A DNA stretch of 64,000 nt from Ruania rhizosphaerae (GTDB taxonomy: Bacteria; Actinomycetota; Actinomycetes; Actinomycetales; Beutenbergiaceae). Position 1 is the stretch's first letter. Every line of letters begins with the position of its first letter. The translations under genes were made by a program, and so were the position numbers. The DNA is taken from positions 1 through 64,000 of the forward strand of contig NZ_VSMB01000018.1 in the NCBI RefSeq assembly GCF_009805705.1, written 5' to 3'. The notes below the pieces were generated by a model. That model saw only the letters and a program-made list of their open reading frames with translations. It made no database searches and was not told where the DNA came from. Positions 1 to 64,000 of the stretch are shown in pieces.

Positions 1-612
1 CGGGTAGGTGTCCACCTCGTTCTGGTGGTGCGGCTCGATCAGGGAGCAGAACAGGAAGAACGGCCGCTCCTGCGCGGCGGGTGCTGCGCCGGCCGGTGGG
101 GTGCTGTGATCGGCCACGAACCTGATCGCAGCGTCAAAGATCGCGTCCGATCGGTAGCCGGGCAACATCACCGGCTCACCGTCGTCGTCGAACATCACAG
201 TCCGGTACGCATCGGAGGTGAACTCCAGCACGTTCGCCCCGAGCCAGGAATCATAGCCCCCACGCTGCTCCGGCGGCACCGGCTCGGTATCGGCCAGATG
301 CCACTTGCCGATATAGCCGGTGGCGTAGCCGGCCTCGGCGAACGAGTGGGCAAGCGTGCGCGCCTGCCCCAGCGTGGTGCGGTTGCGGAAGCACCCCGAC
401 GCCGTCCCGTACTGTCCCGTCTGAATGGCCGCCCGGGCGGGGGCACAGACCGGGTTCGCGGTGAACGCCTGCGCCAGGTACGTCCCGCTGCTGGCGATGG
501 CGTCGAACTCCGGGGTCAGACCGAGCGGGTTGCCGCCGGCTCCGGTGGTGTCCCAGCGCTGCTGGTCGGTGAAGACGACGATGACGTTCGGGCGGGTAAG
601 TGCAGTAGGCAC
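1..612 (-). CDS. Sulfatase, N-terminal part (runs off the left edge)
   Basis: The visible 204 residues are the N-terminal part of a type I sulfatase (alkaline-phosphatase superfamily). The first strand with metal-binding Asp lies in PNVIVVFTDQQ, and the formylglycine motif C-x-P-x-R appears as CAPAR with Cys56. A GKWH motif follows. The chosen start is GTG at 612, preceded by a GGAAGGAAG Shine-Dalgarno; no ATG fits. There is no signal peptide, so the enzyme should be cytoplasmic. The C-terminal half lies outside the window. It sits 46 bases downstream of a truncated lacI remnant, which probably once regulated it. The exact sulfate-ester substrate cannot be read from the sequence. Confidence 0.9.
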   Translation of the reverse strand, partial: MPTALTRPNVIVVFTDQQRWDTTGAGGNPLGLTPEFDAIASSGTYLAQAFTANPVCAPARAAIQTGQYGTASGCFRNRTTLGQARTLAHSFAEAGYATGYIGKWHLADTEPVPPEQRGGYDSWLGANVLEFTSDAYRTVMFDDDGEPVMLPGYRSDAIFDAAIRFVADHSTPPAGAAPAAQERPFFLFCSLIEPHHQNEVDTYP

Positions 613-658
613 AGGGGCTTCCTTCCGGGTGACGGTCGACGGCGCGTGCGGTACTCGG

Positions 659-910
659 TCAGGTCGAACTGCGTGCGGTGAAGGTCCACGACCGGCTGAT
701 CTCCCGCCATTCACCGTGGCGCGGGTGCTGGATCCGGTCGAAGAGCATCTCGGCCGCATCGGAGAAGTCGGCACCGTCATCCGGACCCATCGTGCTGAGA
801 GTGGGACGGGTGACCTGTGCCTCGGGGATGCTGCCGGCACCGACGACAGCGACGTCGTTCCGCACGCGCCAGGGCGGCGGCTCCGCGTCGGGGACGGTCA
901 GTCCCAGATC
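659..910 (-). pseudogene. C-terminal remnant of a LacI-family regulator
   Basis: About 83 codons read as the end of a LacI-type effector domain: a VPDA segment, then DVAVVGAGSIPEA, then TRPTLSTM, the usual order in this family (VPDDVAVVGFD, then a PxLTTV strand). The DNA-binding domain and most of the effector domain are missing. The remnant is in the same frame as the sulfatase next to it and begins directly after that gene's TGA stop at 911-913. The simplest reading is that an incoming DNA segment replaced the 5' part of a lacI gene that used to precede the sulfatase at the left edge. There is no independent start codon with a ribosome binding site, so it is probably not expressed. Confidence 0.7.
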
Positions 911-2251
911 TCAATCGAAGCCTAGCTCAGCACGACGCACCCGGAATCTATCTACCGCACCCGCATACTCGCCATCCTGCAAATAGTTTCGCGTCTCACC
1001 TGGATCAGATTCAAGATCGAACAGCACTTCCGGACCTTCATGACCATAGTGCTGATACTTAAGGTGGTCACGCTTAATCATGATCCGATTGTCACGGAAT
1101 TGCGAAACGACCTCATTGTCCCAATCTTCTGACCTCCCAGCCATCAACGGTACCATGCTTCGACTATCTAGTCCGTCCGGCACAGGAATCTCGGACAACT
1201 CACCGAGCGTCGCGTATAGGTCACATAGGCTAACGTTCTCTGCAACTCTCCTCGAGCGAAACCGGCGTGGCGAACGGATGAACAGTGGGACGCGCACGCT
1301 ACCTTCGAAGAAGCGCTGCTTCTCCCACACGCCGTGCTCCCCGAGCATCTCGCCATGATCACTCGTGAAGACTACGGTCCACTCGTCGATATCTTGACCA
1401 GCTTCTTCGAGTTTGTCGAGAACTAATCCAAACAGTCGGTCCGCCGATTCGACCATCGAATAGTAGGCGGCAACGGCACGCACGATCTCACCGCGGTCCG
1501 CCTCGATTCCTTCCCGCACAACATGGCGATCACCGCCTAGGACTGGGTGATCAAACAGTTCCTGCTCACCATATGTCTCCACCCGCGGAATGTAGTAGTT
1601 GAGAAGGTCTGGATCCGCAAAGTACGGGTAGTGCGGTTGGACGAGGCTGACTTTGAGTAGTAGCGGGACGTCCGGCGTGGCGCGACCGTATCTTGCATCC
1701 AGGAAGTGCTCGTCCAGGTACTGGATTGCGCCTTGCACCGAGTACTCGTCCCTCCAGGAATAGGAGGAACGCCCAGGACGTGCACTCCGAACTTCCTGGG
1801 CTTGCGACCACTTGCTCGGCTTCGATCGGTGAGTCCGGGTCGACAGCTCCGAATCGCGGATGTGACGCGGGTCGACGTTGCTGTCCATACCCACGAGGTT
1901 CGTCCAGCCTTGCGCTTGGTCTACCCCGAGATGGTGCAACTTCCCGGCGGCTACAGTACGGTAGCCGAAGCGTGAGAAACGTCGAGCAAACGTCTCGTAC
2001 CCGGGCTCGAGATCCTCCCCGTACCTCTCCACGCCACAGTTTCGCGGCAACTGTCCAGCCATCATGGCTTGCCGAGCGGGGATACAGATTGGTGCCGGCG
2101 TGTACGCAGAGTCGAAGATCACTGCGTCACGCGCAAGTGCGTCCAGGTGAGGAGTTCGGACAATCGGGTTGTGGGCAAAGCCCGCTAGATCGAACCGATG
2201 CTCGTCTGTCATCAAGAATAGAATGTTGGGGCGATCATTTTCGCGCAACAC
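911..2251 (-). CDS. Sulfatase (formylglycine-dependent, cytoplasmic)
   Basis: A complete 446-residue type I sulfatase. Asp16 in the first strand, CIPAR (Cys56, converted to formylglycine by FGE), GKLHH (Lys104, His106), QPHYPY (His207) and FTSDHGEMLGEHG (Asp298, His299) make up the metal and sulfate site. It hydrolyses sulfate esters, probably of a sugar. No signal peptide is present. GTG at 2251 lies only three bases after a GGAGGT motif, so TTG at 2248 with better spacing may be the real start. It follows the alpha/beta hydrolase gene by 17 bases, so the two are likely co-transcribed. Base composition is clearly AT-richer than most of the window, a sign of transfer. Confidence 0.93.
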   Translation of the reverse strand: MLRENDRPNILFLMTDEHRFDLAGFAHNPIVRTPHLDALARDAVIFDSAYTPAPICIPARQAMMAGQLPRNCGVERYGEDLEPGYETFARRFSRFGYRTVAAGKLHHLGVDQAQGWTNLVGMDSNVDPRHIRDSELSTRTHRSKPSKWSQAQEVRSARPGRSSYSWRDEYSVQGAIQYLDEHFLDARYGRATPDVPLLLKVSLVQPHYPYFADPDLLNYYIPRVETYGEQELFDHPVLGGDRHVVREGIEADRGEIVRAVAAYYSMVESADRLFGLVLDKLEEAGQDIDEWTVVFTSDHGEMLGEHGVWEKQRFFEGSVRVPLFIRSPRRFRSRRVAENVSLCDLYATLGELSEIPVPDGLDSRSMVPLMAGRSEDWDNEVVSQFRDNRIMIKRDHLKYQHYGHEGPEVLFDLESDPGETRNYLQDGEYAGAVDRFRVRRAELGFD

Positions 2252-2268
2252 TCGACCTCCAGTTCAAT

Positions 2269-3054
2269 TCAGCTGATGAATTTCCATGAGCGCAAGGCGT
2301 GTTCCATTTGACTCAAGGTGCGCAAATGGTACTGCTTGCCTGTGGAGCGTTCGTTGAAGAATCCGTGGGAGGCCCCGGGGTAAAGCACAACGGTTGCCTC
2401 ACCCCCTTGATACTCGATCGCTTCGCAGAACTCAACGGAGTTACCATGGTGAACCGTCTCGTCTGCCGTTCCATGCATAACAAGTACGCGTAGTGACGCA
2501 CCGTCAGACAGTTGGTGATATGGGGAATGGGAGCGCGCCTCACTCTCGTCAACGAACTTGTGAAAACCGAATCCACCAGGGAAACTTTCTGACGTGTTGG
2601 TGACTGGATTGAAAAGGATGAACGTATCTGGCCCCGCCCATTCTCGCCGCGATCCAAACATCCTCGACTCAAGTGCTAGGTGACCACCCGCTGAGCCGCC
2701 GATAGCCACGATTCTCTCGGAATCCCCGTTCCATCGATCGAGATGGCCGTGGATGAACTGCATCGATTCGACCGCGTCACGTGTCGCAAGGACGGGACCA
2801 CGGCGGCGGTACTCAACGAGGATTCCGACCATGCCTAGCCGGGCGAGATGCTCTGCGTGGGTAGCGAACTGCTCACGCCTGCCCGCGTGCCATCCGCCCC
2901 CGTGATAGAAGACTGCGACAGCGCGCGGTTGAGCCTGCAGAGCCTCCGCGACATATACGCGCAGGTTGAGATCACGGCCTTCGTCTTCGCCGTACCGGAC
3001 CCACTCGACCTCAACGTCGCGCACCATCGGTGCTCCACCACCCATCACTTCCAT
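2269..3054 (-). CDS. Alpha/beta hydrolase, HSL-type carbohydrate or xenobiotic esterase
   Basis: A 261-residue alpha/beta hydrolase of the hormone-sensitive-lipase/BD-FAE type. The oxyanion motif HGGGW is at residues 51-55, the nucleophile elbow is GGSAG with Ser121, and Asp198 (HGTADE) and His230 (GASHGFF) complete the triad. It has no signal peptide. The chosen ATG at 3054 follows an AGGAGGGGG ribosome binding site; the reading frame stays open further upstream but without translation signals. It leads a two-gene unit with the sulfatase and shares its lower GC content. With sulfatases and an enolase-superfamily enzyme as neighbours, a deacetylase or deacylase for decorated sugars is a reasonable inference; the substrate is unknown. 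Confidence 0.85.
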   Translation of the reverse strand: MEVMGGGAPMVRDVEVEWVRYGEDEGRDLNLRVYVAEALQAQPRAVAVFYHGGGWHAGRREQFATHAEHLARLGMVGILVEYRRRGPVLATRDAVESMQFIHGHLDRWNGDSERIVAIGGSAGGHLALESRMFGSRREWAGPDTFILFNPVTNTSESFPGGFGFHKFVDESEARSHSPYHQLSDGASLRVLVMHGTADETVHHGNSVEFCEAIEYQGGEATVVLYPGASHGFFNERSTGKQYHLRTLSQMEHALRSWKFIS

Positions 3055-3257
3055 GCCCCCTCCTGCCTGCCCACCGTAGCGGCGGCATCCATACCGCCCC
3101 CCGATGGACCCAGATTGCCACCTCACCCGCTCGCCCGGTTGTCTGATAACCTGGCTAGTATGTCCTATCGGTTGAGTTCTGGTCAAGCGTGGCTGAGCGC
3201 CACAGCGCTATAGCCGAACGACTCCGATCGAGCTCGCCATCCAGGAGGAGCGCAGAG

Positions 3258-4340
3258 ATGATGCGCATCACGAACATCACGGTCGATCTGGTCGACCTCG
3301 CCGCCGAACCACCGTTCCAATGGAGAACGGGTCTTCCAGGTTCAGAACCCGAGCTGGTCGGTGGCGTGCTACGCGTCTGGACGGCAGACGGCGTTGTGGG
3401 CGAGGCGCACACTCGCCGCGGCGTGATCGTGAAGGACATCGTGGAGCGACGCTTACGCGAGGAACTCATCGGGGCCAACGCTCTCAGCCGTGAATACCTC
3501 TGGCACCGGGTGTGGGAGCTCGACCGAGTTGAGGAGATCCCGATCTACGCCTTCGGACTCCTCGATCTGGCCCTCTGGGATCTGGCCGGCAAAGCAGCCG
3601 ATCTCCCAGTTCATCGACTTCTCGGGACCTTCCGCGAGAGCATTCCCGCGTACGCCAGTACCATCACCTACAGCTCCGTTGAGGAGTACCTCGATGTCGC
3701 GGATCAGTGCCTGGAGCGCGGTTTCAAGGCGATCAAGCTGCACGCCTGGGGCGACGCGCGCAGAGACGCGCACCTCTGTCGACGCCTACGCGAGCACGTG
3801 GGCGACGATGTCGAGCTCATGTACGACGGATCCGCAGGGTTTGGCCTCTCCGACGCGGTCTACCTGGGCAAGGAGCTCTCCAACGCGGGCTTCCTCTGGT
3901 ACGAGGAGCCCATGCGAGAGTTCAACGTCACCGCACATCGCTGGCTGTCCGAAGCCGTCGACGTTCCGCTACTAGTCGGAGAGACCAGCGATGGCGCCCA
4001 CATGAACATGGCGGATTTCATTCACGCTGGCTGTGCGAGCTACGTACGCACCAGCGCGACATTCAAGGGTGGGATCACCGGGGCCATGCGGATCGCCCAT
4101 CTCGCAGAATCGTTCCTGCTCAAGGCAGAGGTGCATGGCATGGGCATCGCTCATCAGCACCTGTGCATGGCGATCCCGAACACGACCTACTACGAGGCAC
4201 TTGTCTGGGGGAACCCCATCCAGACCGGATCTGAGATCCGTGCCGACGGGACCGTCGCTGCACCAGACGAACCTGGCATCGGATGGAGCAGCGCTTCCAC
4301 GGGAGACGATCGACCTCGCCAGAGTGCGGCGATTGCCTAA
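3258..4340 (+). CDS. Mandelate racemase/muconate-lactonizing (enolase superfamily) enzyme
   Basis: A 360-residue enolase-superfamily protein with the capping domain at about 1-125 and the barrel after that. Visible catalytic features are the K-x-H motif (Lys160, His162 in IKLHAWG), and metal ligands Asp190 (MYDGSAGF), Glu216 (WYEEPM) and Glu242 (VGETSDG), with a histidine-rich HQHL segment near residue 299. Such enzymes abstract the alpha proton of a carboxylate, commonly as sugar-acid dehydratases. The start is ATG 3258 (or 3261) behind an AGGAGGAG ribosome binding site at 3243-3250; an in-frame upstream start has no such site. It is divergent from the hydrolase and convergent with the next sulfatase. 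Likely role: acid-sugar dehydration. Confidence 0.88.
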   Translation: MMRITNITVDLVDLAAEPPFQWRTGLPGSEPELVGGVLRVWTADGVVGEAHTRRGVIVKDIVERRLREELIGANALSREYLWHRVWELDRVEEIPIYAFGLLDLALWDLAGKAADLPVHRLLGTFRESIPAYASTITYSSVEEYLDVADQCLERGFKAIKLHAWGDARRDAHLCRRLREHVGDDVELMYDGSAGFGLSDAVYLGKELSNAGFLWYEEPMREFNVTAHRWLSEAVDVPLLVGETSDGAHMNMADFIHAGCASYVRTSATFKGGITGAMRIAHLAESFLLKAEVHGMGIAHQHLCMAIPNTTYYEALVWGNPIQTGSEIRADGTVAAPDEPGIGWSSASTGDDRPRQSAAIA

Positions 4341-4364
4341 CAATCCGCAGCATCACCAAGTCGC

Positions 4365-4396
4365 GATGGCGGCGCTCCCGAAGGAGCGCCGCCATC
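4365..4396. terminator. Bidirectional hairpin terminator between convergent genes
   Basis: A perfect 14-bp stem (GATGGCGGCGCTCC with its complement) closes a CGAA tetraloop. It lies between the enolase-superfamily gene and the convergent sulfatase and is followed by a short CTTTC tract, so it can end transcription from both sides. Confidence 0.8.
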
Positions 4397-4435
4397 CTTT
4401 CTCGCGACCAGTCCGCAGATTGATGCGCTCTCGCG

Positions 4436-5941
4436 CTACGCCACGCTGATCCTCGGCATGGGCATCGGCTCCCGCCCCATCTCGGCCCACACGAACCGCA
4501 GCAGCAGATCGGACTTGATAGCCGCGTAGTCCGGGTCGTCCCACCGGTTGTGGAACTCCCCAGGGTCGTGCTCAAGATCGAACAATTCGCCGTACTCGCG
4601 GCCGTGGTAGACCGTGATCTTGTACCGGTCTTCGATGTAGGTTCGCAGGTTGACTGTGGTCGGCTCATGATGGAACTCGCACAACACGTGCTCACGTGCC
4701 GACTCCACCTCCCCCGACCAGACGGCCTTCTGGCTGACGCCGGTCATCTCGGCCGGCACGTCCTCACCGATCATGTCGAGCACCGTGGGGGCGAAGTCGA
4801 CCAGGGACTGCAGCGCGGAGGTCTGCTGACCGCATGCGATGCCCGGACCGCGCGCCAGCAACGGCACGCGCAGTAGGTCCTCGTAGTGGAACGGTCCCTT
4901 CGCCTGCAGCCCATGCTGGCCGAACAGGTGCCCGTGGTCGGTACTGAACACCACGATCGTGTTCTCTGCCAGGCCGAGCCGGTCGAGTTCGTCCAGGATC
5001 TTGCCCACGTAGGCATCGAGCATGGTGACCATGCCGTAGTAGGTCGCGACCAGACGGCGTCGCTCACCCTCGTCCCGCAGGTGGGACTCGAACCCGTGGA
5101 TCCGGTGGCCAGTCTCCTCCCACTCGCTAAAGTCCGGCTCCTCTGTCTGCACGAGTCCGAAATGCGGAGCATTGCGTTCGTGCTCCCCCTCCATCCCTTC
5201 TGGGATGGTGATCTCCTCCGGGTCATACATCTGGTCCCAGGGCTCAGGCACCAGATACGGCGGGTGCGGGTCGAAGAAGCTCGACCACAGGAAGAACGGC
5301 TCACCGGCCCGCTGATAGTCCTGCAACAGTGCATTCGTACGCTCGGCGATCCAGGTGTTGTAGTGCAGTTCCTCGGGGATCGGCCACGTGTGCTGGACCT
5401 CGTGGGGCATGCTCCCGGTCGGCGCCCGGAAGTACTGCTTCCAGTCCTCCCCGCACTTCTCGGTCAGCCAGACCCCGTAGTGCTGACCCACGTGCGCCTC
5501 AGCCGTGTGGTTGCGAGCCAGCTCGATGTGGTCGAAGCCGTAATACGGGCCGTGAAAGTTCCGCCAGTAGTCGAGGTCCTGCAGCAGCGGGTAGGCCTCC
5601 TGAGAGGGATACTCCTCGGTGCTTCGCAACGGTTGGAAGTGCGCTTTGCCGACCAACGCCGTCCGGTATCCCTGCTCGCTGAGGTGAGCACCGAGCGTGG
5701 GCTCCGACTCCGGCAGGCTCGTGCCCAGCGTCCACGCCCCGTGTTCGCTGGGGTACTTGCCCGTGATGAGGGACGCCCGCGTCGGCGTGCACGTCGGGTT
5801 CGGGCAGTACGCCCGCGAGAACGCCGTCCCCTCACGAACCAATCGATCCAGATTCGGTGTGTGGATCTCGGAGTTGAACGCCCCGATCGTGTCCCAGTGT
5901 TGCTGATCGCTGGTAATCAGGAGCACGTTCGGACGGCTCAC
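4436..5941 (-). CDS. Sulfatase (formylglycine-dependent, cytoplasmic)
   Basis: A 501-residue type I sulfatase with PNVLLITSDQQ at the first strand, formylglycine motif CTPTR (Cys51), GKAHF and the STDHGHLFGQHG metal motif. GTG at 5941 is chosen because GAGGAG lies seven bases upstream; the ATG at 5971 has no ribosome binding site and falls in the promoter region. No signal peptide is seen. A long open frame on the opposite strand (4886-5980) is a codon-bias shadow. The promoter upstream carries an inverted repeat over its -10, so the gene is probably repressed until substrate appears. The exact substrate is not evident. Confidence 0.93.
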   Translation of the reverse strand: MSRPNVLLITSDQQHWDTIGAFNSEIHTPNLDRLVREGTAFSRAYCPNPTCTPTRASLITGKYPSEHGAWTLGTSLPESEPTLGAHLSEQGYRTALVGKAHFQPLRSTEEYPSQEAYPLLQDLDYWRNFHGPYYGFDHIELARNHTAEAHVGQHYGVWLTEKCGEDWKQYFRAPTGSMPHEVQHTWPIPEELHYNTWIAERTNALLQDYQRAGEPFFLWSSFFDPHPPYLVPEPWDQMYDPEEITIPEGMEGEHERNAPHFGLVQTEEPDFSEWEETGHRIHGFESHLRDEGERRRLVATYYGMVTMLDAYVGKILDELDRLGLAENTIVVFSTDHGHLFGQHGLQAKGPFHYEDLLRVPLLARGPGIACGQQTSALQSLVDFAPTVLDMIGEDVPAEMTGVSQKAVWSGEVESAREHVLCEFHHEPTTVNLRTYIEDRYKITVYHGREYGELFDLEHDPGEFHNRWDDPDYAAIKSDLLLRFVWAEMGREPMPMPRISVA

Positions 5942-5968
5942 AGTTCGACTCCTCGATGTCGACGACGT

Positions 5969-6008
5969 CACGTAGATTAAGTGTACGTGTCACCCAGTCA
6001 CCCGACAA
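5969..6008 (-). promoter_or_regulatory. Promoter with operator-like inverted repeat, upstream of the sulfatase
   Basis: On the minus strand, TTGTCG (6008-6003) and TACACT (5985-5980) are separated by exactly 17 bases. CACGTA-N9-TACGTG (5969-5989) spans the -10 box, and GTCACCC is repeated in tandem one base apart (5989-5995 and 5997-6003) in the spacer. The arrangement fits a repressor site at the promoter. Confidence 0.5.
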
Positions 6009-6041
6009 ATATGCGCCCGTTCCATGGCCCACAATGTCTTC

Positions 6042-6587
6042 ATGGCCACCCAGTACCCCGAGATCACCGACCGTCTCCAGCGCTTCATCGAGGCTCAACA
6101 CCTCTACTTCGTCGGCACCGCCGCCCGCGAGGGCAGGGTCAACGTGTCCCCCAAGGGCCTGGACTCGTTGCGGATCGTCTCCCCGACCCAGGTGGTGTGG
6201 CTGAACGGCACCGGCAGCGGCAACGAGACCGCTGCGCACCTGCTGGACACCCCGCGGATGACGGTGATGTTCTGCTCCTTCGAACGCCAGCCGATGATCC
6301 TGAGGCTGTACGGCACCGCACGCGCCGTGCACGAACCGGACGAGGAATGGGACGAGCTCCACGGGCTCTTCCCGCCGATGCGCGGAGCCCGGAATATCTT
6401 CGTGCTCGACATCGACCTGGTGCAGACCTCCTGCGGGTTCGGGGTGCCGTTCTACGAGTTCGAGGGTGAACGGCCGCTGATGGACTCCTGGGCCGCGAAG
6501 AAGGGCGAGGACGGACTGGTCGAGTACCAGCAGACCAAGAACCGCGCCAGCATCGACGGCTTCCCGACGGGACTACCACCCGCCTGA
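6042..6587 (+). CDS. Pyridoxamine 5'-phosphate oxidase-fold flavin protein
   Basis: A 181-residue split-beta-barrel (PNPOx-like) protein. The N-terminus YPEITDRLQRFIEAQ, then the barrel strand VNVSPKGLDSLRI and the YGTARAVHEP segment are typical of the actinobacterial pyridoxamine 5'-phosphate oxidase family, whose members bind FMN, F420 or haem. The chosen ATG 6042 has no Shine-Dalgarno, but CACAAT ends six bases before it, consistent with a leaderless message; ATG 6024 is the alternative. It is divergent from the sulfatase. Cofactor and substrate cannot be decided from sequence; a true PdxH role is unlikely. Confidence 0.8.
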   Translation: MATQYPEITDRLQRFIEAQHLYFVGTAAREGRVNVSPKGLDSLRIVSPTQVVWLNGTGSGNETAAHLLDTPRMTVMFCSFERQPMILRLYGTARAVHEPDEEWDELHGLFPPMRGARNIFVLDIDLVQTSCGFGVPFYEFEGERPLMDSWAAKKGEDGLVEYQQTKNRASIDGFPTGLPPA

Positions 6588-6664
6588 AATCACCTGGTCC
6601 GCCCTGGTCACAGGCGGTTAGGCTGGCACGGCCACCACATGGGTGGCACCACGAGAGGATGCGC

Positions 6665-6733
6665 ATGCGAGGGGAAGCCGAGGTGGCCGCCAGGGCCTGC
6701 TCCAGGCTGGCCTGCCCCCGCGCCCACCGCTGA
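6665..6733 (+). CDS. Possible 22-residue Cys/Arg-containing small ORF
   Basis: ATG 6665 is preceded six bases upstream by AGAGG and opens a 22-codon frame ending RACSRLACPRAHR. It lies in the otherwise empty 209-base gap before the FBP gene. It could be a leader peptide, a remnant of a small Cys-rich protein, or chance. Nothing in the sequence proves translation. Confidence 0.25.
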   Translation: MRGEAEVAARACSRLACPRAHR

Positions 6734-6796
6734 GGATTTGATCCGGCGGTGACGGCGCGGCGCTGAGCCATGCCCACCGACTGGAGAAGACCCCTC

Positions 6797-7294
6797 ATGA
6801 ACCCCCTCACCGATAAGCAGATCCGTCGCGCCTTCGTCAACGCCACCCGCGGCGCAGCCAACCGAGCCGTACTCCCCGACCTCACGACCATCGACTGGGA
6901 CCGGCTCGAGTACCTCGGCTGGCGCGACCCGAAGGCGCCCCTGAATGCCTATGTCGTGCTCGAGCTCGATGGCGAGCCCATCGCCATCCTGCTGCGCGCC
7001 CCGGAGAAGGGCGGCAAGCACCGCAAGGCCATGTGCGCCTGGTGCGAGGACATCGTGGCCGTCGACGATGTCAGCCTCTACGTGGCACCGCGTGCAGGCG
7101 CGGCCGGGCGCCGCGGCGACACCATCGGCACCCTGGTCTGCACCGACTTCACCTGCTCGAAGAACGTCCGACGGCGTCCCACCCGTACCGAAGCATCCTC
7201 ACCTGAGGATCGTGCCCGGCTGATCGCCAGCCGGATCGCCGGCCTGCAGGAACGGTCGGCGCGGTTCGTGGCGGAGGTGTGCCGGACGCGCTGA
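6797..7294 (+). CDS. FBP-domain (FusB/EF-G-binding type) treble-clef zinc-finger protein
   Basis: A 165-residue protein with the FBP C-terminal zinc-finger pattern: Cys80-x2-Cys83 (CAWCED) and Cys115-x4-Cys120 followed by SKNVRR. In FusB/FusC this fold binds elongation factor G and frees it from fusidic-acid-stalled ribosomes; stand-alone actinobacterial relatives are widespread and their function is less clear. The start at ATG 6797 gives the conserved beginning of the family; an upstream in-frame ATG at 6770 is less likely. The HTH-MntA promoter overlaps the end of this gene. Ribosome association is inferred from the family only. Confidence 0.8.
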   Translation: MNPLTDKQIRRAFVNATRGAANRAVLPDLTTIDWDRLEYLGWRDPKAPLNAYVVLELDGEPIAILLRAPEKGGKHRKAMCAWCEDIVAVDDVSLYVAPRAGAAGRRGDTIGTLVCTDFTCSKNVRRRPTRTEASSPEDRARLIASRIAGLQERSARFVAEVCRTR

Positions 7295-7320
7295 CCCGCC
7301 CATACCACGCGCGGTATCAT
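7291..7320 (+). promoter_or_regulatory. Leaderless promoter with imperfect palindromic operator for mntA-hepT
   Basis: CTGACC (7291-7296), an 18-base spacer and TATCAT (7315-7320) precede the ATG at 7327 by six bases, which would place the transcription start on the start codon. ATACC-N6-GGTAT (7302-7317) overlaps the spacer and -10 box. This is a natural autoregulation site for the HTH domain of the antitoxin. Confidence 0.55.
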
Positions 7321-7326
7321 GTGGGC

Positions 7327-7794
7327 ATGAAGGAGGTCCCCGTCGAGCGCGCTCCGGCACTCATTCGCGCAGCCCGGACGGCTGCCGGCCTCTCTCAGGC
7401 TGAACTCGCCCGGCGTGCAGATCTGCGCCAGTCGCACATCGCCGCGATGGAGAGCGGGAGCCGGGCGGTCTCCGCGGAGATGCTGACCCGCGTGCTGCGT
7501 GCGGCTCGATACCGGCCATCGATCCCGCTGGAGGAGCACGCCGAGGAGATCATCCGTCTCGGTGCGTCCGAGGGCATCCACAACATCCGGGTGTTCGGCT
7601 CGACGGTGCGTGGCGAGGACCGGTTCACCTCCGATATCGACCTGCTGGTCGACGTCGACGAGGGTCGCAGCTACTTCGACATTGCGACGTTCATCAACGA
7701 GGTGGAGGACCTCACCGGTTTCCCGGTCGACGTGGTCGTCGACCGGGAAGCGCGCCCAGGCTTCCTCGAAGACACCGAACTGGTTCCGCTGTGA
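7327..7794 (+). CDS. mntA: HTH-MntA antitoxin (XRE domain fused to minimal nucleotidyltransferase)
   Basis: A 155-residue protein with two parts. Residues about 8-60 form an XRE/Cro-type helix-turn-helix (AGLSQAELARRADLRQSHIAAME). Residues about 70-155 form a minimal nucleotidyltransferase with the motif GS-x10-DxD: Gly91-Ser92 and Asp103/Asp105 in SDIDLLVDV. In studied systems MntA adenylylates a tyrosine of the HEPN toxin HepT and so inactivates it. The ATG at 7327 is chosen because a -10 box ends six bases earlier; a GTG at 7279 in the same frame overlaps the FBP gene. It overlaps hepT by four bases (GTGA). The fused HTH points to autoregulation. Confidence 0.88.
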   Translation: MKEVPVERAPALIRAARTAAGLSQAELARRADLRQSHIAAMESGSRAVSAEMLTRVLRAARYRPSIPLEEHAEEIIRLGASEGIHNIRVFGSTVRGEDRFTSDIDLLVDVDEGRSYFDIATFINEVEDLTGFPVDVVVDREARPGFLEDTELVPL

Positions 7795-8228
7795 CGTCAG
7801 AGCGCAACAAGCGGTTCACTCGTGTTGATCCGGTCACCGATGCCGAACCAGACGCCGTACATCCAGCACCGACACCCAGCGCACGGCAGAATTTCCTCGA
7901 CGCAGTCGAGGAGATCACCCATGCGCTCGCTCTGGCGACCCCGCCCGGCGCGGGCGGGATCACCCGGCGCAGCCACGAGTACTACGCCGCGAACATGGCG
8001 ATCATCCGGACCGCGGCACTTTTCGAAGAGGACTCGTTCGTTCCGTTCCATCGAAGTGTCCCGACATCGCAACGGCGCGCAATCGCCACCATGCGCAACA
8101 TCGCCGCGCATGCGGGCTATCGACAGATGGACGACACCGTGCTGTGGGAAACCTTGACGAGCGACCTTCCCCGCCTGCTCAGCTCCCTACGTACGGCCGC
8201 CGAGCCGGAGCGGGACTCACCCCAGTAG
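7791..8228 (+). CDS. hepT: HepT-like HEPN toxin
   Basis: A 145-residue alpha-helical HEPN (DUF86-like) protein. The RNase motif R-x4-H is present as RNIAAH (Arg102, His107), and the C-terminal signature VLWETLTSDLPRLL matches the family. The start is GTG 7791, overlapping the mntA stop. The first 30 residues are an extra, Pro/Asp-rich extension. The tyrosine that MntA modifies in studied systems is two residues after the histidine (R-x4-H-x-Y); here Tyr110 is three residues after it (H-A-G-Y). Family knowledge says the toxin cleaves RNA and stops growth unless adenylylated. The pair is probably a type VII toxin-antitoxin system. Confidence 0.8.
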   Translation: MTSERNKRFTRVDPVTDAEPDAVHPAPTPSARQNFLDAVEEITHALALATPPGAGGITRRSHEYYAANMAIIRTAALFEEDSFVPFHRSVPTSQRRAIATMRNIAAHAGYRQMDDTVLWETLTSDLPRLLSSLRTAAEPERDSPQ

Positions 8229-8240
8229 CCGCACCGCCCA

Positions 8241-10139
8241 TCACGGCGCGGACTCCCGGATCGCGAGCGTGTACGGCGCAGTCATCTGCACCGGCCCGCC
8301 CAGCTGCCCCTGCTGCCGGGACTCGATCTGCTCCAGCGCCCGCCGCGCGATGTGCGCCATATCCGGCGCGATCGAGGTGATGCTCGGGGTGCTGTAGGCC
8401 GCTTCCTTGGTGTTGTCGAAGCCCACCACCGCTACATCGTCCGGGATCCGCACCCCGTGGGTATGCAGGGCGCGCACCGCCCCGACCGCGAGATCGTCGT
8501 TGAAACACACCAGTCCGTCGAACTCGCCACCGCGCTCGATCAGCTCCGATACCGCCTCCTCAGCCGCGTCCCGATGCCAGATGCGGCTCGGGATCAACAG
8601 TTCCGGCTCGATCGGCACACCGGCCGCGTCGGCCGCGGCCCGGCAGCCACGCACACGCGCGTCGGACACATGCGAGGTGCCCACACCCAGCAGCGCCACC
8701 CGGCGCCGCCCGGAGGCCAGCAGGTGCTCCATCGCGGTGCGCGAGGCCTCCTCGTTGGAGATGGTGATGTGGTCGACCGTCGCACCGTCCACGTACTCCC
8801 CGATCAACACCAGCGGGCCGCCGGCGCGCACGTCCTGCAGGTCGGCACGGGTCATGCCCTGGGCGGCGATGATCACCCCGTCGGCCAGCCCGCGCGCGGC
8901 GGCCGCGATCTCCACCTCCCGGTCCCGGCGCCCCCGGGTGGTCTGGACCAGGATGCTGACGCCCCGCTCAGCCGCAGCATCGATGAGCTCCTCCGCAAGC
9001 TCCACGTAGTAGCTCACCCGCAGTTCCGGCACCGCAAGCACGACGGACCCGCGGCGCCCGGTGCGCAGGTGCCGGGCGGCCGTGTTCACCTGGTAGCCGA
9101 GAGCCGCGATCGCCTGCTCCACCCGCGAGCGCGTCTGCTCCCCCACCCGCTTAGCACCGGTGAGCACGTTCGAGACGGTCTTAATCGACACGCCGGCGTG
9201 GGCAGCGACCTCACGCATCGTCACCTGATTCGCACCGGAACTCGGCCCAGATGCCGGCCCGGACTCATGCAGCGAGTCATAAGTTCCCTGACTATTCTCC
9301 CGCACCGTCCAGACGAAGGAACCAAGCCCGTCGACGGCTGGCAGATCTCCGCCGTCGTGGGCGTGGCGGCCAAGCAGGACCGTGGCGACGGCCATCCATT
9401 CCTCGCCGTCAGCCGCCCGGTGCGCCTGGGGCGCGAGAACCCCCGGAGTGGCCACGAGCAGGAGATCACCGTGCGCGGTGGCAAACCGATCGAGGACACC
9501 CGGCCCCACGTGAACCTCCATCGCGGCACCGAGCCGGTCGCGCAGATCGAGCACCGTCTCTCGAACGCTGTCGGACTGATCGTCGACGACCCCATCGCCA
9601 GCGGCAAGCTCCTCGACATCACGGGGACGCAGCGCCATGACGCCTTCACCGCCTCCGACGGCGATACCCACCACCTCGACCGGCCCCACCTCCATGGCAG
9701 GGCTGGTGCGCAGCTCGAAGCGCCCACGCGGTAGCGGCCGGACTCGATGGGTGCGCCACGCGCGCGAGACGGTCGCTGCGCTCACACTGAGCCGATCGGC
9801 CAGTGCGCGCGAGGTCCAGCGTCCCTGCACCCCTTCACCCACCACCTCTTCCCAGGTGGCCGCGACGATGTCCCACGGTTCGGTGCGCGCGGGACGACCG
9901 GTCCGCGCCTGGTCGACCAGCCCGTCCACGCCCTCGGCCTCGTAGCGCCCCCGCCAGGTCAGCACACTCTGCCGGCTTACCCCGGCGCGGGCCGCGATCG
10001 CCGTGTTCGCACGTCCCTGTGCCGCCAGGAGCACGATCCGGGCTCGCTGCGCCAGAACGTCATCGCCCGTACTCAGCTCCTCGAGCCGTGTCCGGTCCCC
10101 CGGGCGCAACACCAGGGGCGGCGCAGGTCGACGCGACAC
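8241..10139 (-). CDS. Fusion regulator: IS630-transposase-like DNA-binding region plus LacI repressor
   Basis: A 632-residue protein. Residues about 8-145 match the N-terminus of IS630 transposases: a first HTH (IAARAGVSRQSVLTW), the arginine-rich GRPAR linker and a second HTH (RALADRLSVSAATVSRAWR). Residues about 146-300 look like an eroded catalytic core: VEVVGIAV aligns with the usual VVGLYL strand, but the Asp-Glu of the VDEK motif is gone. Residues 306-632 are a full LacI protein (VTMREVAAHAGVSIKTVSN, effector core, DDVAVVGFD). GTG 10139 has AGGAG five bases upstream, whereas GTG 9224, which would start a free LacI, has none. No stop interrupts the frame. It is divergent from the sugar ABC operon, its likely target. 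Confidence 0.82.
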   Translation of the reverse strand: MSRRPAPPLVLRPGDRTRLEELSTGDDVLAQRARIVLLAAQGRANTAIAARAGVSRQSVLTWRGRYEAEGVDGLVDQARTGRPARTEPWDIVAATWEEVVGEGVQGRWTSRALADRLSVSAATVSRAWRTHRVRPLPRGRFELRTSPAMEVGPVEVVGIAVGGGEGVMALRPRDVEELAAGDGVVDDQSDSVRETVLDLRDRLGAAMEVHVGPGVLDRFATAHGDLLLVATPGVLAPQAHRAADGEEWMAVATVLLGRHAHDGGDLPAVDGLGSFVWTVRENSQGTYDSLHESGPASGPSSGANQVTMREVAAHAGVSIKTVSNVLTGAKRVGEQTRSRVEQAIAALGYQVNTAARHLRTGRRGSVVLAVPELRVSYYVELAEELIDAAAERGVSILVQTTRGRRDREVEIAAAARGLADGVIIAAQGMTRADLQDVRAGGPLVLIGEYVDGATVDHITISNEEASRTAMEHLLASGRRRVALLGVGTSHVSDARVRGCRAAADAAGVPIEPELLIPSRIWHRDAAEEAVSELIERGGEFDGLVCFNDDLAVGAVRALHTHGVRIPDDVAVVGFDNTKEAAYSTPSITSIAPDMAHIARRALEQIESRQQGQLGGPVQMTAPYTLAIRESAP

Positions 10140-10300
10140 CGGAACTCCTAACGTCTAACAATTACTGAACCAACACCGCGACACATTACCAGTGAGTCAC
10201 GCCACTGACATCGCAACTTGCGCGGAACATCCTCGGTGAGCCACTCCGGTACGGGCGCAGATCCGTGAGTACTGAGCCAAAGTAGCCCCTCAGCATCCCA

Positions 10301-10329
10301 TTGACCCACCTGAGGCGGCTGTGTATCGT
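10301..10329 (+). promoter_or_regulatory. Promoter of the sugar ABC transporter operon
   Basis: TTGACC (10301-10306) and TATCGT (10324-10329) are 17 bases apart, a good sigma-70-type promoter ending 36 bases before the first ATG. CCTCAG (10288-10293) and CTGAGG (10310-10315) flank the -35 as an inverted repeat and could be half-sites for the divergent regulator. The rest of the 226-base intergenic region is AT-richer and shows no clear palindrome. Confidence 0.6.
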
Positions 10330-10365
10330 CCCGGAAGTACAACGATGGACCGCAAAGGAGCTTCC

Positions 10366-11844
10366 ATGAACCCCACACGACGCACGATGCTCGGCGCTTC
10401 AGCTGCGGCACTCACCGCGACTCTGGCGGCGTGCAGCCGCTCCTCTGACTCCCCGGACACGTCCGGCACGGGCTCCGGCACAGATGCCGCCCCCACCGGC
10501 ACCTTGCAATGGTGGGATCACTTCGAACCCCTCGAGTCCGCCCTCACCGGACTGTTCGAGGACTTCGCCACCGCCGGTGGTGGCGAGGTGGAACGCACGG
10601 TCTACAACCCGAACGAGATGGGACAGGCCCTGCAGCTGGCCCTCGGCAGCGACCAGATGCCCGACGTGTTCAGCAACCTCACCGACATCCCCGCACCCGC
10701 CCTCGTCTCCCGCGAGTTGGTCGGCGCGGTCACCCTGGACTCGCAGGCCCAATCCGCCGCCGCCGACCTGCTCTTCGAGGGCATGCACACCTTTGACGGC
10801 GCGGTCTACTCGATCCCGCTGTTCTCTCACCAGCAACACTCCAGCCTCACCTGGTTCGACCTCGACCAGGTCGAGCGCGCCGGTGGCGACCCCGAGGCGA
10901 TGACCATCACCTGGGAGGAGTTCCGCCGGCTGGCTCGCGCCATCACAGCGAACGGGGACATGCCGGCGTGGGTCGGCAATCTCGCGTTCACCGGCCGTCT
11001 CGAGGAGCAGATCGTCGATCTCGCTCAGGCGGCCGGGCGGCCGCTCGCGTTCAACACCGCCGGTGTCTCCGCGCCCGATGTCACCGACCCGGCCACCGGG
11101 GACTACGTCTTCAACTCCGAGGAGTTCATCGAAGCACTGGAGTTCCTCGCCTCCCTCATCGCGGACGGCGTCATGCTGGGCGCCTCCACCTCGCTGGACG
11201 CCCGGGACGCCCGCGCCCGCTGGGCGGCAGGAGACGCGGCGATCTTCTTCGACGGGCCCTGGAACCCCGGTGTGCTCTCCGGTCAGTTCCCCGACTTCCT
11301 CCCCCAGGTGTCGGTGACCAACCTGCCCTCCCCGGACGGCAACGGCTACACCGCCCGCGGACCGAGCTCGGGCCAGTTCTGGATGTCCGCTACCTCCGGC
11401 CACGTCGACGGCGTCGGCACACTGTTCTCGCTCCTGACCCGCCCGGAGTTCTCCACCGCGCTGGCCTCGAATATGGACCAGCCGCCGGTCGATCTCGCCG
11501 CCGTTGCGGACGCGGACGTCGATCCCACCTACACCCGCGCCATCGACATCTTCACCGACTGGTGCCGGCTCGCCCCCAGCCCGTTGGTGCGCAACCCCGC
11601 CGTCGGGGAGGTCATCGCACAGATGGAGGAGATCCGGCCGAGCCTCGGCGAGATCGTGCAGGGCTACCTCGGCGGGAACATCGACGACGCATCCGCGGCC
11701 CTGACCACCTTCAACGACGCGATCAGCGCCGAGCGCGACCGGGCGATCGACGCCGTCACCAGTGACGGCCTCGAGGTCTCGCTCGCGGACTGGGAGTTCA
11801 GCGGCTACGAACTGGGCACCGACTACGGGCCGGATCGGTACTGA
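10366..11844 (+). CDS. ABC transporter sugar-binding lipoprotein (family 1 type)
   Basis: A 492-residue extracellular solute-binding protein. The N-terminus has twin arginines (TRRTML) and a lipobox LAAC with Cys23, so it is likely a Tat-exported lipoprotein anchored outside the membrane. A Ser/Asp/Thr-rich linker follows, then the binding fold beginning GTLQWWDHFEP. ATG 10366 is preceded by AAAGGAG; an upstream in-frame start at 10321 lies inside the promoter. It is followed by two permease genes, one base and a four-base overlap apart, and then by a sulfatase. No ATPase gene is present, as usual for actinobacterial CUT1 systems that share an MsiK-type ATPase. Ligand unknown; possibly a sulfated oligosaccharide. 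Confidence 0.9.
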   Translation: MNPTRRTMLGASAAALTATLAACSRSSDSPDTSGTGSGTDAAPTGTLQWWDHFEPLESALTGLFEDFATAGGGEVERTVYNPNEMGQALQLALGSDQMPDVFSNLTDIPAPALVSRELVGAVTLDSQAQSAAADLLFEGMHTFDGAVYSIPLFSHQQHSSLTWFDLDQVERAGGDPEAMTITWEEFRRLARAITANGDMPAWVGNLAFTGRLEEQIVDLAQAAGRPLAFNTAGVSAPDVTDPATGDYVFNSEEFIEALEFLASLIADGVMLGASTSLDARDARARWAAGDAAIFFDGPWNPGVLSGQFPDFLPQVSVTNLPSPDGNGYTARGPSSGQFWMSATSGHVDGVGTLFSLLTRPEFSTALASNMDQPPVDLAAVADADVDPTYTRAIDIFTDWCRLAPSPLVRNPAVGEVIAQMEEIRPSLGEIVQGYLGGNIDDASAALTTFNDAISAERDRAIDAVTSDGLEVSLADWEFSGYELGTDYGPDRY

Positions 11845-11845
11845 C

Positions 11846-12790
11846 GTGGCGACCACGCTCACCAGATCTGCACCACCACCCACCCCGCCACGGTCGGCTC
11901 GTGCCCGGCACGGCGGCTGGATCGCCCTGTTCGTCGCCCCCACGGTCGTCCTGTTCGGGCTGTACACGCTCTGGCCGAGCCTGTCGAGCGTCTTCTACTC
12001 GATGCTCGAGTGGCGGGGTCTGGGCACCGACAGGTCATTCATCGGCCTGAGCCACTATGAACGCGCCCTGGCCGACCCGCTCTTCTGGCGCTCGGTGGGC
12101 GTCACGATGGCGATCATCGCGGTCACCGTCCCGATCCGGGTGGCCATCGCACTCGTGCTGGCCATCATGCTGAACAACCCGCGTCTGCCACTCGCCCGCC
12201 TGCTGCGCACGGCCTTCTTCCTGCCAGTCGTCGCCACGACCGCCATCGTCGGGATCGTGATGGGGTTCGTGCTCGACCCCTCCGCCGGGCCGGTCAACAC
12301 ACTGCTAGAACTGCTCGGCCTCCCACCCGTCGACTTTCTCGGCAGCTCCGACACCGCCCTCGGCAGCGTGATGGCCGTCCACATCTGGAAGTGGATGGGC
12401 ATCACGATGATCTACTGGCTGGCCGCCCTGCAGACCGTCCCGATGGATCTGTACGAAGCGGCGGAGATCGACGGTGCCGGCACCTGGCACAAGTTCCGGC
12501 ACATCACCCTGCCGATGCTGACCCCCTTCGCCGTGATCATCACCCTGCTCACCGTGGTGGAGACCATGCAGGTCTTCGACCTCGTCCTCACCATGACCGG
12601 CGGCGGCCCGTTCTTCTCCACCCTCGTCACCGAGGTCTACATCTACGAGCAGGCCTTCACCTCGGCCAACCCGAACCTCGGGTACGCGGCCACGCTCGGT
12701 GTGCTCTTCGGAGTCCTCACCGTGATCGTCGTCGGCTCCCTGCTGCTGATCACCCGCCTCGTGCGCGGGCGGAAGGAGGTCACGGCATGA
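11846..12790 (+). CDS. ABC sugar permease, MalF/UgpA type
   Basis: A 314-residue inner-membrane permease with about six transmembrane segments, the first at residues 22-45. The EAA loop that docks the ATPase is visible as EAAEIDGAGTWHKFRHITLP. The start is GTG 11846, one base after the stop of the binding-protein gene; longer in-frame versions overlap that gene without a ribosome binding site. Its stop overlaps the next permease start as ATGA, indicating translational coupling. It forms the channel with the next gene product and is fed by the lipoprotein upstream. Confidence 0.92.
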   Translation: MATTLTRSAPPPTPPRSARARHGGWIALFVAPTVVLFGLYTLWPSLSSVFYSMLEWRGLGTDRSFIGLSHYERALADPLFWRSVGVTMAIIAVTVPIRVAIALVLAIMLNNPRLPLARLLRTAFFLPVVATTAIVGIVMGFVLDPSAGPVNTLLELLGLPPVDFLGSSDTALGSVMAVHIWKWMGITMIYWLAALQTVPMDLYEAAEIDGAGTWHKFRHITLPMLTPFAVIITLLTVVETMQVFDLVLTMTGGGPFFSTLVTEVYIYEQAFTSANPNLGYAATLGVLFGVLTVIVVGSLLLITRLVRGRKEVTA

Positions 12791-13689
12791 CTTCCACACT
12801 CTCCCGCCCGACGGCGGAGCGAGCCTCACCTGCGAAAGGTACGGACCGCCGTCGCCTGCCTGTGTCCCGCAAGACCATGCGCTGGGTGCAGACGGCAATC
12901 CTCGTCGTCGTGGCGCTCATCTGGATCTACCCGCTGCTGTGGATCTTCGCGGCGTCGGTCAAGGACGCCACCGGCATCTTCGCCGGCGGCCTCTCGCTCC
13001 TGCCGGAGCAGTGGCACTGGGACAACTACTCGCGCGCATGGTCCGAGGCCGGGTTCTCGCGCTACATGATCAACACGGTGATCGTCACCGTGGCGACCGT
13101 CGCCATCGTGGTGGTGCGCTGCGCGGCAGCCGGGTACGTGATCGCCCGGTACCGGTTCCGCGGCCGGCGGCTGCTGATCGGCGTGCTCGCCGCCACGATG
13201 TTCATCCCGACCGGCCTGTTCATCGTGCCGGTGGTCGAACTCAGCGACGTGCTCGGGCTGCTGAACACCCACCTCGGGCTGATCCTCGCCCTCGCCGGTG
13301 GGGGTCACGTCGCGGCGGTGCTGCTCTACGCGGGCTTCTTCGCCCAGATCCCGAAGGAGCTGGAGGAGGCGGCCGTCGTGGACGGCGCCGGCTTCGCACG
13401 GACCTTCTTCCGCATCATGCTGCCGCTCTCCGGTCCGATCACAGCCACCGTGGTGGTACTGACGTTCCTGGCCACCTGGAACAACTTCTTCCTCCCGTTG
13501 GTGTTCACCTTCAGCGTGCCGGACAACCGCACGCTCGCCGTCGGGATGCTCGCGTTCGAGGGCACCAACTCCACCGACTGGTCCGGCTTGGCGGCCGCCG
13601 CCTCGCTGTCGCTGCTGCCGATCCTCGCGCTGTTCGTGCTCCTGCAGCGGCACTTCGTGGAAGGGATCGCCGGTGCCGTGAAGAGCTGA
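12787..13689 (+). CDS. ABC sugar permease, MalG/UgpE type
   Basis: A 300-residue permease of the CUT1 MalG group. A basic N-terminal tail of about 35 residues precedes six transmembrane segments, and the EAA loop reads EEAAVVDGAGFARTFFRIMLP. The start ATG 12787 overlaps the previous stop by four bases. It pairs with the upstream permease. The next gene, a sulfatase, begins 54 bases later on the same strand, which suggests that the imported substrate is desulfated inside the cell. Confidence 0.92.
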   Translation: MTSTLSRPTAERASPAKGTDRRRLPVSRKTMRWVQTAILVVVALIWIYPLLWIFAASVKDATGIFAGGLSLLPEQWHWDNYSRAWSEAGFSRYMINTVIVTVATVAIVVVRCAAAGYVIARYRFRGRRLLIGVLAATMFIPTGLFIVPVVELSDVLGLLNTHLGLILALAGGGHVAAVLLYAGFFAQIPKELEEAAVVDGAGFARTFFRIMLPLSGPITATVVVLTFLATWNNFFLPLVFTFSVPDNRTLAVGMLAFEGTNSTDWSGLAAAASLSLLPILALFVLLQRHFVEGIAGAVKS

Positions 13690-13743
13690 TCCTCCCCCGT
13701 CCTTGCTGAGTCCGACCGTCTACGTCACACCGACCGGAGAACC

Positions 13744-15186
13744 ATGACCCGCCCGAACATCCTGTTCATCAGCACCGACCAGCAGCGCTGGGACGCCCTC
13801 GGCGCCGCCGGGAACACCCACATCCGCACCCCGAACCTGGACCGGCTCGCCGCCCAGGGAGCACGCTTCACCAACTGCTACACCCAGTCCTCGGTGTGTG
13901 CCCCGTCCCGGGCCAGCCTGATGACCAGTAGGTACGTGCACAACCACGGGTTGTGGGCGAATGGCGTGGATATCGATCCGGGTGAGCAGCTCTTCACCCG
14001 CGCCCTCACCGACGCCGGCTATGACTGCGGACTGGTCGGCAAGTTCCATCTCGGTGCGGCGTTCGGGGGGCGCGTGGAGCCACGTATCGATGACGGGTTC
14101 CGGGTGTTCCGGTGGTCGCACGATCCGTACGTGCGCAGCGAGGCGAACCACTATCACCTGTGGCTGGAGGAGCACTTCCCCGGGGTGCTCGATGAGGCGA
14201 TGGCCCGAGGCGGGGCGGCCGCCATCGACAATCTGCCCACCGAGCAGCACTACAGCCGGTGGATCGGCGAGGAGACGATCGAGTACCTCACCACCGGGCG
14301 GGAGAAGGACAAGCCGTTCTGCTTCGTGGTGAACTTCTTCGACCCGCACCACGGGTTCGGCTCGCCCTCGGACTACCGGGCCAGCTATGACGCGCAGTCT
14401 CTGCCGGCGCCGGTGACCTCGGACCTGAGCACCAAACCGGACATCTACACCGAAGCCTCGCAGCGGTCCTATGCCGGGCACGACACCGGCTTCGCCGAAT
14501 GTACCGAGGAGGAGATCCAGGACATCATCGCCCACTACTACGCGATGGTCACCCTGATCGACGACGAGGTCGGCCGGATCCTCGACGCTCTCGACGCCGA
14601 GGGCCTGGCGGAGGACACGATCGTCATGTTCACCAGCGACCACGGGGAGATGCTCGGCGATCATCAGATGCTACTCAAGGGCCCGATGATGTTCGACTGC
14701 TCCGTCAAGGTGCCGCTGCTGGTGCGCTGGCCGGGGCAGATCCCGGAAGGGACCGTGCGCGAGGAGCTGGTGGAGTGGATCGACCTGGCGCCCACAGTGC
14801 TCGCCAGCGCCGGCGTGGATCCACTGCCGCGACAGCAGGGACGCGACCTGGCCCCGCTGTGGAATGACGGGCAAGGCGGCTCGACATGGGAGGACCGGGA
14901 CTGGGTGCTCTCGGAGTACCGGAACAGCTGCTGGCCCTACGACCCGCCCGTGCACACGACCATGGTGCGCCAGGGCAGCTGGAAGATTGTCGTCCATCAC
15001 GGGCCACCGGCGACTACCCGCTCGCGCGACGGCGAACTATACGACCTGGCGGCCGATCCACATGAGCAGATCAACCTCTGGCACGACCCGGAGGCGGCCG
15101 GGCGTCGGCTCGAGATGGAGCGCACGGTGCTGGATGTGCTGGTGGCCACCGAAGAACGCTCCCGGGTCCGGCACGCCGCCTTCTGA
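13744..15186 (+). CDS. Sulfatase (formylglycine-dependent, cytoplasmic)
   Basis: A 480-residue type I sulfatase: PNILFISTDQQRWD first strand, CAPSR formylglycine motif (Cys52), GKFHLG, FDPHHGFG and FTSDHGEMLGDHQ metal motifs. The start is ATG 13744 with only a weak purine-rich stretch upstream (CGGAGAACC). There is no signal peptide. It lies last in the binding-protein/permease/permease/sulfatase run, so it probably acts on sugar imported by that transporter. It resembles the sulfatase at 4436-5941 in motif layout. It ends before a strong hairpin terminator shared with the tRNA genes. Confidence 0.94.
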   Translation: MTRPNILFISTDQQRWDALGAAGNTHIRTPNLDRLAAQGARFTNCYTQSSVCAPSRASLMTSRYVHNHGLWANGVDIDPGEQLFTRALTDAGYDCGLVGKFHLGAAFGGRVEPRIDDGFRVFRWSHDPYVRSEANHYHLWLEEHFPGVLDEAMARGGAAAIDNLPTEQHYSRWIGEETIEYLTTGREKDKPFCFVVNFFDPHHGFGSPSDYRASYDAQSLPAPVTSDLSTKPDIYTEASQRSYAGHDTGFAECTEEEIQDIIAHYYAMVTLIDDEVGRILDALDAEGLAEDTIVMFTSDHGEMLGDHQMLLKGPMMFDCSVKVPLLVRWPGQIPEGTVREELVEWIDLAPTVLASAGVDPLPRQQGRDLAPLWNDGQGGSTWEDRDWVLSEYRNSCWPYDPPVHTTMVRQGSWKIVVHHGPPATTRSRDGELYDLAADPHEQINLWHDPEAAGRRLEMERTVLDVLVATEERSRVRHAAF

Positions 15187-15225
15187 GGGCTGGCCTCAGC
15201 CACACCCCCTGCCGAGCGCACGCAG

Positions 15226-15254
15226 AAGGCCCCCGCTCGATGAGCGGGGGCCTT
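15226..15254. terminator. Bidirectional terminator between sulfatase and tRNA-Glu
   Basis: A perfect 13-bp stem (AAGGCCCCCGCTC and its complement) closes a three-base loop. It is followed on the plus strand by CATGTTGT. It separates the plus-strand sulfatase operon from the minus-strand tRNA genes. Confidence 0.8.
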
Positions 15255-15261
15255 CATGTTG

Positions 15262-15334
15262 TAGCCCCGACCGGATTCGAACCGGCGCTACCGCCTTGAG
15301 AGGGCGGCGTCCTAGGCCACTAGACGACGGGGCC
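15262..15334 (-). tRNA. tRNA-Glu (CTC)
   Basis: A 73-base tRNA on the minus strand. The seven-pair acceptor stem GGCCCCG/CGGGGCT, the D arm GTCTAGTGGCCTAGGAC, the anticodon arm CCGCC-CTCTCAA-GGCGG with anticodon CTC, and a TTCGAAT T-loop are all present. The discriminator is A, and CCA is not encoded. It lies about 1.9 kb from gltX, which charges it. Confidence 0.95.
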
Positions 15335-15345
15335 GAGCAAACAAA

Positions 15346-15388
15346 GAGAATCGTACCGGACTCCGGGGAGTGACCCGGGACGATTCTC
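15346..15388 (-). terminator. Terminator-like hairpin between tRNA-Gln and tRNA-Glu
   Basis: Read on the minus strand, GAGAATCGTCCCGG pairs with CCGGTACGATTCTC with a single mismatch, giving a 14-bp stem and 15-base loop. It is followed by TTTGTTTG just before tRNA-Glu. It looks like an intrinsic terminator for tRNA-Gln, or a processing hairpin in a joint transcript. Confidence 0.6.
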
Positions 15389-15390
15389 CG

Positions 15391-15462
15391 CTGGGGTACC
15401 AGGACTCGAACCTAGACTAACTGTACCAGAAACAGTCGTGCTGCCGATTACACCATACCCCA
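15391..15462 (-). tRNA. tRNA-Gln (CTG)
   Basis: A 72-base tRNA on the minus strand with acceptor stem TGGGGTA/TACCCCA, anticodon loop TTCTGGT (anticodon CTG), a TTCGAGT T-loop and discriminator G. CCA is not encoded. It precedes tRNA-Glu by 56 bases that contain a terminator-like hairpin. The region upstream (15463-15619) holds no other gene. Confidence 0.95.
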
Positions 15463-15619
15463 TGGTGTCAAGGCCTTCACATTCCGAGTGTTCTCACACA
15501 TACTCTGAGGACCCGTAGCGCGAACGCCGTACCGACGTGAAACTGTACCGGAACTCGGTGCTCGCACCCAAACTCGCGCACGTGGGCGAGGTCACACGGC
15601 CCTAGTCCATCATGGAACC

Positions 15620-15898
15620 ATGGCTGAGCGCATCGCACGACATGTTCTGGTCTCCGGCCGCGTGCAGGGCGTGGCCTTCCGGGCCCACTCCCGCCGACGC
15701 GCCGAGAGGCTCGGGGTAGCAGGCTGGGTGCGAAACCTGGGCGACGGCCGGGTCGAAGCCTGGGTGGAAGGCCCACCGGACGCCGTCGGGGGAATGCTGG
15801 ACTGGCTCGAAACCGGGCCCGGGGGCGCAGTGGTCACGGAACGGTCGGTCCAGGACGAGCAGCCGGCCGGCCACACCTCCTTCGAGATCCGGCGCTGA
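15620..15898 (+). CDS. acyP: Acylphosphatase
   Basis: A 92-residue acylphosphatase, the standard family length. The phosphate-binding loop GRVQGVAFR ends in catalytic Arg21, and GWVRN carries catalytic Asn39, followed by LGDGRVEAWVEG. It hydrolyses carboxyl-phosphate bonds such as those in 1,3-bisphosphoglycerate or acetyl phosphate in the cytoplasm. No Shine-Dalgarno is obvious, so translation may be from a short leader. It is convergent with the WYL regulator, with only three bases between the stops. Confidence 0.95.
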   Translation: MAERIARHVLVSGRVQGVAFRAHSRRRAERLGVAGWVRNLGDGRVEAWVEGPPDAVGGMLDWLETGPGGAVVTERSVQDEQPAGHTSFEIRR

Positions 15899-15901
15899 GC
15901 A

Positions 15902-16912
15902 CTACCGCACCACCTCCGACGCCGCCCCGCCAGTGTCCGCGCCCACTGCCGTCGCCAGCCGGCCGGCGATCACCCGGCAGGAGGCGACGAACTCAGGTGG
16001 GCCGAGGATGTGGAACTCGGTGTCCAACTCGAGCAGATAGCCGAGAAACGCGTCCGCATCGTCCCACCCCGCTCGCAGGATGCTCCACCTCCCCTGTTCA
16101 CCGTTCGGCGGTGCCGGATCGTCCTCGAGTTGACCGGCGGTCGGTGCCACCCGGCCGGCGAGCTCGGCCGGCGTGCCGCGCAGCCGCACGGTGATGTCGA
16201 ACCGATAGGGCGACCGGGTGATCGCTTCCTGCACGTACGCTGCGGCATCGGCTGCCGGGAGCGTTCGTGGCACGAACTTCCCACGCTCGGACGGTAAGGA
16301 GCGGACCCGGTCGATGCGGAAGGTTCGCCAGTCCTCGCGGGTACAGTCCCAGGCCACCAGATACCAGCGCTGCCCGGCATCCACCAGATGGTAGGGCTCC
16401 ACCACGCGCCGGGTCCGTGCACCGTCGGCGCGCTCGTACTCGAAGGACAACTGCCGGCGCGCACCGATGGCCGCCGAGATCTCGGTCAGGAAGGACGGAT
16501 CGACCGCGTCAGCCGCCGCACCGAGTCGGGTGACGGAGGACTTCAGCGATGCGAAACGGGTGCGTAGGCGCGCGGGCAGCACCTGCTCCAACTTCGCCAA
16601 CGCTCGCACCGAGCTCTCCGACACTCCCGAAACCGGGCTCGCCGCCACAGCGGACAAGCCCAACGCGACCGCGAGCGCCTCATCATCCTCGAGCAGCAGC
16701 GGGGGCAGACGGCCACCCGCACCCAGCTGGTACCCGCCTGCCACCCCGGCCGCTGCCCGGATCGGATAGCCCAACTCGCGAAGCTTGTCGATGTCGCGGC
16801 GCACCGTACGGTCGGTGACGCCGAGACGCGCGGCAAGCGCCGCACCGGTCCACTCACGGCGGATCTGCAGCAGCCCCAGCAGTTGCAGTAGTCGTGCGCT
16901 GGACGAGATCAC
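15902..16912 (-). CDS. YafY-type transcriptional regulator (HTH_11 plus WYL domain)
   Basis: A 336-residue regulator. The N-terminal winged helix is clear (LAARLGVTDRTVRRDIDKLRELG, residues about 27-49), and the WYL domain carries RWYLVAWDC at residues 182-190 with downstream Arg residues of the ligand site (FRIDRVRSL). WYL domains sense nucleic acid or nucleotide ligands in several studied proteins. The start ATG 16912 agrees with the family. No divergent gene can be supported upstream, so the target is unknown. Confidence 0.9.
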   Translation of the reverse strand: MISSSARLLQLLGLLQIRREWTGAALAARLGVTDRTVRRDIDKLRELGYPIRAAAGVAGGYQLGAGGRLPPLLLEDDEALAVALGLSAVAASPVSGVSESSVRALAKLEQVLPARLRTRFASLKSSVTRLGAAADAVDPSFLTEISAAIGARRQLSFEYERADGARTRRVVEPYHLVDAGQRWYLVAWDCTREDWRTFRIDRVRSLPSERGKFVPRTLPAADAAAYVQEAITRSPYRFDITVRLRGTPAELAGRVAPTAGQLEDDPAPPNGEQGRWSILRAGWDDADAFLGYLLELDTEFHILGPPEFVASCRVIAGRLATAVGADTGGAASEVVR

Positions 16913-17245
16913 ACCGCCATCGTAAATCCATGTCTAGGACCGAATCTGTCCTAGAAGCCCGGAACACTGGTCACATCAGGAAGATCCACCGGCGATGGGC
17001 AGGAAGACGATGACCGAGATGATGCGCCCGACCGGCATCCGAACAACTGCGGCAGCGTCGCGCACCCGGAGCATGCGTCGCAGTCGGCGACCTCACCTCA
17101 CCTCGATCTGGACCGTGCTGCTGCGGATCGGCCGGCGCCGCACCTGCCGTACCGCTGCCCGTCAACGCCTCGACGCTCTCGAGGACAGGACGCGAGACCT
17201 GGCCGCGAGAATCCGGGACGGCCTACCGCCCGGGTGAGCTGTGCA
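16913..17245. other. 333-base stretch without a supportable gene
   Basis: This gap between the WYL regulator and gltX shows no convincing coding region. An 80-codon plus-strand frame (16995-17237) is Arg/Thr-rich and has no ribosome binding site. A minus-strand frame encodes a short hydrophobic stretch near 17000. Neither resembles a known family. The first part presumably contains the WYL gene promoter. Confidence 0.4.
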
Positions 17246-18745
17246 TCACAACGTGCTGCGCAGCGCCCGCAACCGGGCGAGCGCGGACTCCTTGCCGAGG
17301 ATCTCGATCGACTCGAACAGCGGAGGTGAGACCCGCCGTCCGGTGATCGCCACCCGCAGCGGCGCGAAGGCGAAGCGCGGCTTGATACCCATCTCCTCCA
17401 CCAGCACGGCCTTGAGGGCCGCCTGCTGCGGCTCGGGCGTCAGGTCCTCCAGCCCTTCCAGTACCCGGATCGACCGGTCGAGCACCTCGGCCGCCTCGGG
17501 GCGCAACGCCGCCCGGGCATCCTCCTCAACCACCAGCGCATCGTCGGCCGCGAACAGGAAGCCCAGCATCCCGGGTGCCTCACCGAGCAGGGTCATGCGC
17601 TCCTGCACCAGCGGTGCGGCAACGGTCAGCAGCTGCTGGTGCTCCGCCGTCAACTCCTCGAACGTGGCCGCGGGAACCACGCCGGCCTCGTGCAGGTACG
17701 GCACCAGCCGGGCGCGGAAATCCTCGGCGGGGAGCAGCCGCAGGTGGGCGGCGTTGATCGCCTCGGCCTTCTTCTGGTCGAAGCGCGCCGGGTTCGGGTT
17801 CACGTCGGAGACATCGAAGGCGGCCAGCATCTCGGCCTGGGTGAAGATGTCGTTGTCCGGGGAGATGCTCCAGCCCAGCAGCGCCAGGTAGTTGAGCAGA
17901 CCCTCGGGGATGAAGCCGCGCTCGCGGTGCAGGAAGAGGTTCGACTCGGGGGCGCGCTTGGAGAGCTTCTTGTTCCCCTCCCCGGTGACCATCGGCAGGT
18001 GCCCGTAGCTGGGCACTCGCTCGGCGATCCCGAGCTCGGTCAGCGCCCGGTGCAGGGCGATCTGCCGCGGGGTGGAGGAGAGCAGGTCCTCCCCGCGCAG
18101 CACGTGCGTGATCCGCATCAGCGCGTCGTCGAGGGGGTTGGTGAGGGTGTACAGCGGCTGCCCGTTGCCACGCACGATCACGAAGTCGGGCACCGAGCCG
18201 GCGGCGAAGGTGACCTCGCCCCGCACCAGATCGGTGAAGGTGATGTCCTCGGCCGGCATCCGCAGACGCAACACCGGCGTGCGGCCCTCAGCAAGGAATG
18301 CCGCCTTCTGCTCCTTGGTCAGGTCGCGGTCATAGCCGTCGTACCCGAGCTTGGGGTCGCGCCCGGCGGCCCGGTGGCGGGCCTCGATCTCTTCCGGGGT
18401 GGAGAACGACTCGTACGCATGCCCGGAGGCGAGCAACTTGTCGGCGACATCGGCGTAGATCGCCGCGCGCTCGGACTGCCGGTACGGTCCGTCCGGCCCA
18501 CCGACCTCGACGCCCTCGTCCCAGTCCAGACCGAGCCAGTGCAGCGCGTCCAGGAGCTGGTCATAGCTCTCCTGGCTGTCCCGCGCGGCGTCGGTGTCCT
18601 CGATCCGGAACACGAACGTGCCGCCGTGGTGGCGAGCCTGTGCCCAGTTGAACAGGGCGGTCCGGATCAGCCCGACGTGCGGGGTTCCGGTGGGCGAGGG
18701 ACAGAAGCGGACGCGCACATCGGCGCCGGAAACGGGAGTCGTCAT
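17246..18745 (-). CDS. gltX: Glutamyl-tRNA synthetase
   Basis: A 499-residue class I aminoacyl-tRNA synthetase. The HIGH-type motif is [14 protein letters not shown] (His23-Val-Gly-Leu), and the KMSKS-type motif is KKLSKR (residues 259-264). The FRIEDTD segment is diagnostic for the Glu/Gln enzymes. It charges tRNA-Glu, encoded nearby, and in actinobacteria usually also mischarges tRNA-Gln for the GatCAB route. Start ATG 18745. In several actinobacteria gltX follows a fumarylacetoacetase-family gene; here such a gene occurs at 25182-25946 in the same direction, with a sugar system in between. Confidence 0.97.
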
Positions 18746-18758
18746 GATGGCTCCCAGC

Positions 18759-18965
18759 CTACTGGTGCGCGGCCACAGTCTTCCGTCCGGCCACGAACCA
18801 CAGGATCGGCCCCACGACCGGAGCCAGCACGATCAAGGCGAACCACGCCACCTGCACCAGGTCCCGCAGCCCCGGGTGGCGGACGGCACTCACCAGAGCC
18901 ACCACCATCAGTACCAGCGGCAGAACTATCACCAGTGTGAAGGTCACGTCGTAACTGACAGCCAT
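18759..18965 (-). CDS. Small membrane protein with phospholipase D-nuclease N-terminal domain
   Basis: A 68-residue protein with two hydrophobic segments joined by a short polar loop ([13 protein letters not shown]), followed by [13 protein letters not shown], the PLDc_N pattern. It is probably an inner-membrane protein; the family has no firm biochemical role. ATG 18965 is chosen because GGGGGACGT precedes it; an in-frame ATG at 18995 would add ten acidic residues. It stops 13 bases before gltX and could be co-transcribed with it. Confidence 0.8.
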
Positions 18966-19040
18966 ACGTCCCCCATCCTCGTCCGTCTCACCCACCGTAA
19001 CCAGACCCCGCCAAGCCCGGCAACGCTCAGGTCCGTCGAA

Positions 19041-20060
19041 TCAGTGCGCTCCCACAGCGCCCCGCGCCCGCTCCATCACCTCCGCGATCGTCACGACCCG
19101 ACGCTCCGCGGACGACCTCACCGCCGCCTCGACCATGGCGATGCTGAGGACATTGCGGTGCCCCGCCGTCGCCGGCTCGGTCCCCGTGCGCACACAGGTG
19201 ACGAACTCGGCCAGCGACCCGGCGATCTCCTCGGGCACCTCCCGCTCGGGAACAGGCAGCGACGCACCATCCGGGGCGTACGCCGTCGGGGCGTGGTCAC
19301 CATCCCAGTGCACTCCCCCGCCGGCTGCCCCGAGGTTCCACACCCCGTTCCAGGACGTCTCCGGGTGAGGCCCGCACCAGGTGCCGGTGTAGGAGAAGGA
19401 GGCTCCGCCGTCGAAGGTGAACATGGCCGTGGCCACGGCGTTGCCGGCAAACCAGGACCAGCTCGGGTTGGACGATTCGCAGTAGACGCTCACAGGGTCG
19501 GCGCTCATCAGGTCACGCGCGAGATCGAACTGGTGGATCGCCATATCCACGATCAGCGGCTCGGCCATCTCCTCACGGAACCCGCCGAACCGAGGCGCCC
19601 GGGCGAACTCACACCGCACCGTCTCCACCTGCCCGAGGGTTCCCAGCACCTCCCGCAACGAGGCCAGGTGGCGGTAGTAGCGCCGCGACTGAGAGATCAT
19701 CAGCAGCTGCCCGGCACGCTCGGCCGCGTCGATCATCGGCAGGCACCCGGCCACCGACTCCGCCATCGGCTTCTCGCACAGCACCGGCAACCCGAGCCCG
19801 AGGGCCTCGAGGTTCACCGGCAGGTGCGCGGCAGGCACCGTCACATTCACGACGGCGTCCGGCGCCTGGGCAGCAGCCAGTTCCGTCAGGGAGGTGCTCA
19901 CCGGGGCGTCAAGGTCCGTGGCACGTAGCGCGGCGGCAGCGGCTTCGGTGTCCAGGTCCACGAGTCCGACCAGCTGGACATCTGGGTTCGCGGCGATCGT
20001 GTGCAGCCACGCGCGGCCCATGCTGCCCGCGCCGACCTGAATGAGGCGCAGGGCCTTCAC
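19041..20060 (-). CDS. Gfo/Idh/MocA-family NAD(P)-dependent oxidoreductase
   Basis: A 339-residue oxidoreductase. The Rossmann fold starts with [10 protein letters not shown] (Gly10, Gly12, Gly15), and the family signature LCEKPMAES carries the catalytic Lys. The C-terminal substrate domain includes [13 protein letters not shown]. It probably oxidises or dehydrogenates a sugar, cyclitol or derivative imported by the transporter encoded upstream. The start overlaps the ThuA-like gene's stop by four bases, and it ends the operon. Confidence 0.9.
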
Positions 20061-20836
20061 TCGGCCTCCTTGATGGCACCCGTGTACCCGTGGCCGGTGA
20101 AGAACTCGCCGGACTCGTAGCGCAGCAAGGTAGGCGTGGTGCGCTCCGGCCGCACCGTGCGGGCCCAGGCGACGCCGTTCGCGATCACCTTGCGGACGTG
20201 CTCGTGGTGGTAGACGGGGAAGTCCTGATCACCCGGGGAGAAGAAGAAGATCTTGCCGTGGCCGCGCTTGAAGGTGCAGCCGGAACGGAACACCTCTCCC
20301 CCGGTGAAGGAGGAGATGAAGATCAGCTCGTCCGGCGCCGGGATGTCGAAGAACTCCCCGTACATCTCCTGCTGATCGATGATGATCGGGTTGGGCACGC
20401 CCTGGGCGATCGGGTGGGTGGGGTCGACGGTCCAGACGAGCTCGCGGTCCTCCTCGCTGCGCCAGCGCAGCGTGCAGCTGGTGCCCATCAGCTTGCCGAA
20501 GATCTTCGACCAGTGGCCCGAGTGGAGCACCAGCAGCCCCATCCCGTCGAGCACATGCCGGTGCACCCGCTCCACGACGTCGTCACGCACCTCCCCGTGG
20601 GCGGCGTGCCCCCACCAGACCAGGACGTCGGTGGCGGCCAGGACCTCCTCGGTGAGACCGTGCTCGGGGTCGTCGAGAGTCACCGTGGAGACCTGCGCCG
20701 CAGGCAGGTTCTCCCGGATCCCTGCAGCGATGGCCCCGTGCATACCGTCCGGGTAGATCTCCGCCACGTGCGGCTCGATCTGCTCATGCCGGTTCTCGCC
20801 CCAGACGAGGACGTTGAGGGACTGCGCGTCGGTCAT
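20057..20836 (-). CDS. ThuA-like domain protein
   Basis: A 259-residue ThuA-like protein (glutamine-amidotransferase-like fold), related to the trehalose-utilisation protein ThuA. Typical stretches are [11 protein letters not shown] at the start, [26 protein letters not shown] and [15 protein letters not shown]. ThuA works with ThuB, an oxidoreductase of the Gfo/Idh/MocA family, in 3-keto-disaccharide formation in rhizobia, which matches the adjacent oxidoreductase. ATG 20836 is preceded by GAAGGAAA; an in-frame ATG at 20866 overlaps the permease stop. Ketosugar metabolism is an inference. Confidence 0.88.
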
Positions 20837-20862
20837 GGTTGTGTTTCCTTCGGTAGTAGTTC

Positions 20863-21723
20863 TCATTTGACCGCACCGCCGGTGGCTCCGGCGGCGATGT
20901 ACTTCTGGGCAGCCACGAGCAGCACGATGGCCGGAGTGGCCGAGAGCACCGCCGTGGCCATCACGGCACCCCAGTTCTGCACCTGCGTGCCCAGGTACTG
21001 ATAGATGCCGAGCGTCACGGGCCGGATCTCGTCGGTGGTGGTGAGGGTGAGCGCGAACAGGAAGTCACTCCAGGCGAACAGGAACGTGAACAGCCCGGCG
21101 GTGATGATCGCGTTACGGCTCACGGGAACCACGATCCACAGGAACGATCGCACCAGCCCTGCACCGTCCACCCGGGCAGCCTCGATGATCGCCGACGGTA
21201 CTCCCAGCATGAACGAACGCATGATCAGAATCGCGAACGGGATCGCACTGGTGGAGTTGGCGAGGATCAGCCCGGGGATCGAGTTCAGCAGGCCCATACC
21301 TTCATACGCGCTGTAGAGCGCGTTGGCGATCACGATGCCCGGGATCATCTGCGAGACCAGGATCGCCAGCAACGCCACGCCCACCCACCGGAAGCGGAAC
21401 TGCGCCAGGGCGAAGGATGCCGGCGCGGCCAGCGCCAGACTGAAGACCACGGTGCCGAGCGCGATGATGAGGCTCGTCACCAAGTTGGCGCCCTGCTCGC
21501 TGATGGCGCGGACGTAGTTGTCGAAGCTGGGCTGCAGCGGGATCAGATCCGCGTTGAGAGTGTTGCCCGAGGGCTGCAGCGAAGCGTTGACCATCCAGTA
21601 CACCGGGAACAGCATCACCGCCAGGATGAGCACCCCGGCCGCGGTCAGCAGCACCTTGCGCAGGTCGATGTCGTCACCGGTGCGGCGGTTCAGTTCCGCC
21701 GGAGCGGAGGTCGTGGTTGTCAT
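20863..21723 (-). CDS. ABC sugar permease, MalG type
   Basis: A 286-residue permease with six predicted membrane segments; the first (about 27-48) follows a short polar N-terminus. The EAA loop reads [21 protein letters not shown]. It forms the transmembrane channel with the permease encoded immediately upstream, ten bases away. The ThuA-like gene follows 26 bases after its stop. Confidence 0.93.
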
Positions 21724-21733
21724 GCCTGCCTCC

Positions 21734-22681
21734 TCACTCGTCCGCCGCGTGGCGCCCGCGGCGCAGGTACACCACGGCGAACGCCATCGAGATCACGATC
21801 AGGATGTTGCTGAGCGCGGCCCCATGGCCGAACTCGAAGTCCACGAAGGACCGTTGGTAGGACTGGGTGGCCAGCGTCTGGGTGGCGTTCGCCGGTCCCC
21901 CGCCGGTCAGGCCGAGGATGATGTCGAGGACCTTCAGCGTGTAGACCACACCGAGGATCAGCACCACCGAGACCACCGGTCGCAGGCTGGGCCACGTGAT
22001 GTACCGGAAGGCCTTCCAGTGCGTGGCCCCATCGAGGGACCCGGCCTCGTAGAGCTCATCGGGGATCGCCTGAAGGCCGCTGTAGAGAAGGGTGGTGTTG
22101 AACGGGATCCCGATCCAGATGTTCACACCGATCACGGCGATCAGCGCGATCGAGGGCGAGACGAGCCAGCCGATCGGTTCCACGCCGAACACCCCGAGGA
22201 ACCGGTTGAGGATCCCGGAGTCCTGTTCGAGGATCGCACGCCACGTTGCTGAAGAGACGATCAGCGGCAACAACCACGGCAGGAGCAACAACCCGCGCAA
22301 CGTCGCCGAGAGCGGGAAGTGCTGCTTGAAGAACAGCGCCAGCGCCAGGCCGATGACGAACTGGAACAGGATCGAGCCGGCGGTGAACAGGCCGGTGTTG
22401 AGCATGGCCTGCCCGAAGATTGGGTCGGTGACCACATCCACGTAGTTGGCCAGTCCCACCCAGGGCGCTTCCCCGGTGAAGAAGGTCTGCAGGCTGTAGT
22501 CCTGCAGGCTCATGGTCAGGTTCTTCACCACCGGGTAGCCGAACAGCAGCGCCATGGCGATACCCGCGGGAAGCACGAAGAGGATCTTCGCGATGTCGTC
22601 CCCGCGGAGTTTGCGGCGCCTGCGGGGCGGGGCAGGCGATGCCTGCCCCGCCCGCGCCGGAGCGTGCGTGAGGGAGCTCAT
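21734..22681 (-). CDS. ABC sugar permease, MalF type
   Basis: A 315-residue permease of the CUT1 family. A basic and Pro-rich N-terminal tail (residues 1-30) precedes six membrane segments. The EAA loop appears as YEAGSLDGATHWKAFRYITWP. The gene starts ten bases after the binding-protein stop and is followed by the second permease. No ATPase gene is nearby, so a shared multi-sugar ATPase is expected. Confidence 0.93.
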   Translation of the reverse strand: MSSLTHAPARAGQASPAPPRRRRKLRGDDIAKILFVLPAGIAMALLFGYPVVKNLTMSLQDYSLQTFFTGEAPWVGLANYVDVVTDPIFGQAMLNTGLFTAGSILFQFVIGLALALFFKQHFPLSATLRGLLLLPWLLPLIVSSATWRAILEQDSGILNRFLGVFGVEPIGWLVSPSIALIAVIGVNIWIGIPFNTTLLYSGLQAIPDELYEAGSLDGATHWKAFRYITWPSLRPVVSVVLILGVVYTLKVLDIILGLTGGGPANATQTLATQSYQRSFVDFEFGHGAALSNILIVISMAFAVVYLRRGRHAADE

Positions 22682-22691
22682 GGCGTCAACT

Positions 22692-23912
22692 TCAACGTGC
22701 GGAGGCCTGCGCGAAGGCCTCGTCGGCGCTCGTCTGTCCGGTCAACGCCAGCTGGATCGCCTCGTAGATGACGGTCGCGGCGTCCGGCCACTCCGGCCCC
22801 AGCTGCGCGGTGCGAGAGCGGGCGTTGGCTACCTGCTCGGCGAACGCCGCCATCTCCGGGCGCTCGGCGAGGAAGTCCTCGGTGAGGTCGGTCCGGGTGG
22901 GGATCGTGTAACGCGAGACAGCCCAGTCGAGCTGCTGTTCCGGCGTGTTCAGGCACTCGACGAAGTCCACGGCTACCGCCTGGCTGGCCTCGTCCCCAGT
23001 GACCGGGACGGTCCAGGCCTCCCCTCCGAATGGTGCGACCGGCGTCTGGCTCGCGTCGTTGACCGGGAACTGCACGACGTCCCAGTTCACATCCGGGATC
23101 TCATTCATCGCCGGGATGTTCCACGGGCCGTTCACCATCATCGCGGCGCGACCGGCCATGAACTGGTCCTTCGCATCCCCCTGGGACCAGTTGATCACGC
23201 TCTCCGACGCTGAGCCGGACTCCACCAGATCGACCCACAGCTGCAGCGCCTCGGCCACCTCGGGGCTGGTCAGATCGGTCTCGTCGCCACCGTTGGTCCA
23301 CATCGGTGGGAGGAACTGCCAGGTGCCCTCATAGGTGTTGATCGCACTGAAGGAGATTCCGTACTGGTCGCCTTCGGTGAGGGTGGCAGCGGCTTCGCGC
23401 AGCTCGTCCCAGGTGGTCGGCGGTTCGACACCTGCTTCGGCCAGGATGTCGGTGTTGTAGAACAGGGCCAGGGTGTTGGCCACCGGCTGCAGCCCGTAGA
23501 CATGCCCGTCATAGGTCGAGGCGTCGATCACGCCCTGTGCGAATCCTTCGGTGGAGACCCCGTGCTCGTCGAGCGGGAGGAGTGCCCCCGTCTCCGCGAT
23601 CAGCTGCACTTCTGGGTTGTCGAGCATGAGCACATCGGGCAGCGTCTGTGAGGACGCCTGCTGCAGGACCGTCTGGATGAGATCACCACCGGGCACGGTT
23701 TCCCGCTCGAGGGTGATCCCGAGTTCCTCCGCACAACTGTCGAGGCCCGCCTGGATGAGCGAGTTGTCCGGGTCGTTGTTGTAGTAGTCCAGCACGGAGA
23801 GGCTGCTCACCTCGCCCGTGTCCGCATCAGCGCCGTCACCGCCACCCGAGCAGGCGGCCAGAACCAGTGCGGCACTCATTCCCCCGGCCGCCATCACCAT
23901 GTATCGCTTCAC
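22692..23912 (-). CDS. ABC transporter sugar-binding lipoprotein
   Basis: A 406-residue extracellular binding protein. The signal peptide ends in lipobox LAAC with Cys21 followed by SGGGDGADAD. The body has the MalE-like layout (VPGGDLIQTVLQQASS, DVLMLDNPEV, PPTTWDELREAA, GPWNIPAM). The start is GTG 23912 with AAGGGAG upstream. It is the first gene of the minus-strand operon and is divergent from the LacI regulator, with a TTAAGCGCTTAA palindrome between them. Ligand unknown; a disaccharide or cyclitol is plausible from the ThuA and oxidoreductase neighbours. Confidence 0.93.
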   Translation of the reverse strand: MKRYMVMAAGGMSAALVLAACSGGGDGADADTGEVSSLSVLDYYNNDPDNSLIQAGLDSCAEELGITLERETVPGGDLIQTVLQQASSQTLPDVLMLDNPEVQLIAETGALLPLDEHGVSTEGFAQGVIDASTYDGHVYGLQPVANTLALFYNTDILAEAGVEPPTTWDELREAAATLTEGDQYGISFSAINTYEGTWQFLPPMWTNGGDETDLTSPEVAEALQLWVDLVESGSASESVINWSQGDAKDQFMAGRAAMMVNGPWNIPAMNEIPDVNWDVVQFPVNDASQTPVAPFGGEAWTVPVTGDEASQAVAVDFVECLNTPEQQLDWAVSRYTIPTRTDLTEDFLAERPEMAAFAEQVANARSRTAQLGPEWPDAATVIYEAIQLALTGQTSADEAFAQASAR

Positions 23913-23990
23913 GATCAGCTCCCTTGCTGTTGTCGTTGGTCATCTCGATTGGCGCTGGGCCGACGAACGTCCGTGTCGACGAATCGTCGG

Positions 23991-24002
23991 TTAAGCGCTT
24001 AA
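23991..24002. promoter_or_regulatory. LacI-type operator in the divergent intergenic region
   Basis: TTAAGCGCTTAA is a perfect 12-bp palindrome with the central CG typical of LacI/GalR operators. It lies 79 bases upstream of the binding-protein start and 83 bases upstream of the LacI start. A second palindrome, GAGCGTACGCTC (24023-24034), lies nearer the regulator but has a TA centre, and CCGACGA/TCGTCGG arms lie at 23960 and 23984. Confidence 0.65.
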
Positions 24003-24084
24003 ATGACGTGATGACGATTGTGGAGCGTACGCTCGGGCGCTGTCAAGCAGTTCCCGCGAACCGTCGAACGGAAGCGAGGCCACC

Positions 24085-25098
24085 GTGGTCACGATGAAGG
24101 ATGTCGCCGACCACGCCGGCGTCTCGATCGCCACGGTCTCCTTCGTGGTCAACGGCACCAAGCCCGTCACACCGGCCACCCGGGAACGCATCGAGAGCTC
24201 GATGGCCGAGCTGGGATACCGCCGCAATGCGGTCGCTCGGGCGCTGGCGAGCCGTCGCACCCGGATCCTGGCCCTCGCCTACCCGGTACTCGAACGGCCA
24301 CTGAGCACGGCATCGGTCGAGTTCTTCACCAGTGCCGCGGCCGCGGCCAGCGTGCGGGGCTACCACCTGGTGATCTGGCCGGTCAGCAACGACGGACGCG
24401 AACTCGCCGAGTTGGTCGGACAACGGCTCGTGGACGGGGTGCTCCTGATGGAGGTTCAGCTCGACGATCCACGCGTGGCAGTGCTGGAAAGCTCCGGCAC
24501 TCCGTTCGCACTGATCGGGCGCACCCGAGACATCACCGGCATCTGCCACGTCGACATCGATTTCGAGGCGACACTCCACCAAGCGATCGACCACCTGACC
24601 GGCCTCGGCCACCGTCGTCTTGCGCTCGTACTCGGCGGCAAGGGTGAACGCGGCTACCGGACCTACGGACCCTTCGTACGCACGGCGGCGGCATTCGAGC
24701 AAGCCCGGATCGAACGCGACATCGACGGCCGCACGGTCGAGGTCACCTGGTCCGACGATCCCGAGTCACTGGCTCGCCAGGTGTTCGGCGAAGAGGACGC
24801 CGGCGGCCCCACCGCGGCGCTGGTACTGAACGACCACACCGCCCTGCGCTTGGTCACCGGCGCCCGCCGGACCGGTCGACGAGTCCCCGGCGACGTCTCG
24901 ATCCTCGGCTTGTCCGCTGCGCCCGAGACGGGAACGCTGAGCGACCCCCCACTCACCTTGATGCGAACTCCCGGCCCCGAACTCGGCCATCTGGGCGCCG
25001 AGGCACTCATCCGCATGCTGGAGGCTGAGGACCCCCTGCCACCCCGGCTGGTGCCGTGCACGTTCGAGCCGGGCCAGTCCACCGGACCGCGCCCGTAG
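24085..25098 (+). CDS. LacI-family transcriptional regulator
   Basis: A 337-residue repressor. The HTH is MKDVADHAGVSIATVSFVVNG followed by hinge helix RRNAVARALASRRT, then a periplasmic-binding-like effector domain with VPGDVSILGLS near the end. Starts at GTG 24085 or ATG 24094 are both possible, with only a weak GAGG ahead. It is divergent from the ABC/ThuA operon and probably represses it through TTAAGCGCTTAA until the sugar or a derivative binds. Confidence 0.93.
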   Translation: MVTMKDVADHAGVSIATVSFVVNGTKPVTPATRERIESSMAELGYRRNAVARALASRRTRILALAYPVLERPLSTASVEFFTSAAAAASVRGYHLVIWPVSNDGRELAELVGQRLVDGVLLMEVQLDDPRVAVLESSGTPFALIGRTRDITGICHVDIDFEATLHQAIDHLTGLGHRRLALVLGGKGERGYRTYGPFVRTAAAFEQARIERDIDGRTVEVTWSDDPESLARQVFGEEDAGGPTAALVLNDHTALRLVTGARRTGRRVPGDVSILGLSAAPETGTLSDPPLTLMRTPGPELGHLGAEALIRMLEAEDPLPPRLVPCTFEPGQSTGPRP

Positions 25099-25181
25099 AC
25101 CCCTGCAGCTCAGACGCCACTTGTGGTGTCGTCGCGACGCGTGCAGTACGTCGTCAGAACACCACAGCCGCCCCTACGGCC

Positions 25182-25946
25182 TCAGCGCCGCAGTACCGGA
25201 TTCCCGAGTGTCCCGATCCCTTCGATCTCCACCTCCACCCGCTGGCCAGCCTCGATCGGCCCGACTCCGGCCGGAGTCCCGGTCAGCAGGACGTCGCCGG
25301 GCAGCAGCGTGAAGATGCTCGAGGCGTATGCGACCAGGTCCGCCACCGAGCGGATCATCTGGGAGGTGCGCCCGTCCTGACGCATCTCACCGTCGACGCT
25401 GGCGCTGATCCGCAGGTCGGCCGGGTCGAGGTCGGTCACCAGGGAGGGGCCCAGCGGGCAGGAAGTGTCGAACATCTTCCCGCGCGTCCACGTCTTGTCC
25501 TCTTTCTGCACATCCCGGGCAGTGACGTCGTTGGCGGCGGTGTAGCCGAGGATGACCTGCCCGGCCTGCTCGGCCGAGATGTCCTTGCAGATACGCGAGA
25601 TCACCACGGCGAGCTCGGCCTCGTGGTGCACCTCCTGCGACCACGAGGGCAGCACGATCGGGTCGTCGGGACCGACCACCGTGGTGTTGGGCTTGATGAA
25701 CAGCAGCGGCAGCTCGGGCACCTCGTTGCCCAGCTCGGCGGCGTGCTCGGCGTAGTTGCGCCCCACGCAGACCACCTTCGAGCGCGGGATCACCGGTGCC
25801 AGCAATCTGACCGAGTCCACCGGCACCCGCTGCCCCGTCGGTGTGGGCGGGGTGTAGAGCGGGTCTCCGGTGAGCACCACCAGGTCCTCACCGTCGAGCA
25901 CGCCGTACCGGGGGTCCTCACCTGTGGTGAATCGCGCGATCTTCAT
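25182..25946 (-). CDS. Fumarylacetoacetate hydrolase-family protein
   Basis: A 254-residue FAH-fold protein. The N-terminal cap is followed by the catalytic region VVCVGRNYAEHAAELG, the metal-binding EVHHEAELAVVI and GDVLLTGTPAGVG. Related enzymes hydrolyse, decarboxylate or isomerise acyl-pyruvates and 2-oxo acids. Length and motifs suggest the YcgM/fumarylpyruvate-hydrolase branch rather than true FAH. The start is ATG 25946. In other actinobacteria a gene of this family lies directly upstream of gltX; here the two are separated by more than 6 kb. Confidence 0.92.
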   Translation of the reverse strand: MKIARFTTGEDPRYGVLDGEDLVVLTGDPLYTPPTPTGQRVPVDSVRLLAPVIPRSKVVCVGRNYAEHAAELGNEVPELPLLFIKPNTTVVGPDDPIVLPSWSQEVHHEAELAVVISRICKDISAEQAGQVILGYTAANDVTARDVQKEDKTWTRGKMFDTSCPLGPSLVTDLDPADLRISASVDGEMRQDGRTSQMIRSVADLVAYASSIFTLLPGDVLLTGTPAGVGPIEAGQRVEVEIEGIGTLGNPVLRR

Positions 25947-25994
25947 ACCTCAGAGCCTACGGCCAGTATGGTGCGGAGACTGAAGGAGGTGCGG

Positions 25995-27080
25995 GTGGCC
26001 ACGAACAACGAGCGTCCGGCGACGATGGCCGATGTGGCCCGCCGGGCCGGCGTCTCGGTGAAGACCGTCTCGAACGTCGTCAACGGCTACCCCCACATCC
26101 GCCCGGCGACCAAGGAGAAGGTCGAGGCTGCACTCACCGAGCTGGGCTACCGGATGAACGTCTCGGCGCGGCATCTACGCATCCGCCGGACGGGCTTGAT
26201 CACCCTGGCTGTTCCCGAACTCTCGTTGCCGTATTTCGCTGAGCTGGCCGACGCCGTCATCCAGGAGGCCGATAGCCATGGCCTGACCGTGCTGATCGAG
26301 CAGACCGGCGGCCGGCGCGACCGCGAGCTGGCCGTCCTGTCCGGTTCCAGGCGCCAGCTCACCGATGGGGTGATTCTCTCCCCGCTCGGCCTCGACCAGG
26401 CTGACCGGGCAGCGTTCGAGGTCGACTTCCCGCTGGTCCTGCTGGGCGAGCGGGTCTTCGGAGCCCCCGCCGATCACGTCACGATGAACAACGTCGCCGC
26501 CGCCCGCGCCGCCACCTCCTACCTGCTGGAGCTGGGTCGTCGCCGCATCGCCGTGCTCGGGCCGGGCCCGGCGGATACGGCCACCGGCTCGGCCGGGCTG
26601 CGGCTCGACGGCTACCGCGAGGCGCTCGCCACCGCCGACGTCCCGTTCGATCCGGGCCTGGTGGTGCCCGCCACGCCGTGGCACCGGTCGGCGGGCTCGG
26701 ACTCCCTCGGCGCCCTCCTGGACGGCGGCACGCCGGTAGACGCCGTGTTCGCGATGAACGACGCCCTCGCCCTCGGCGCGCTCTACGCGCTGCACGCACG
26801 CGGCGTGGATGTGCCCGCCGATGTGGCACTGGTCGGCTTCGACGACGTCGACGACGTCCGGTACGCGACCCCCACGCTCAGCTCCGTAGCACCCGGCCGG
26901 GATGAGATCGCCCACACGGCCGTGGCTCTGCTTCGCTCACGTCTGGCCGGCGACGGCGGCCCGTACGTCCGCGTGATCAGCGAGGCCCGGGTGGTGGCTC
27001 GCCAGTCCACCGGGGCAGCCGGCGAGCAGGTCATCTCGGTGCAGCCGGGTTCGCAGGTACCGGCCGACGCTCCGGTCTGA
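25995..27080 (+). CDS. LacI-family transcriptional regulator
   Basis: A 361-residue LacI repressor with HTH MADVARRAGVSVKTVSNVVNG and hinge region NVSARHLRIRRTG. The effector domain strongly resembles the LacI half of the fusion protein at 8241-10139 (shared VAVPEL-like strand, GGRRDRE, DVALVGFDD). GTG 25995 has AAGGAGGT at 25983-25990 but only a four-base spacing; ATG 25968 is the alternative. It precedes the GH27/GH51 genes on the same strand and likely controls them through the TACATCGATGTA operator. Confidence 0.93.
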   Translation: MATNNERPATMADVARRAGVSVKTVSNVVNGYPHIRPATKEKVEAALTELGYRMNVSARHLRIRRTGLITLAVPELSLPYFAELADAVIQEADSHGLTVLIEQTGGRRDRELAVLSGSRRQLTDGVILSPLGLDQADRAAFEVDFPLVLLGERVFGAPADHVTMNNVAAARAATSYLLELGRRRIAVLGPGPADTATGSAGLRLDGYREALATADVPFDPGLVVPATPWHRSAGSDSLGALLDGGTPVDAVFAMNDALALGALYALHARGVDVPADVALVGFDDVDDVRYATPTLSSVAPGRDEIAHTAVALLRSRLAGDGGPYVRVISEARVVARQSTGAAGEQVISVQPGSQVPADAPV

Positions 27081-27110
27081 CCCAGCGGGCACGAACCTCT
27101 CCACGTCCGG

Positions 27111-27156
27111 TTGACCCCAGCCCGATCTCCGTGCAGACTGCCTCTACATCGATGTA
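27111..27156 (+). promoter_or_regulatory. Promoter and LacI operator of the glycosidase operon
   Basis: TTGACC (27111-27116), 17 bases, then CAGACT (27134-27139). The perfect palindrome TACATCGATGTA (27145-27156), with a central CG, lies right at the expected transcription start, a classic roadblock operator position for a LacI-type repressor. The GTG start codon follows 22 bases later. Confidence 0.65.
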
Positions 27157-27178
27157 AAGCACTCACGAAAGGCCCTGC

Positions 27179-28501
27179 GTGCACCGCACCGCCTCCCTCA
27201 CCCCGCCGATGGGGTGGAACTCTTGGGACAGCTTCGGCACCACCGTTACCGAGAATGAGGTGCTCGCGAACGCCCAGGTGATGGCCGAACGGATGCTGCC
27301 CGCCGGGTGGGACACCGTGGTCGTCGACATCCAGTGGTACGAGCCCACCGCCCGCGCCGGTGGCTACAACGACGACGCCCCGTTGCTACTCGACTCCGAC
27401 GGCGTGCAGATGCCCGTCGAGGCCCGCTTCCCCTCCTCCGCCGGGGGCCGAGGATTCGGCCCCCTGGCAGCACAGATCCACGAACTGGGCCTGCGCTTCG
27501 GCGTGCACCTGATGCGCGGGATCCCGCGCCGCGCGGTCGCCGACCCCCGCCCCGTGCCCGGCACCGACGCCACCACGGCCGACATCGCCCTTCCCGCCGA
27601 CCACCCAGCCGCCCGCTGCCCTTGGAACGGGGACAACCTCGGGCTCGACTTCTCCCACCATGCGGCCCAGATCTGGCTGGACACCCAGATCGACCGGGTC
27701 GTCGGCTGGGGCGTCGACTTCCTCAAAGTCGACGACATGCTCTTCCCCTACCACCACGACGCGATCGAGGCCCTGCACACGGCCGTCTCCCGCGCCGAGG
27801 AACACCACGGCCGCGACGTCACCCTCTCCCTCTCCCCCGGCACCGACCTCTCCGTCGCCCACGTCACCCACCTGCGCGAGAACGCCGATATGTGGCGCAT
27901 CTCCGACGACCTGTGGGACCGATGGGAGGACGTCGCCGACCAGTTCACCCGCCTGGCACGCTGGGCCCCGCACCAGCGTGCCCACGGCTGGGCCGACGCC
28001 GACATGCTGCCGCTGGGCCGTATCGGTATCCGCGCCGAACGGGGCGAGCCGCGTGACAGCCTGCTCAGCACCGCCGAGCGCCGCACCATGCTCTCACTGT
28101 GGAACCTCGGCCGTTCGCCCCTGTTCATGGGCGGCGACCTGCCCACCACCGACGCGGCCACCCTCGCTGACCTGACTCACGCCGACGCGCTCACCATCGG
28201 CAGGCACTCGGCCGACAATGGGGAACTGCTCCGTGAACGCGACCTGATCGTGTGGGGCGCGCGAGGCACCGGCCCCGCCGCCGGAACCCGGTGGGCCGGG
28301 GTGTTCAACAGTGCCGACGGCGCACGCACCATCCACATCCCGCTCACCTCCACCGGGCTCACCTCACCGGACCTTCCCACCCCGACCACCATCACCGAGC
28401 TGTGGACCGGCCGCCGCATCGAGATCGACCCGGCCGATCCCTATGCCGTGCTCGACCTGCAGGTGGACGCCCACGGCGTGGCCCTGCTGCGCGCGACCTG
28501 A
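27179..28501 (+). CDS. GH27 glycoside hydrolase (alpha-galactosidase or beta-L-arabinopyranosidase)
   Basis: A 440-residue GH27 enzyme. PPMGWNSWDSFG at the start is the family hallmark, the nucleophile is Asp185 in FLKVDDM, and the acid/base is one of the aspartates in WRISDD (243/244). The C-terminal all-beta domain follows from about 345. It lacks a signal peptide and therefore works on imported or intracellular saccharides. The start is GTG 27179; there is only a weak GAAAG upstream. It shares an operon with an alpha-L-arabinofuranosidase, which favours arabinose-containing substrates, and a beta-L-arabinopyranosidase activity is possible. The exact linkage is inference. Confidence 0.9.
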   Translation: MHRTASLTPPMGWNSWDSFGTTVTENEVLANAQVMAERMLPAGWDTVVVDIQWYEPTARAGGYNDDAPLLLDSDGVQMPVEARFPSSAGGRGFGPLAAQIHELGLRFGVHLMRGIPRRAVADPRPVPGTDATTADIALPADHPAARCPWNGDNLGLDFSHHAAQIWLDTQIDRVVGWGVDFLKVDDMLFPYHHDAIEALHTAVSRAEEHHGRDVTLSLSPGTDLSVAHVTHLRENADMWRISDDLWDRWEDVADQFTRLARWAPHQRAHGWADADMLPLGRIGIRAERGEPRDSLLSTAERRTMLSLWNLGRSPLFMGGDLPTTDAATLADLTHADALTIGRHSADNGELLRERDLIVWGARGTGPAAGTRWAGVFNSADGARTIHIPLTSTGLTSPDLPTPTTITELWTGRRIEIDPADPYAVLDLQVDAHGVALLRAT

Positions 28502-28547
28502 CCTGACCAGCCAGACCCCGACCCCTGCCCCCCTGGAGAAAGAAGTC

Positions 28548-30059
28548 ATGACCAACGCACGCATCACTCTCGACCCGGCCTTCGCCGTCGGGCCGGTCCG
28601 CCGACGCACCTTCGGTTCCTTCGTGGAGCACCTCGGCCGTGCCGTCTACACCGGTATCCACGAGCCGGACCACCCGACCGCCGACGAGAACGGCTTCCGG
28701 CAGGACGTCATCGACCTCACCCGCGAGCTCGGCGTCTCCACCGTGCGCTACCCGGGCGGCAACTTTGTCTCCGGCTACCGCTGGGAGGACGGCATCGGCC
28801 CGGTGGACCAGCGCCCCACCCGCCTCGACCTTGCGTGGCACTCCTCCGACCCGAACCACGTCGGCGTGGACGAGTTCCTGAAGTGGTCGAAGGCCTCGGG
28901 TACCGAGCCGATGATGGCCGTCAACCTCGGTACCCGCGGCGTGCAGGAGGCACTCGACATCCTCGAGTACTGCAACGTGCCCGGCGGCACCCACTACTCG
29001 GACCTACGCCGCAAGAACGGCGCCGAGGAGCCGTACCGCATCAGAATGTGGTGCCTGGGCAACGAGATGGACGGACCGTGGCAGATCGGACACAAGACCG
29101 CCGAGGAGTACGCACGCCTGGCCACAGAGACCGCCCGTGCGATGCGGATGATCGACCCGGACATCGAGCTGGTGGCCTGCGGCTCCTCGGGCTCCGGGAT
29201 GCCGACCTTCGGTGAGTGGGAGCGGATCGTGCTCACTGAGGCGTACGAGGACGTCGACTACATCTCGGCTCACGCCTACTACTACGAGGAGGACGGCGAC
29301 CTCGCCTCCTTCTTGGCCTCCGCCGTCGATATGGACCACTTCATCGACTCGGTGGCCGCCACCGCGGACGCCGTCCGCGCCGCCCGCAAGCTCACGAAGA
29401 AGATCCACATCTCCTTCGACGAGTGGAACGTCTGGTACCAGAAGCGTGCCGAGTCCCGCCCGCCGACCGGGGACGACTGGCCGGTGGCCCCCGTGCTGCT
29501 GGAGGACCACTACAACGTCGCCGACGCGGTGGTGGTGGGCAATCTGCTCATCTCACTGCTGCGCCACACCGACCGGGTGCACGCGGCCTCGCAGGCGCAG
29601 CTGGTGAACGTGATCGCCCCGATGATGACCGAGCCGGGTGGCCGGGCGTGGAAGCAGACGATCTTCCACCCCTTCGCGCTGACCTCCCAGCACGCCGCCG
29701 GCCAGGTGCTTCAGCTGGCGATCGACTCCCCGATGCACGAGACCGCGAAGTTCGGTGAGGTCGCGGCGCTGGACGCGGTCGCCACCCACGACGCCGAGAC
29801 CGGCGAAGTCGTGGTATTCGCCGTGAACCGCTCCACCACCGACGAGCTCACGCTTGCCGTGGACACCTCCGCCTTCGGTGACCTGCGCGTGGTCGAGGCG
29901 GTCACATTGTCCAACCCGGACCACACCTGGCAGGCCACCGCCGACGACGACACCTCCGTGGCGCCGCGGCCGAACGAGTCCGCCACAGTCACCGGTGGTC
30001 AGCTCACCGCCGCCCTGGCACCGGTCTCCTGGTCGATGCTGCGCCTCGCGTCGGCCTGA
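28548..30059 (+). CDS. GH51 alpha-L-arabinofuranosidase
   Basis: A 503-residue GH51 enzyme. The acid/base Glu173 is in CLGNEMDGPW and the nucleophile Glu292 in ISFDEWNVWY. The N-terminal RRTFGSFVEHLGRAVYTGI and C-terminal beta-sandwich are typical. No signal peptide, so it removes terminal alpha-L-arabinofuranosyl residues from short oligosaccharides in the cytoplasm. ATG 28548 follows GGAGAAAG; the longer upstream frame runs through the previous gene. It is the second gene of the LacI-controlled glycosidase operon. Confidence 0.96.
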   Translation: MTNARITLDPAFAVGPVRRRTFGSFVEHLGRAVYTGIHEPDHPTADENGFRQDVIDLTRELGVSTVRYPGGNFVSGYRWEDGIGPVDQRPTRLDLAWHSSDPNHVGVDEFLKWSKASGTEPMMAVNLGTRGVQEALDILEYCNVPGGTHYSDLRRKNGAEEPYRIRMWCLGNEMDGPWQIGHKTAEEYARLATETARAMRMIDPDIELVACGSSGSGMPTFGEWERIVLTEAYEDVDYISAHAYYYEEDGDLASFLASAVDMDHFIDSVAATADAVRAARKLTKKIHISFDEWNVWYQKRAESRPPTGDDWPVAPVLLEDHYNVADAVVVGNLLISLLRHTDRVHAASQAQLVNVIAPMMTEPGGRAWKQTIFHPFALTSQHAAGQVLQLAIDSPMHETAKFGEVAALDAVATHDAETGEVVVFAVNRSTTDELTLAVDTSAFGDLRVVEAVTLSNPDHTWQATADDDTSVAPRPNESATVTGGQLTAALAPVSWSMLRLASA

Positions 30060-30082
30060 CCCGCACACAAGTGACGGTCCAC

Positions 30083-30116
30083 ACCGCCTCCGTGCCACCT
30101 ACGGCACGGAGGCGGT
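30083..30116. terminator. Hairpin terminator after the glycosidase operon
   Basis: A perfect 14-bp stem (ACCGCCTCCGTGCC and its complement) closes a six-base loop between the GH51 gene and the convergent methyltransferase. There is no T-tract, as is common in high-GC actinobacteria. Confidence 0.7.
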
Positions 30117-30151
30117 CAGGGACGTCGACTCGATACTGAGGCGGGACGGCG

Positions 30152-30958
30152 CTACACCCGGATGAGCAGCTCACCGTGCGTGACGGAGAACCAGCCGTCC
30201 TCGTGCTCACCCCAGGCCCGCCACGCCTCGGCCATCTCATCCAACTCGTCGGTGGTCGCGAAACCCTCCTCGAGGGCGTGGGTGGCGAAGGCGGAGCGTC
30301 TGACGCGCTCGGCCCACGAGTGGGACCACCACAGCCGGTCATCCTCGCCCGCGTAGCACCAGATCCCGGCGCTCGGGGTGACATCGTCGAAGCCCGCCTG
30401 GTGCGCCCAGGCAAGGAGCCGCCGTCCGGCATCCGCCTCGGCTCCGTGCGCCCGGGTGACCTTGTGATAGACCTCCCGCCAGCGGTCCAGTCCCGGGAAC
30501 TCCGGGTACCAGCACATGGCGGAATAGTCGGCGTCCCGCACGGCGATGACGCCCCCATGCCGGGCGACCCGCGCCATCTCCTTCAGCGCCGCCACCGGGT
30601 CCGAGAGGTGCTGCAGCACCTGGTGGGCATGCACCACGTCGAAGGTGCCCTTGCTGTGGGGCAGCTCGTACACGTCACCCTGCTCGAACTCGATGTTCTC
30701 CACCCCGCGCACCTCGGCGAGCTCGGAGGCCTTGAGCAGCACATCCTGCGACCGGTCGAGCCCGAGCACCCGGCCCGGGTTGACCCGCTCGGCAAGCCCG
30801 ACGGTGATGGTGCCGGGACCGCAACCGACGTCGAGCACGTCCTGCCCGCGCTCAAGCAGCGGCAGCAGATAGGCAGCCGAGTTCTCGGCCGTCCTCCAGC
30901 CGTGCGAGGCGAGCACACTCTCGTGATGCCCGTGCGTGTAGGTGTCGACGCTGCCCAT
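30152..30958 (-). CDS. Class I SAM-dependent methyltransferase
   Basis: A 268-residue methyltransferase of the UbiE/MenG-like type. Motif I is VLDVGCGPGTITVGLAE (residues 41-57), and the acidic end of strand 2 is LGLDRS. GDVYELPHSKGTFDVVHAHQVLQHL covers motifs II-III. The ATG at 30958 is directly preceded by TACACT and a six-base gap, so the message is probably leaderless; the longer upstream frame overlaps the divergent gene and is not credible. Substrate unknown. Confidence 0.9.
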   Translation of the reverse strand: MGSVDTYTHGHHESVLASHGWRTAENSAAYLLPLLERGQDVLDVGCGPGTITVGLAERVNPGRVLGLDRSQDVLLKASELAEVRGVENIEFEQGDVYELPHSKGTFDVVHAHQVLQHLSDPVAALKEMARVARHGGVIAVRDADYSAMCWYPEFPGLDRWREVYHKVTRAHGAEADAGRRLLAWAHQAGFDDVTPSAGIWCYAGEDDRLWWSHSWAERVRRSAFATHALEEGFATTDELDEMAEAWRAWGEHEDGWFSVTHGELLIRV

Positions 30959-30964
30959 GTCGAA

Positions 30965-30970
30965 AGTGTA
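30965..30970 (-). promoter_or_regulatory. -10 box of a leaderless promoter (methyltransferase)
   Basis: On the minus strand TACACT is followed by six bases and then the ATG at 30958, which puts the expected transcription start on the start codon. No good -35 is visible. Confidence 0.5.
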
Positions 30971-31054
30971 GACCGGGACCTTCCCGCTCACCTGGCGAGG
31001 AGGGCGGGGAGAACTCCCCCTCCCGGCCCGGGCAGAACCGTCAGCAGCACTCGG

Positions 31055-31060
31055 TAGCCT
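31055..31060 (+). promoter_or_regulatory. -10 box of a leaderless promoter (membrane protein)
   Basis: TAGCCT is followed by a six-base gap and the GTG at 31067. Its geometry mirrors the divergent methyltransferase promoter about 85 bases away. No strong -35 is seen. Confidence 0.45.
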
Positions 31061-31066
31061 GGGCCG

Positions 31067-32224
31067 GTGAGCGATCAACGCACCCGCATCGTCGGGGTCG
31101 ACACCGCCCGGGGGCTGGCCGTGCTCGGTATGTTCGTCGCCCACCTCGGTCTGGAGCGGGAGGTCGGGCTGATCACCCCGACCGGCTGGTTCTTCGTGGC
31201 CGACGGGCGCCCCTCGGCCCTGTTCGCGATGCTCGCCGGCGTCGGGTTGGCATTCATGACCCGCCGCGCCGCCGCCTCCGGTGACCCGGCGGATTGGCAA
31301 CGGCAGCGCACCCGCATCCTGAAACGTTCCGGCATCCTCTACGCCCTCGGGTGGGCACTGACCTTCCTCCTCACCCCGGTGGCGGTGATCCTGTCCTCCT
31401 ATGCGGTGATGTTCGTACTCGCCCTGCCGTTCCTGCGTCTGCGCACCCCCGCGCTGCTCGGATGGGCAGCTGGGGTGCTCGCGATCGCTCCGGTGCCGGT
31501 GCTCGCCGTCCGGCTGGCCATCGGTGAGGGCTCCGAGCTACGGGCGATGCCGCTGGTCGGGGAGCTGCTCACCGGCTACTACCCGGCGATCACCTGGCTC
31601 GCCTACCTCCTGATCGGGATCGCCGTGGGCCGGGCGAACCTGCGCTCGGTCACGGTGCAGACCAGCTTCGTGCTGCTCGGCACGGCCGCCGCGCTGGTCG
31701 GGTACGGTGCCGGCGCCTTCCTCACTTCCCTCACCACCGATCCGGACTCGCTGCCGGCGATGCTGGTGAGCATCGAACCTCACGCCGACTCCGGCGTGGA
31801 GATGCTCGGGAACGTCGGGGTAGCGGTGGCCGTGGTGGGTCTGATGCTGCTGATCACACGCCCGGCGGCGCTGCGCGTCCTGCTCACCCCCGTCAGCGCC
31901 ACCGGAGCGATGTCGCTGACCGTCTACAGCCTGCACATCGTCTACATCCGCATCCTGGGCAACGACGCCGTCTGGTACCCGGAGTCGAACTGGCCGTTGA
32001 TCTGGTTGATCATCGGGACATTCGTGTTCACCACAGCCTGGCAGCTCACCCTCGGCAAGGGGCCGTTCGAGCGGGCGATGAGTGCGATGATCCGCACGAG
32101 GCGCCCACCGACACCACCACCCCCACCCAGCCCGTACCGGCAGCACCCGCAGTACCCCCAGTACCCCCAGCACCCGTCACCTCCCGTACCGCAATACCCA
32201 CCGCCCCCACCGCCCCGCCCATGA
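31067..32224 (+). CDS. DUF418/heparan N-acetyltransferase-like membrane protein
   Basis: A 385-residue multi-pass membrane protein with about ten hydrophobic segments. The N-terminal RIVGVDTARGLAVLGMFVAHLG is the hallmark of the DUF1624/DUF418 acyltransferase-like family. FAMLAGVGLAFMTRR and TVYSLHIVYIRI are further family stretches. The last 40 residues form a cytoplasmic Pro/Tyr/Gln-rich tail with PQYP repeats. GTG 31067 is the likely start of a leaderless message. The stop overlaps the next gene by four bases. Function in actinobacteria is unknown; transfer of acyl groups across the membrane is a family-based guess. Confidence 0.85.
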   Translation: MSDQRTRIVGVDTARGLAVLGMFVAHLGLEREVGLITPTGWFFVADGRPSALFAMLAGVGLAFMTRRAAASGDPADWQRQRTRILKRSGILYALGWALTFLLTPVAVILSSYAVMFVLALPFLRLRTPALLGWAAGVLAIAPVPVLAVRLAIGEGSELRAMPLVGELLTGYYPAITWLAYLLIGIAVGRANLRSVTVQTSFVLLGTAAALVGYGAGAFLTSLTTDPDSLPAMLVSIEPHADSGVEMLGNVGVAVAVVGLMLLITRPAALRVLLTPVSATGAMSLTVYSLHIVYIRILGNDAVWYPESNWPLIWLIIGTFVFTTAWQLTLGKGPFERAMSAMIRTRRPPTPPPPPSPYRQHPQYPQYPQHPSPPVPQYPPPPPPRP

Positions 32225-33093
32225 CCGTCCTCACCCCCGCACAGTGGCAGCCCCGCGCCCAAGCGCACGCCGAGCGGGCCGACGCCCTCACCCGCGAGTA
32301 CCGCGAGCGCCGCCAGGCCCGGCAACGCCATCCGGTCGAGGACTTCCTGTTCACCTACTACCCCACCAAACCGGCCCAGCTACGGGTCTGGCACCCGGGC
32401 ACCGGCCGCGCCCTGGTCGAGGCTCCCGAGCATGCCCGACGGCGCTGGTACTCCTCGCAGGAGGGTGTGGTGAGCCTGGACGAGCCAGGGTTCCTGGCCG
32501 AGCGAGGTGACGCCGTCCGGTTCGTGCACGACCTGGTCAGCCGCACCCGCGCCCGGCCGGCGCGGCTGAGCTGTTTCGGTCTGCACGAGTGGGCGATGGT
32601 GTACCGCACCGAGGATGTGCGGCATGCGCAGGTGCCGCTGCGGCTGGGCGCTGCGGGCACCGATGAGGTGGTGCGATCGCACCCGTTGCGGTGCACCCAT
32701 TTCGACGCCTTCCGGTTCTTCACCGACCCGGCGATCCCACGCAACGAACGTGAGCTCACCCGCGCCGACCAGCCCGCGTTGGAGCAGCCGGGCTGCCTAC
32801 ATGCCGGGATGGACGTCTACAAGTGGGCGATGAAGCTCGGGCCCGCGGTTCCAGGTGAGCTGCTGTTGGACGCCTTCGAACTGGCGCGCGACATCCGCGC
32901 CCTGGACATGCGTGCCTCGCCCTATGATCTGCGGGACTGGGGCTATGAACCCGTCCCGATCGAGACGGCGGACGGGAAGGCGACCTACGTCGCGGCGCAG
33001 CGGGAGTTCGCGGAGCGGGCGAACGGGCTGCGGGACAGGGTATTGGAGGTCACGTCCTCGCTCCTGCGCGTAGCGGCGACCACTCCTGGGTAA
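32221..33093 (+). CDS. Conserved protein of the group annotated as 3-methyladenine DNA glycosylase
   Basis: A 290-residue protein. EDFLFTYYPTKPAQLRVWHPG near residues 40-60 and CLHAGMDVYKWAMKLGP near 200 are typical of an actinobacterial family often labelled 3-methyladenine DNA glycosylase. I see no helix-hairpin-helix or other glycosylase motif, so the label should be treated with care. The start ATG 32221 overlaps the previous stop (ATGA), indicating coupled translation with the membrane protein. Confidence 0.7.
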   Translation: MTVLTPAQWQPRAQAHAERADALTREYRERRQARQRHPVEDFLFTYYPTKPAQLRVWHPGTGRALVEAPEHARRRWYSSQEGVVSLDEPGFLAERGDAVRFVHDLVSRTRARPARLSCFGLHEWAMVYRTEDVRHAQVPLRLGAAGTDEVVRSHPLRCTHFDAFRFFTDPAIPRNERELTRADQPALEQPGCLHAGMDVYKWAMKLGPAVPGELLLDAFELARDIRALDMRASPYDLRDWGYEPVPIETADGKATYVAAQREFAERANGLRDRVLEVTSSLLRVAATTPG

Positions 33094-33141
33094 AGTGACG
33101 ACACCCCAGTGAGGGGCCCGAGGGGAAGGGGAACCGGGGCG

Positions 33142-36100
33142 GTGCGGAGCGGATCGTGGCGGTGGCCTCGTACGCGCGCCCAGCTGCCGTTGATCGCGCT
33201 CCTGGCCGCGATGGCCATGCTCGTCACCCTCACCGTGGCGGGGACGCTGACCTACCTGGCCATCGCGTCGACCGCCGCCGTCAGGGAGGTGATGAGCCAG
33301 GCATCACCCGAGGCCGCCGGTGTGACGCTGCAAACCCGCCTCGCCGACGACGCCACGGGACAGGACGATCTACTGCTCGAGACCGTATCCGGACTGCTGC
33401 CGGAGGCCATGGTGTACCGCTCGGTGTCGACGCCGGAGTTGGACGCGCAGGACGCCGGACGGGGAACCGCAGTGGTTCTGGCCGCCGATCAGCACGCCCG
33501 TGATGGCGGTGAGCTGACGGCCGGCGCGTGGCCGGCTACAGCCGGTGAGGGGGCGCTTCACGCTGAGTCAGCGCGAGCCGCCGGGTTGGAGGTGGGCGAT
33601 ACGTTCGCCGTCGGTGCGCAGGCGCTCCCGATTCGCATCACGGGACTGTGGCTGCCGGACGATCCCGCGGCGGCACGCTGGGCAGGTGACCTCCTCACGA
33701 CCGAGGGTCTCGACCCGGTCCGCCCGCAGACCGTCGGGCCGGTGTTCCTCCCAAGCCTGGATCCCGTCGATGTCACTCCCCTGGTGCGCTGGGTGATCAC
33801 GCCGGCGCCGGACCTTGAGCCGGCCGATCTCGATGGGTGGGAGTCCGGTCTCGCCGAGCTGCGCGAGGTCGTCGACGCCACCGAGGTGCCCGTCCGCGGG
33901 CTCATCATCGAGGGCTCGCTGGCCCAGACTGTGGCCGACACCGCGAACGGCCTGATCGCGGTACGCACGGCCGCCACCGTCCCGTTGGTCATCGTAGCGG
34001 CCGTCTCACTGGTGGCGCTCTGGCAGCTCGCCGGGCTGCTGGGGCTGCTGCGAGCGCCGGAAAGTCGCCTGCTACTGACCCGCGGCGCCTCCCGGCGCCA
34101 GCTGCGGACCGCCGCCCTCGTCGAGTCCGCCGGGGTCGCCGGTCTCGGCGCGGCCATCGGGACCGGGGTGACGCTCGCGCTCGCAGGGGATCGTGGCGAT
34201 GACGCAACCTCAGTGGTGCTGCTGGTGGCAGCGGGGGTCTGCCTCGTGGTGACCGCGGTTCTCGCCACGGTGCAGTTGAGCGCGCTGACGATCCATGACG
34301 ATGCGGCTGTGGCGAGTGGGCGGCGCCGCCCGGTGCTGGCGGGCAGCGCTGTCGTGCTGCTCACTGGTGCCGCAGCGTTCAGCATGTGGCGGTTCGCGCG
34401 GAACGGGTCTGCGCTGGTGCCCGGGACGTCCCGGGTGGATCCGCTGGCGGTGAGCGCCCCCGCCCTGATGCTGCTGGCAGGCGCATTGCTCGTGCTCGCG
34501 CTGGCCGCCCCGCTCACCCGGGGGTGGGCGCTCTGGGCGAGCCGGCTCCCGGGCTATTCGCCGGTGAGTGAAGCGCGCCAGGTGGCCCGCCACCTCCCGG
34601 TGCTCGCCGCGCCGGTGGTGCTGGTGGTCCTGGCGAGCGCGGTCGGCACGATGGCGGCGGCGTACTCGGGCACCTCCGAGACGCTGCGCACGCTCTCGGC
34701 CGGGGTAGCCAGCGGTGCGGACGTCCGGGTCCGCCTCCCCTCCGGTTCCGGTGACGAGACCGTCGGGGTGAGCCAGTACGCCGACCTCGACGGCGTCACC
34801 CAGGCCAGCGGGGTTCTCACCACCGCGGTGCGTCACGAGGATTCTCCGGGCACGCTCACTGCCCTGCCAGTCGCCGAGAGCAGCGTCATGGCGGCCCCCG
34901 ACGCGCTCGTGAACCCGGCGGAAATCGCTGAGTCGCTCGCACCCCATCCGGATACTCTCACCGGGCCGGAGATAGCAGGCATCGTCGAGGGCAACCTGAC
35001 GGTGTCGACCACCACGACCGGGCCGGACATGTCGATGTTCGCCCACCCATCGGCCCGCCAGGTCTGGCTCGAGCTCGTCCTGTGGAACGGCACAGAGACG
35101 GTGACAGTGCGTTCCGAACGTGTCAGTGATGCCCCTGACGACGGTGCCACGTCCACGGGTGCGGTCAGTATCGACGTACCGGATGGCGCGTGGCAGGCGG
35201 TGGCGCTCGACGTCCAGCTGGCGGCGGAGTTCGCGCAGACACGGTACGAAGTCGAGGTGGCCGACCTGCGCTCCGGTGAGGTCGATCTCAGCGCGGCGCT
35301 GTCCTCGTGGGATCCGGCGACGCTCCCACTGGCCGGGGAGGGATCGATGCTCGCCGCGGATGCGCAGCCGTTGACGCTCACCGCCGAGGTCGGTCTGCTC
35401 TACAGCGGCGACTTCGTCCGCCGCGGCACGGTGACTGTGCGTTCGATGCCGCCACCGCCCCCGGGCACCGGCGACGGCCTGCCCGTGCTGGTGACTCCAG
35501 GCTGGTCGCAGGTCATCCTCCCCTCCGGCGCGGACGTGACGGTCGCGGGCACGCAGCTGCGGTTGCGAGCAACCGGCGAAGTCGCCGTGATCCCTGGCTC
35601 CGCCAGCCACCCACGCGGGGTCCTGGCGGATCTGGCCGGGGTGCAGGAGGCGCTGCTGCGCGGTGGCGGGTCGGCGCAGCCGGTGAGCGAGGTCTGGCTG
35701 GCGGCAGGCGCCCCGGCGGAGGTCGAGGCTCCGGTGGCTGCACTGGCCGGACCCCACGCCGAGGTGACAAGGGCGGACGCGGCACGGGAGATGGACCCTG
35801 TCGCGGCACCCGCACGCATCGTGTTCTGGCTGGCCGCTGCAGGAGCCTTGCTGCTGATGGTTCCCGCGGTGGCGGCCGTCGCCACCGCGCAGACCACCGC
35901 CCGTCGCGGGGAGGTCGTGGTGCTGCGCGCCGTCGGGGTGGGTTCGGCGCAGCAGGCGGCCTCCCGCCGCAGGGAACTGCTGGCGGTGCAGCTGAGCGCT
36001 GTCGCCGCCGGTGCGGTAGCCGGGCTGGGAACGGCGGCCCTGATGATGCCCGACTTGGTGCGCGCGACCACCCCGCAGGCCACCGCGGCCGTTCCGTTGC

Positions 36101-36237
36101 CGGTACGGCTGGACGTGGCCGGCGGCTCGATACTGCTGGTCGCCATCACGTCCGTGGTGGTCGCCGTCTCATTCTGGTACGGACGCCGGGTGCGCGCTCA
36201 GGTGCTCGACACCACGTGGCGCGAGGAGGTGCGATGA
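33142..36237 (+). CDS. Large FtsX/MacB-like ABC permease (first of two)
   Basis: About 1031 residues. One membrane segment near the N-terminus (ALLAAMAMLVTLTVAG) is followed by an extracytoplasmic domain, a cluster of four or more segments around residues 270-470, a second large extracytoplasmic domain and three C-terminal segments. This is a duplicated FtsX layout. GTG 33142 follows GGAAGGGGAACC; GTG 33109 in the same frame is an alternative. A four-base overlap joins it to the second permease. The system has two ATPases downstream and may export lipids, peptides or an antibiotic, or act on the envelope mechanically; the substrate is not visible. Confidence 0.85.
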   Translation: MRSGSWRWPRTRAQLPLIALLAAMAMLVTLTVAGTLTYLAIASTAAVREVMSQASPEAAGVTLQTRLADDATGQDDLLLETVSGLLPEAMVYRSVSTPELDAQDAGRGTAVVLAADQHARDGGELTAGAWPATAGEGALHAESARAAGLEVGDTFAVGAQALPIRITGLWLPDDPAAARWAGDLLTTEGLDPVRPQTVGPVFLPSLDPVDVTPLVRWVITPAPDLEPADLDGWESGLAELREVVDATEVPVRGLIIEGSLAQTVADTANGLIAVRTAATVPLVIVAAVSLVALWQLAGLLGLLRAPESRLLLTRGASRRQLRTAALVESAGVAGLGAAIGTGVTLALAGDRGDDATSVVLLVAAGVCLVVTAVLATVQLSALTIHDDAAVASGRRRPVLAGSAVVLLTGAAAFSMWRFARNGSALVPGTSRVDPLAVSAPALMLLAGALLVLALAAPLTRGWALWASRLPGYSPVSEARQVARHLPVLAAPVVLVVLASAVGTMAAAYSGTSETLRTLSAGVASGADVRVRLPSGSGDETVGVSQYADLDGVTQASGVLTTAVRHEDSPGTLTALPVAESSVMAAPDALVNPAEIAESLAPHPDTLTGPEIAGIVEGNLTVSTTTTGPDMSMFAHPSARQVWLELVLWNGTETVTVRSERVSDAPDDGATSTGAVSIDVPDGAWQAVALDVQLAAEFAQTRYEVEVADLRSGEVDLSAALSSWDPATLPLAGEGSMLAADAQPLTLTAEVGLLYSGDFVRRGTVTVRSMPPPPPGTGDGLPVLVTPGWSQVILPSGADVTVAGTQLRLRATGEVAVIPGSASHPRGVLADLAGVQEALLRGGGSAQPVSEVWLAAGAPAEVEAPVAALAGPHAEVTRADAAREMDPVAAPARIVFWLAAAGALLLMVPAVAAVATAQTTARRGEVVVLRAVGVGSAQQAASRRRELLAVQLSAVAAGAVAGLGTAALMMPDLVRATTPQATAAVPLPVRLDVAGGSILLVAITSVVVAVSFWYGRRVRAQVLDTTWREEVR

Positions 36238-38921
36238 AGCCCCGTCTCCTCGCGCGGACGATCCGCAGCTCACTGGGCGCGACCCTGGCGCTGGCCCTGC
36301 TCGTCAGCCTCGTGACCGCACTGCTGACCGCCTGGCCACGCCTGGAACGGCAGACGTTCACCGCCGAGGTGAACCACTCCATCACCCAGACCCCGCCGAC
36401 GGTACGGGCGCTGACCGCACAGGTTCCGAACTACCCGTTGACGGCGCAGGCCGGCCTGGCCGAGCTGCAACCAGCCGTGGCACGCACGCTGACCGAGGCC
36501 GGACCCGAACTGCGGGCGGCCGCCGGTGATCCCCGTGCCTCCCTCACCACCGGCCCGGTGCCGATGACGATCCCCGGCGGCGGCACGGACGCCTTCTACG
36601 CGATGTCGGTGCGGTTGCGCGTCGACCACGGCATCGAGCCGTTCATCACCCTGGTGGAGGGGACCTCACCGGCACCGTCGGCCTGGGCGCGCACGGGCAC
36701 ACCAGAGTCGCCGGTGGAGGTGATGGTCGCCGTCGGGACGGCGGAGCGGATGGAACTCGCCGTCGGCGACACCTTCACCGCTCCCGTGGGCTCGGACGGG
36801 CAGGCCACCTCCCCCGAGGCGCGGACCGAGTTCGTGATCACGGGTCTCTTCGACGCTGTCGATCCCGATACGGAGCAGTGGCAACACCAGCTGAGCACGC
36901 TCAGCCCACGCATCGACGCCGACCCCAACCAGGGCGAGGCCGCGACGGCCATCGTGTACCTGAACCCGGACTTCACGGGACACATCCCGATGTTCGCGGA
37001 CGCGGAGCTGTGGGTGCCGGTCCATCCGGTGGCCGAGCGCGCGGCGGGGCTCCTGTCCGATCTGCGCGCGTTCACCGCCATCGACCGGCCGCTCGAGGTG
37101 CGCGGACCCTATGACCAGCCGCGGATCCAGTTCACCACCGAGCTCGACGAGGTGCTCGAGAACGCGACCGGGCGGTGGCAGAGCACGTCGACGGTGCTGG
37201 CGATGGTCGCGGCGGGGCCGGTGGGCGTGGCGTTCGCGGTCCTGGCGCTGGGCGTACGGCTCCTGGTCGCCCGCCGCTCAGCCACTCTCGCCCTGGCTGC
37301 CGCCCGCGGTGGAGCGCCGCACCAGCTGCGGGCCGTGATGGCTGCCGAGGGGTTCGCGTTCAGTCTGCCGGCGGCGGCGATCGGGGCGGGTGCAGCCATC
37401 GCCGCCGTACCGGCGCCACCGCTCACGACGGTGGAGCTGGCGAGCGACCTGCTGCTGCCGGCCGCCGTCGCGCTGGCCCCACCGGTGCTGCTGGCGATCC
37501 TGCCACTGCCCCGGCTGCGTCCGGGCCGGGCCGACCCGCGCCGTGGACGACGGTGGCGGTGGGTGGCCGAGGCGGTGGTGGTCGCCCTGACCGCAGCGGC
37601 GCTGTGGCTGGTCCAGGACCGCGGCACCGCGAGCACGGACCGTGGCAGCGGGACCGACCCGTTGGCCGTGACGGCGCCACTGCTCCTGGCGGTCACTGTG
37701 AGCATGGTGACCCTGCGGCTCTTCCCGCTGGCGGCCAGGGCCGTACACCGCACCGCCCGGCAGGGGCGTGGCCTGACGGCGTTCCTCGGGTCGGCACGCC
37801 TGGTGCGCTCGGGAGGGGCCGGCCTGGTGCCGCTGGTCGCGCTGGCAATCGGGGTGGCCATCGCGGTGCTGGCGACAACCATGCTCACCACACTGCGCGG
37901 CGGCGTGGACGACGGTGCCCGCGCAGCCGCGGGTGCCGATCTGCGCCTGACGGGCCCGCCGTTCACCGATGCCGATCTCGCCGCGGTCGCGGACCTGACA
38001 GGGGTCGAGACCCTCAGCGCCGTGACGACGATCTCCAGCGTTCCCCTGGTCGAGGACGACTCCAGCCGGCGGGTCACTGTCTACGCGGTCGACTCTGCCA
38101 CGCTGGCACAGGTCCAGGCCCAGGTGCCCGGCGCCGTCGAGCTCCCGGAGGGCTTCGACCAGGCAACCGCCGCGGGGGTGCCGGCGCTCGTGTGGTCCGG
38201 TCACGACGTGGACACCGGCGGCGAGGTGCGGCTGGCGATGAGCTCCTCGGTGGTGCTGGACGTGCGCGGTGAACCGGCCGCGGCGCCCGGGATCGCGAAC
38301 GCGCACCCGTGGGTGATCGTCGACCTGCACCTGCTGCGGGAGGCCACGGGCGAGAACCTGGTGCCACGGGATGTGCTGATCCAGCTGGCACCGGGCTCGG
38401 GACCGGGCGCGGCCGACGGAGTGGAGCAATGGCTGGGCGGCCGCGGCACAATCGCCTCACCCACCGAGGCGACTGCGGAGTTCCTCGCCTCACCCAGCGC
38501 GCGGTCCTTGCAGGGCGGGTTCCTCATCGCGCTGGTGGTCAGCCTGGTGCTGGCGTGCCTGGCCATCGTGCTGGGGCTTCTGCTCGCAGCGCCGGAGCGC
38601 CGCCACCTGCTCGGCGTTCTGCGCACCCTCGGAGTCAGCCGTCGCACGGAGGGCCGCCTGGTGGCATGGGAGAGCGTGCCACTGGTCGGCGCCGCCGTGC
38701 TGGCAGGAGCAGGACTCGGGCTGGTGCTCCCGCACCTGGTGGCCGCCACTGTGGACTTGCGCCCGTTCACCGGGTCAGCGAACCAGCCGGTGCTGCGCGT
38801 CGACCCTCTCCTGGTGCTCGGTGTCATCGCCATCCTGACGATTGTGCTGACTCTCTGCGTGCTTCTTGCCGGTGCGATGGCGCGCCGGTTGTCGGTATCC
38901 GTGCTACGGATCGGAGAATGA
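36234..38921 (+). CDS. Large FtsX/MacB-like ABC permease (second of two)
   Basis: An 895-residue permease. The N-terminal anchor (GATLALALLVSLVTALLTAW) is followed by an extracytoplasmic domain, a central group of membrane helices with the FtsX-like loop LAAARGGAPHQLRAVMAAEG, a second outside domain and C-terminal helices with LRTLGVSRRTEGRLVAWE. These loops contact the ATPase in MacB-type transporters. ATG 36234 follows GAGGAGGT and overlaps the previous stop; the frame open upstream to 35307 is a shadow. It probably forms a heteromeric pair with the previous gene product. Confidence 0.88.
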   Translation: MKPRLLARTIRSSLGATLALALLVSLVTALLTAWPRLERQTFTAEVNHSITQTPPTVRALTAQVPNYPLTAQAGLAELQPAVARTLTEAGPELRAAAGDPRASLTTGPVPMTIPGGGTDAFYAMSVRLRVDHGIEPFITLVEGTSPAPSAWARTGTPESPVEVMVAVGTAERMELAVGDTFTAPVGSDGQATSPEARTEFVITGLFDAVDPDTEQWQHQLSTLSPRIDADPNQGEAATAIVYLNPDFTGHIPMFADAELWVPVHPVAERAAGLLSDLRAFTAIDRPLEVRGPYDQPRIQFTTELDEVLENATGRWQSTSTVLAMVAAGPVGVAFAVLALGVRLLVARRSATLALAAARGGAPHQLRAVMAAEGFAFSLPAAAIGAGAAIAAVPAPPLTTVELASDLLLPAAVALAPPVLLAILPLPRLRPGRADPRRGRRWRWVAEAVVVALTAAALWLVQDRGTASTDRGSGTDPLAVTAPLLLAVTVSMVTLRLFPLAARAVHRTARQGRGLTAFLGSARLVRSGGAGLVPLVALAIGVAIAVLATTMLTTLRGGVDDGARAAAGADLRLTGPPFTDADLAAVADLTGVETLSAVTTISSVPLVEDDSSRRVTVYAVDSATLAQVQAQVPGAVELPEGFDQATAAGVPALVWSGHDVDTGGEVRLAMSSSVVLDVRGEPAAAPGIANAHPWVIVDLHLLREATGENLVPRDVLIQLAPGSGPGAADGVEQWLGGRGTIASPTEATAEFLASPSARSLQGGFLIALVVSLVLACLAIVLGLLLAAPERRHLLGVLRTLGVSRRTEGRLVAWESVPLVGAAVLAGAGLGLVLPHLVAATVDLRPFTGSANQPVLRVDPLLVLGVIAILTIVLTLCVLLAGAMARRLSVSVLRIGE

Positions 38922-39829
38922 TGACTGCCCCACGCGCTGACGGCGCCACCATCGAGTGCGAGGACCTCGTGCGGATCTACTCCGCCGAGGGCATCGAGGT
39001 GCAAGCCTTGCAGGGTCTGACACTGCACGTCGCCGCCGGCGACCTGGTCGCGCTCGTGGGCGCCTCGGGATCGGGCAAGTCCACGCTCCTGACCATCCTC
39101 TCCGGCCTGGACACCCCGACGGCGGGACGCGCCCGGGTCGGTGGGACCGACCTGCTGACCATGGGCCGGGCCGAGCGGGTCCGCTACCAACGGCACACCG
39201 TGGGCTTCGTCTGGCAGCAGACCTCCCGCAACTTGCTGCCTTATCTGACCGGACTCGAGAACGTGTGCCTGCCGATGGCGCTGGCCGGTGCCGTGGACGA
39301 GGCCCGTGCCGGCCGGCTACTGGAGCTGCTGGGGGTCGCCCACTGCGCCGGGAAGCGGCCCGAGCAGATGTCCGGTGGCGAGCAGCAACGGGTCGCGATC
39401 GCGGTTGCGTCGGCGAACTCCCCGGCCGTGCTGCTCGCGGACGAGCCGACCGGGGAGCTGGACGAGCACACCAGTGCCGAGGTGCTCGAGGCCTTCCGCC
39501 ACGTCAACGCCGAGCTCGGGGTGACGGTGCTGATCGTCACCCACGATCCGACCGTTTCCGAGCACGTGCGCCGCACCGTGCAGATCCGCGACGGCCGGAC
39601 CTCGACCGAAGTGCTACGCCGCCGCGAGACAGACGACACCGGCACCGAGCGGCATGTGGCGGAGGAGTTCGCCGTGCTCGACCGGGTCGGCCGGATGCAG
39701 CTGCCACAGGACTTCGTGGCCGCGCTGGACCTGAAGGACCGGGTGCGGCTCGCCCTGGAGACCGATCACGTCGGGGTCTGGCGCGACGGAGCGCGACCCA
39801 TCCCGCACGAGGAGACGGAGGAGCGATGA
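38918..39829 (+). CDS. ABC ATPase (MacB type) with AbrB-like C-terminal extension
   Basis: A 303-residue ATPase. Walker A is GASGSGKS (48-55), the signature MSGGEQQR (151-158) and Walker B VLLADEPTGELD (Asp175, Glu176). The ABC domain ends at about 230. The remaining 70 residues include VLDRVGRMQLPQDF (253-266) and RVRLALETDHVGVW, which read like a SpoVT/AbrB or MazE swapped-hairpin domain. That is not part of a normal MacB or LolD ATPase. Start ATG 38918 overlaps the previous stop; ATG 38921 is equally possible. It overlaps the next ATPase gene by four bases. Confidence 0.9.
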   Translation: MMTAPRADGATIECEDLVRIYSAEGIEVQALQGLTLHVAAGDLVALVGASGSGKSTLLTILSGLDTPTAGRARVGGTDLLTMGRAERVRYQRHTVGFVWQQTSRNLLPYLTGLENVCLPMALAGAVDEARAGRLLELLGVAHCAGKRPEQMSGGEQQRVAIAVASANSPAVLLADEPTGELDEHTSAEVLEAFRHVNAELGVTVLIVTHDPTVSEHVRRTVQIRDGRTSTEVLRRRETDDTGTERHVAEEFAVLDRVGRMQLPQDFVAALDLKDRVRLALETDHVGVWRDGARPIPHEETEER

Positions 39830-40527
39830 CGACCCTGGCGGCGCGGGCACTAACCCGCACCTACAGCACCGCAGCCGGAGACGTGCATGCCCTGGTCGAA
39901 GCCGATCTGGCGGTACACGAGGGCGAGCTCCTCGTGGTGACCGGACCGTCCGGCTCAGGCAAGACCACCCTGCTGAACCTGCTCGGCGGACTGGACCGGC
40001 CGTCGTCGGGGGCAGTGTTCCTGGACGAGGTGGAGCTCAGCGCGCTGCCGGAGAAGGACGCCCTGCCGTGGCGCCAGCGAACCCTGGCGTTCGTGTTCCA
40101 GTCCTTCGGGCTGGTGCCGGTGCTCTCTGCGGCGGAGAACGTGGAGGTTCCGTTGCGGGTGCAGCGCATCGCCGCTGCCGAGCGCGACGAGCGAGTGGCC
40201 GCGGTACTCGAGGCGGTCGGGCTGACGCCGCACGCCAACCAGCGCCCGCACGAACTCTCCGGAGGGCAGCAGCAGCGGGTCGGGATCGCCCGCGCTCTGG
40301 TCACCGATCCGCGGGTGCTTATCGCCGACGAACCGACCGGGCAGCTCGACTCAGCGACGGCCGGGACGATCATGGACCTGCTGGCCGAGCTGACCGGCCA
40401 ACGCGGGATCGCCGCCGTCGTCTCCACGCACGATCCGCTGCTCATCGATCGTGCGGACAGGGTCGTGCAGCTGCACGACGGGCAACTCACCGCGACGGCA
40501 CCAGTGCGGGGTAACGTCGGCGCGTGA
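39826..40527 (+). CDS. ABC ATPase (MacB/LolD type)
   Basis: A 233-residue ATPase of normal length. Walker A GPSGSGKT, Q-loop FVFQSFGLVPVLSAAENV, signature LSGGQQQRVGIARAL, Walker B VLIADEPTGQLD and the H-loop STHDPLL are all present. It is the second ATPase of the FtsX-type system and lacks the C-terminal extension of its partner. The two could form a heterodimer under the two permeases. Its stop overlaps the Nudix gene start (GTGA). Confidence 0.93.
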   Translation: MTTLAARALTRTYSTAAGDVHALVEADLAVHEGELLVVTGPSGSGKTTLLNLLGGLDRPSSGAVFLDEVELSALPEKDALPWRQRTLAFVFQSFGLVPVLSAAENVEVPLRVQRIAAAERDERVAAVLEAVGLTPHANQRPHELSGGQQQRVGIARALVTDPRVLIADEPTGQLDSATAGTIMDLLAELTGQRGIAAVVSTHDPLLIDRADRVVQLHDGQLTATAPVRGNVGA

Positions 40528-40949
40528 CTGTACGCCCCGACATCACCGTCCTGACCATCGCCGCCGTGTGCTTCGTCCGCACCCACCCCGACGCGGCCGG
40601 CCGCGAGCTGCTGACCGTCCGCAAGCAGGGGACCCGCCGGTTCATGCTCCCGGGCGGCAAGGTCGACCCAGGCGAGACTGCGGCCCAGGCGGCGGTCCGG
40701 GAGGTGGCCGAGGAGCTGGGCCTGACGCTGCCCGAGTCGGCACTGACGTTGCTCGGCACCTACGACGAGGCCGCAGCGAACGAGGCCGACACCCGGGTGG
40801 CGGCCTCGGTGTACACCGCGGCACTGCCCGGGGAGCCGGCGGCGGCCGCGGAGATCGCCGAGTTGCGGTGGACGTCGCTGGCTGATCCGCCCGCCGATCT
40901 GGCGCCACTGCTGGCGCGACACGTCCTTCCCGCTCTCATCCGGGGCTGA
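40524..40949 (+). CDS. Nudix hydrolase
   Basis: A 141-residue Nudix protein with the full box G-x5-E-x7-REVAEELGL in GKVDPGETAAQAAVREVAEE. It hydrolyses a nucleoside diphosphate linked to another group; the MutT-like size does not settle the substrate. GTG 40524 overlaps the ATPase stop by four bases, so it is translationally coupled to the transporter operon, though a functional link is not obvious. Confidence 0.92.
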   Translation: MTVRPDITVLTIAAVCFVRTHPDAAGRELLTVRKQGTRRFMLPGGKVDPGETAAQAAVREVAEELGLTLPESALTLLGTYDEAAANEADTRVAASVYTAALPGEPAAAAEIAELRWTSLADPPADLAPLLARHVLPALIRG

Positions 40950-40970
40950 GCGCTCGCGCGGAACACCTGC

Positions 40971-41033
40971 TGCAACTTGTGGGTTGCATGCCGGACGTCA
41001 CACCGCTACGGTGGGTGCAACCCTATAGTTGCA
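40971..41033 (+). promoter_or_regulatory. Two TGCAAC-N6-GTTGCA operators and promoter of the SRPBCC/ArsR genes
   Basis: TGCAAC-N6-GTTGCA occurs at 40971-40988 and again at 41016-41033, 45 bases apart centre to centre. The second copy contains the -10 box TATAGT (41024-41029). Repression by the ArsR-type protein encoded second in the operon is the natural explanation. An AGGAG site precedes the ATG at 41056. Confidence 0.7.
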
Positions 41034-41055
41034 GTCATCGTTCACAGGAGCTCTC

Positions 41056-41562
41056 ATGCCCGACCAGTCACGGACGACCGAACCGGCCGATGCCGCTGTC
41101 GCCGACCTCGACGCCGGCACCATCACCCGGACCGTCACCATCGCCGCCCCACGCGATCGCGTCTGGGAGGCTCTGGCCACGCCCGAGCACATCGAGACCT
41201 GGTGGGGACACCCCTCGACGTTCCCGGACGGGTGGCGCGCCGGGTCCGTCGGCTCGTTCTCCTGGCAGGGCACGCCGTACCCGGTCCGCCTGGACGTCAT
41301 CAACCCGCCGGCCGAGCTGGTGCTCACCTGGGGAGACCTGAACGGTGAGCTCGACGAGACATCCACGACCGTGCACTTCACGTTGGAGGCCCACGACGGC
41401 GGAACGCGCCTGACCGTGCTGGAGTCCGGTTTCCTCAACAAGCCCGCCGCAGCCCGCCGAGCCGCGATGGAGGAGAACACGAGCGGCTGGAACGCCGTGC
41501 TGGACTGGCTGGCAGAGTTCGTCACCACGGGCCGGGCACCCCAGCACGAGGGTCAGCCATGA
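41056..41562 (+). CDS. SRPBCC (AHSA1-like) domain protein
   Basis: A 168-residue START-like (Aha1/CalC) domain protein: TITRTVTIAAPRDRVWEAL, then TWWGHP and the C-terminal helix SGWNAVLDWLAEFV. These proteins bind small hydrophobic ligands in a cavity. The start ATG 41056 follows CAGGAG. An ATGA overlap joins it to an ArsR repressor, a pairing common in actinobacteria. The ligand is unknown. Confidence 0.9.
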   Translation: MPDQSRTTEPADAAVADLDAGTITRTVTIAAPRDRVWEALATPEHIETWWGHPSTFPDGWRAGSVGSFSWQGTPYPVRLDVINPPAELVLTWGDLNGELDETSTTVHFTLEAHDGGTRLTVLESGFLNKPAAARRAAMEENTSGWNAVLDWLAEFVTTGRAPQHEGQP

Positions 41563-41912
41563 CAGTGAACAGCGTGCCGGCGGAGATCACGACGTTGTGT
41601 GCCGCACTGGCCGAGGGGACTCGCTGGGAGATCCTCACCGCACTGGGGTCGGAGGACCTCTCGGCCAGTGATCTCGCCCGCGCGCTGCCGGTGAGCCGGC
41701 AGGCGATCGCCAAGCACCTGCAGGTGCTGGAGTCGGCCGGCCTCGTCGAGAGAACCCGCGCGGTCCCCGAATCGACGTCGGGATCCGTGCGCTATCACGC
41801 CGTGGGCGCCCCGCTCGCCCGCCTGGCCGCCCAACTCGAGACGATCGGCCGAGGCTGGGACCGTCGTCTGGCGACGATCAAGGAGGTTGCAGAGGCGCGC
41901 GAGAAGGACTGA
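41559..41912 (+). CDS. ArsR-family transcriptional repressor
   Basis: A 117-residue winged-helix protein with helices LAEGTRWEILTALG and LARALPVSRQAIAKHLQVLE and the wing SGSVRYHAVG. There are no cysteine clusters for metal binding, so it is likely a non-metal ArsR, as is usual when paired with an AHSA1 gene. It is coupled to that gene by ATGA. Autoregulation through the two TGCAAC-N6-GTTGCA sites upstream is inferred. Confidence 0.92.
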   Translation: MTVNSVPAEITTLCAALAEGTRWEILTALGSEDLSASDLARALPVSRQAIAKHLQVLESAGLVERTRAVPESTSGSVRYHAVGAPLARLAAQLETIGRGWDRRLATIKEVAEAREKD

Positions 41913-41952
41913 CGAGCGCGCCCCCACCCGCTGCGGGCAGCGTGGCAGGCAC

Positions 41953-41979
41953 GAAACCGGAACGTTACATCGCTCTGAC
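41953..41979 (+). promoter_or_regulatory. Possible GlnR-type nitrogen box upstream of urtA
   Basis: GAAAC (41953), GTTAC (41964) and CTGAC (41975) follow one another at exact 11-base steps. GlnR boxes of actinobacteria are built from GTnAC and GaAAC half-sites separated by six bases. The first two match the consensus and the third is degenerate. Nitrogen control of a urea importer and urease would be expected. Confidence 0.4.
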
Positions 41980-41995
41980 GTCGGCGACACGTCCA

Positions 41996-42025
41996 TCTAC
42001 TTAGGTTCATATGAACCTAAGTAGA
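41996..42025. promoter_or_regulatory. Perfect 30-bp palindrome upstream of urtA
   Basis: TCTACTTAGGTTCAT is followed directly by its exact complement, giving 30 bp without a spacer or mismatch. It ends 32 bases before the urtA ATG. No T-tract follows, so it is more likely a dimeric repressor or activator site than a terminator. It is much AT-richer than its surroundings. The MarR protein encoded at 52481-52882 and nitrogen regulators are candidate binders. Confidence 0.75.
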
Positions 42026-42057
42026 CCCCACGGGGCACGCCACGAACGGAGCACGCC

Positions 42058-43317
42058 ATGCGTCTACGCACCACCGGCACCAAGCGACTCGGTGTCCTCT
42101 CAGCCGCCGTCTCGGCCATCGCCCTGAGCGCCTGCGGCGCCCAGGTGGCTGACGCCGATTCGGAGAGTTCATCCACCAGCGACAGCTGTGTCGACACCTC
42201 CGGGGACACCATCGCGATCGGCTTCCTGAACTCCCTCTCCGGGACCATGGCCATCTCGGAGCAGACCGTCCACGACTCGCTCCAGCTCGCTGCTGCCGAG
42301 ATCAACGCCGACGGCGGAGTCCTCGGTCACGAGCTCGAGATCGTCACCGAGGACGGCCAGTCCGATCCTGCCGTCTTCGCCGAGCGCGCCACCAAGCTGA
42401 TCACCAGCGACTGCGTGGCCGCGGTCTTCGGTGGCTGGACGTCGGCCTCCCGGCAGGCGATGCTGCCGGTCTTCGAGTCGAACGACTCGCTGCTGTTCTA
42501 CCCGGTGCAGTACGAGGGCCTGGAGGCATCACCCAACATCTTCTACACCGGTGCCACGACCAACCAGCAGATTGTGCCCGCGCTGGACTACATGGTCGAG
42601 GAAGGCGTGGAGTCCCTCTTCCTCGTCGGCTCGGACTACGTCTTCCCCCGGACCGCCAACCGGATCATCAACGCCTACGCCGAGGAGCACGGAATCGAGA
42701 TCCTCGGCGAGGAGTACGCCCCGCTGGGCCACACCGACTTCTCCACAATCGTCAACCAGGTCAGCGCGGCCGGCGCCGATGCCGTCTTCAACACCCTCAA
42801 CGGCGACTCCAACGTCGCCTTCTTCCGCGAGTACACCAATTCCGGTCTGAGCGCCGAGGAGATGCCGGTGCTCTCGGTCTCCATCGCCGAGGAGGAGATC
42901 GGCGGGATCGGCGTCGAGAACGTCGAGGGCCAGCTGACGGCCTGGAACTACTACCAGACCGTGGACAGCCCGGAGAACGAGGCGTTCGTGGAGGCCTTCC
43001 AGGCCGAGTACGGCGAGGACCGGGTCACCTCCGACCCGATGGAGGCCGCCTACACCTCGCTCTACCTGTGGCGTGCGATGGTCGAGGAGGCGGAATCGTT
43101 CGCCGTCGAGGACATCCAGGCCGTCGCCGACGGGGTCACCTTCGACGCCCCGGAGGGCACGGTGACCGTCAGCGGCGAGAACCAACACATCTGGAAGACC
43201 TCCCTGATCGGGCGGATCGGACCCGACGGGCTGATCTACACCGAGTGGACCTCCGGCGAACCGATCGAGCCCGACCCCTTCCTCGAGGGATACGACTGGG
43301 CCGCGGACCTGAGCTGA
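42058..43317 (+). CDS. urtA: Urea ABC transporter substrate-binding lipoprotein
   Basis: A 419-residue periplasmic-binding protein of the UrtA/AmiC type. The signal peptide ends in a lipobox LSAC with Cys26. The [10 protein letters not shown] and [13 protein letters not shown] segments are typical of urea and short-amide binders. It delivers urea to UrtBC at the outer face of the membrane. The start is ATG 42058, preceded by a GGAG stretch. Upstream are a 30-bp palindrome and possible GlnR half-sites. It opens the urt-ure gene run. Confidence 0.95.
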
Positions 43318-43321
43318 CCCG

Positions 43322-44206
43322 ATGGACCTCCTCCTCCCCCAGCTCTTCGCGGGCCTCAGCCTCGGATCGGTCCTCCTGCTCGCAGCGCTCGGCCTCGCGC
43401 TGACGTTCGGGCAGATGGGCGTGATCAACATGGCCCACGGCGAGTTCATGATGGCCGGTGCCTACACCGCCTTCGTCACCCAGGCACTCGTCGGCAACGC
43501 CGGTGTCAGCCTGCTCGTGGCCCTGCCGGCCGGCTTCCTGGTCGGCGGGGTCCTCGGGCTGATCCTCGAGGCGACCCTCATCCGGCGGATGTACCACCGT
43601 CCGCTGGACACCCTGTTGGTCACGTGGGGGGTCGCACTGCTGCTGCAGCAGGTGGCACGCGATGTCTTCGGAGCCCCCAACGTCGACGTCAGCGTCCCCA
43701 CCTGGCTCACGGGCGCCGTCAGCATCGGTGGGCTGGCGCTGCCGAAGACGCGGCTGTTCATCCTGGCGATCGCGATCGTGTGCGTCCTCGCGCTGGCCGT
43801 GGTGCTGCGCTCGACCTCACTCGGACGGCGAATCCGCGCCGTCGTCCAGAACCGTGACCTGGCCGAGGCGTCCGGGATCTCCTCCCGGGCCACCGACCGC
43901 ACCACCTTCTTCATCGGGTCCGGGCTCGCCGGGATCGCCGGTGTCGCCGTGACTCTGCTGGGATCGACCGGCCCGAACCTCGGGATGAGCTACATCGTGG
44001 ACGCCTTCCTCGTGGTCGTGGTCGGCGGGATCGGGCACATCAAGGGCACCGTGATCGCAGCGGCGGCGCTGGGGCTGATGCAGGCGTTCTTCGAGTTCTC
44101 CACGACGGCCTCGATCGCGAAAGTACTGGTGTTCGTGGTGATCATCGCGTTCTTGCAGGTACGGCCGCAGGGGCTGCTGGTCACGAGGACGAGGAGCCTC
44201 GCGTGA
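43322..44206 (+). CDS. urtB: Urea ABC transporter permease UrtB
   Basis: A 294-residue permease of the branched-chain amino acid (LivH) family. GLSLGSVLLLAALGLALTFG and INMAHGEFMMAGAY at the N-terminus are hallmarks, and the EAA-like loop reads DLAEASGISSRATDRTTFF. It has about eight membrane segments. It starts four bases after urtA. An 85-base gap with a possible stem-loop separates it from urtC, while all other urt genes are tightly packed. Confidence 0.94.
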   Translation: MDLLLPQLFAGLSLGSVLLLAALGLALTFGQMGVINMAHGEFMMAGAYTAFVTQALVGNAGVSLLVALPAGFLVGGVLGLILEATLIRRMYHRPLDTLLVTWGVALLLQQVARDVFGAPNVDVSVPTWLTGAVSIGGLALPKTRLFILAIAIVCVLALAVVLRSTSLGRRIRAVVQNRDLAEASGISSRATDRTTFFIGSGLAGIAGVAVTLLGSTGPNLGMSYIVDAFLVVVVGGIGHIKGTVIAAAALGLMQAFFEFSTTASIAKVLVFVVIIAFLQVRPQGLLVTRTRSLA

Positions 44207-44279
44207 GCGCGAGGAGCCCCCGCGGAGGGGCGCCGAGGAACGAGGTGCACCGCAACGAGGCACCGCAGCCCTCACGCGA
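44199..44279 (+). promoter_or_regulatory. Long-range stem in the urtB-urtC gap
   Basis: TCGCGTGAG (44199-44207) pairs with CTCACGCGA (44271-44279) as a 9-bp perfect stem. It encloses a GCCCC/GGGGC hairpin and two near-copies of AACGAGGTGCACCGC. In the mRNA this could set the relative yield of the genes or protect an end; there is no sequence-level proof. Confidence 0.35.
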
Positions 44280-44291
44280 AAGGGGTACAGC

Positions 44292-45377
44292 ATGATCCGC
44301 ACCCTCACCACCGGCCGCACCGGCCCGCTGATCCTGCTCGCGATCGCGGCGATCCTGCTGTTCGCCGTCGCGCCGATCGCCCTGTCACCCTTCCGGCTCA
44401 GCCTGCTCGCACGTTTCCTGTGCGTGGCTATGGTGGCGGTCGGAATCGGCCTGGCCTGGGGGCGCGGCGGACTGCTCACCCTCGGTCAGGGCCTGTACTT
44501 CGGCCTGGGTGCCTACGTGATGGCGATGCACCTCAAGCTCGCCGATGCCGGCCCGGGTGGAGTCCCGGATTTCATGACCCTGTACGGCACCGGTGAGGTG
44601 CCCTGGTGGTGGGAGCCGATGCGCTCGCCGGTGGTGACGCTCGTGTTGATCGTGCTCGTGCCGGCCACCCTCGCCGCTGCTCTGGGGTGGGCCATCTTCA
44701 CCCGCCGGGTCCGCGGGGCCTACTTCGCCATCCTCTCCCAGGCTCTCGCAGCGGCATTCGCGATCCTGCTCATCGGCCAGCAGCAGACCACCGGTGGCAC
44801 GAACGGCCTGAACGGCTTTCGGGCCTTCTTCGGTTACGACCTGACCGACCCGGTGAACCAGCGGATGCTGTTCTTCATCGCGGCCGGTGTGCTGCTGGTG
44901 ATGGTGGTGATCGCCCGCCAGCTGATGGTCTCGCGGTTCGGCGAACTGCTGGTCGCGGTCCGGGACGCGGAGGACCGGGTGCGCTTCCTGGGCTACGACC
45001 CGGCCGCGGTGAAGACCATCGTCTACGTCCTGGCGGCGGTGATGGCCGCCGTCGGTGGCGCGCTTTTCGTCCCGATCGTGGGCATCATCTCGCCAACTGA
45101 CATCGGCGTGGTCCCCTCGATCGGCTTCCTCATCGGGGTCGCGATCGGCGGCCGCGCCACCCTGCTCGGCCCGGTGCTGGGGTCGATCGCGGTGAGCTGG
45201 GCGGAGACCTCGGTGGCCGAGCAGTTCCCCTCCGCGTGGACGTACTTCCAGGGTGCGCTGTTCCTCGGCGTCATCGCCTTCCTCCCGGGCGGGCTGGCCT
45301 CGATCGTCCGACGGCGACGCGCAGCACCGGTCACTGAGCCAGAACCGGACCCACGACCGGAAGGGAGAACCCTGTGA
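44292..45377 (+). CDS. urtC: Urea ABC transporter permease UrtC
   Basis: A 361-residue LivM-type permease with about nine membrane helices. WGRGGLLTLGQGLYFGLGAY and TGGTNGLNGFR are family stretches, and the loop RFLGYDPAAVKTIVYV contacts the ATPase. The start ATG 44292 follows GAAAGGGG. It overlaps urtD by four bases. Confidence 0.94.
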   Translation: MIRTLTTGRTGPLILLAIAAILLFAVAPIALSPFRLSLLARFLCVAMVAVGIGLAWGRGGLLTLGQGLYFGLGAYVMAMHLKLADAGPGGVPDFMTLYGTGEVPWWWEPMRSPVVTLVLIVLVPATLAAALGWAIFTRRVRGAYFAILSQALAAAFAILLIGQQQTTGGTNGLNGFRAFFGYDLTDPVNQRMLFFIAAGVLLVMVVIARQLMVSRFGELLVAVRDAEDRVRFLGYDPAAVKTIVYVLAAVMAAVGGALFVPIVGIISPTDIGVVPSIGFLIGVAIGGRATLLGPVLGSIAVSWAETSVAEQFPSAWTYFQGALFLGVIAFLPGGLASIVRRRRAAPVTEPEPDPRPEGRTL

Positions 45378-46195
45378 GCGACGCCACCGGCGAGGAGATC
45401 GACCTCGCGAGCGCCGAGGCACTGCTCGGCACCGACACCGACAGGTTCCGCCACGACTACCTCGAGATCCGTGGCCTGCGCGTCGCCTTCGGAGGATTCG
45501 TGGCCGTCCGTGATGTCGACCTGACGGTCACCCAGGGCGACCTGCACTTCCTCATCGGCCCGAACGGGGCCGGGAAGACCACGCTCATCGATGCCGTCAC
45601 GGGCCTGGTCAGCGCTACCGGATCCGCTCGATTCGGCGGAACCGAGTTGCTGGGCCGCGGCACACACCGGATTGCGCGAGAAGGCGTGGGACGCACTTTC
45701 CAGACCGCCAGCGTGTTCGAAGAGCTCACCGTGCTGCAGAACCTGGACATCGCCGCCGGTGCGCGCCGCGGGCCGATGGCGTTGCTGCGTCGCCGCCGGG
45801 ACACTCCGGAAGCCGTCGAGCAGGCGCTGGAGATGACCGGTCTGGCCTCGCACCGCCACACCGCGGCGGGTGTGCTGGCGCATGGCCAGAAGCAGTGGCT
45901 CGAGATCGGGATGCTGCTGGTTCAGGATGCCCACCTACTGCTGCTGGACGAACCTGTCGCCGGCATGACTCACGCCGAGCGGGAGGAGACGGGCGAGTTG
46001 CTGCGTCGCATCGGCTCACAGCGGGTGGTCGTGGTGGTCGAGCACGATATGGAGTTCCTACGCTCGTTCGCGGACTCGGTGACGGTCATGCATCAGGGCC
46101 AGGTGCTCGCCGAAGGCACGGTCGCCGAGGTGCAGCAGGATCCGGCCGTCGTCGAGGTCTACCTGGGCGACCCGGCAGCGGAAGGGAAACAGTGA
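45374..46195 (+). CDS. urtD: Urea ABC transporter ATPase UrtD
   Basis: A 273-residue LivG-type ATPase with Walker [25 protein letters not shown] as a signature variant (AHGQKQ, usual for UrtD), Walker B LLLLDEPVAGMT and the H-loop VEHDMEF. The start is GTG 45374, overlapping the urtC stop. An N-terminal extension of about 25 acidic residues precedes the ABC fold. The stop shares one base with the urtE start (TGATG). Confidence 0.95.
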   Translation: MSDATGEEIDLASAEALLGTDTDRFRHDYLEIRGLRVAFGGFVAVRDVDLTVTQGDLHFLIGPNGAGKTTLIDAVTGLVSATGSARFGGTELLGRGTHRIAREGVGRTFQTASVFEELTVLQNLDIAAGARRGPMALLRRRRDTPEAVEQALEMTGLASHRHTAAGVLAHGQKQWLEIGMLLVQDAHLLLLDEPVAGMTHAEREETGELLRRIGSQRVVVVVEHDMEFLRSFADSVTVMHQGQVLAEGTVAEVQQDPAVVEVYLGDPAAEGKQ

Positions 46196-46890
46196 TGCTG
46201 GAGTTGACCGGTGTGAACACCGGATATGGGCGCACCGACGTCGTCCACGACGTCAGCCTCACCGTCACCGACGGCGGCCTCACCTCGGTGCTGGGTCACA
46301 ACGGCGCCGGCAAGACCACGCTGCTACGCGCTGTGCTCGGACTGCTCCCGGTGCGGCGGGGGACAGTTCAGCTCGCCGGCACGGATGTGACCAACTGGCC
46401 CACACACCGCCGGATCCGGCGCGGCATCGCCTACGTCCCGCAGGGGCAGCAGTCCTTCGGGCAGCTGACGGCGCGCGAGAACCTGCAGGTGGTGGCCGAC
46501 GCCTACGGGGCGGCCGGTCGGCGTCGCACGGACGAGGCGCTGGATCTCTTCCCGGTGCTCGGTCCGCTGTTGTCCCGGCAGGCGGGCCTGCTCTCGGGCG
46601 GTCAGCGCCAGCAACTCGCCATTGCCCGCGCCTTGGTGACCGGTCCACAGCTGCTCCTGCTGGATGAACCCACGGAGGGAATCCAGCCGAACGTGGTCCG
46701 CGAGATTTACGCGGCCATCAGCGCACTCAGGGCCGACACCGATCTCTCGGTGTTGCTCGTCGAGCAACACATCGGCTACGCCGTCGAGCACGCCGAGGAG
46801 TATCTGGTGATGGCCTCCGGCCGGCTCACCCACCGCGCTCCCGGCGGCGCCGAGGCGATCGACGGCGCTCGGGGAGCGATGGCGCTGTGA
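46195..46890 (+). CDS. urtE: Urea ABC transporter ATPase UrtE
   Basis: A 231-residue LivF-type ATPase of normal length with Walker [30 protein letters not shown]-loop region, signature [15 protein letters not shown] and Walker [17 protein letters not shown]. It pairs with UrtD beneath UrtBC. ATG 46195 shares one base with the urtD stop. ureA follows after 28 bases, so importer and enzyme are probably one transcription unit. Confidence 0.95.
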
Positions 46891-46918
46891 GCACACGAGC
46901 GACCCGGAAGGCGGCACG

Positions 46919-47221
46919 GTGCACCTGACACCGGCAGACACCGAGAAGCTGCTGCTCGCCGTGGCCGGGATGATCGCCCGCGACCGGCTAAGTCGGGGCG
47001 TCCGGCTCAATCATCCGGAGACCGTCGCGCTGCTGTCGACCTGGGTGCTCGAACGGGCTCGGGAGGGCGCAGACGTGGCCACCCTCATGTCGGAGGGCCG
47101 GCAGGTGCTGACCCGGGAGCACGTGATGGACGGGGTGGCAGAGATGCTCACCGATGTCCAGGTCGAGGCCACCTTCCCGGACGGGCGCAAGCTCGTCACC
47201 CTGCATCATCCGATTCCCTAG
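46919..47221 (+). CDS. ureA: Urease gamma subunit
   Basis: A 100-residue gamma subunit of standard length: [22 protein letters not shown] at the start, [21 protein letters not shown] and the C-terminal LVTLHHPIP. It forms the outer part of the cytoplasmic urease trimer. The start is GTG 46919 with GGAAGG upstream. ureB follows after eight bases. Confidence 0.97.
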
Positions 47222-47229
47222 GAGGCCCC

Positions 47230-47571
47230 TTGTCCAGCCACGGCTCCTCCGGCCCCGGCGCCGTCCGCGTGGCCCCCGGAACGATCGAGCTCAATGCCGA
47301 CCGGACCCCCGCCGAACGACTGCTGCTGGTGGTCACCAACAGCGGCGACCGCCCGGTGCAGGTCGGCTCGCACATCCACCTCCCGGACGCCAACGCCGCC
47401 CTCCGGTTCGACCGGGCAGCTGCACACGGTTTCCGGTTGGACGTCCCGGCGGGGACGTCGCAGCGCTTCGAGCCAGGAGTGAGCCGCGAAGTTTCCCTGG
47501 TAGCGCTGCGCGGCAACCGGCGCGTCCCGGGAGTCCAACGGGGCAAGACCGATGACGGGCAGGTGGGCTGA
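47230..47571 (+). CDS. ureB: Urease beta subunit
   Basis: A 113-residue beta subunit with [38 protein letters not shown] and [12 protein letters not shown], all family signatures. The start is an unusual TTG at 47230, supported by GGAGG at 47221-47225 and by the position of the conserved residues. Its stop overlaps the ureC start by one base. Confidence 0.96.
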
Positions 47572-49274
47572 TGGTGCGCATCGATCGCGAGCGCTACGCC
47601 GCCCTGTACGGTCCCAGCGCCGGCGACCAGGTGCGCCTGGGTGACACAGACCTATGGATCGAGATCACCGAGGACCACTGCATCGGCGGTGACGAAGCCG
47701 TCTTCGGCGGCGGGAAGAGCATCCGGGAGTCGATGGCCCAGTCGACCCGGACCCGCGCCGAGGGTGCCCTCGACACGGTGGTGACGGGCGCCGTCGTGCT
47801 CGACTGGTGGGGCGTCATCCGCGCCGATGTGGGCCTACGGGAGGGACGGATCGTCGCGATCGGCCGGGCCGGGAACCCTGACATCGCCGACGGCGTCCAT
47901 CCCGACCTCGTCATCGGACCCTCCACCGACGTCATCTCCGGCGAGGGACGCATCCTCACCGCAGGCGGGTTCGATCCGCATGTGCACCTGCTGTCCCCCT
48001 CTGCCCTGCACGAGGCACTTGCCACCGGCCTGACCACCGTGGCCGGTGGCGGCACAGGCCCGTCCGAGGGGTCGAAGGCCACCACGGTCACGCCCGGCGC
48101 CTGGCACCTGCGGCAGATGCTGCGTGCCCTCGATCCGCTGCCGTTGAACGTGTTGCTGCTCGGTAAGGGCAACACCGTCAGCAGCGAGTCCCTCGCCGAG
48201 CAGGCGCTCGCCGGCGCGGGCGGGTTGAAGGTGCACGAGGACTGGGGCTCGACCCCCGCCGCGATCGATGCCTCGCTCCGGGCGGCGCAGGAGTGGGGGC
48301 TGCAGGTGGCGCTCCACTCGGACTCCCTGAACGAGGCAGGGTTCGTCCAGTCGACGATCGATGCCATCGGTGGACGCAGCATCCACGCCTATCACGTGGA
48401 GGGCGCCGGGGGCGGGCATGCGCCCGACATCCTCACCATCGCCTCGCTCGAGCACGTGATCCCCGGGTCGACGAACCCGACGCTGCCGCACACGGTGAAC
48501 ACGGTGGCCGAGCATCTGGACATGCTGATGGTCTGCCACCACCTCAACCCGTCGGTCCCCGAGGATCTGGCATTCGCGGAGTCCCGCATCCGGGCGAGCA
48601 CCATCGCCGCCGAGGACATCCTGCACGACATGGGCGCCATCTCCATCACCTCCTCCGATGCGCAGGCGATGGGGCGGATCGGGGAGGTCATCACCCGCAC
48701 CTGGCAGGTGGCGCATGTGATGAAGCACCGCCGCGGTCCGCTAAGCAGCACCGAGCCCGCCGACAACGAGCGTGCGCGGCGCTACGTCGCCAAATACACG
48801 ATCAACCCGGCCGTTGCGCACGGCGTGGACGCGCAGATCGGGTCGATCGAGCCGGGCAAGCTCGCCGACCTGGTGCTGTGGGACCCGCGCTTCTTCGGTG
48901 TCCGACCCGAGCTGGTGATCAAGGGCGGTGCGATCGCGTGGGCCGCCCTCGGCGATCCGAACGCCTCCATCCCCACTCCGCAGCCGGTGCTGCAGCGCCC
49001 TGCCTTCGGGGATGCCACCGCAGCCGATACCTCGGTGGCGTTCGTCTCCCCCGCAGCGATCGCGGACGGGCTCGCCGATCGGCTGGGCCTGCGCCGCCGC
49101 CTCGCACCCATCTCCGCCACCCGCGAGGTCGGCAAGTCGGATATGCGCAACAACGACGCCCTCCCCCGGATTGACATCAGGCCCGATACCTTCGAGATCC
49201 GGATCGACGGCGACCTGGTGGAACCGGCACCGGCCGCCGCACTGCCCCTGTCGCAGCTGTACTCGATGTTCTGA
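47571..49274 (+). CDS. ureC: Urease alpha subunit (catalytic)
   Basis: A 567-residue catalytic subunit. Nickel ligands are visible: His137 and His139 (FDPHVHL), the carbamylated Lys220 with His222 ([10 protein letters not shown]), His249, His275 (HVEGAGGGH) and Asp363 (SSDAQAMGR). The mobile flap [15 protein letters not shown] carries Cys322 and catalytic His323. It hydrolyses urea to ammonia and carbamate. ATG 47571 overlaps ureB. The residue before the HxH pair is Pro rather than the more usual Thr; otherwise the site is complete. Confidence 0.98.
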
Positions 49275-49969
49275 TGTCAGCACCACACCCGTTCTCGGTG
49301 GCGATGCTGCTCGCCGATGCCCGCCTGCCCGGGGGCGGTCATGCGCACTCGGCAGGTCTGGAGCCGGCGCTGCTGGCGGGGATGGCGCCGGCGGACGTAC
49401 CGGTCTGGCTCCGGGGGCGTGCCCGCACGGTCAGCCTCGTCGAGGCCGGGACGGCGGTGGTGACGGCACACCTGCTCAGCCACCCGCCCGTGGGGACGAG
49501 TGCGCAGACACACCTGTCCGCCGTCGTGGACGCCTGGGCGGCCCGCACGCCCTCAGCTGCGCTGCGGGAGGCCGCACACCTGCTGGGACGCGGCTACCGG
49601 CGGGTGGCCCGTTCCCTGTGGTCGCACCGCCCGCCGGTACAAGCGCTGGAAGCGTGGACGGGCCCTCTTCCCCGGGCCGTGGTGCTGGGGGCGATCGCAG
49701 CGGCGGCCGGTCTGCGGAGCGAGGACGTGGTCCGGCTCACCGTCTACGAGGATGCACAGACTGCCGCGGCCGCCCTGCTCAAACTCGAACCGTTGGATCC
49801 GCTCGCGCCCGCGCAGTGGGTTCTCGAGGCATGCGCTGCCGCGGAGCCGCACGTGCTCCGCGTCGCTGCATGCCTGACCCCGGAGGACATCCCGGCCTCC
49901 GGTGCCCCGCAAAATGAGGGCTGGGCCGAGGCCCACGCCCTCCTGACCCAGAGGTTGTTCCGTGCCTGA
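49274..49969 (+). CDS. ureF: Urease accessory protein UreF
   Basis: A 231-residue all-helical accessory protein. [20 protein letters not shown] is the UreF N-terminal signature, and [10 protein letters not shown] and [16 protein letters not shown] match the family. UreF forms a complex with UreD on apo-urease and acts on UreG. The start overlaps the ureC stop by one base, and its end overlaps ureG by eight bases. Confidence 0.93.
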
Positions 49970-50702
49970 TCTCCCTCAGAATCCTGACACCACGACCACC
50001 CGCCCGCTGCGGCTGGGCGTCGCCGGCCCCGTCGGCGTCGGCAAGTCCTCGCTCATCGCGACGATCTGCCGAGCTCTGGCCGAGGAGTTGGAGATCGGGG
50101 TGATCACCAACGACATCTACACCGACGAGGACGCCCGTTTCCTCCGGTCGGCCGGTGTGCTCGAACCCGAACGGATCCGCGCGGTGGAGACCGGCGCCTG
50201 CCCCCACACAGCCATCCGGGACGACGTCACCGCCAATCTGCTCGCTGCCGAGGATCTCGCCGAGGACTTCGCCCCGCTGGACCTCGTGGTGATCGAATCC
50301 GGCGGGGACAACCTCACCGCGACCTTCTCCCCCGCGCTCGTGGACGCGCAGATCTTCGTGCTGGACGTGGCCGGCGGCGGTGATGTGGCCCGCAAGGGTG
50401 GGCCGGGGATCGGGCGTGCCGATCTGCTCGTGGTCAACAAGACCGATCTGGCCCCGTACGTCGGCGTCGACGTGGAACAGATGGTGCGCGACGCCACGGC
50501 CGCCCGGGACGGGCGCGCCGTGATCGCCCTCTCGCGCACCGACGAGGCATCCGTGACGGCCCTGCGCTCCTGGGTGCTCGGGGTGCTCGGGCACTACCGG
50601 GACGGCGTCCACGTCGCTCAGGACCCGGGGCCGATGGCCCCGCACTTCCACGCCGAGGGCGAGGAGCACGACCATGAGCATGAGCACAGCCACGCGCACT
50701 GA
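49962..50702 (+). CDS. ureG: Urease accessory GTPase UreG with C-terminal His-rich tail
   Basis: A 246-residue SIMIBI-class GTPase. P-loop GPVGVGKSS (22-30), [28 protein letters not shown] (the Cys-Pro-His nickel motif), ESGGDNL and VNKTDLAPY are complete. It delivers nickel to urease upon GTP hydrolysis. The last 19 residues contain eight histidines ([19 protein letters not shown]), an unusual place for a tract that is commonly N-terminal in UreG. The start is GTG 49962. The coding of the tail overlaps the ureD start by 29 bases in another frame. Confidence 0.97.
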
Positions 50703-51492
50703 GCCGCTGACGACGTCCGTCTCGGTCGAGGCGCCCACCGCTCCCGGTGCTCCGGTCCAGGTCCGCACCACCGACGGGCTGCTCGCCGTACGCACGGTGC
50801 GGCGCGACCGAGTGGTAGCCGAGGTGGCGCTGGTCGCCACCGGGGCCGTCCTCCTCGGGGGCGACCACGTGGTGGTGCGGGTGAGCGTGGCGGACGGCTG
50901 CGCCCTGACGATCACCGACGTCGGCGGAACGGTCGCGTACGACGCCGACGGCGTCCCCAGCCTCTGGGACATCATCGTCACCCTCGGACACGGTTCCCAG
51001 TTGTCCTGGCTCGGGCTGCCGTTCGTGGTCGCCGAGGGCGCCGATGTGACACGGTCGACGACAGTACGAGCCGAGGCTGGGGCACAACTGGCACTGCGCG
51101 AGACGATCGCGTGGGGCCGGGCGGGCGAGCGGGGAGGGCACGCGCTGCTGCGCACCGAGGTCCATGACGCGCGCGGTCCGGTCGTGGTGGAAGAGATCCG
51201 GGCGTCCGGTCATGAGCAGGTACCTGGCGTCCTGGGGGCGGCGCGCGTCCTCGACACCGCCCTGGTTCTCGGTGAGCTCCCCGATCCCGGCGAGGTGGCG
51301 CTCGGGGATCTCTGCGCAGGCGGGTCCGGTGGTACGTACTGGGCACGGGCGGCACGTGCAGCGCTCTGGGACCTCGCTGCCGGTGCTCATCCTGACCTCA
51401 CGGCACTGCGGCCTGCGCGCGGTGGCCTCCTACTGCGGTGGCTCGGCCCGGCAGCCCACCTCAGCCCGCTGGAGCGGGCGCTTGAGCGTTGA
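50674..51492 (+). CDS. ureD: Urease accessory protein UreD (UreH)
   Basis: A 272-residue accessory protein. The central strand [20 protein letters not shown], then [17 protein letters not shown] and LLRTEVHD are the UreD signature region; the actinobacterial branch is divergent, so the match is less striking than for UreG. It is the scaffold that binds urease and UreF. ATG 50674 or 50680 lies within the His-tail coding part of ureG. It is followed by the nickel transporter gene after 40 bases. Confidence 0.9.
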
Positions 51493-51532
51493 CTACGAGT
51501 TCCCCCAACCCATCCAGACCCGAAGGAGCACC

Positions 51533-52537
51533 ATGTCTGTCACGACCCGAGCCACCCGACCCGCGCGCGCGGTCCCGATCGTGGTGGCACTGCATGTGCT
51601 CGGCATCGGTGGGCTGGCCCTCGCGCCGGCCTTCCACGGCGGTTCCGTCGCGGTGCTCACCGGCCTCGGGCTGGCCGCCTACGGTCTCGGCCTGAGGCAC
51701 GCGTTCGACCCCGACCACATCGCCACGATCGACAACACCACCAGACGATTGGTGCGCACCGGTGCAGACTCCCGCGGGGTCGGGCTGTGGTTCTCACTCG
51801 GTCACTCGACCGTGGTCATCGTCGCTGCGCTGCTGCTCGCACTCGGGGTGCGCACACTGGCACCGATGCTCGACGATGACTCCTCGGTGCTACGCGAGGT
51901 GACCGGGGTCTGGGGGCCGCTGGTGGCCAGCAGCTTCCTGTTGGTGATCGCTGCCATCAACCTGGTGTTGCTCCGGCGCGCGCTACGCGGTTCTGACCCG
52001 GCGTCTCCCCTGGTCCACCATCGCGCCGGTGGACCGGTGACGTGGTTGCTGCGGCGGTTCGAGTGGGCCACGGACCGGCCGGGCCGGATGTACGGCGTCG
52101 GGGTGCTGTTCGGGCTCGGGTTCGACACGGCGACCTCGATCGGCCTGCTTGCGATCTCGGCGACCGCCTCGCTGAACCACGAGTCATGGTTGGCCGCAGT
52201 TCCACTGGCACTCCTGTTCGCGGCCGGCATGTCCGCGCTGGACTCCGCTCAGGGAGCGGTGGCACGGCGGGTGTACCGGTGGACGCCCGCAGCGACCGGC
52301 GGCGACAGGTGGCAGGTCCGCTATGACGTGCTCGTCACTGCGGTCTCAGCGCTGACGGCCCTCGGAATCGCCATCATCACACTCGTCCAGGTGGTCGCTG
52401 AGCGCGCGCCGGCCTTCGCCGGCATTCCCGGGGCGTCAGCCAACCTCGATCCGTACGGGATCGTACTGACAGTCGTGCTGCTAGTCGCCTGGGGCGTCGG
52501 GATGCTCGTGCTGCGCCAGCAGCACCGTCAGGCGTGA
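51533..52537 (+). CDS. NiCoT-family nickel/cobalt permease
   Basis: A 334-residue secondary transporter with eight membrane segments. The signature GLRHAFDPDHIATIDN (residues 53-68) includes the metal-binding His56, Asp59, Asp61 and His62, and LGFDTATSIGLL is the second motif. It imports nickel for urease. ATG 51533 follows AAGGAG. It is the last gene of the urease unit. Its 3' end overlaps the convergent MarR gene by 57 bases. Confidence 0.94.
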   Translation: MSVTTRATRPARAVPIVVALHVLGIGGLALAPAFHGGSVAVLTGLGLAAYGLGLRHAFDPDHIATIDNTTRRLVRTGADSRGVGLWFSLGHSTVVIVAALLLALGVRTLAPMLDDDSSVLREVTGVWGPLVASSFLLVIAAINLVLLRRALRGSDPASPLVHHRAGGPVTWLLRRFEWATDRPGRMYGVGVLFGLGFDTATSIGLLAISATASLNHESWLAAVPLALLFAAGMSALDSAQGAVARRVYRWTPAATGGDRWQVRYDVLVTAVSALTALGIAIITLVQVVAERAPAFAGIPGASANLDPYGIVLTVVLLVAWGVGMLVLRQQHRQA

Positions 52538-52882
52538 GAGCAGGTCTCGGCCGCGGGAGGAGATGTAGACACGGATGACGCGCCGGTCGAGCCCGTCGAC
52601 CTCGCGGTAGATCAGCGCCTGGGTCACCAGTGCATCGACCCGGCGACCGAGGGTGGCCTTGTCGATGACGGTGATCTCCCGCAGCTCGCTCATCGTCAGG
52701 CCGTCGCCGTCTTCGAGGCTGTCCAGCACGAGCCACTCGTCCAGGGTGAATCCCTCGCCGCGCAGGGCCTCCGCCGCTCCGCGCGCGGCTCGGCGAGCGC
52801 CGAGTACCGATTCGCGCAGCACGGCAGCAGCCATCGCCGACTCGACATCGGTGGTTGCCGACTGGCCCGCCGTCCGCATCAT
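52481..52882 (-). CDS. MarR-family transcriptional regulator
   Basis: A 133-residue winged-helix regulator. The MarR core is clear: LRGEGFTLDEWLVLDSLED, LTMSELREITVIDKATLGRRVDALV and the wing DRRVIRVYISSRGRDLL. ATG 52882 or 52879 follows AAGGGG. It is divergent from a cytosolic UrtA-like protein, with 86 bases between, and convergent with the nickel transporter. It may control the urea/nickel genes or the sensor; the binding site is not established. Confidence 0.88.
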   Translation of the reverse strand: MMRTAGQSATTDVESAMAAAVLRESVLGARRAARGAAEALRGEGFTLDEWLVLDSLEDGDGLTMSELREITVIDKATLGRRVDALVTQALIYREVDGLDRRVIRVYISSRGRDLLSRLTVLLAQHEHPDAPGD

Positions 52883-52968
52883 GACCCCTTACTCTCGCTG
52901 CCGACAGTCTACAAGTACGATCGTCGCCACCGCAGGCCGGCTGAGCCGGTCCCCACCACGGATGGGGA

Positions 52969-54027
52969 GTGATGTCGGACTTCGTGATCGGTGCCCTGTT
53001 GCACTTCCAGGGACCGGGAGGGATCTACGGGCCCTCCTGCCAGTCGGTGACCGAGCTCGCCATCGCCGAGATCAACGCGACCGGGGGGATCCTGGGCAGA
53101 CGGACCCGAGTCGAACTCTTCGACGCGGGTCTGCCACCTGCCGTCCTGCGCCAGCATCTCGGTCAGGCCCTCGACGCCGGGCGGCTCGACGCCCTCACGG
53201 GCTGGCACACCTCGGCGGTGCGCAACGCCGTCGTTCCGGTGGTCCAGCGGCGGGTACCCTACGTCTATCCCGCCGCCTACGAGGGTTCCGAGAACCGCTC
53301 GGGACTGTACGTGACGGGCGAGGTGCCCTCTGCTCAACTCTTCCCGGCGATCCGGCAGCTCCGGTCCGAGCGCTCCACCCGCCGGTGGTTCGTCGTCGGA
53401 GACGACTACGCCTGGCCCCGGGGGACGTTCCAGGTGCTGTCCCAGCAGATCGCCGACCTGGACGCGGAGTTCGCCGGCGCCCGGTTCCTCCCCGCCGACG
53501 GGGCAGGCGCCGCCGAGATCACGCGGGTACTCGACGCGATCGAGTCCACCCGCGCCGACGGTGTGCTGATGCTGATGGTCGGCCAGAACGGGGTCCGCTT
53601 CAATCGCGCCTTCGCCCGGCGGGGGCTGCACGAGCGGGCGATCCGGCTGAGCACGTTGATGGAGGAGAATATGTTGCTCGGCAGTGGCCTGGCCGGCACC
53701 GCCGACCTGTTTTCAGCCGGTGGCTGGTTCCGCAGCCTGGCCACCGGAGAGGCCCTCGATCTCATCGGGCGCTACACCGCCCATCACGGCACCCATGCTC
53801 CCGCCGTCGGTGCCGCCGCGGAGGCGTGCTATGAGGGGGTCTTCGCCCTCCGGTCGCTCGTGCAGCGAGCCGGGAGCGCGTCCGTACACGCCACCGACCG
53901 TTCGGTGGACGGGCTGGTGTACGAGGGCCCACGTGGGCCGGTGCAGTTCACCGGTAATCACGCGAGCCAACGCCTCTACCTTGCACGCGCCAATGGCGTC
54001 GACTTCGACCTGGTGGACGAGCTCTGA
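52969..54027 (+). CDS. UrtA/AmiC-like ligand-binding protein without signal peptide
   Basis: A 352-residue type 1 periplasmic-binding fold (Peripla_BP_6). It is clearly related to the urtA product: YPAAYEGSEN and FVVGDDYAWPRGTF correspond to YPVQYEGLE and [10 protein letters not shown]. It lacks any signal peptide or lipobox, so it should stay in the cytoplasm, like AmiC of Pseudomonas, which senses short amides and controls AmiR. Starts at GTG 52969 or ATG 52972 are possible behind GATGGGGAG. No ANTAR-type partner is nearby; the divergent MarR gene is the only regulator at hand. A urea or amide sensor is inferred. Confidence 0.82.
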   Translation: MMSDFVIGALLHFQGPGGIYGPSCQSVTELAIAEINATGGILGRRTRVELFDAGLPPAVLRQHLGQALDAGRLDALTGWHTSAVRNAVVPVVQRRVPYVYPAAYEGSENRSGLYVTGEVPSAQLFPAIRQLRSERSTRRWFVVGDDYAWPRGTFQVLSQQIADLDAEFAGARFLPADGAGAAEITRVLDAIESTRADGVLMLMVGQNGVRFNRAFARRGLHERAIRLSTLMEENMLLGSGLAGTADLFSAGGWFRSLATGEALDLIGRYTAHHGTHAPAVGAAAEACYEGVFALRSLVQRAGSASVHATDRSVDGLVYEGPRGPVQFTGNHASQRLYLARANGVDFDLVDEL

Positions 54028-56123
54028 CCTCGATACCGGAACCACGCCCAAACCGCCACCGAGGCCAACCCGAAGGCACCGAATGCCGCGCCCCACACCA
54101 GCGCTGCACCGGTCGCCTCCTGCCACGAGCCCGGCAGCGGCGCCACCGCGAGGAGGAACACGACGATGACCGCCGCGTACAGGCCCACCCACACCCGACG
54201 GGACCATCGCACGATCCGCTGCCCGTCAAGGAAGGTCATGGGCAGGAGCGCCACCACGCAATAGCCGACCGCCCCGGTGAGCAGGGTGGTCAGGTACTCG
54301 CGCAGCAACTCGGTCCCGAACCCTGTGGATGCTGAGGCGATCATGCCGTACCCGAGCCAGGCCAGCACACCGACGGCGATGAAGGCGCCACAGACGGCAG
54401 CGGACAGCTTGCCGCGCTGCTGCCTGGTCAGCGAACCGGCGAATGTCGTCATGATCAGTACGCCGAAGATGATCGCCGGCTGGAGGCCGAACAGGCGTGA
54501 GACCAGTGCGCTTGCGGCAGTCAGCAGAATGAAGCCGGGCATCAGAGTGAGCCGCGGGTGCGCCTCGTACCGCGTGCCGAGCCACCAGCCGAGCGCGACG
54601 CCGAGGCCGTTCGTCGTGGCAAAGGCGAGGAACATGGCCAGCCAGAGCCGGGCCATGACTCCCGCACCACCAGAGTCTCCCTTCGCGAGGACAGCCACCA
54701 GCGCGCCCGCAGCGAGCACGGCACCCGCCGCGGCCCACGCGGGGAGCCTGACCCGGTCGAGCCACCGAGCTCCTCGGCGACGCAGGCCCGCCAGGAACGC
54801 GAACGCCTGGGTGTAGTTGCTGCGGAGAGTCGCGTGCAGGAGCTCCGAGGGCAGGGCCACCAGCAGGAGGAACCCGGCGGCGGTCAGGGCCGCCCCACCG
54901 AGGACGACTGGCTCAGTCACAACCTCCGACGCGGTGGTCAACGTGTGACCGTAGGTGGACGGCGGAGGCGGGCCGGCACCAGGAGGTCCGGTGGCGGTCG
55001 TCTGCCCCGCAGCCATCCCCGCCGCACCGCCACTATCGGGCGGCGGCGGAGCTGACTCGTCGTCACCGGGATCTTGCGACGGCTGTGGGTCCGGGACGGC
55101 GTCGGCAGTCGGCGTGGGCGTGGGCGTCAGGGTGGGCGCGGGCACTGGCGGTGACTCCGGCACGGCCACAGGCGGCGCCACGGGGCCCGCAGGCGATGGT
55201 GGAGGCGAGGGCGCCGGTGAGGCACTGGGCTGTGGGGAGGGCGAGGGCTGTGGGCCGGGACTGGGATCGGGTGAGGGACTGGGATCGGGCGAAGGGTCCG
55301 CCGTCGGCTCTGGATCAGGAGTGGGCTCAGGCTCAGGCTCCGGTTCCGGTTGCTCGACGAAGATCCACCTGAATCCCGAGGCGATCGGGTACTCGGTCCC
55401 TGCCGGGTCGCCGTCGATCGGGACGTGCCGGACGCTGTAGACGTGGGCACCGGCATCGAGACTGCTGGTGTCGACGTCGCACGACCACTGTGGCTGCGAC
55501 CAGGCGAGGTCGGTGCAGACCGGCTCGGCACCGTCCGGAACCGTTGCGGACACCAACTGGTCGTCGTAGACCTCGACCCCCATCCCCTCGAATCGTGTGC
55601 CGCCGAGTGCGACCCGCTCACCGTCGGAGTCGACGTTGCGGGAGTCGACCTCGGGTGAGCCCAGCGTGCGCAGGATGCCGAGCGACGCCATCGCCTCGCT
55701 GTCACTCGCGCCCGGGACGACCATCTCGGCCATCAGCCCGTACAACGTCGGCATCGGTCCCTGATCCCGGGCGTCGTACCGGCACGTCCAGCGGTCCTGG
55801 TCCGGCTCGTACGTCCAGGACTCGCAGATCGTCACCGTGCTCCCATCGAGCGCGATGCCCGAGACGCGGACGAAGAACTCCTGCACCGCGCTGGCATCAC
55901 CGGTGAATGAGTACGTGGGGCGTGAGCCCGGGTCCGAGGGCAGCACGAAGTAGTCGCCCCACGGCCCTTGGACCGCATAGTCAGGAACATCCGCTGTCAG
56001 CGACGGCTCGTCCGGTGTCTGGGCCTGCGCGGGGACGGCGGACGAGACAGCCAACGTGGTTCCCAGCACCAGGCAGGCGATGGCGAGCAGGGCCACACGG
56101 CACACCTGCGCCCATCGTTCCAT
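53976..56123 (-). CDS. Large membrane protein with secreted N-terminal domain and Pro-rich linker
   Basis: A 715-residue protein. The signal peptide (LLAIACLVLGTTLAVSSAVPAQAQ, cut after AQA) is followed by an outside domain to about 260 with paired cysteines, then roughly 120 residues of Pro/Ser/Glu/Asp repeats (EPEPEPEP, SPDPSPSPDPSP), then six to eight membrane helices and a short cytoplasmic tail. The PSELLHATLRSNY stretch after the first helix is reminiscent of other actinobacterial multi-pass proteins of unknown role. ATG 56123 follows GGGGGAGGCG; the longer frame overlaps the divergent gene. A surface sensor or envelope protein is possible. Its end overlaps the sensor gene by 52 bases. 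Confidence 0.78.
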   Translation of the reverse strand: MERWAQVCRVALLAIACLVLGTTLAVSSAVPAQAQTPDEPSLTADVPDYAVQGPWGDYFVLPSDPGSRPTYSFTGDASAVQEFFVRVSGIALDGSTVTICESWTYEPDQDRWTCRYDARDQGPMPTLYGLMAEMVVPGASDSEAMASLGILRTLGSPEVDSRNVDSDGERVALGGTRFEGMGVEVYDDQLVSATVPDGAEPVCTDLAWSQPQWSCDVDTSSLDAGAHVYSVRHVPIDGDPAGTEYPIASGFRWIFVEQPEPEPEPEPTPDPEPTADPSPDPSPSPDPSPGPQPSPSPQPSASPAPSPPPSPAGPVAPPVAVPESPPVPAPTLTPTPTPTADAVPDPQPSQDPGDDESAPPPPDSGGAAGMAAGQTTATGPPGAGPPPPSTYGHTLTTASEVVTEPVVLGGAALTAAGFLLLVALPSELLHATLRSNYTQAFAFLAGLRRRGARWLDRVRLPAWAAAGAVLAAGALVAVLAKGDSGGAGVMARLWLAMFLAFATTNGLGVALGWWLGTRYEAHPRLTLMPGFILLTAASALVSRLFGLQPAIIFGVLIMTTFAGSLTRQQRGKLSAAVCGAFIAVGVLAWLGYGMIASASTGFGTELLREYLTTLLTGAVGYCVVALLPMTFLDGQRIVRWSRRVWVGLYAAVIVVFLLAVAPLPGSWQEATGAALVWGAAFGAFGLASVAVWAWFRYRGQSSSTRSKSTPLARAR

Positions 56124-56249
56124 CAGCGCCTCCCCCGAGGTCCGGACCACTCCGCACGACGGTACCGGCCACTTCATGGACGCGATCGGCCGATGGCCTA
56201 CAGTGGCCACACATGGGCCGGCGACCAGCGTTCAACGATGGGGGGCCAG

Positions 56250-57221
56250 ATGGCGCTCTCTGAGGAACTGACCCGCCTGTTGGCAGCGGCGTTGTCGATC
56301 CGAGCCCCTGACGCCGCGCACCTGGCTGAGGTGACCGGGCAGAAGCTGGAGGACGTCTCGGCGGGTCTGGATGCGCTCCGGCGACGGGGTTTCCTCGATC
56401 TCACCGACGGGTCGGTGACCTACCGTCGGCCCGAAGTGCCGGTCAGCCAGGAGGTCGGCCAGGACCTGCAGACGATGATCAGGGCGCTCCAGCAGACCAC
56501 TGCGGGACTGAATGCGGCCCTCGGCACGCTCCCGCAGCTCATGCAGGCGTGGGAGGCCGGCGGTGCCGATGAGCGCACGATCGCCGCTGACGTCACCCGC
56601 GGCCCGGATGCGGCGGCAGAGGCGTGGCTCCTCCACTTCACACGAGACACGCCCACCCGGTGTGATCTGTGTCTGCCGGATGTCGCCCGTGTCCTGGCAC
56701 AGCGCCCCACCGAGCGTCCCGTCGCGGACTGGACCAGCACCGCCATGACCGACCTGGGCGTCCGGCTGGTGGTGAGCCGGGCAGACGCGAACGACAAGCG
56801 GATACGCCCCGCGCTCGAGCGGATGCTCGAACAGGGCGCCGAGGTCCGCTCCCACCCGGATCCGCCCAGCATGTTCTGGGTGTCCGACAACGCCGTGGCG
56901 GGCTTGCCGGCGGCGTGGGGTGAGCCCTGGCCGTCACGGGTGGTGACGGTCCGCTCGGCTCCTGTCGCCGAGAGTGTGGCGGCGCTCTTCGCGACAACCT
57001 GGCACGCCGCCACTCCCCTCTCACGAGAGCAACGATCCTGGGATCCGATGCTCGTACTGATGAACCAGGGAATGACGATGGAGGCGGCGGCCGCGCGGTT
57101 GGGGATGGCGCAGCGGACCGCTCGCCGCCGGGTGGCCGATGCCATGGCGTACTTCGGCGTCTCCAGTCACTTCGCCCTCGGCGCCGCCTGGGGTCGGGCG
57201 CGGGCGGAGGACGCCCGGTAG
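56250..57221 (+). CDS. TrmB-like/LuxR-type HTH transcriptional regulator
   Basis: A 323-residue protein with an N-terminal winged helix (LAEVTGQKLEDVSAGLDALRRRGFL, residues about 25-50), a central PLD-like domain often seen in such regulators, and a C-terminal LuxR-type HTH (MTMEAAAARLGMAQRTARRRV, around 280-300). The start at ATG 56250 follows GGGGGGCC; ATG 56238 is possible. It is divergent from the large membrane protein, which may be its target. The stimulus is unknown. Confidence 0.83.
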   Translation: MALSEELTRLLAAALSIRAPDAAHLAEVTGQKLEDVSAGLDALRRRGFLDLTDGSVTYRRPEVPVSQEVGQDLQTMIRALQQTTAGLNAALGTLPQLMQAWEAGGADERTIAADVTRGPDAAAEAWLLHFTRDTPTRCDLCLPDVARVLAQRPTERPVADWTSTAMTDLGVRLVVSRADANDKRIRPALERMLEQGAEVRSHPDPPSMFWVSDNAVAGLPAAWGEPWPSRVVTVRSAPVAESVAALFATTWHAATPLSREQRSWDPMLVLMNQGMTMEAAAARLGMAQRTARRRVADAMAYFGVSSHFALGAAWGRARAEDAR

Positions 57222-57234
57222 CAGCCCGCGATTC

Positions 57235-58548
57235 TCAGGCCGGCGGCTGAGCCTCCGCCGCTGCTGTGGCCGCGGCCGGGAGCGCGTCGAGGATACGCTG
57301 CACCGCCACGTCGTCATGCGCGGCCGAGACGAACCACGCCTCGAAGGCCGACGGCGGAAGGCTCACCCCGGCCTCGAGCATCGCGCGGAAGAACGGCGGA
57401 TAGCGCCAGGACTGGGACGCCTGCACCTCGGCGTAGTCGCGCGGGTTCTCCCCCTGCCAGCCACAGTCGGCGGAGGAGCCGAACGCGAACGAGAACAGCG
57501 TCCCGGCTCGTTGCACGGCCACCGGAACGCCTTCGGCCGCGAGCGCCTGCTCCACGGCTGCCGACACCACATCAGCCACGTGCTGCACCCTCGCGTAGAC
57601 GGCCGCATCGGCGAGCCGCAGTGTGGCGAGCCCGGCGGCCACGGCCACCGGGTTCCCGGAGAGAGTCCCCGCCTGATACACGGGGCCGGTGGGGGCCAGC
57701 GCCCGCATCACCTCGGCCCGTCCGGCCAGGGCAGCGACCGGCATCCCGCCGCCGATGACCTTGCCGAAGGCGAGCAGGTCCGGCGTCCAGTCGCCCTCGA
57801 CGCCCCACCAGCCGGAAGATCCAGCCCGGAACCCGGTGAGCACCTCATCGGCGATGAACAGCGCACCGTCTGCGCGTGCAAGCTCCGCCACCGCGGCGTT
57901 GAACCCCGGCTCGGGTGCCACCACTCCCATGTTCGCGGCGGCGGCCTCGGTGATCACGGCCGCGATCTGCCCCGGGTGGGCATCGAATGCGGCACGCACA
58001 GCGTCGAGGTCGTTGTAGGGCAGCACGATGGTCTGCGCGGCGAACGCGGCCGGCACCCCGGCCGAGCCGGGCAGGGAGAGCGTCGCGACGCCGGAGCCTG
58101 CGTCGGCGAGCAGACCGTCGGAGTGCCCGTGGTAGTGCCCGGCGAACTTGATGATCAGGTCCCGGCCGGTCACCCCACGCGCCAGACGCAACGCCGTCAT
58201 CGTCGCCTCGGTACCTGTAGAAACCAACCTGACCAGTTCCGCGACCGGCACCCGGTCGCGGATGGTCTCGGCCAGCTCGACCTCGGCGAGGGTCGGTGCC
58301 CCGAACGACAACCCGCGTGCGGCAGCCTCCTGCACGGCGGCCACCACCTGCGGGTGGGCGTGCCCGAGGATCGCCGGCCCCCAGGATCCGACGAGGTCGA
58401 CGTACTCGGTCTCGCCGGAGTAGACGTACGGCCCTGCGGCGCGGTCGAGGAAGACCGGGTCACCGCCGACGCTCGCGAACGCCCGCACCGGTGAGTTCAC
58501 GCCACCGGGGATCACACCGGCGGCACGGTCAAACACGGACGTCATCAC
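57235..58548 (-). CDS. hemL: Glutamate-1-semialdehyde 2,1-aminomutase
   Basis: A 437-residue class III PLP enzyme. [15 protein letters not shown] is the N-terminal signature, [15 protein letters not shown] and GHYHGHSD bind cofactor, and the catalytic Lys lies in [17 protein letters not shown]. It converts glutamate-1-semialdehyde into 5-aminolevulinate in the C5 route that starts from Glu-tRNA, linking haem synthesis to gltX. GTG 58548 or ATG 58545 follows AGGAGG. It is the last gene of the haem operon, 15 bases after hemB. Confidence 0.97.
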
Positions 58549-58563
58549 AGGTCCTCCTGGTCT

Positions 58564-59538
58564 TCACAGTTCCTCGTTGCGCAGTCGCTGGGCGAGCTCG
58601 ATCGCCCAGTAGGTCAGCAACGCCTCGGCTCCGGCACGCCGGATCGCCAGCACGCTCTCGGCGATCACGGCATCCCGGTCGAGCCAGCCCTGCGCGGCAG
58701 CGGCCTCCACCATCGCGTACTCCCCGGAGACCTGATAGGCCCACACGGGCACCTCACTGACGGCAGTGACGTCAGCGAGCACGTCCAGATAGGACGAGGC
58801 GGGCTTGACCATCACGACGTCCGCACCTTCGGCGATGTCGAGCTCGGCCTCGCGCAGGCCTTCGCGGCGATTCCCGGCGTCGAGCTGATACGTGCGCCGG
58901 TCGCCGGTGAGCTGGGAATCGACGGCCTCACGGAACGGTCCGTAGTAGGCGGAGGCGTACTTGGCGGCATAGCCGAGCAGCGCCACGTCGGTGAACCCCT
59001 CGCCGTCGAGGGCGTCCCGCACGTGGGCGACCTGGCCGTCCATCATCCCGCTCAGGCCCAGCAGCGCCGATCCGGCCCGTGCCTGGGCGAGTGCCATCTC
59101 GGCGTACCGGGCGAGCGTGGCGTCGTTGTCCACCCGGCCCTGCTCATCCAGCACACCGCAGTGCCCGTGGTCGGTGAACTCGTCCAGGCACAGGTCGGTC
59201 TGCACCACCAGCGCGTCACCGACCTCGGCCACGGCCACCTCGGCGGCGGCGTTGAGGATGCCGGCCGGGTCGGTCGCGCCACTGCCCACCGCGTCCCGCT
59301 CGGCGGGCACCCCGAACAGCATCACGCCACCGACTCCGGCGCCTGCGGCCTCCACGAGGGCGCCGCGGAAGGAGTCCATCGAGTGCTGGGCTACACCGGG
59401 CATCGAGTCGATCGGCCGTGGATCATCGCCCTCGCGGACGAACATGGGCAGCACCAGCTCGCTGGCGTGCAGCCGGGTCTGGCGCACCAAGCGGCGCATC
59501 GCCGGGCTCTGGCGCAGCCGGCGGGGGCGGGTTCTCAT
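58564..59538 (-). CDS. hemB: Delta-aminolevulinic acid dehydratase (porphobilinogen synthase)
   Basis: A 324-residue enzyme. The metal region [16 protein letters not shown] has two of the three Zn-site cysteines and an Asp, the version usual in actinobacteria. The Schiff-base lysines are in [14 protein letters not shown] and [11 protein letters not shown]. It condenses two 5-aminolevulinates into porphobilinogen. Start ATG 59538 overlaps the hemD stop (ATGA). Confidence 0.97.
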
Positions 59539-60260
59539 GACTTCTCCTCCTGTGCTGCGGCCAGGGCGTCCAGCATCGCGGCCAGCGTGCGTTCGCCGGC
59601 CTCGGCCGTCACCGTCAGTCCGGCCTCACGGGCCTCACCGGTGGTCACCGGCCCGATGCTCACGACCACCGTACTCGCCGGGGGGTTCAGCGCCGCGAGC
59701 GCCCGCGCCACGGACCCGCTCGTGACCAGCACGGCATCGGCGCGCCCCGACTGCACAGCCGCCGCATCGCCCGCGCTCACCGGGGCCGCTGTGGTCCGAT
59801 AGCCGACGACGTCCCTCACCTCGCACCCTCGCCCCGCCAGACCGTCGGCGAGGGTGGCACGGGCCAGGTCCGAGCGCAGGAGCAGCACCCTTCCACCGCC
59901 CGAGGGCCACACCTGCAGCAGTCCGGTGGCCGAGTAGGTGTGCTCGGGCACGAGGTCGACGGCGATCCCCGCCTCCCGCAGCGTGCTCGCCGTGGCGGGG
60001 CCCACGGCCGCGACCTTGGCCCGGATGCGCCAGTCCCGCACGAGGTCCACGGTGGCGGCGGACGTCACCACGAGCCAGTCCACCTCACCGGCGGCCAATA
60101 CCGAACGGGCGGCCTCGACCTCGGGACTGTTCACCGGTGTGGTGTGCAGCAGCGGCACCACCCAGGGTGTCCCACCGCGTGCTCGAACCGCGCCGGCGGC
60201 ACGGTCACCCCAGGCACCGCCACGGGGCAGCAGCACCGTTCCTGACACAGGCTCAGTCAT
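59535..60260 (-). CDS. hemD: Uroporphyrinogen-III synthase
   Basis: A 241-residue HemD-type protein, a family with little sequence conservation. Recognisable parts are [21 protein letters not shown] near the start, [32 protein letters not shown] and [18 protein letters not shown]. It closes hydroxymethylbilane with inversion of ring D. ATG 60260 is chosen: it overlaps hemC by eight bases, while the longer frame overlaps it by about 60. Position between hemC and hemB supports the call. Confidence 0.92.
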
Positions 60261-61173
60261 GAATCCAGTCGGCCGCACCATCGGCGAGCAGCCGTCGCGC
60301 GACGTCGGCACCGGCCGCGACCGCCTCGGCGGGTTCCACCTCGGCTGAGGCCTCGAGTACCTCTCCCCCGCCCGGGCGGTAGGCGAGGGCCCGGACGGTG
60401 AGGCGCGGGCCCGGGGTACCTACGCCGTCGGAGATCGAAGCATGTGCGGCCACGGGCGCCGCACAGCCGGCCTCCAAGGTGGCCAGGACGGAACGTTCCG
60501 CCTGCGCGCAGGCCCAGGTGCCGCCGTCGTGAATCTGCGCCAGCGCCTCCCGCAACGGCGCATCTTGCGACGATCGGATCTCGACGGCCAGCACCCCCTG
60601 CCCCGGTGCAGTAGGCCAGTCGAGGGTCTCGGTGATCACCTCGTCCAGCCCGAGACGGTGCAGCCCAGCGGCGGCCAGCACCACCGCGTCCAGCTCACCC
60701 GAAGTGACGAACGCGAGTCGCGTACCCACGTTCCCGCGGATGTCGACGACCTCCAGGTCGGGGCGCACGGTACGCAGCTGCGCCACCCGGCGTGGTGAGC
60801 CGGTGCCCACCCGGGCCCCGGCCGGCAACTCGGCCAACGCGAGACCGTCGCGGGCGCAGAGAGCGTCACGGTGGTCCTCGCGCACCGGGCTGGCCACCAC
60901 CTCCAGACCCGGGTGCGGCGCGGTCGGGAGATCCTTGTAGGAGTGCACCACCAGGTCGCACTCCTCGGCGAGCAGAGCCGTGCGCAGCCGGGCGGCGAAC
61001 ACGCCGGTGCCGCCGAGGCTGGCGAGGGAAGCACGGGTGACATCGCCGTCGCTGGTCATCGGCACCAGCTCACAGTTCACCCCGACGCCGACCAGTGCAT
61101 CCGCCACGGTGCCGGCCTGGGTGCGGGCCAGGTCGGAGGCGCGGGTGCCGAGCCTGAGCGTCCCGTGTGTCAT
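60253..61173 (-). CDS. hemC: Hydroxymethylbilane synthase (porphobilinogen deaminase)
   Basis: A 306-residue enzyme. LRLGTRASDLARTQ opens the protein, DLVVHSYKDLPTAPHPGLEV holds catalytic residues, and the dipyrromethane cofactor Cys lies in ATLEAGCAAPVAAHA. It polymerises four porphobilinogens. ATG 61173 is chosen because it overlaps the hemH stop by four bases and begins with the conserved sequence; the open frame up to 61239 lies inside hemH. Confidence 0.97.
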   Translation of the reverse strand: MTHGTLRLGTRASDLARTQAGTVADALVGVGVNCELVPMTSDGDVTRASLASLGGTGVFAARLRTALLAEECDLVVHSYKDLPTAPHPGLEVVASPVREDHRDALCARDGLALAELPAGARVGTGSPRRVAQLRTVRPDLEVVDIRGNVGTRLAFVTSGELDAVVLAAAGLHRLGLDEVITETLDWPTAPGQGVLAVEIRSSQDAPLREALAQIHDGGTWACAQAERSVLATLEAGCAAPVAAHASISDGVGTPGPRLTVRALAYRPGGGEVLEASAEVEPAEAVAAGADVARRLLADGAADWIHD

Positions 61174-62378
61174 GGCGCCAGCCCCGCCACCGCGGGCCGG
61201 AACCCACGGCGCACGTTCTCGCAGCATCCGGGCCGGCACACGTCATACCAGGGGCCCAGCGCAGTCTTCGCCGGCCGCTGCTCGACCGGGCTGCCCTGCA
61301 ACCGTTCGACCACCAGGTCCACCAGACCGGCCACGAACGCCGGATGCACGCCCGGAGTGGCCACACGCACCGCGGCCAGACCATGCTCACCGGCGGTCTC
61401 CATCGCCTCGTTGTCGAGGTCCCAGAGCACTTCCATGTGATCGGAGAGGAAACCGAGCGGCACGATCACCACACCGTCCCTCCCGTTGCCCGGGAGCGCG
61501 GCAATCGCGTCGTTCACGTCGGGCTCGAGCCACGGCTGGCTCGGCGGACCGGAGCGGGACTGGTAGACCAACTGCCACGGCACGTCCTGGGCGCCGACCG
61601 CCTCCATGATGACCTCGGCGACGGCCTGGTGCTGGGCCGCGTACGCCCCACCCTCACCGAGACCAAGGTGGGCGGGCCCGGAACGCTGAGCATCCGCCGT
61701 CGGGATGGAATGCGTGGCAAAAAGCACCTCGACGTTCCCGGCGCCCTGCTCGCGCAACTGAGCGAGACCGCTGGCGACCGCATCGCAGAACGGGGTGACG
61801 AAGCCGGGGTGGTCGAAGAACTGGCGCACCTTGTCGACCTCGAGCTCACCGCCCAGGCCGGTGGCCTCGAGCGCGTCGGCGATGTCCTCACGGTACTGGC
61901 GGCAGCTGGAGTAGGAGGAGTAGGCGCTGGTGGCGATGGCGAGCAGGCGGCGGTGGCCGGCGGCGTGCGCCTCGCGGAGAGCGTCGGGCAGGTAGGGGTC
62001 CCAGTTGCGGTTGCCCCAGTAGACCGGCACCTCGATTCCGCGGGCAGTCAGTTCAGCCGCGAGGGCGGCCTTGAGCTGGCGGTTGTGGTCGTTGATGGGA
62101 CTCACGCCGCCGAAGTGGCGGTAGTGGTGGGCCACCTCTTCCAGGCGTTCGTCCGGGATGCCGCGGCCGGCGGTCACATTACGCAGGAACGGGATGACGT
62201 CGTCCTGTCCCTCAGGTCCCCCGAACCCCGCGAGGAGGATGGCGTCGTAGCCGACCGGCTCGCTCACGTACTCGGGGCCTTGAGCGGCCGCCGGGGTGGC
62301 CGCGGGCACGAGCGCTCCCGGCGCGAGATAGGCATCGGTGGCCGGTGGTGGTTTGATCCCCGTGCCTGGGCCGCTCAC
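61170..62378 (-). CDS. hemH: Coproporphyrin ferrochelatase (Fe-S cluster type)
   Basis: A 402-residue ferrochelatase. GFGGPEGQDDVIPFLRNVTAGRGI at residues about 52-75 and LFATHSIP with the iron-binding His are present. Cysteines for a [2Fe-2S] cluster, as in mycobacterial ferrochelatase, are in YSSCRQYRED and the C-terminal VCRPGCCENV. In actinobacteria this enzyme (CpfC) inserts iron into coproporphyrin III. The first 40 residues are a Pro/Ala-rich extension. It overlaps hemQ by four bases. Confidence 0.96.
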   Translation of the reverse strand: MSGPGTGIKPPPATDAYLAPGALVPAATPAAAQGPEYVSEPVGYDAILLAGFGGPEGQDDVIPFLRNVTAGRGIPDERLEEVAHHYRHFGGVSPINDHNRQLKAALAAELTARGIEVPVYWGNRNWDPYLPDALREAHAAGHRRLLAIATSAYSSYSSCRQYREDIADALEATGLGGELEVDKVRQFFDHPGFVTPFCDAVASGLAQLREQGAGNVEVLFATHSIPTADAQRSGPAHLGLGEGGAYAAQHQAVAEVIMEAVGAQDVPWQLVYQSRSGPPSQPWLEPDVNDAIAALPGNGRDGVVIVPLGFLSDHMEVLWDLDNEAMETAGEHGLAAVRVATPGVHPAFVAGLVDLVVERLQGSPVEQRPAKTALGPWYDVCRPGCCENVRRGFRPAVAGLAP

Positions 62379-63082
62379 GAGAGCACCTCCACCAGCTCGG
62401 CCGCGCTCACCCGGCGTCCGGTGTAGAACGGCACTTCCTCGCGCACGTGCATCCTGGCCTCGGTGTAGCGCAGGTCGCGCATGAGGTCCACCAGCTCGGT
62501 CAGCTCATCGGCTTCGAGCGCCAGAACCCACTCGTAGTCACCGAGCGAGAAGGCAGCGACGGTGTTGGCGAGCACGCCGCGGAAGGCGGCGCCGCGGCGG
62601 CCGTGGTCGGCGAGCATGGCGCGCCGCTCGTCCTCGGGCAGCAGGTACCACTCGTAGGAGCGCACGAACGGGTAGATCGTGAGCCACTCCTTCGGCTCCT
62701 TGCCGCGCAGGAAGGCCGGTACGTGCCGGGCGTTGAACTCCGCCTCGCGGTGGATGCCCATGAGGTTGAAGGTGGGCAGCAGGGCTCCGAGCACGCGGGT
62801 GCGGCGCAGCGTGCGCCAGGCCGCCTGCAGATCCTCGGCACGGTCGCCGTGCAGCCAGACCATCGCGTCGGAGTCGGCCTTGAAGCCGGAGACGTCGTAC
62901 AGCCCGCGCACGGTCACCCCGTCGGTGGCGGTCAGGGCGTTCTCGAGTTCGGTGACGGCCTCGTTCCCTGCGCCCTCCCCGGTGCGGCGGTGCGGGTCCT
63001 GCCGGAGCACGGTCCAGAGTGTGTAGCCGTGCGGTTGCGCCTCAGTCTGTGCCTCATCCACCCGATCAGCGTAAACCGGCAC
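62375..63082 (-). CDS. hemQ: Coproheme decarboxylase (HemQ/ChdC)
   Basis: A 235-residue chlorite-dismutase-fold enzyme. TIYPFVRSYEWYLLPEDERR contains the catalytic Tyr, and MLADHGRRG contains the proximal haem His. It decarboxylates coproheme to haem b, the last step of the coproporphyrin pathway. GTG 63082 is the longest start. GTG 63061 is attractive because TACGCT (63073-63068 on the minus strand) ends six bases before it, as in a leaderless message, and the family usually begins near there. Confidence 0.96.
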   Translation of the reverse strand: MPVYADRVDEAQTEAQPHGYTLWTVLRQDPHRRTGEGAGNEAVTELENALTATDGVTVRGLYDVSGFKADSDAMVWLHGDRAEDLQAAWRTLRRTRVLGALLPTFNLMGIHREAEFNARHVPAFLRGKEPKEWLTIYPFVRSYEWYLLPEDERRAMLADHGRRGAAFRGVLANTVAAFSLGDYEWVLALEADELTELVDLMRDLRYTEARMHVREEVPFYTGRRVSAAELVEVLS

Positions 63083-63128
63083 GGTGGTGACGATTTGCGA
63101 CTAGGTGTCAGTTAGCGGCGAGGGAACC

Positions 63129-64000
63129 TCAGGTGGCCGCGGCCGCTCCCGCCGCCTGCGCGTGCGGTACCACCGAGGCCAGGCCTGATCCGCAGATCCA
63201 CGCGCCTGTCAGATGTAGATTCCCGACGGCGTCGCTCGCCTCCCGCAGTGGCCTGACACGTTGTGATGTCTCCCACCCCAGCACGGGAGCGGGCGGGGTC
63301 AGGCGGGTGTGGGCGACTGCCTCGAGTGCGTGATCGGGCCAGGGGGTGCCGGCACCGGTGAGTCGTGCAGCGTCGCCTAGCGCAAGTTCGCGCCGTGCCG
63401 CTGCGTCACTGGCGCGCGTGCCGGTGCCGTAGGAGAGACGCACGACGGCGCGGTCGGGCCCGGCCGCACGCTGCACCCACTCCCATTTGGCGCTGGCATA
63501 GGTGAGTGCCTTGGCGCCCTGCCCGGGGTCGGCGACGAGCGTGCCGGCCCACTCGTGCGGCGGGAGGGCATCGGCGCGCAGCACGAGGGTGAGCAGGTCG
63601 ATCTGCTGCGGCGGGGGCCAGTCGGCGCCCAGCCGGGTGAGGTCAGCAGGCAACTCAGGCCACGTGTGGGGGGCGGCCGCCAGCACGAGGGAGGCCGCCT
63701 GGAGGTGGCGAGCTGCGCCGTCGGGAGTGGCGACGGTCAGTGACCATCCGCCCGGCGTGCGACGTGCTGCCAGGGCGCGGGACGCCGTCATGAGGGTCAC
63801 GCCGCGGGCGATGAGGTCGTTGGCGAGCGCTCCGGTGAGGCGGTGCACGCCTCCGTCGATGCCGGCGACGGCGCTGCCTGCCGGGGAGGCGGCACGGATG
63901 TCGGCAAGGGCACCGGCCAGGGATCCGTGCGTGGCCAGGCGGTCACCGATGCCGGGCAGCAGTACCTCCGCGCGCAACTCCTCCGGCTCCACGGAGTGCA
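63129..64000 (-). CDS. cgoX: Coproporphyrinogen III oxidase (CgoX/HemY type), C-terminal part
   Basis: The visible 290 residues are the C-terminal part of a FAD-dependent protoporphyrinogen/coproporphyrinogen oxidase. GIDGGVHRLTGALANDLIARGV and LHLTGAWICGSGLASVVPHAQ (substrate domain and FAD-binding end) are typical. The 5' end lies beyond the right edge; the frame is open to base 64000, so a GTG at 63992 is not the true start. It oxidises coproporphyrinogen III to coproporphyrin III in the pathway completed by HemH and HemQ. It stops 46 bases before hemQ. Confidence 0.9.
   Translation of the reverse strand, partial: HSVEPEELRAEVLLPGIGDRLATHGSLAGALADIRAASPAGSAVAGIDGGVHRLTGALANDLIARGVTLMTASRALAARRTPGGWSLTVATPDGAARHLQAASLVLAAAPHTWPELPADLTRLGADWPPPQQIDLLTLVLRADALPPHEWAGTLVADPGQGAKALTYASAKWEWVQRAAGPDRAVVRLSYGTGTRASDAAARRELALGDAARLTGAGTPWPDHALEAVAHTRLTPPAPVLGWETSQRVRPLREASDAVGNLHLTGAWICGSGLASVVPHAQAAGAAAAT

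Follow-up and report, generated by a model that had tools for sequence, protein, structure and literature searches.

In Pseudomonas aeruginosa, AmiC is partnered by AmiR, an ANTAR antiterminator. NhlC/NhlD and NhhC/NhhD are regulators of the nitrile hydratases of Rhodococcus rhodochrous J1, and urease itself can be placed under UreR, an AraC-type, urea-responsive activator. In Mycobacterium smegmatis, AmiC is binding-protein-like and AmiA is MarR-like. The M. smegmatis acetamidase operon has AmiC as a positive regulator and AmiA as a negative one, alongside AmiD (PMC12719403). Pairs of this kind are already known for amidases, and the new part at the locus described here is its likely target, a urease operon, together with a candidate site of action. 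Positions below are those of the 64,000-nucleotide stretch of DNA that was analysed (the window), whose relevant features are:

41953-41968, no strand: GAAAC-n6-GTTAC resembling a GlnR box, at a fixed distance 5' of the palindrome
41996-42025, no strand: perfect palindrome of 30 bp within the promoter of urtA, the putative MarR operator (motif and conservation)
42058-43317, plus strand: urtA, encoding the true urea-binding protein, whose N-terminus is signal-like (TIGR03407, 552.8 bits, above cut-off)
43322-46890, plus strand: urtB, urtC, urtD and urtE (NCBIfam UrtB, UrtC and UrtD above cut-off)
46919-51492, plus strand: ureA, ureB, ureC, ureF, ureG and ureD (NCBIfam for ureA, B, C and G; Pfam UreD)
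51533-52537, plus strand: nicO, nickel transporter, final gene of the putative operon (Pfam NicO, 5.5e-50)
52481-52882, minus strand: MarR-family regulator of 133 aa, proposed repressor (Pfam MarR_2, E 7e-12)
52972-54027, plus strand: cytosolic type-I binding protein of AmiC/UrtA type, proposed sensor of urea or a short amide (Peripla_BP_6, 2.7e-62)

The pair and the adjoining operon

The pair type as understood here combines a Peripla_BP_5/6 protein without export signal, a MarR winged-helix protein, a linked operon for amide, nitrile or urea hydrolysis and, upstream of the structural genes, a palindromic site of related sequence. The linked operon is in this case a urease operon by NCBIfam and Pfam, and its content is confined to urea-type uptake, urease and nickel genes. 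All genes from urtA to nicO point in the same direction with intergenic gaps of at most 85 bp, and we infer that urtABCDE-ureABCFGD-nicO forms a single transcript. UrtE scores marginally below its NCBIfam cut-off (284.9 against 285.8), and ureF, with no NCBIfam match at 1e-20, was assigned from position and sequence alone. The pair occupies the distal end of the operon: the MarR gene, whose MarR_2 domain reaches 45.7 bits against a Pfam cut-off of 27, shares a 57-bp tail-to-tail overlap with nicO and is divergent from the binding-protein gene across an 89-bp gap. Within this gap (52883-52971) a block partly conserved by eye across urease-linked loci is followed, before the sensor start, by inverted repeats that are rich in G+C and variably spaced. 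On the opposite strand, a 744-aa proline-rich, membrane-like open frame without a Pfam match (53976-56210) runs 52 bp into the 3' end of the sensor gene.

The sensor open frame covers 52969-54027, and the best start, ATG at 52972, gives a protein of 351 aa. All urease-linked rows but one (13 of 14) begin with MSDF, the exception being the Galbitalea row with MSAF. Identity with the window's UrtA is 26%, and UrtA itself can be ruled out as its identity: the protein scores 136 bits against TIGR03407 (cut-off 492.75; the UrtA at 42058 scores 552.8) and is a Peripla_BP_5/6-type protein without export signal. The N-terminus has no hydrophobic segment such as that of UrtA, and an in-frame TGA at most 10 codons 5' of the ATG leaves no space for a signal peptide hidden in a longer N-terminus, a possibility thereby ruled out. 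An AF2 model (pLDDT 93, pTM 0.88) was closest in Foldseek to urea-binding protein and UrtA, then to AmiC. As far as the model can tell, the fold matches to urea-binding 8tg1 (VIA-align Z 36.5, rmsd 3.3, 344 residues) and to AmiC 1pea (Z 36.0, rmsd 3.4, 344 residues) are a tie. Two loops, GWHTS and YPAAYEG, are present in all 14 urease-linked rows, the remaining 25 rows having GWHIS and T/P-x-LYEG there; UrtA structures carry WTS and YP, and AmiC carries YMS and YPTPYEG. In AmiC the corresponding loops touch the ligand, and here they would line the pocket. The operon content and, weakly, the two loops (the urease clade counting as a single event) make urea the most likely ligand, a short amide being possible.

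An earlier note on this DNA had described a MarR gene divergent from a UrtA-like protein beside the nickel transporter, and that arrangement is confirmed at 52481-54027. Its view of the protein as UrtA-like and, in the manner of AmiC, devoid of an export signal agrees with the sequence, the predicted fold and the in-frame upstream stop. It had also remarked that MarR, and no AmiR-type ANTAR protein, is the adjacent partner. This stands: the window's contig (C9) has no ANTAR match, the genome's two such matches lying on C2 and C5, and an ANTAR partner for the sensor was rejected.

Pairing in other genomes

The note had further proposed a check on the co-occurrence of the two genes, and the outcome is favorable. 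A scan of named genomes returned 229 sensor relatives, and the counts that follow cover the best 80 of the 229, those nearest the window. In 75 of the 80, sensor and MarR gene are no more than 1.5 kb apart, which argues that the adjacency is not due to chance; MarR is divergent and upstream in 68 of the 75 and downstream in 7, and tblastn found no MarR in the other five loci. Among the same 80, the sensor is linked to urease in 13 loci (13 with MarR), to formamidase FmdA in 16 (14), to urtABC without detected urease in 29 (27), to AmiS in nine (nine) and to other genes in 13 (12); aliphatic amidase AmiE is present in 11. The divergence of sensor and MarR runs in parallel, with a Mantel r of 0.925 over the 70 of 75 loci that passed a length and stop filter, a value that shared descent alone could explain. 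The window's MarR is 45% identical to that of a binding protein-AmiS-AmiE locus in M. arabiense. Four annotated plasmid regions, examined out of 924 matching records, all contain a binding protein and a MarR, three beside an aliphatic amidase and one, from Rhodococcus sp. M8, beside nitrile hydratase and cobalt uptake.

The 13 urease loci belong to Isoptericola, Promicromonospora, Myceligenerans, Antribacter, Krasilnikoviella and Galbitalea. NicO was detected in 12 of them, and one of the 13 is cut by a contig end. In a quick tree, unrooted in effect because the UrtA outgroup branch is too long for rooting, the urease-linked sensors form one group of 14 rows including the window (support 100), and the window is placed among the Isoptericola rows. 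Since its family differs from that of genome G031, this placement suggests transfer of the cluster. Eight members of the genus were searched and two have the urease-linked cluster, the window's own genome with the pair intact and G003 with the pair broken; another, G006, has a formamidase-linked pair only.

Some of the loci depart from the common layout. L017 (11002-14520) is urease-linked without detectable NicO; in it, a FecCD-type ABC transporter with its binding protein is located between ureD and the pair and may import nickel in place of NicO. In L023 (7112-10103, genome G096) a distant sensor homologue (36%) adjoins urease, no MarR being found near it in the 20 kb of the locus; a 562-aa open frame without Pfam match separates the two. 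The 29 urt-linked loci, within L057-L106 and from Streptomyces, Actinoplanes and Phytohabitans, have the sensor beside urtABC and no urease in the flanks covered, and their transporter may carry a cargo other than urea. Many of them show TACTTCC..GGAAGTA-like sites 3' of the sensor gene, and L063 has an amidohydrolase downstream.

A palindrome in the urtA promoter

An inverted-repeat search identified the perfect 30-bp palindrome, 32 bp 5' of urtA. Its core, TTAGGTTCATNTGAACCTAA, is conserved among urease-linked loci: 13 of 14 further ones have it 5' of urtA with up to three mismatches. The fourteenth, from Galbitalea, is the most divergent urease-linked row and has TACTTTCATTTGAAA instead, a type found before amidase and formamidase genes. 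The AGG/CCT flanks of the palindrome in the urease clade are unlike those of the amidase type. When up to three mismatches are allowed, a single copy of the core exists in the genome to which the window belongs. Among 119 relatives, that genome included, the palindrome (up to two mismatches) is present in five. Four of these are the genomes that have the urease-linked pair (broken in one case); the fifth is G044, in which it sits at the end of a contig and the 1,639 bp there contain no recognisable neighbour. UrtA is present in 11 of the 119, and seven of these 11 have no sensor. The family of G031 offers a larger sample, partly overlapping with the above in that several of its 101 genomes also underlie the 14-locus comparison of the core. 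Eight of the 101 have the sensor, the same eight have the palindrome (up to three mismatches), and 28 have UrtA; the palindrome is absent from all 20 UrtA-positive, sensor-negative genomes. Relatedness ignored, the odds of this split of eight versus 20 are 1 in 3,108,105. Closeness of UrtA alone is insufficient to account for the pattern, as the UrtA identities of the sensor-positive and sensor-negative sets meet at 79-80%. Judged by these sequence comparisons, the palindrome goes with the presence of the sensor and not with that of urtA.

One genome does not fit neatly. In the congener G003 (locus L026, 8685-9764), ureA, ureC, urtB and nicO match nearly full length, the sensor is frame-shifted and truncated, its match ending near residue 208 of 351, and MarR is split across two frames. 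The palindrome is intact there, with a symmetrical change in both arms. A recent loss of the pair would explain its retention; G003 offers a natural experiment for such a loss.

A motif defined in this analysis leads to the same site. It was trained on four sites from amidase and formamidase loci (two in L046, one each in L078 and L079) and on no urease-linked site. Its best match in the window is the urtA palindrome (23.2 bits; runner-up 8.6), a site of the related palindromic type upstream of the structural genes. In all 14 other urease-linked urtA loci, too, the best match is the palindrome site upstream of urtA (14.6-28.8 bits), and in the seven relatives that have urtA and no pair the best score is at most 11.4. 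Across 63 held-out non-urease loci, the zones close to the pair or to structural promoters (54,022 bp) contain 24 matches of at least 20 bits, against one in the remaining 1,157,252 bp; at 15 bits or more there are 45 near and three elsewhere. These ratios are descriptive, since neither zones nor training sites were chosen blind and the held-out loci include near kin of the training loci. A match near the pair occurs in 19 of the 63 at 20 bits and in 32 at 15 bits. Read most simply, these matches would mean that a single operator type is bound by many of the family's MarR proteins. An autoregulatory site in the window's MarR-sensor gap was considered and discarded: the inverted-repeat search came up empty there, and the best motif score is -3.9. 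Several amidase loci, unlike the window, do have a motif site in that gap.

A GAAAC/GTAAC-n6-GTnAC box, which resembles the GlnR box, is found in all 14 promoters of a set to which Galbitalea does not belong, its start always 47 bp 5' of the palindrome match. A consensus scan of the urtA site found no sigma-70-like promoter; by eye, the palindrome includes a TANNNT-like -10 element, TAGGTT. MarR placed on the palindrome should therefore repress.

A proposed switch and its relatives

The pair probably switches the operon for urea uptake, urease and nickel uptake, with predicted binding of MarR at the palindrome. One could envision that an actinobacterial AmiC/MarR-type pair of sensor and repressor has been re-aimed at urea. 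A MarR dimer on the urtA-promoter palindrome would keep urtABCDE-ureABCFGD-nicO repressed; the cytosolic protein, on binding urea or possibly a short amide, would contact MarR and relieve the repression, and uptake, urease and nickel supply would be produced together when urea is present. The GlnR-like box 5' of the palindrome might provide extra activation at nitrogen shortage. Here we infer MarR binding at the palindrome, the identity of the ligand, the contact between sensor and MarR and the direction of its effect. That MarR represses the operon, that the sensor, probably loaded with urea, lifts the repression and that GlnR may add nitrogen control strikes us as likely. Removal of MarR by the ligand-loaded sensor is the most likely direction because, in M. 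smegmatis, AmiA is negative and AmiC positive (PMC12719403). Against this model speak the palindrome retained in G003 beside a broken pair, the lack of a site in the gap, the patchy occurrence of the motif, the five of 80 loci and the G096 locus without MarR, the AGG/CCT flanks that set the urease clade apart and the negative sigma-70 scan at the urtA site.

The same circuit could respond to formamide, acetamide, another small amide or a urea derivative. The ties of the sensor's wider family to amidase and formamidase genes speak for such a ligand, as does a fold as close to AmiC as to urea-binding protein. However, the operon is devoted to urea uptake, urease and nickel, and the loops of the urease clade share T-S and YP letters with UrtA structures, a weak point; overall we find an amide ligand rather unlikely. 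Many MarR proteins bind small ligands directly, and MarR might sense the ligand and control the operon alone, the binding protein acting as a cytosolic urea buffer or in some other role. The pairing in 75 of 80 loci and the parallel divergence of the two proteins, for which shared descent could suffice, make this very improbable.

The G003 palindrome, kept despite the broken pair, would also be expected if a different transcription factor occupied the site and the pair controlled something else. This is most improbable, as the palindrome follows the sensor rather than urtA and related sites recur at pairs in amidase and formamidase loci. Nor is the ArsR-like gene next to the window's urtA conserved: with about 1.5 kb beside urtA viewed in each case, the urtA neighbors (ArsR-like, AHSA1, NUDIX) recur in one of 14 urease-linked loci, the congener, and the ArsR-like protein was rejected as the palindrome binder. 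An accidental neighborhood, with the pair an unrelated leftover, would suit the patchy distribution among the eight genus members; since in all 13 named close relatives the pair has stayed close to urease genes, it was already disfavored and is scarcely credible.

The proposed switch bears on two further suggestions of the earlier note. It had anticipated control of urease or nickel uptake, and the conserved candidate operator points to the whole urt-ure-nicO operon. Its idea that a binding-protein sensor with MarR might be an undescribed kind of pair finds no support in view of the M. smegmatis AmiC/AmiA system (PMC12719403) and of the amidase and nitrile hydratase loci on plasmids. Our literature search found no sensor-MarR pair controlling urease among the matches listed, weak evidence of absence as subscription papers were thinly covered. 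If the model is true, actinobacterial urease would have a substrate-sensing switch besides nitrogen control, and uptake, enzyme and metal supply would be linked in one unit; the 30-bp candidate site makes the claim directly testable. It is tempting to speculate more broadly that the cytosolic urea-binding protein, and not MarR, does the sensing and frees urease, urea uptake and nickel uptake, and that one operator type, with a TTCANNTGAA core drifting by clade, is recognised by a large part of the actinobacterial sensor-MarR family, a proposition whose chances we consider evenly balanced. Should a single operator type hold, the targets and ligands of many unnamed pairs would be predictable from DNA, and the operator type may bear on acetamide- and nitrile-inducible expression tools.

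The described precedent is M. smegmatis AmiC/AmiA, likened here by its description: it too joins a positive and a negative regulator. It differs from the window's pair in controlling an amidase, not urease, and in having AmiD besides. The Mycolicibacterium loci L048, L050 and L055 have the order MarR-sensor-AmiS-AmiE and a 26.7-bit motif match, TACTTTCATTTGGACATA, before AmiS. NhlC/NhlD and NhhC/NhhD resemble the window's pair as a binding protein and a MarR beside nitrile hydratase, an arrangement seen on the Rhodococcus sp. M8 plasmid, and differ in their target, nitrile hydratase, with cobalt uptake nearby. AmiC of P. aeruginosa shares the sensor fold (1pea); its partner is the ANTAR protein AmiR, whereas MarR fills that place in the window. 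UrtA has both the fold and landmark segments in common with the sensor, 8tg1 being the top structure, and is set apart by its export signal and by the sensor's score far under the TIGR03407 cut-off. Finally, UreR, though an activator from an unrelated family, shares with the proposed pair the principle of substrate-dependent control of urease.
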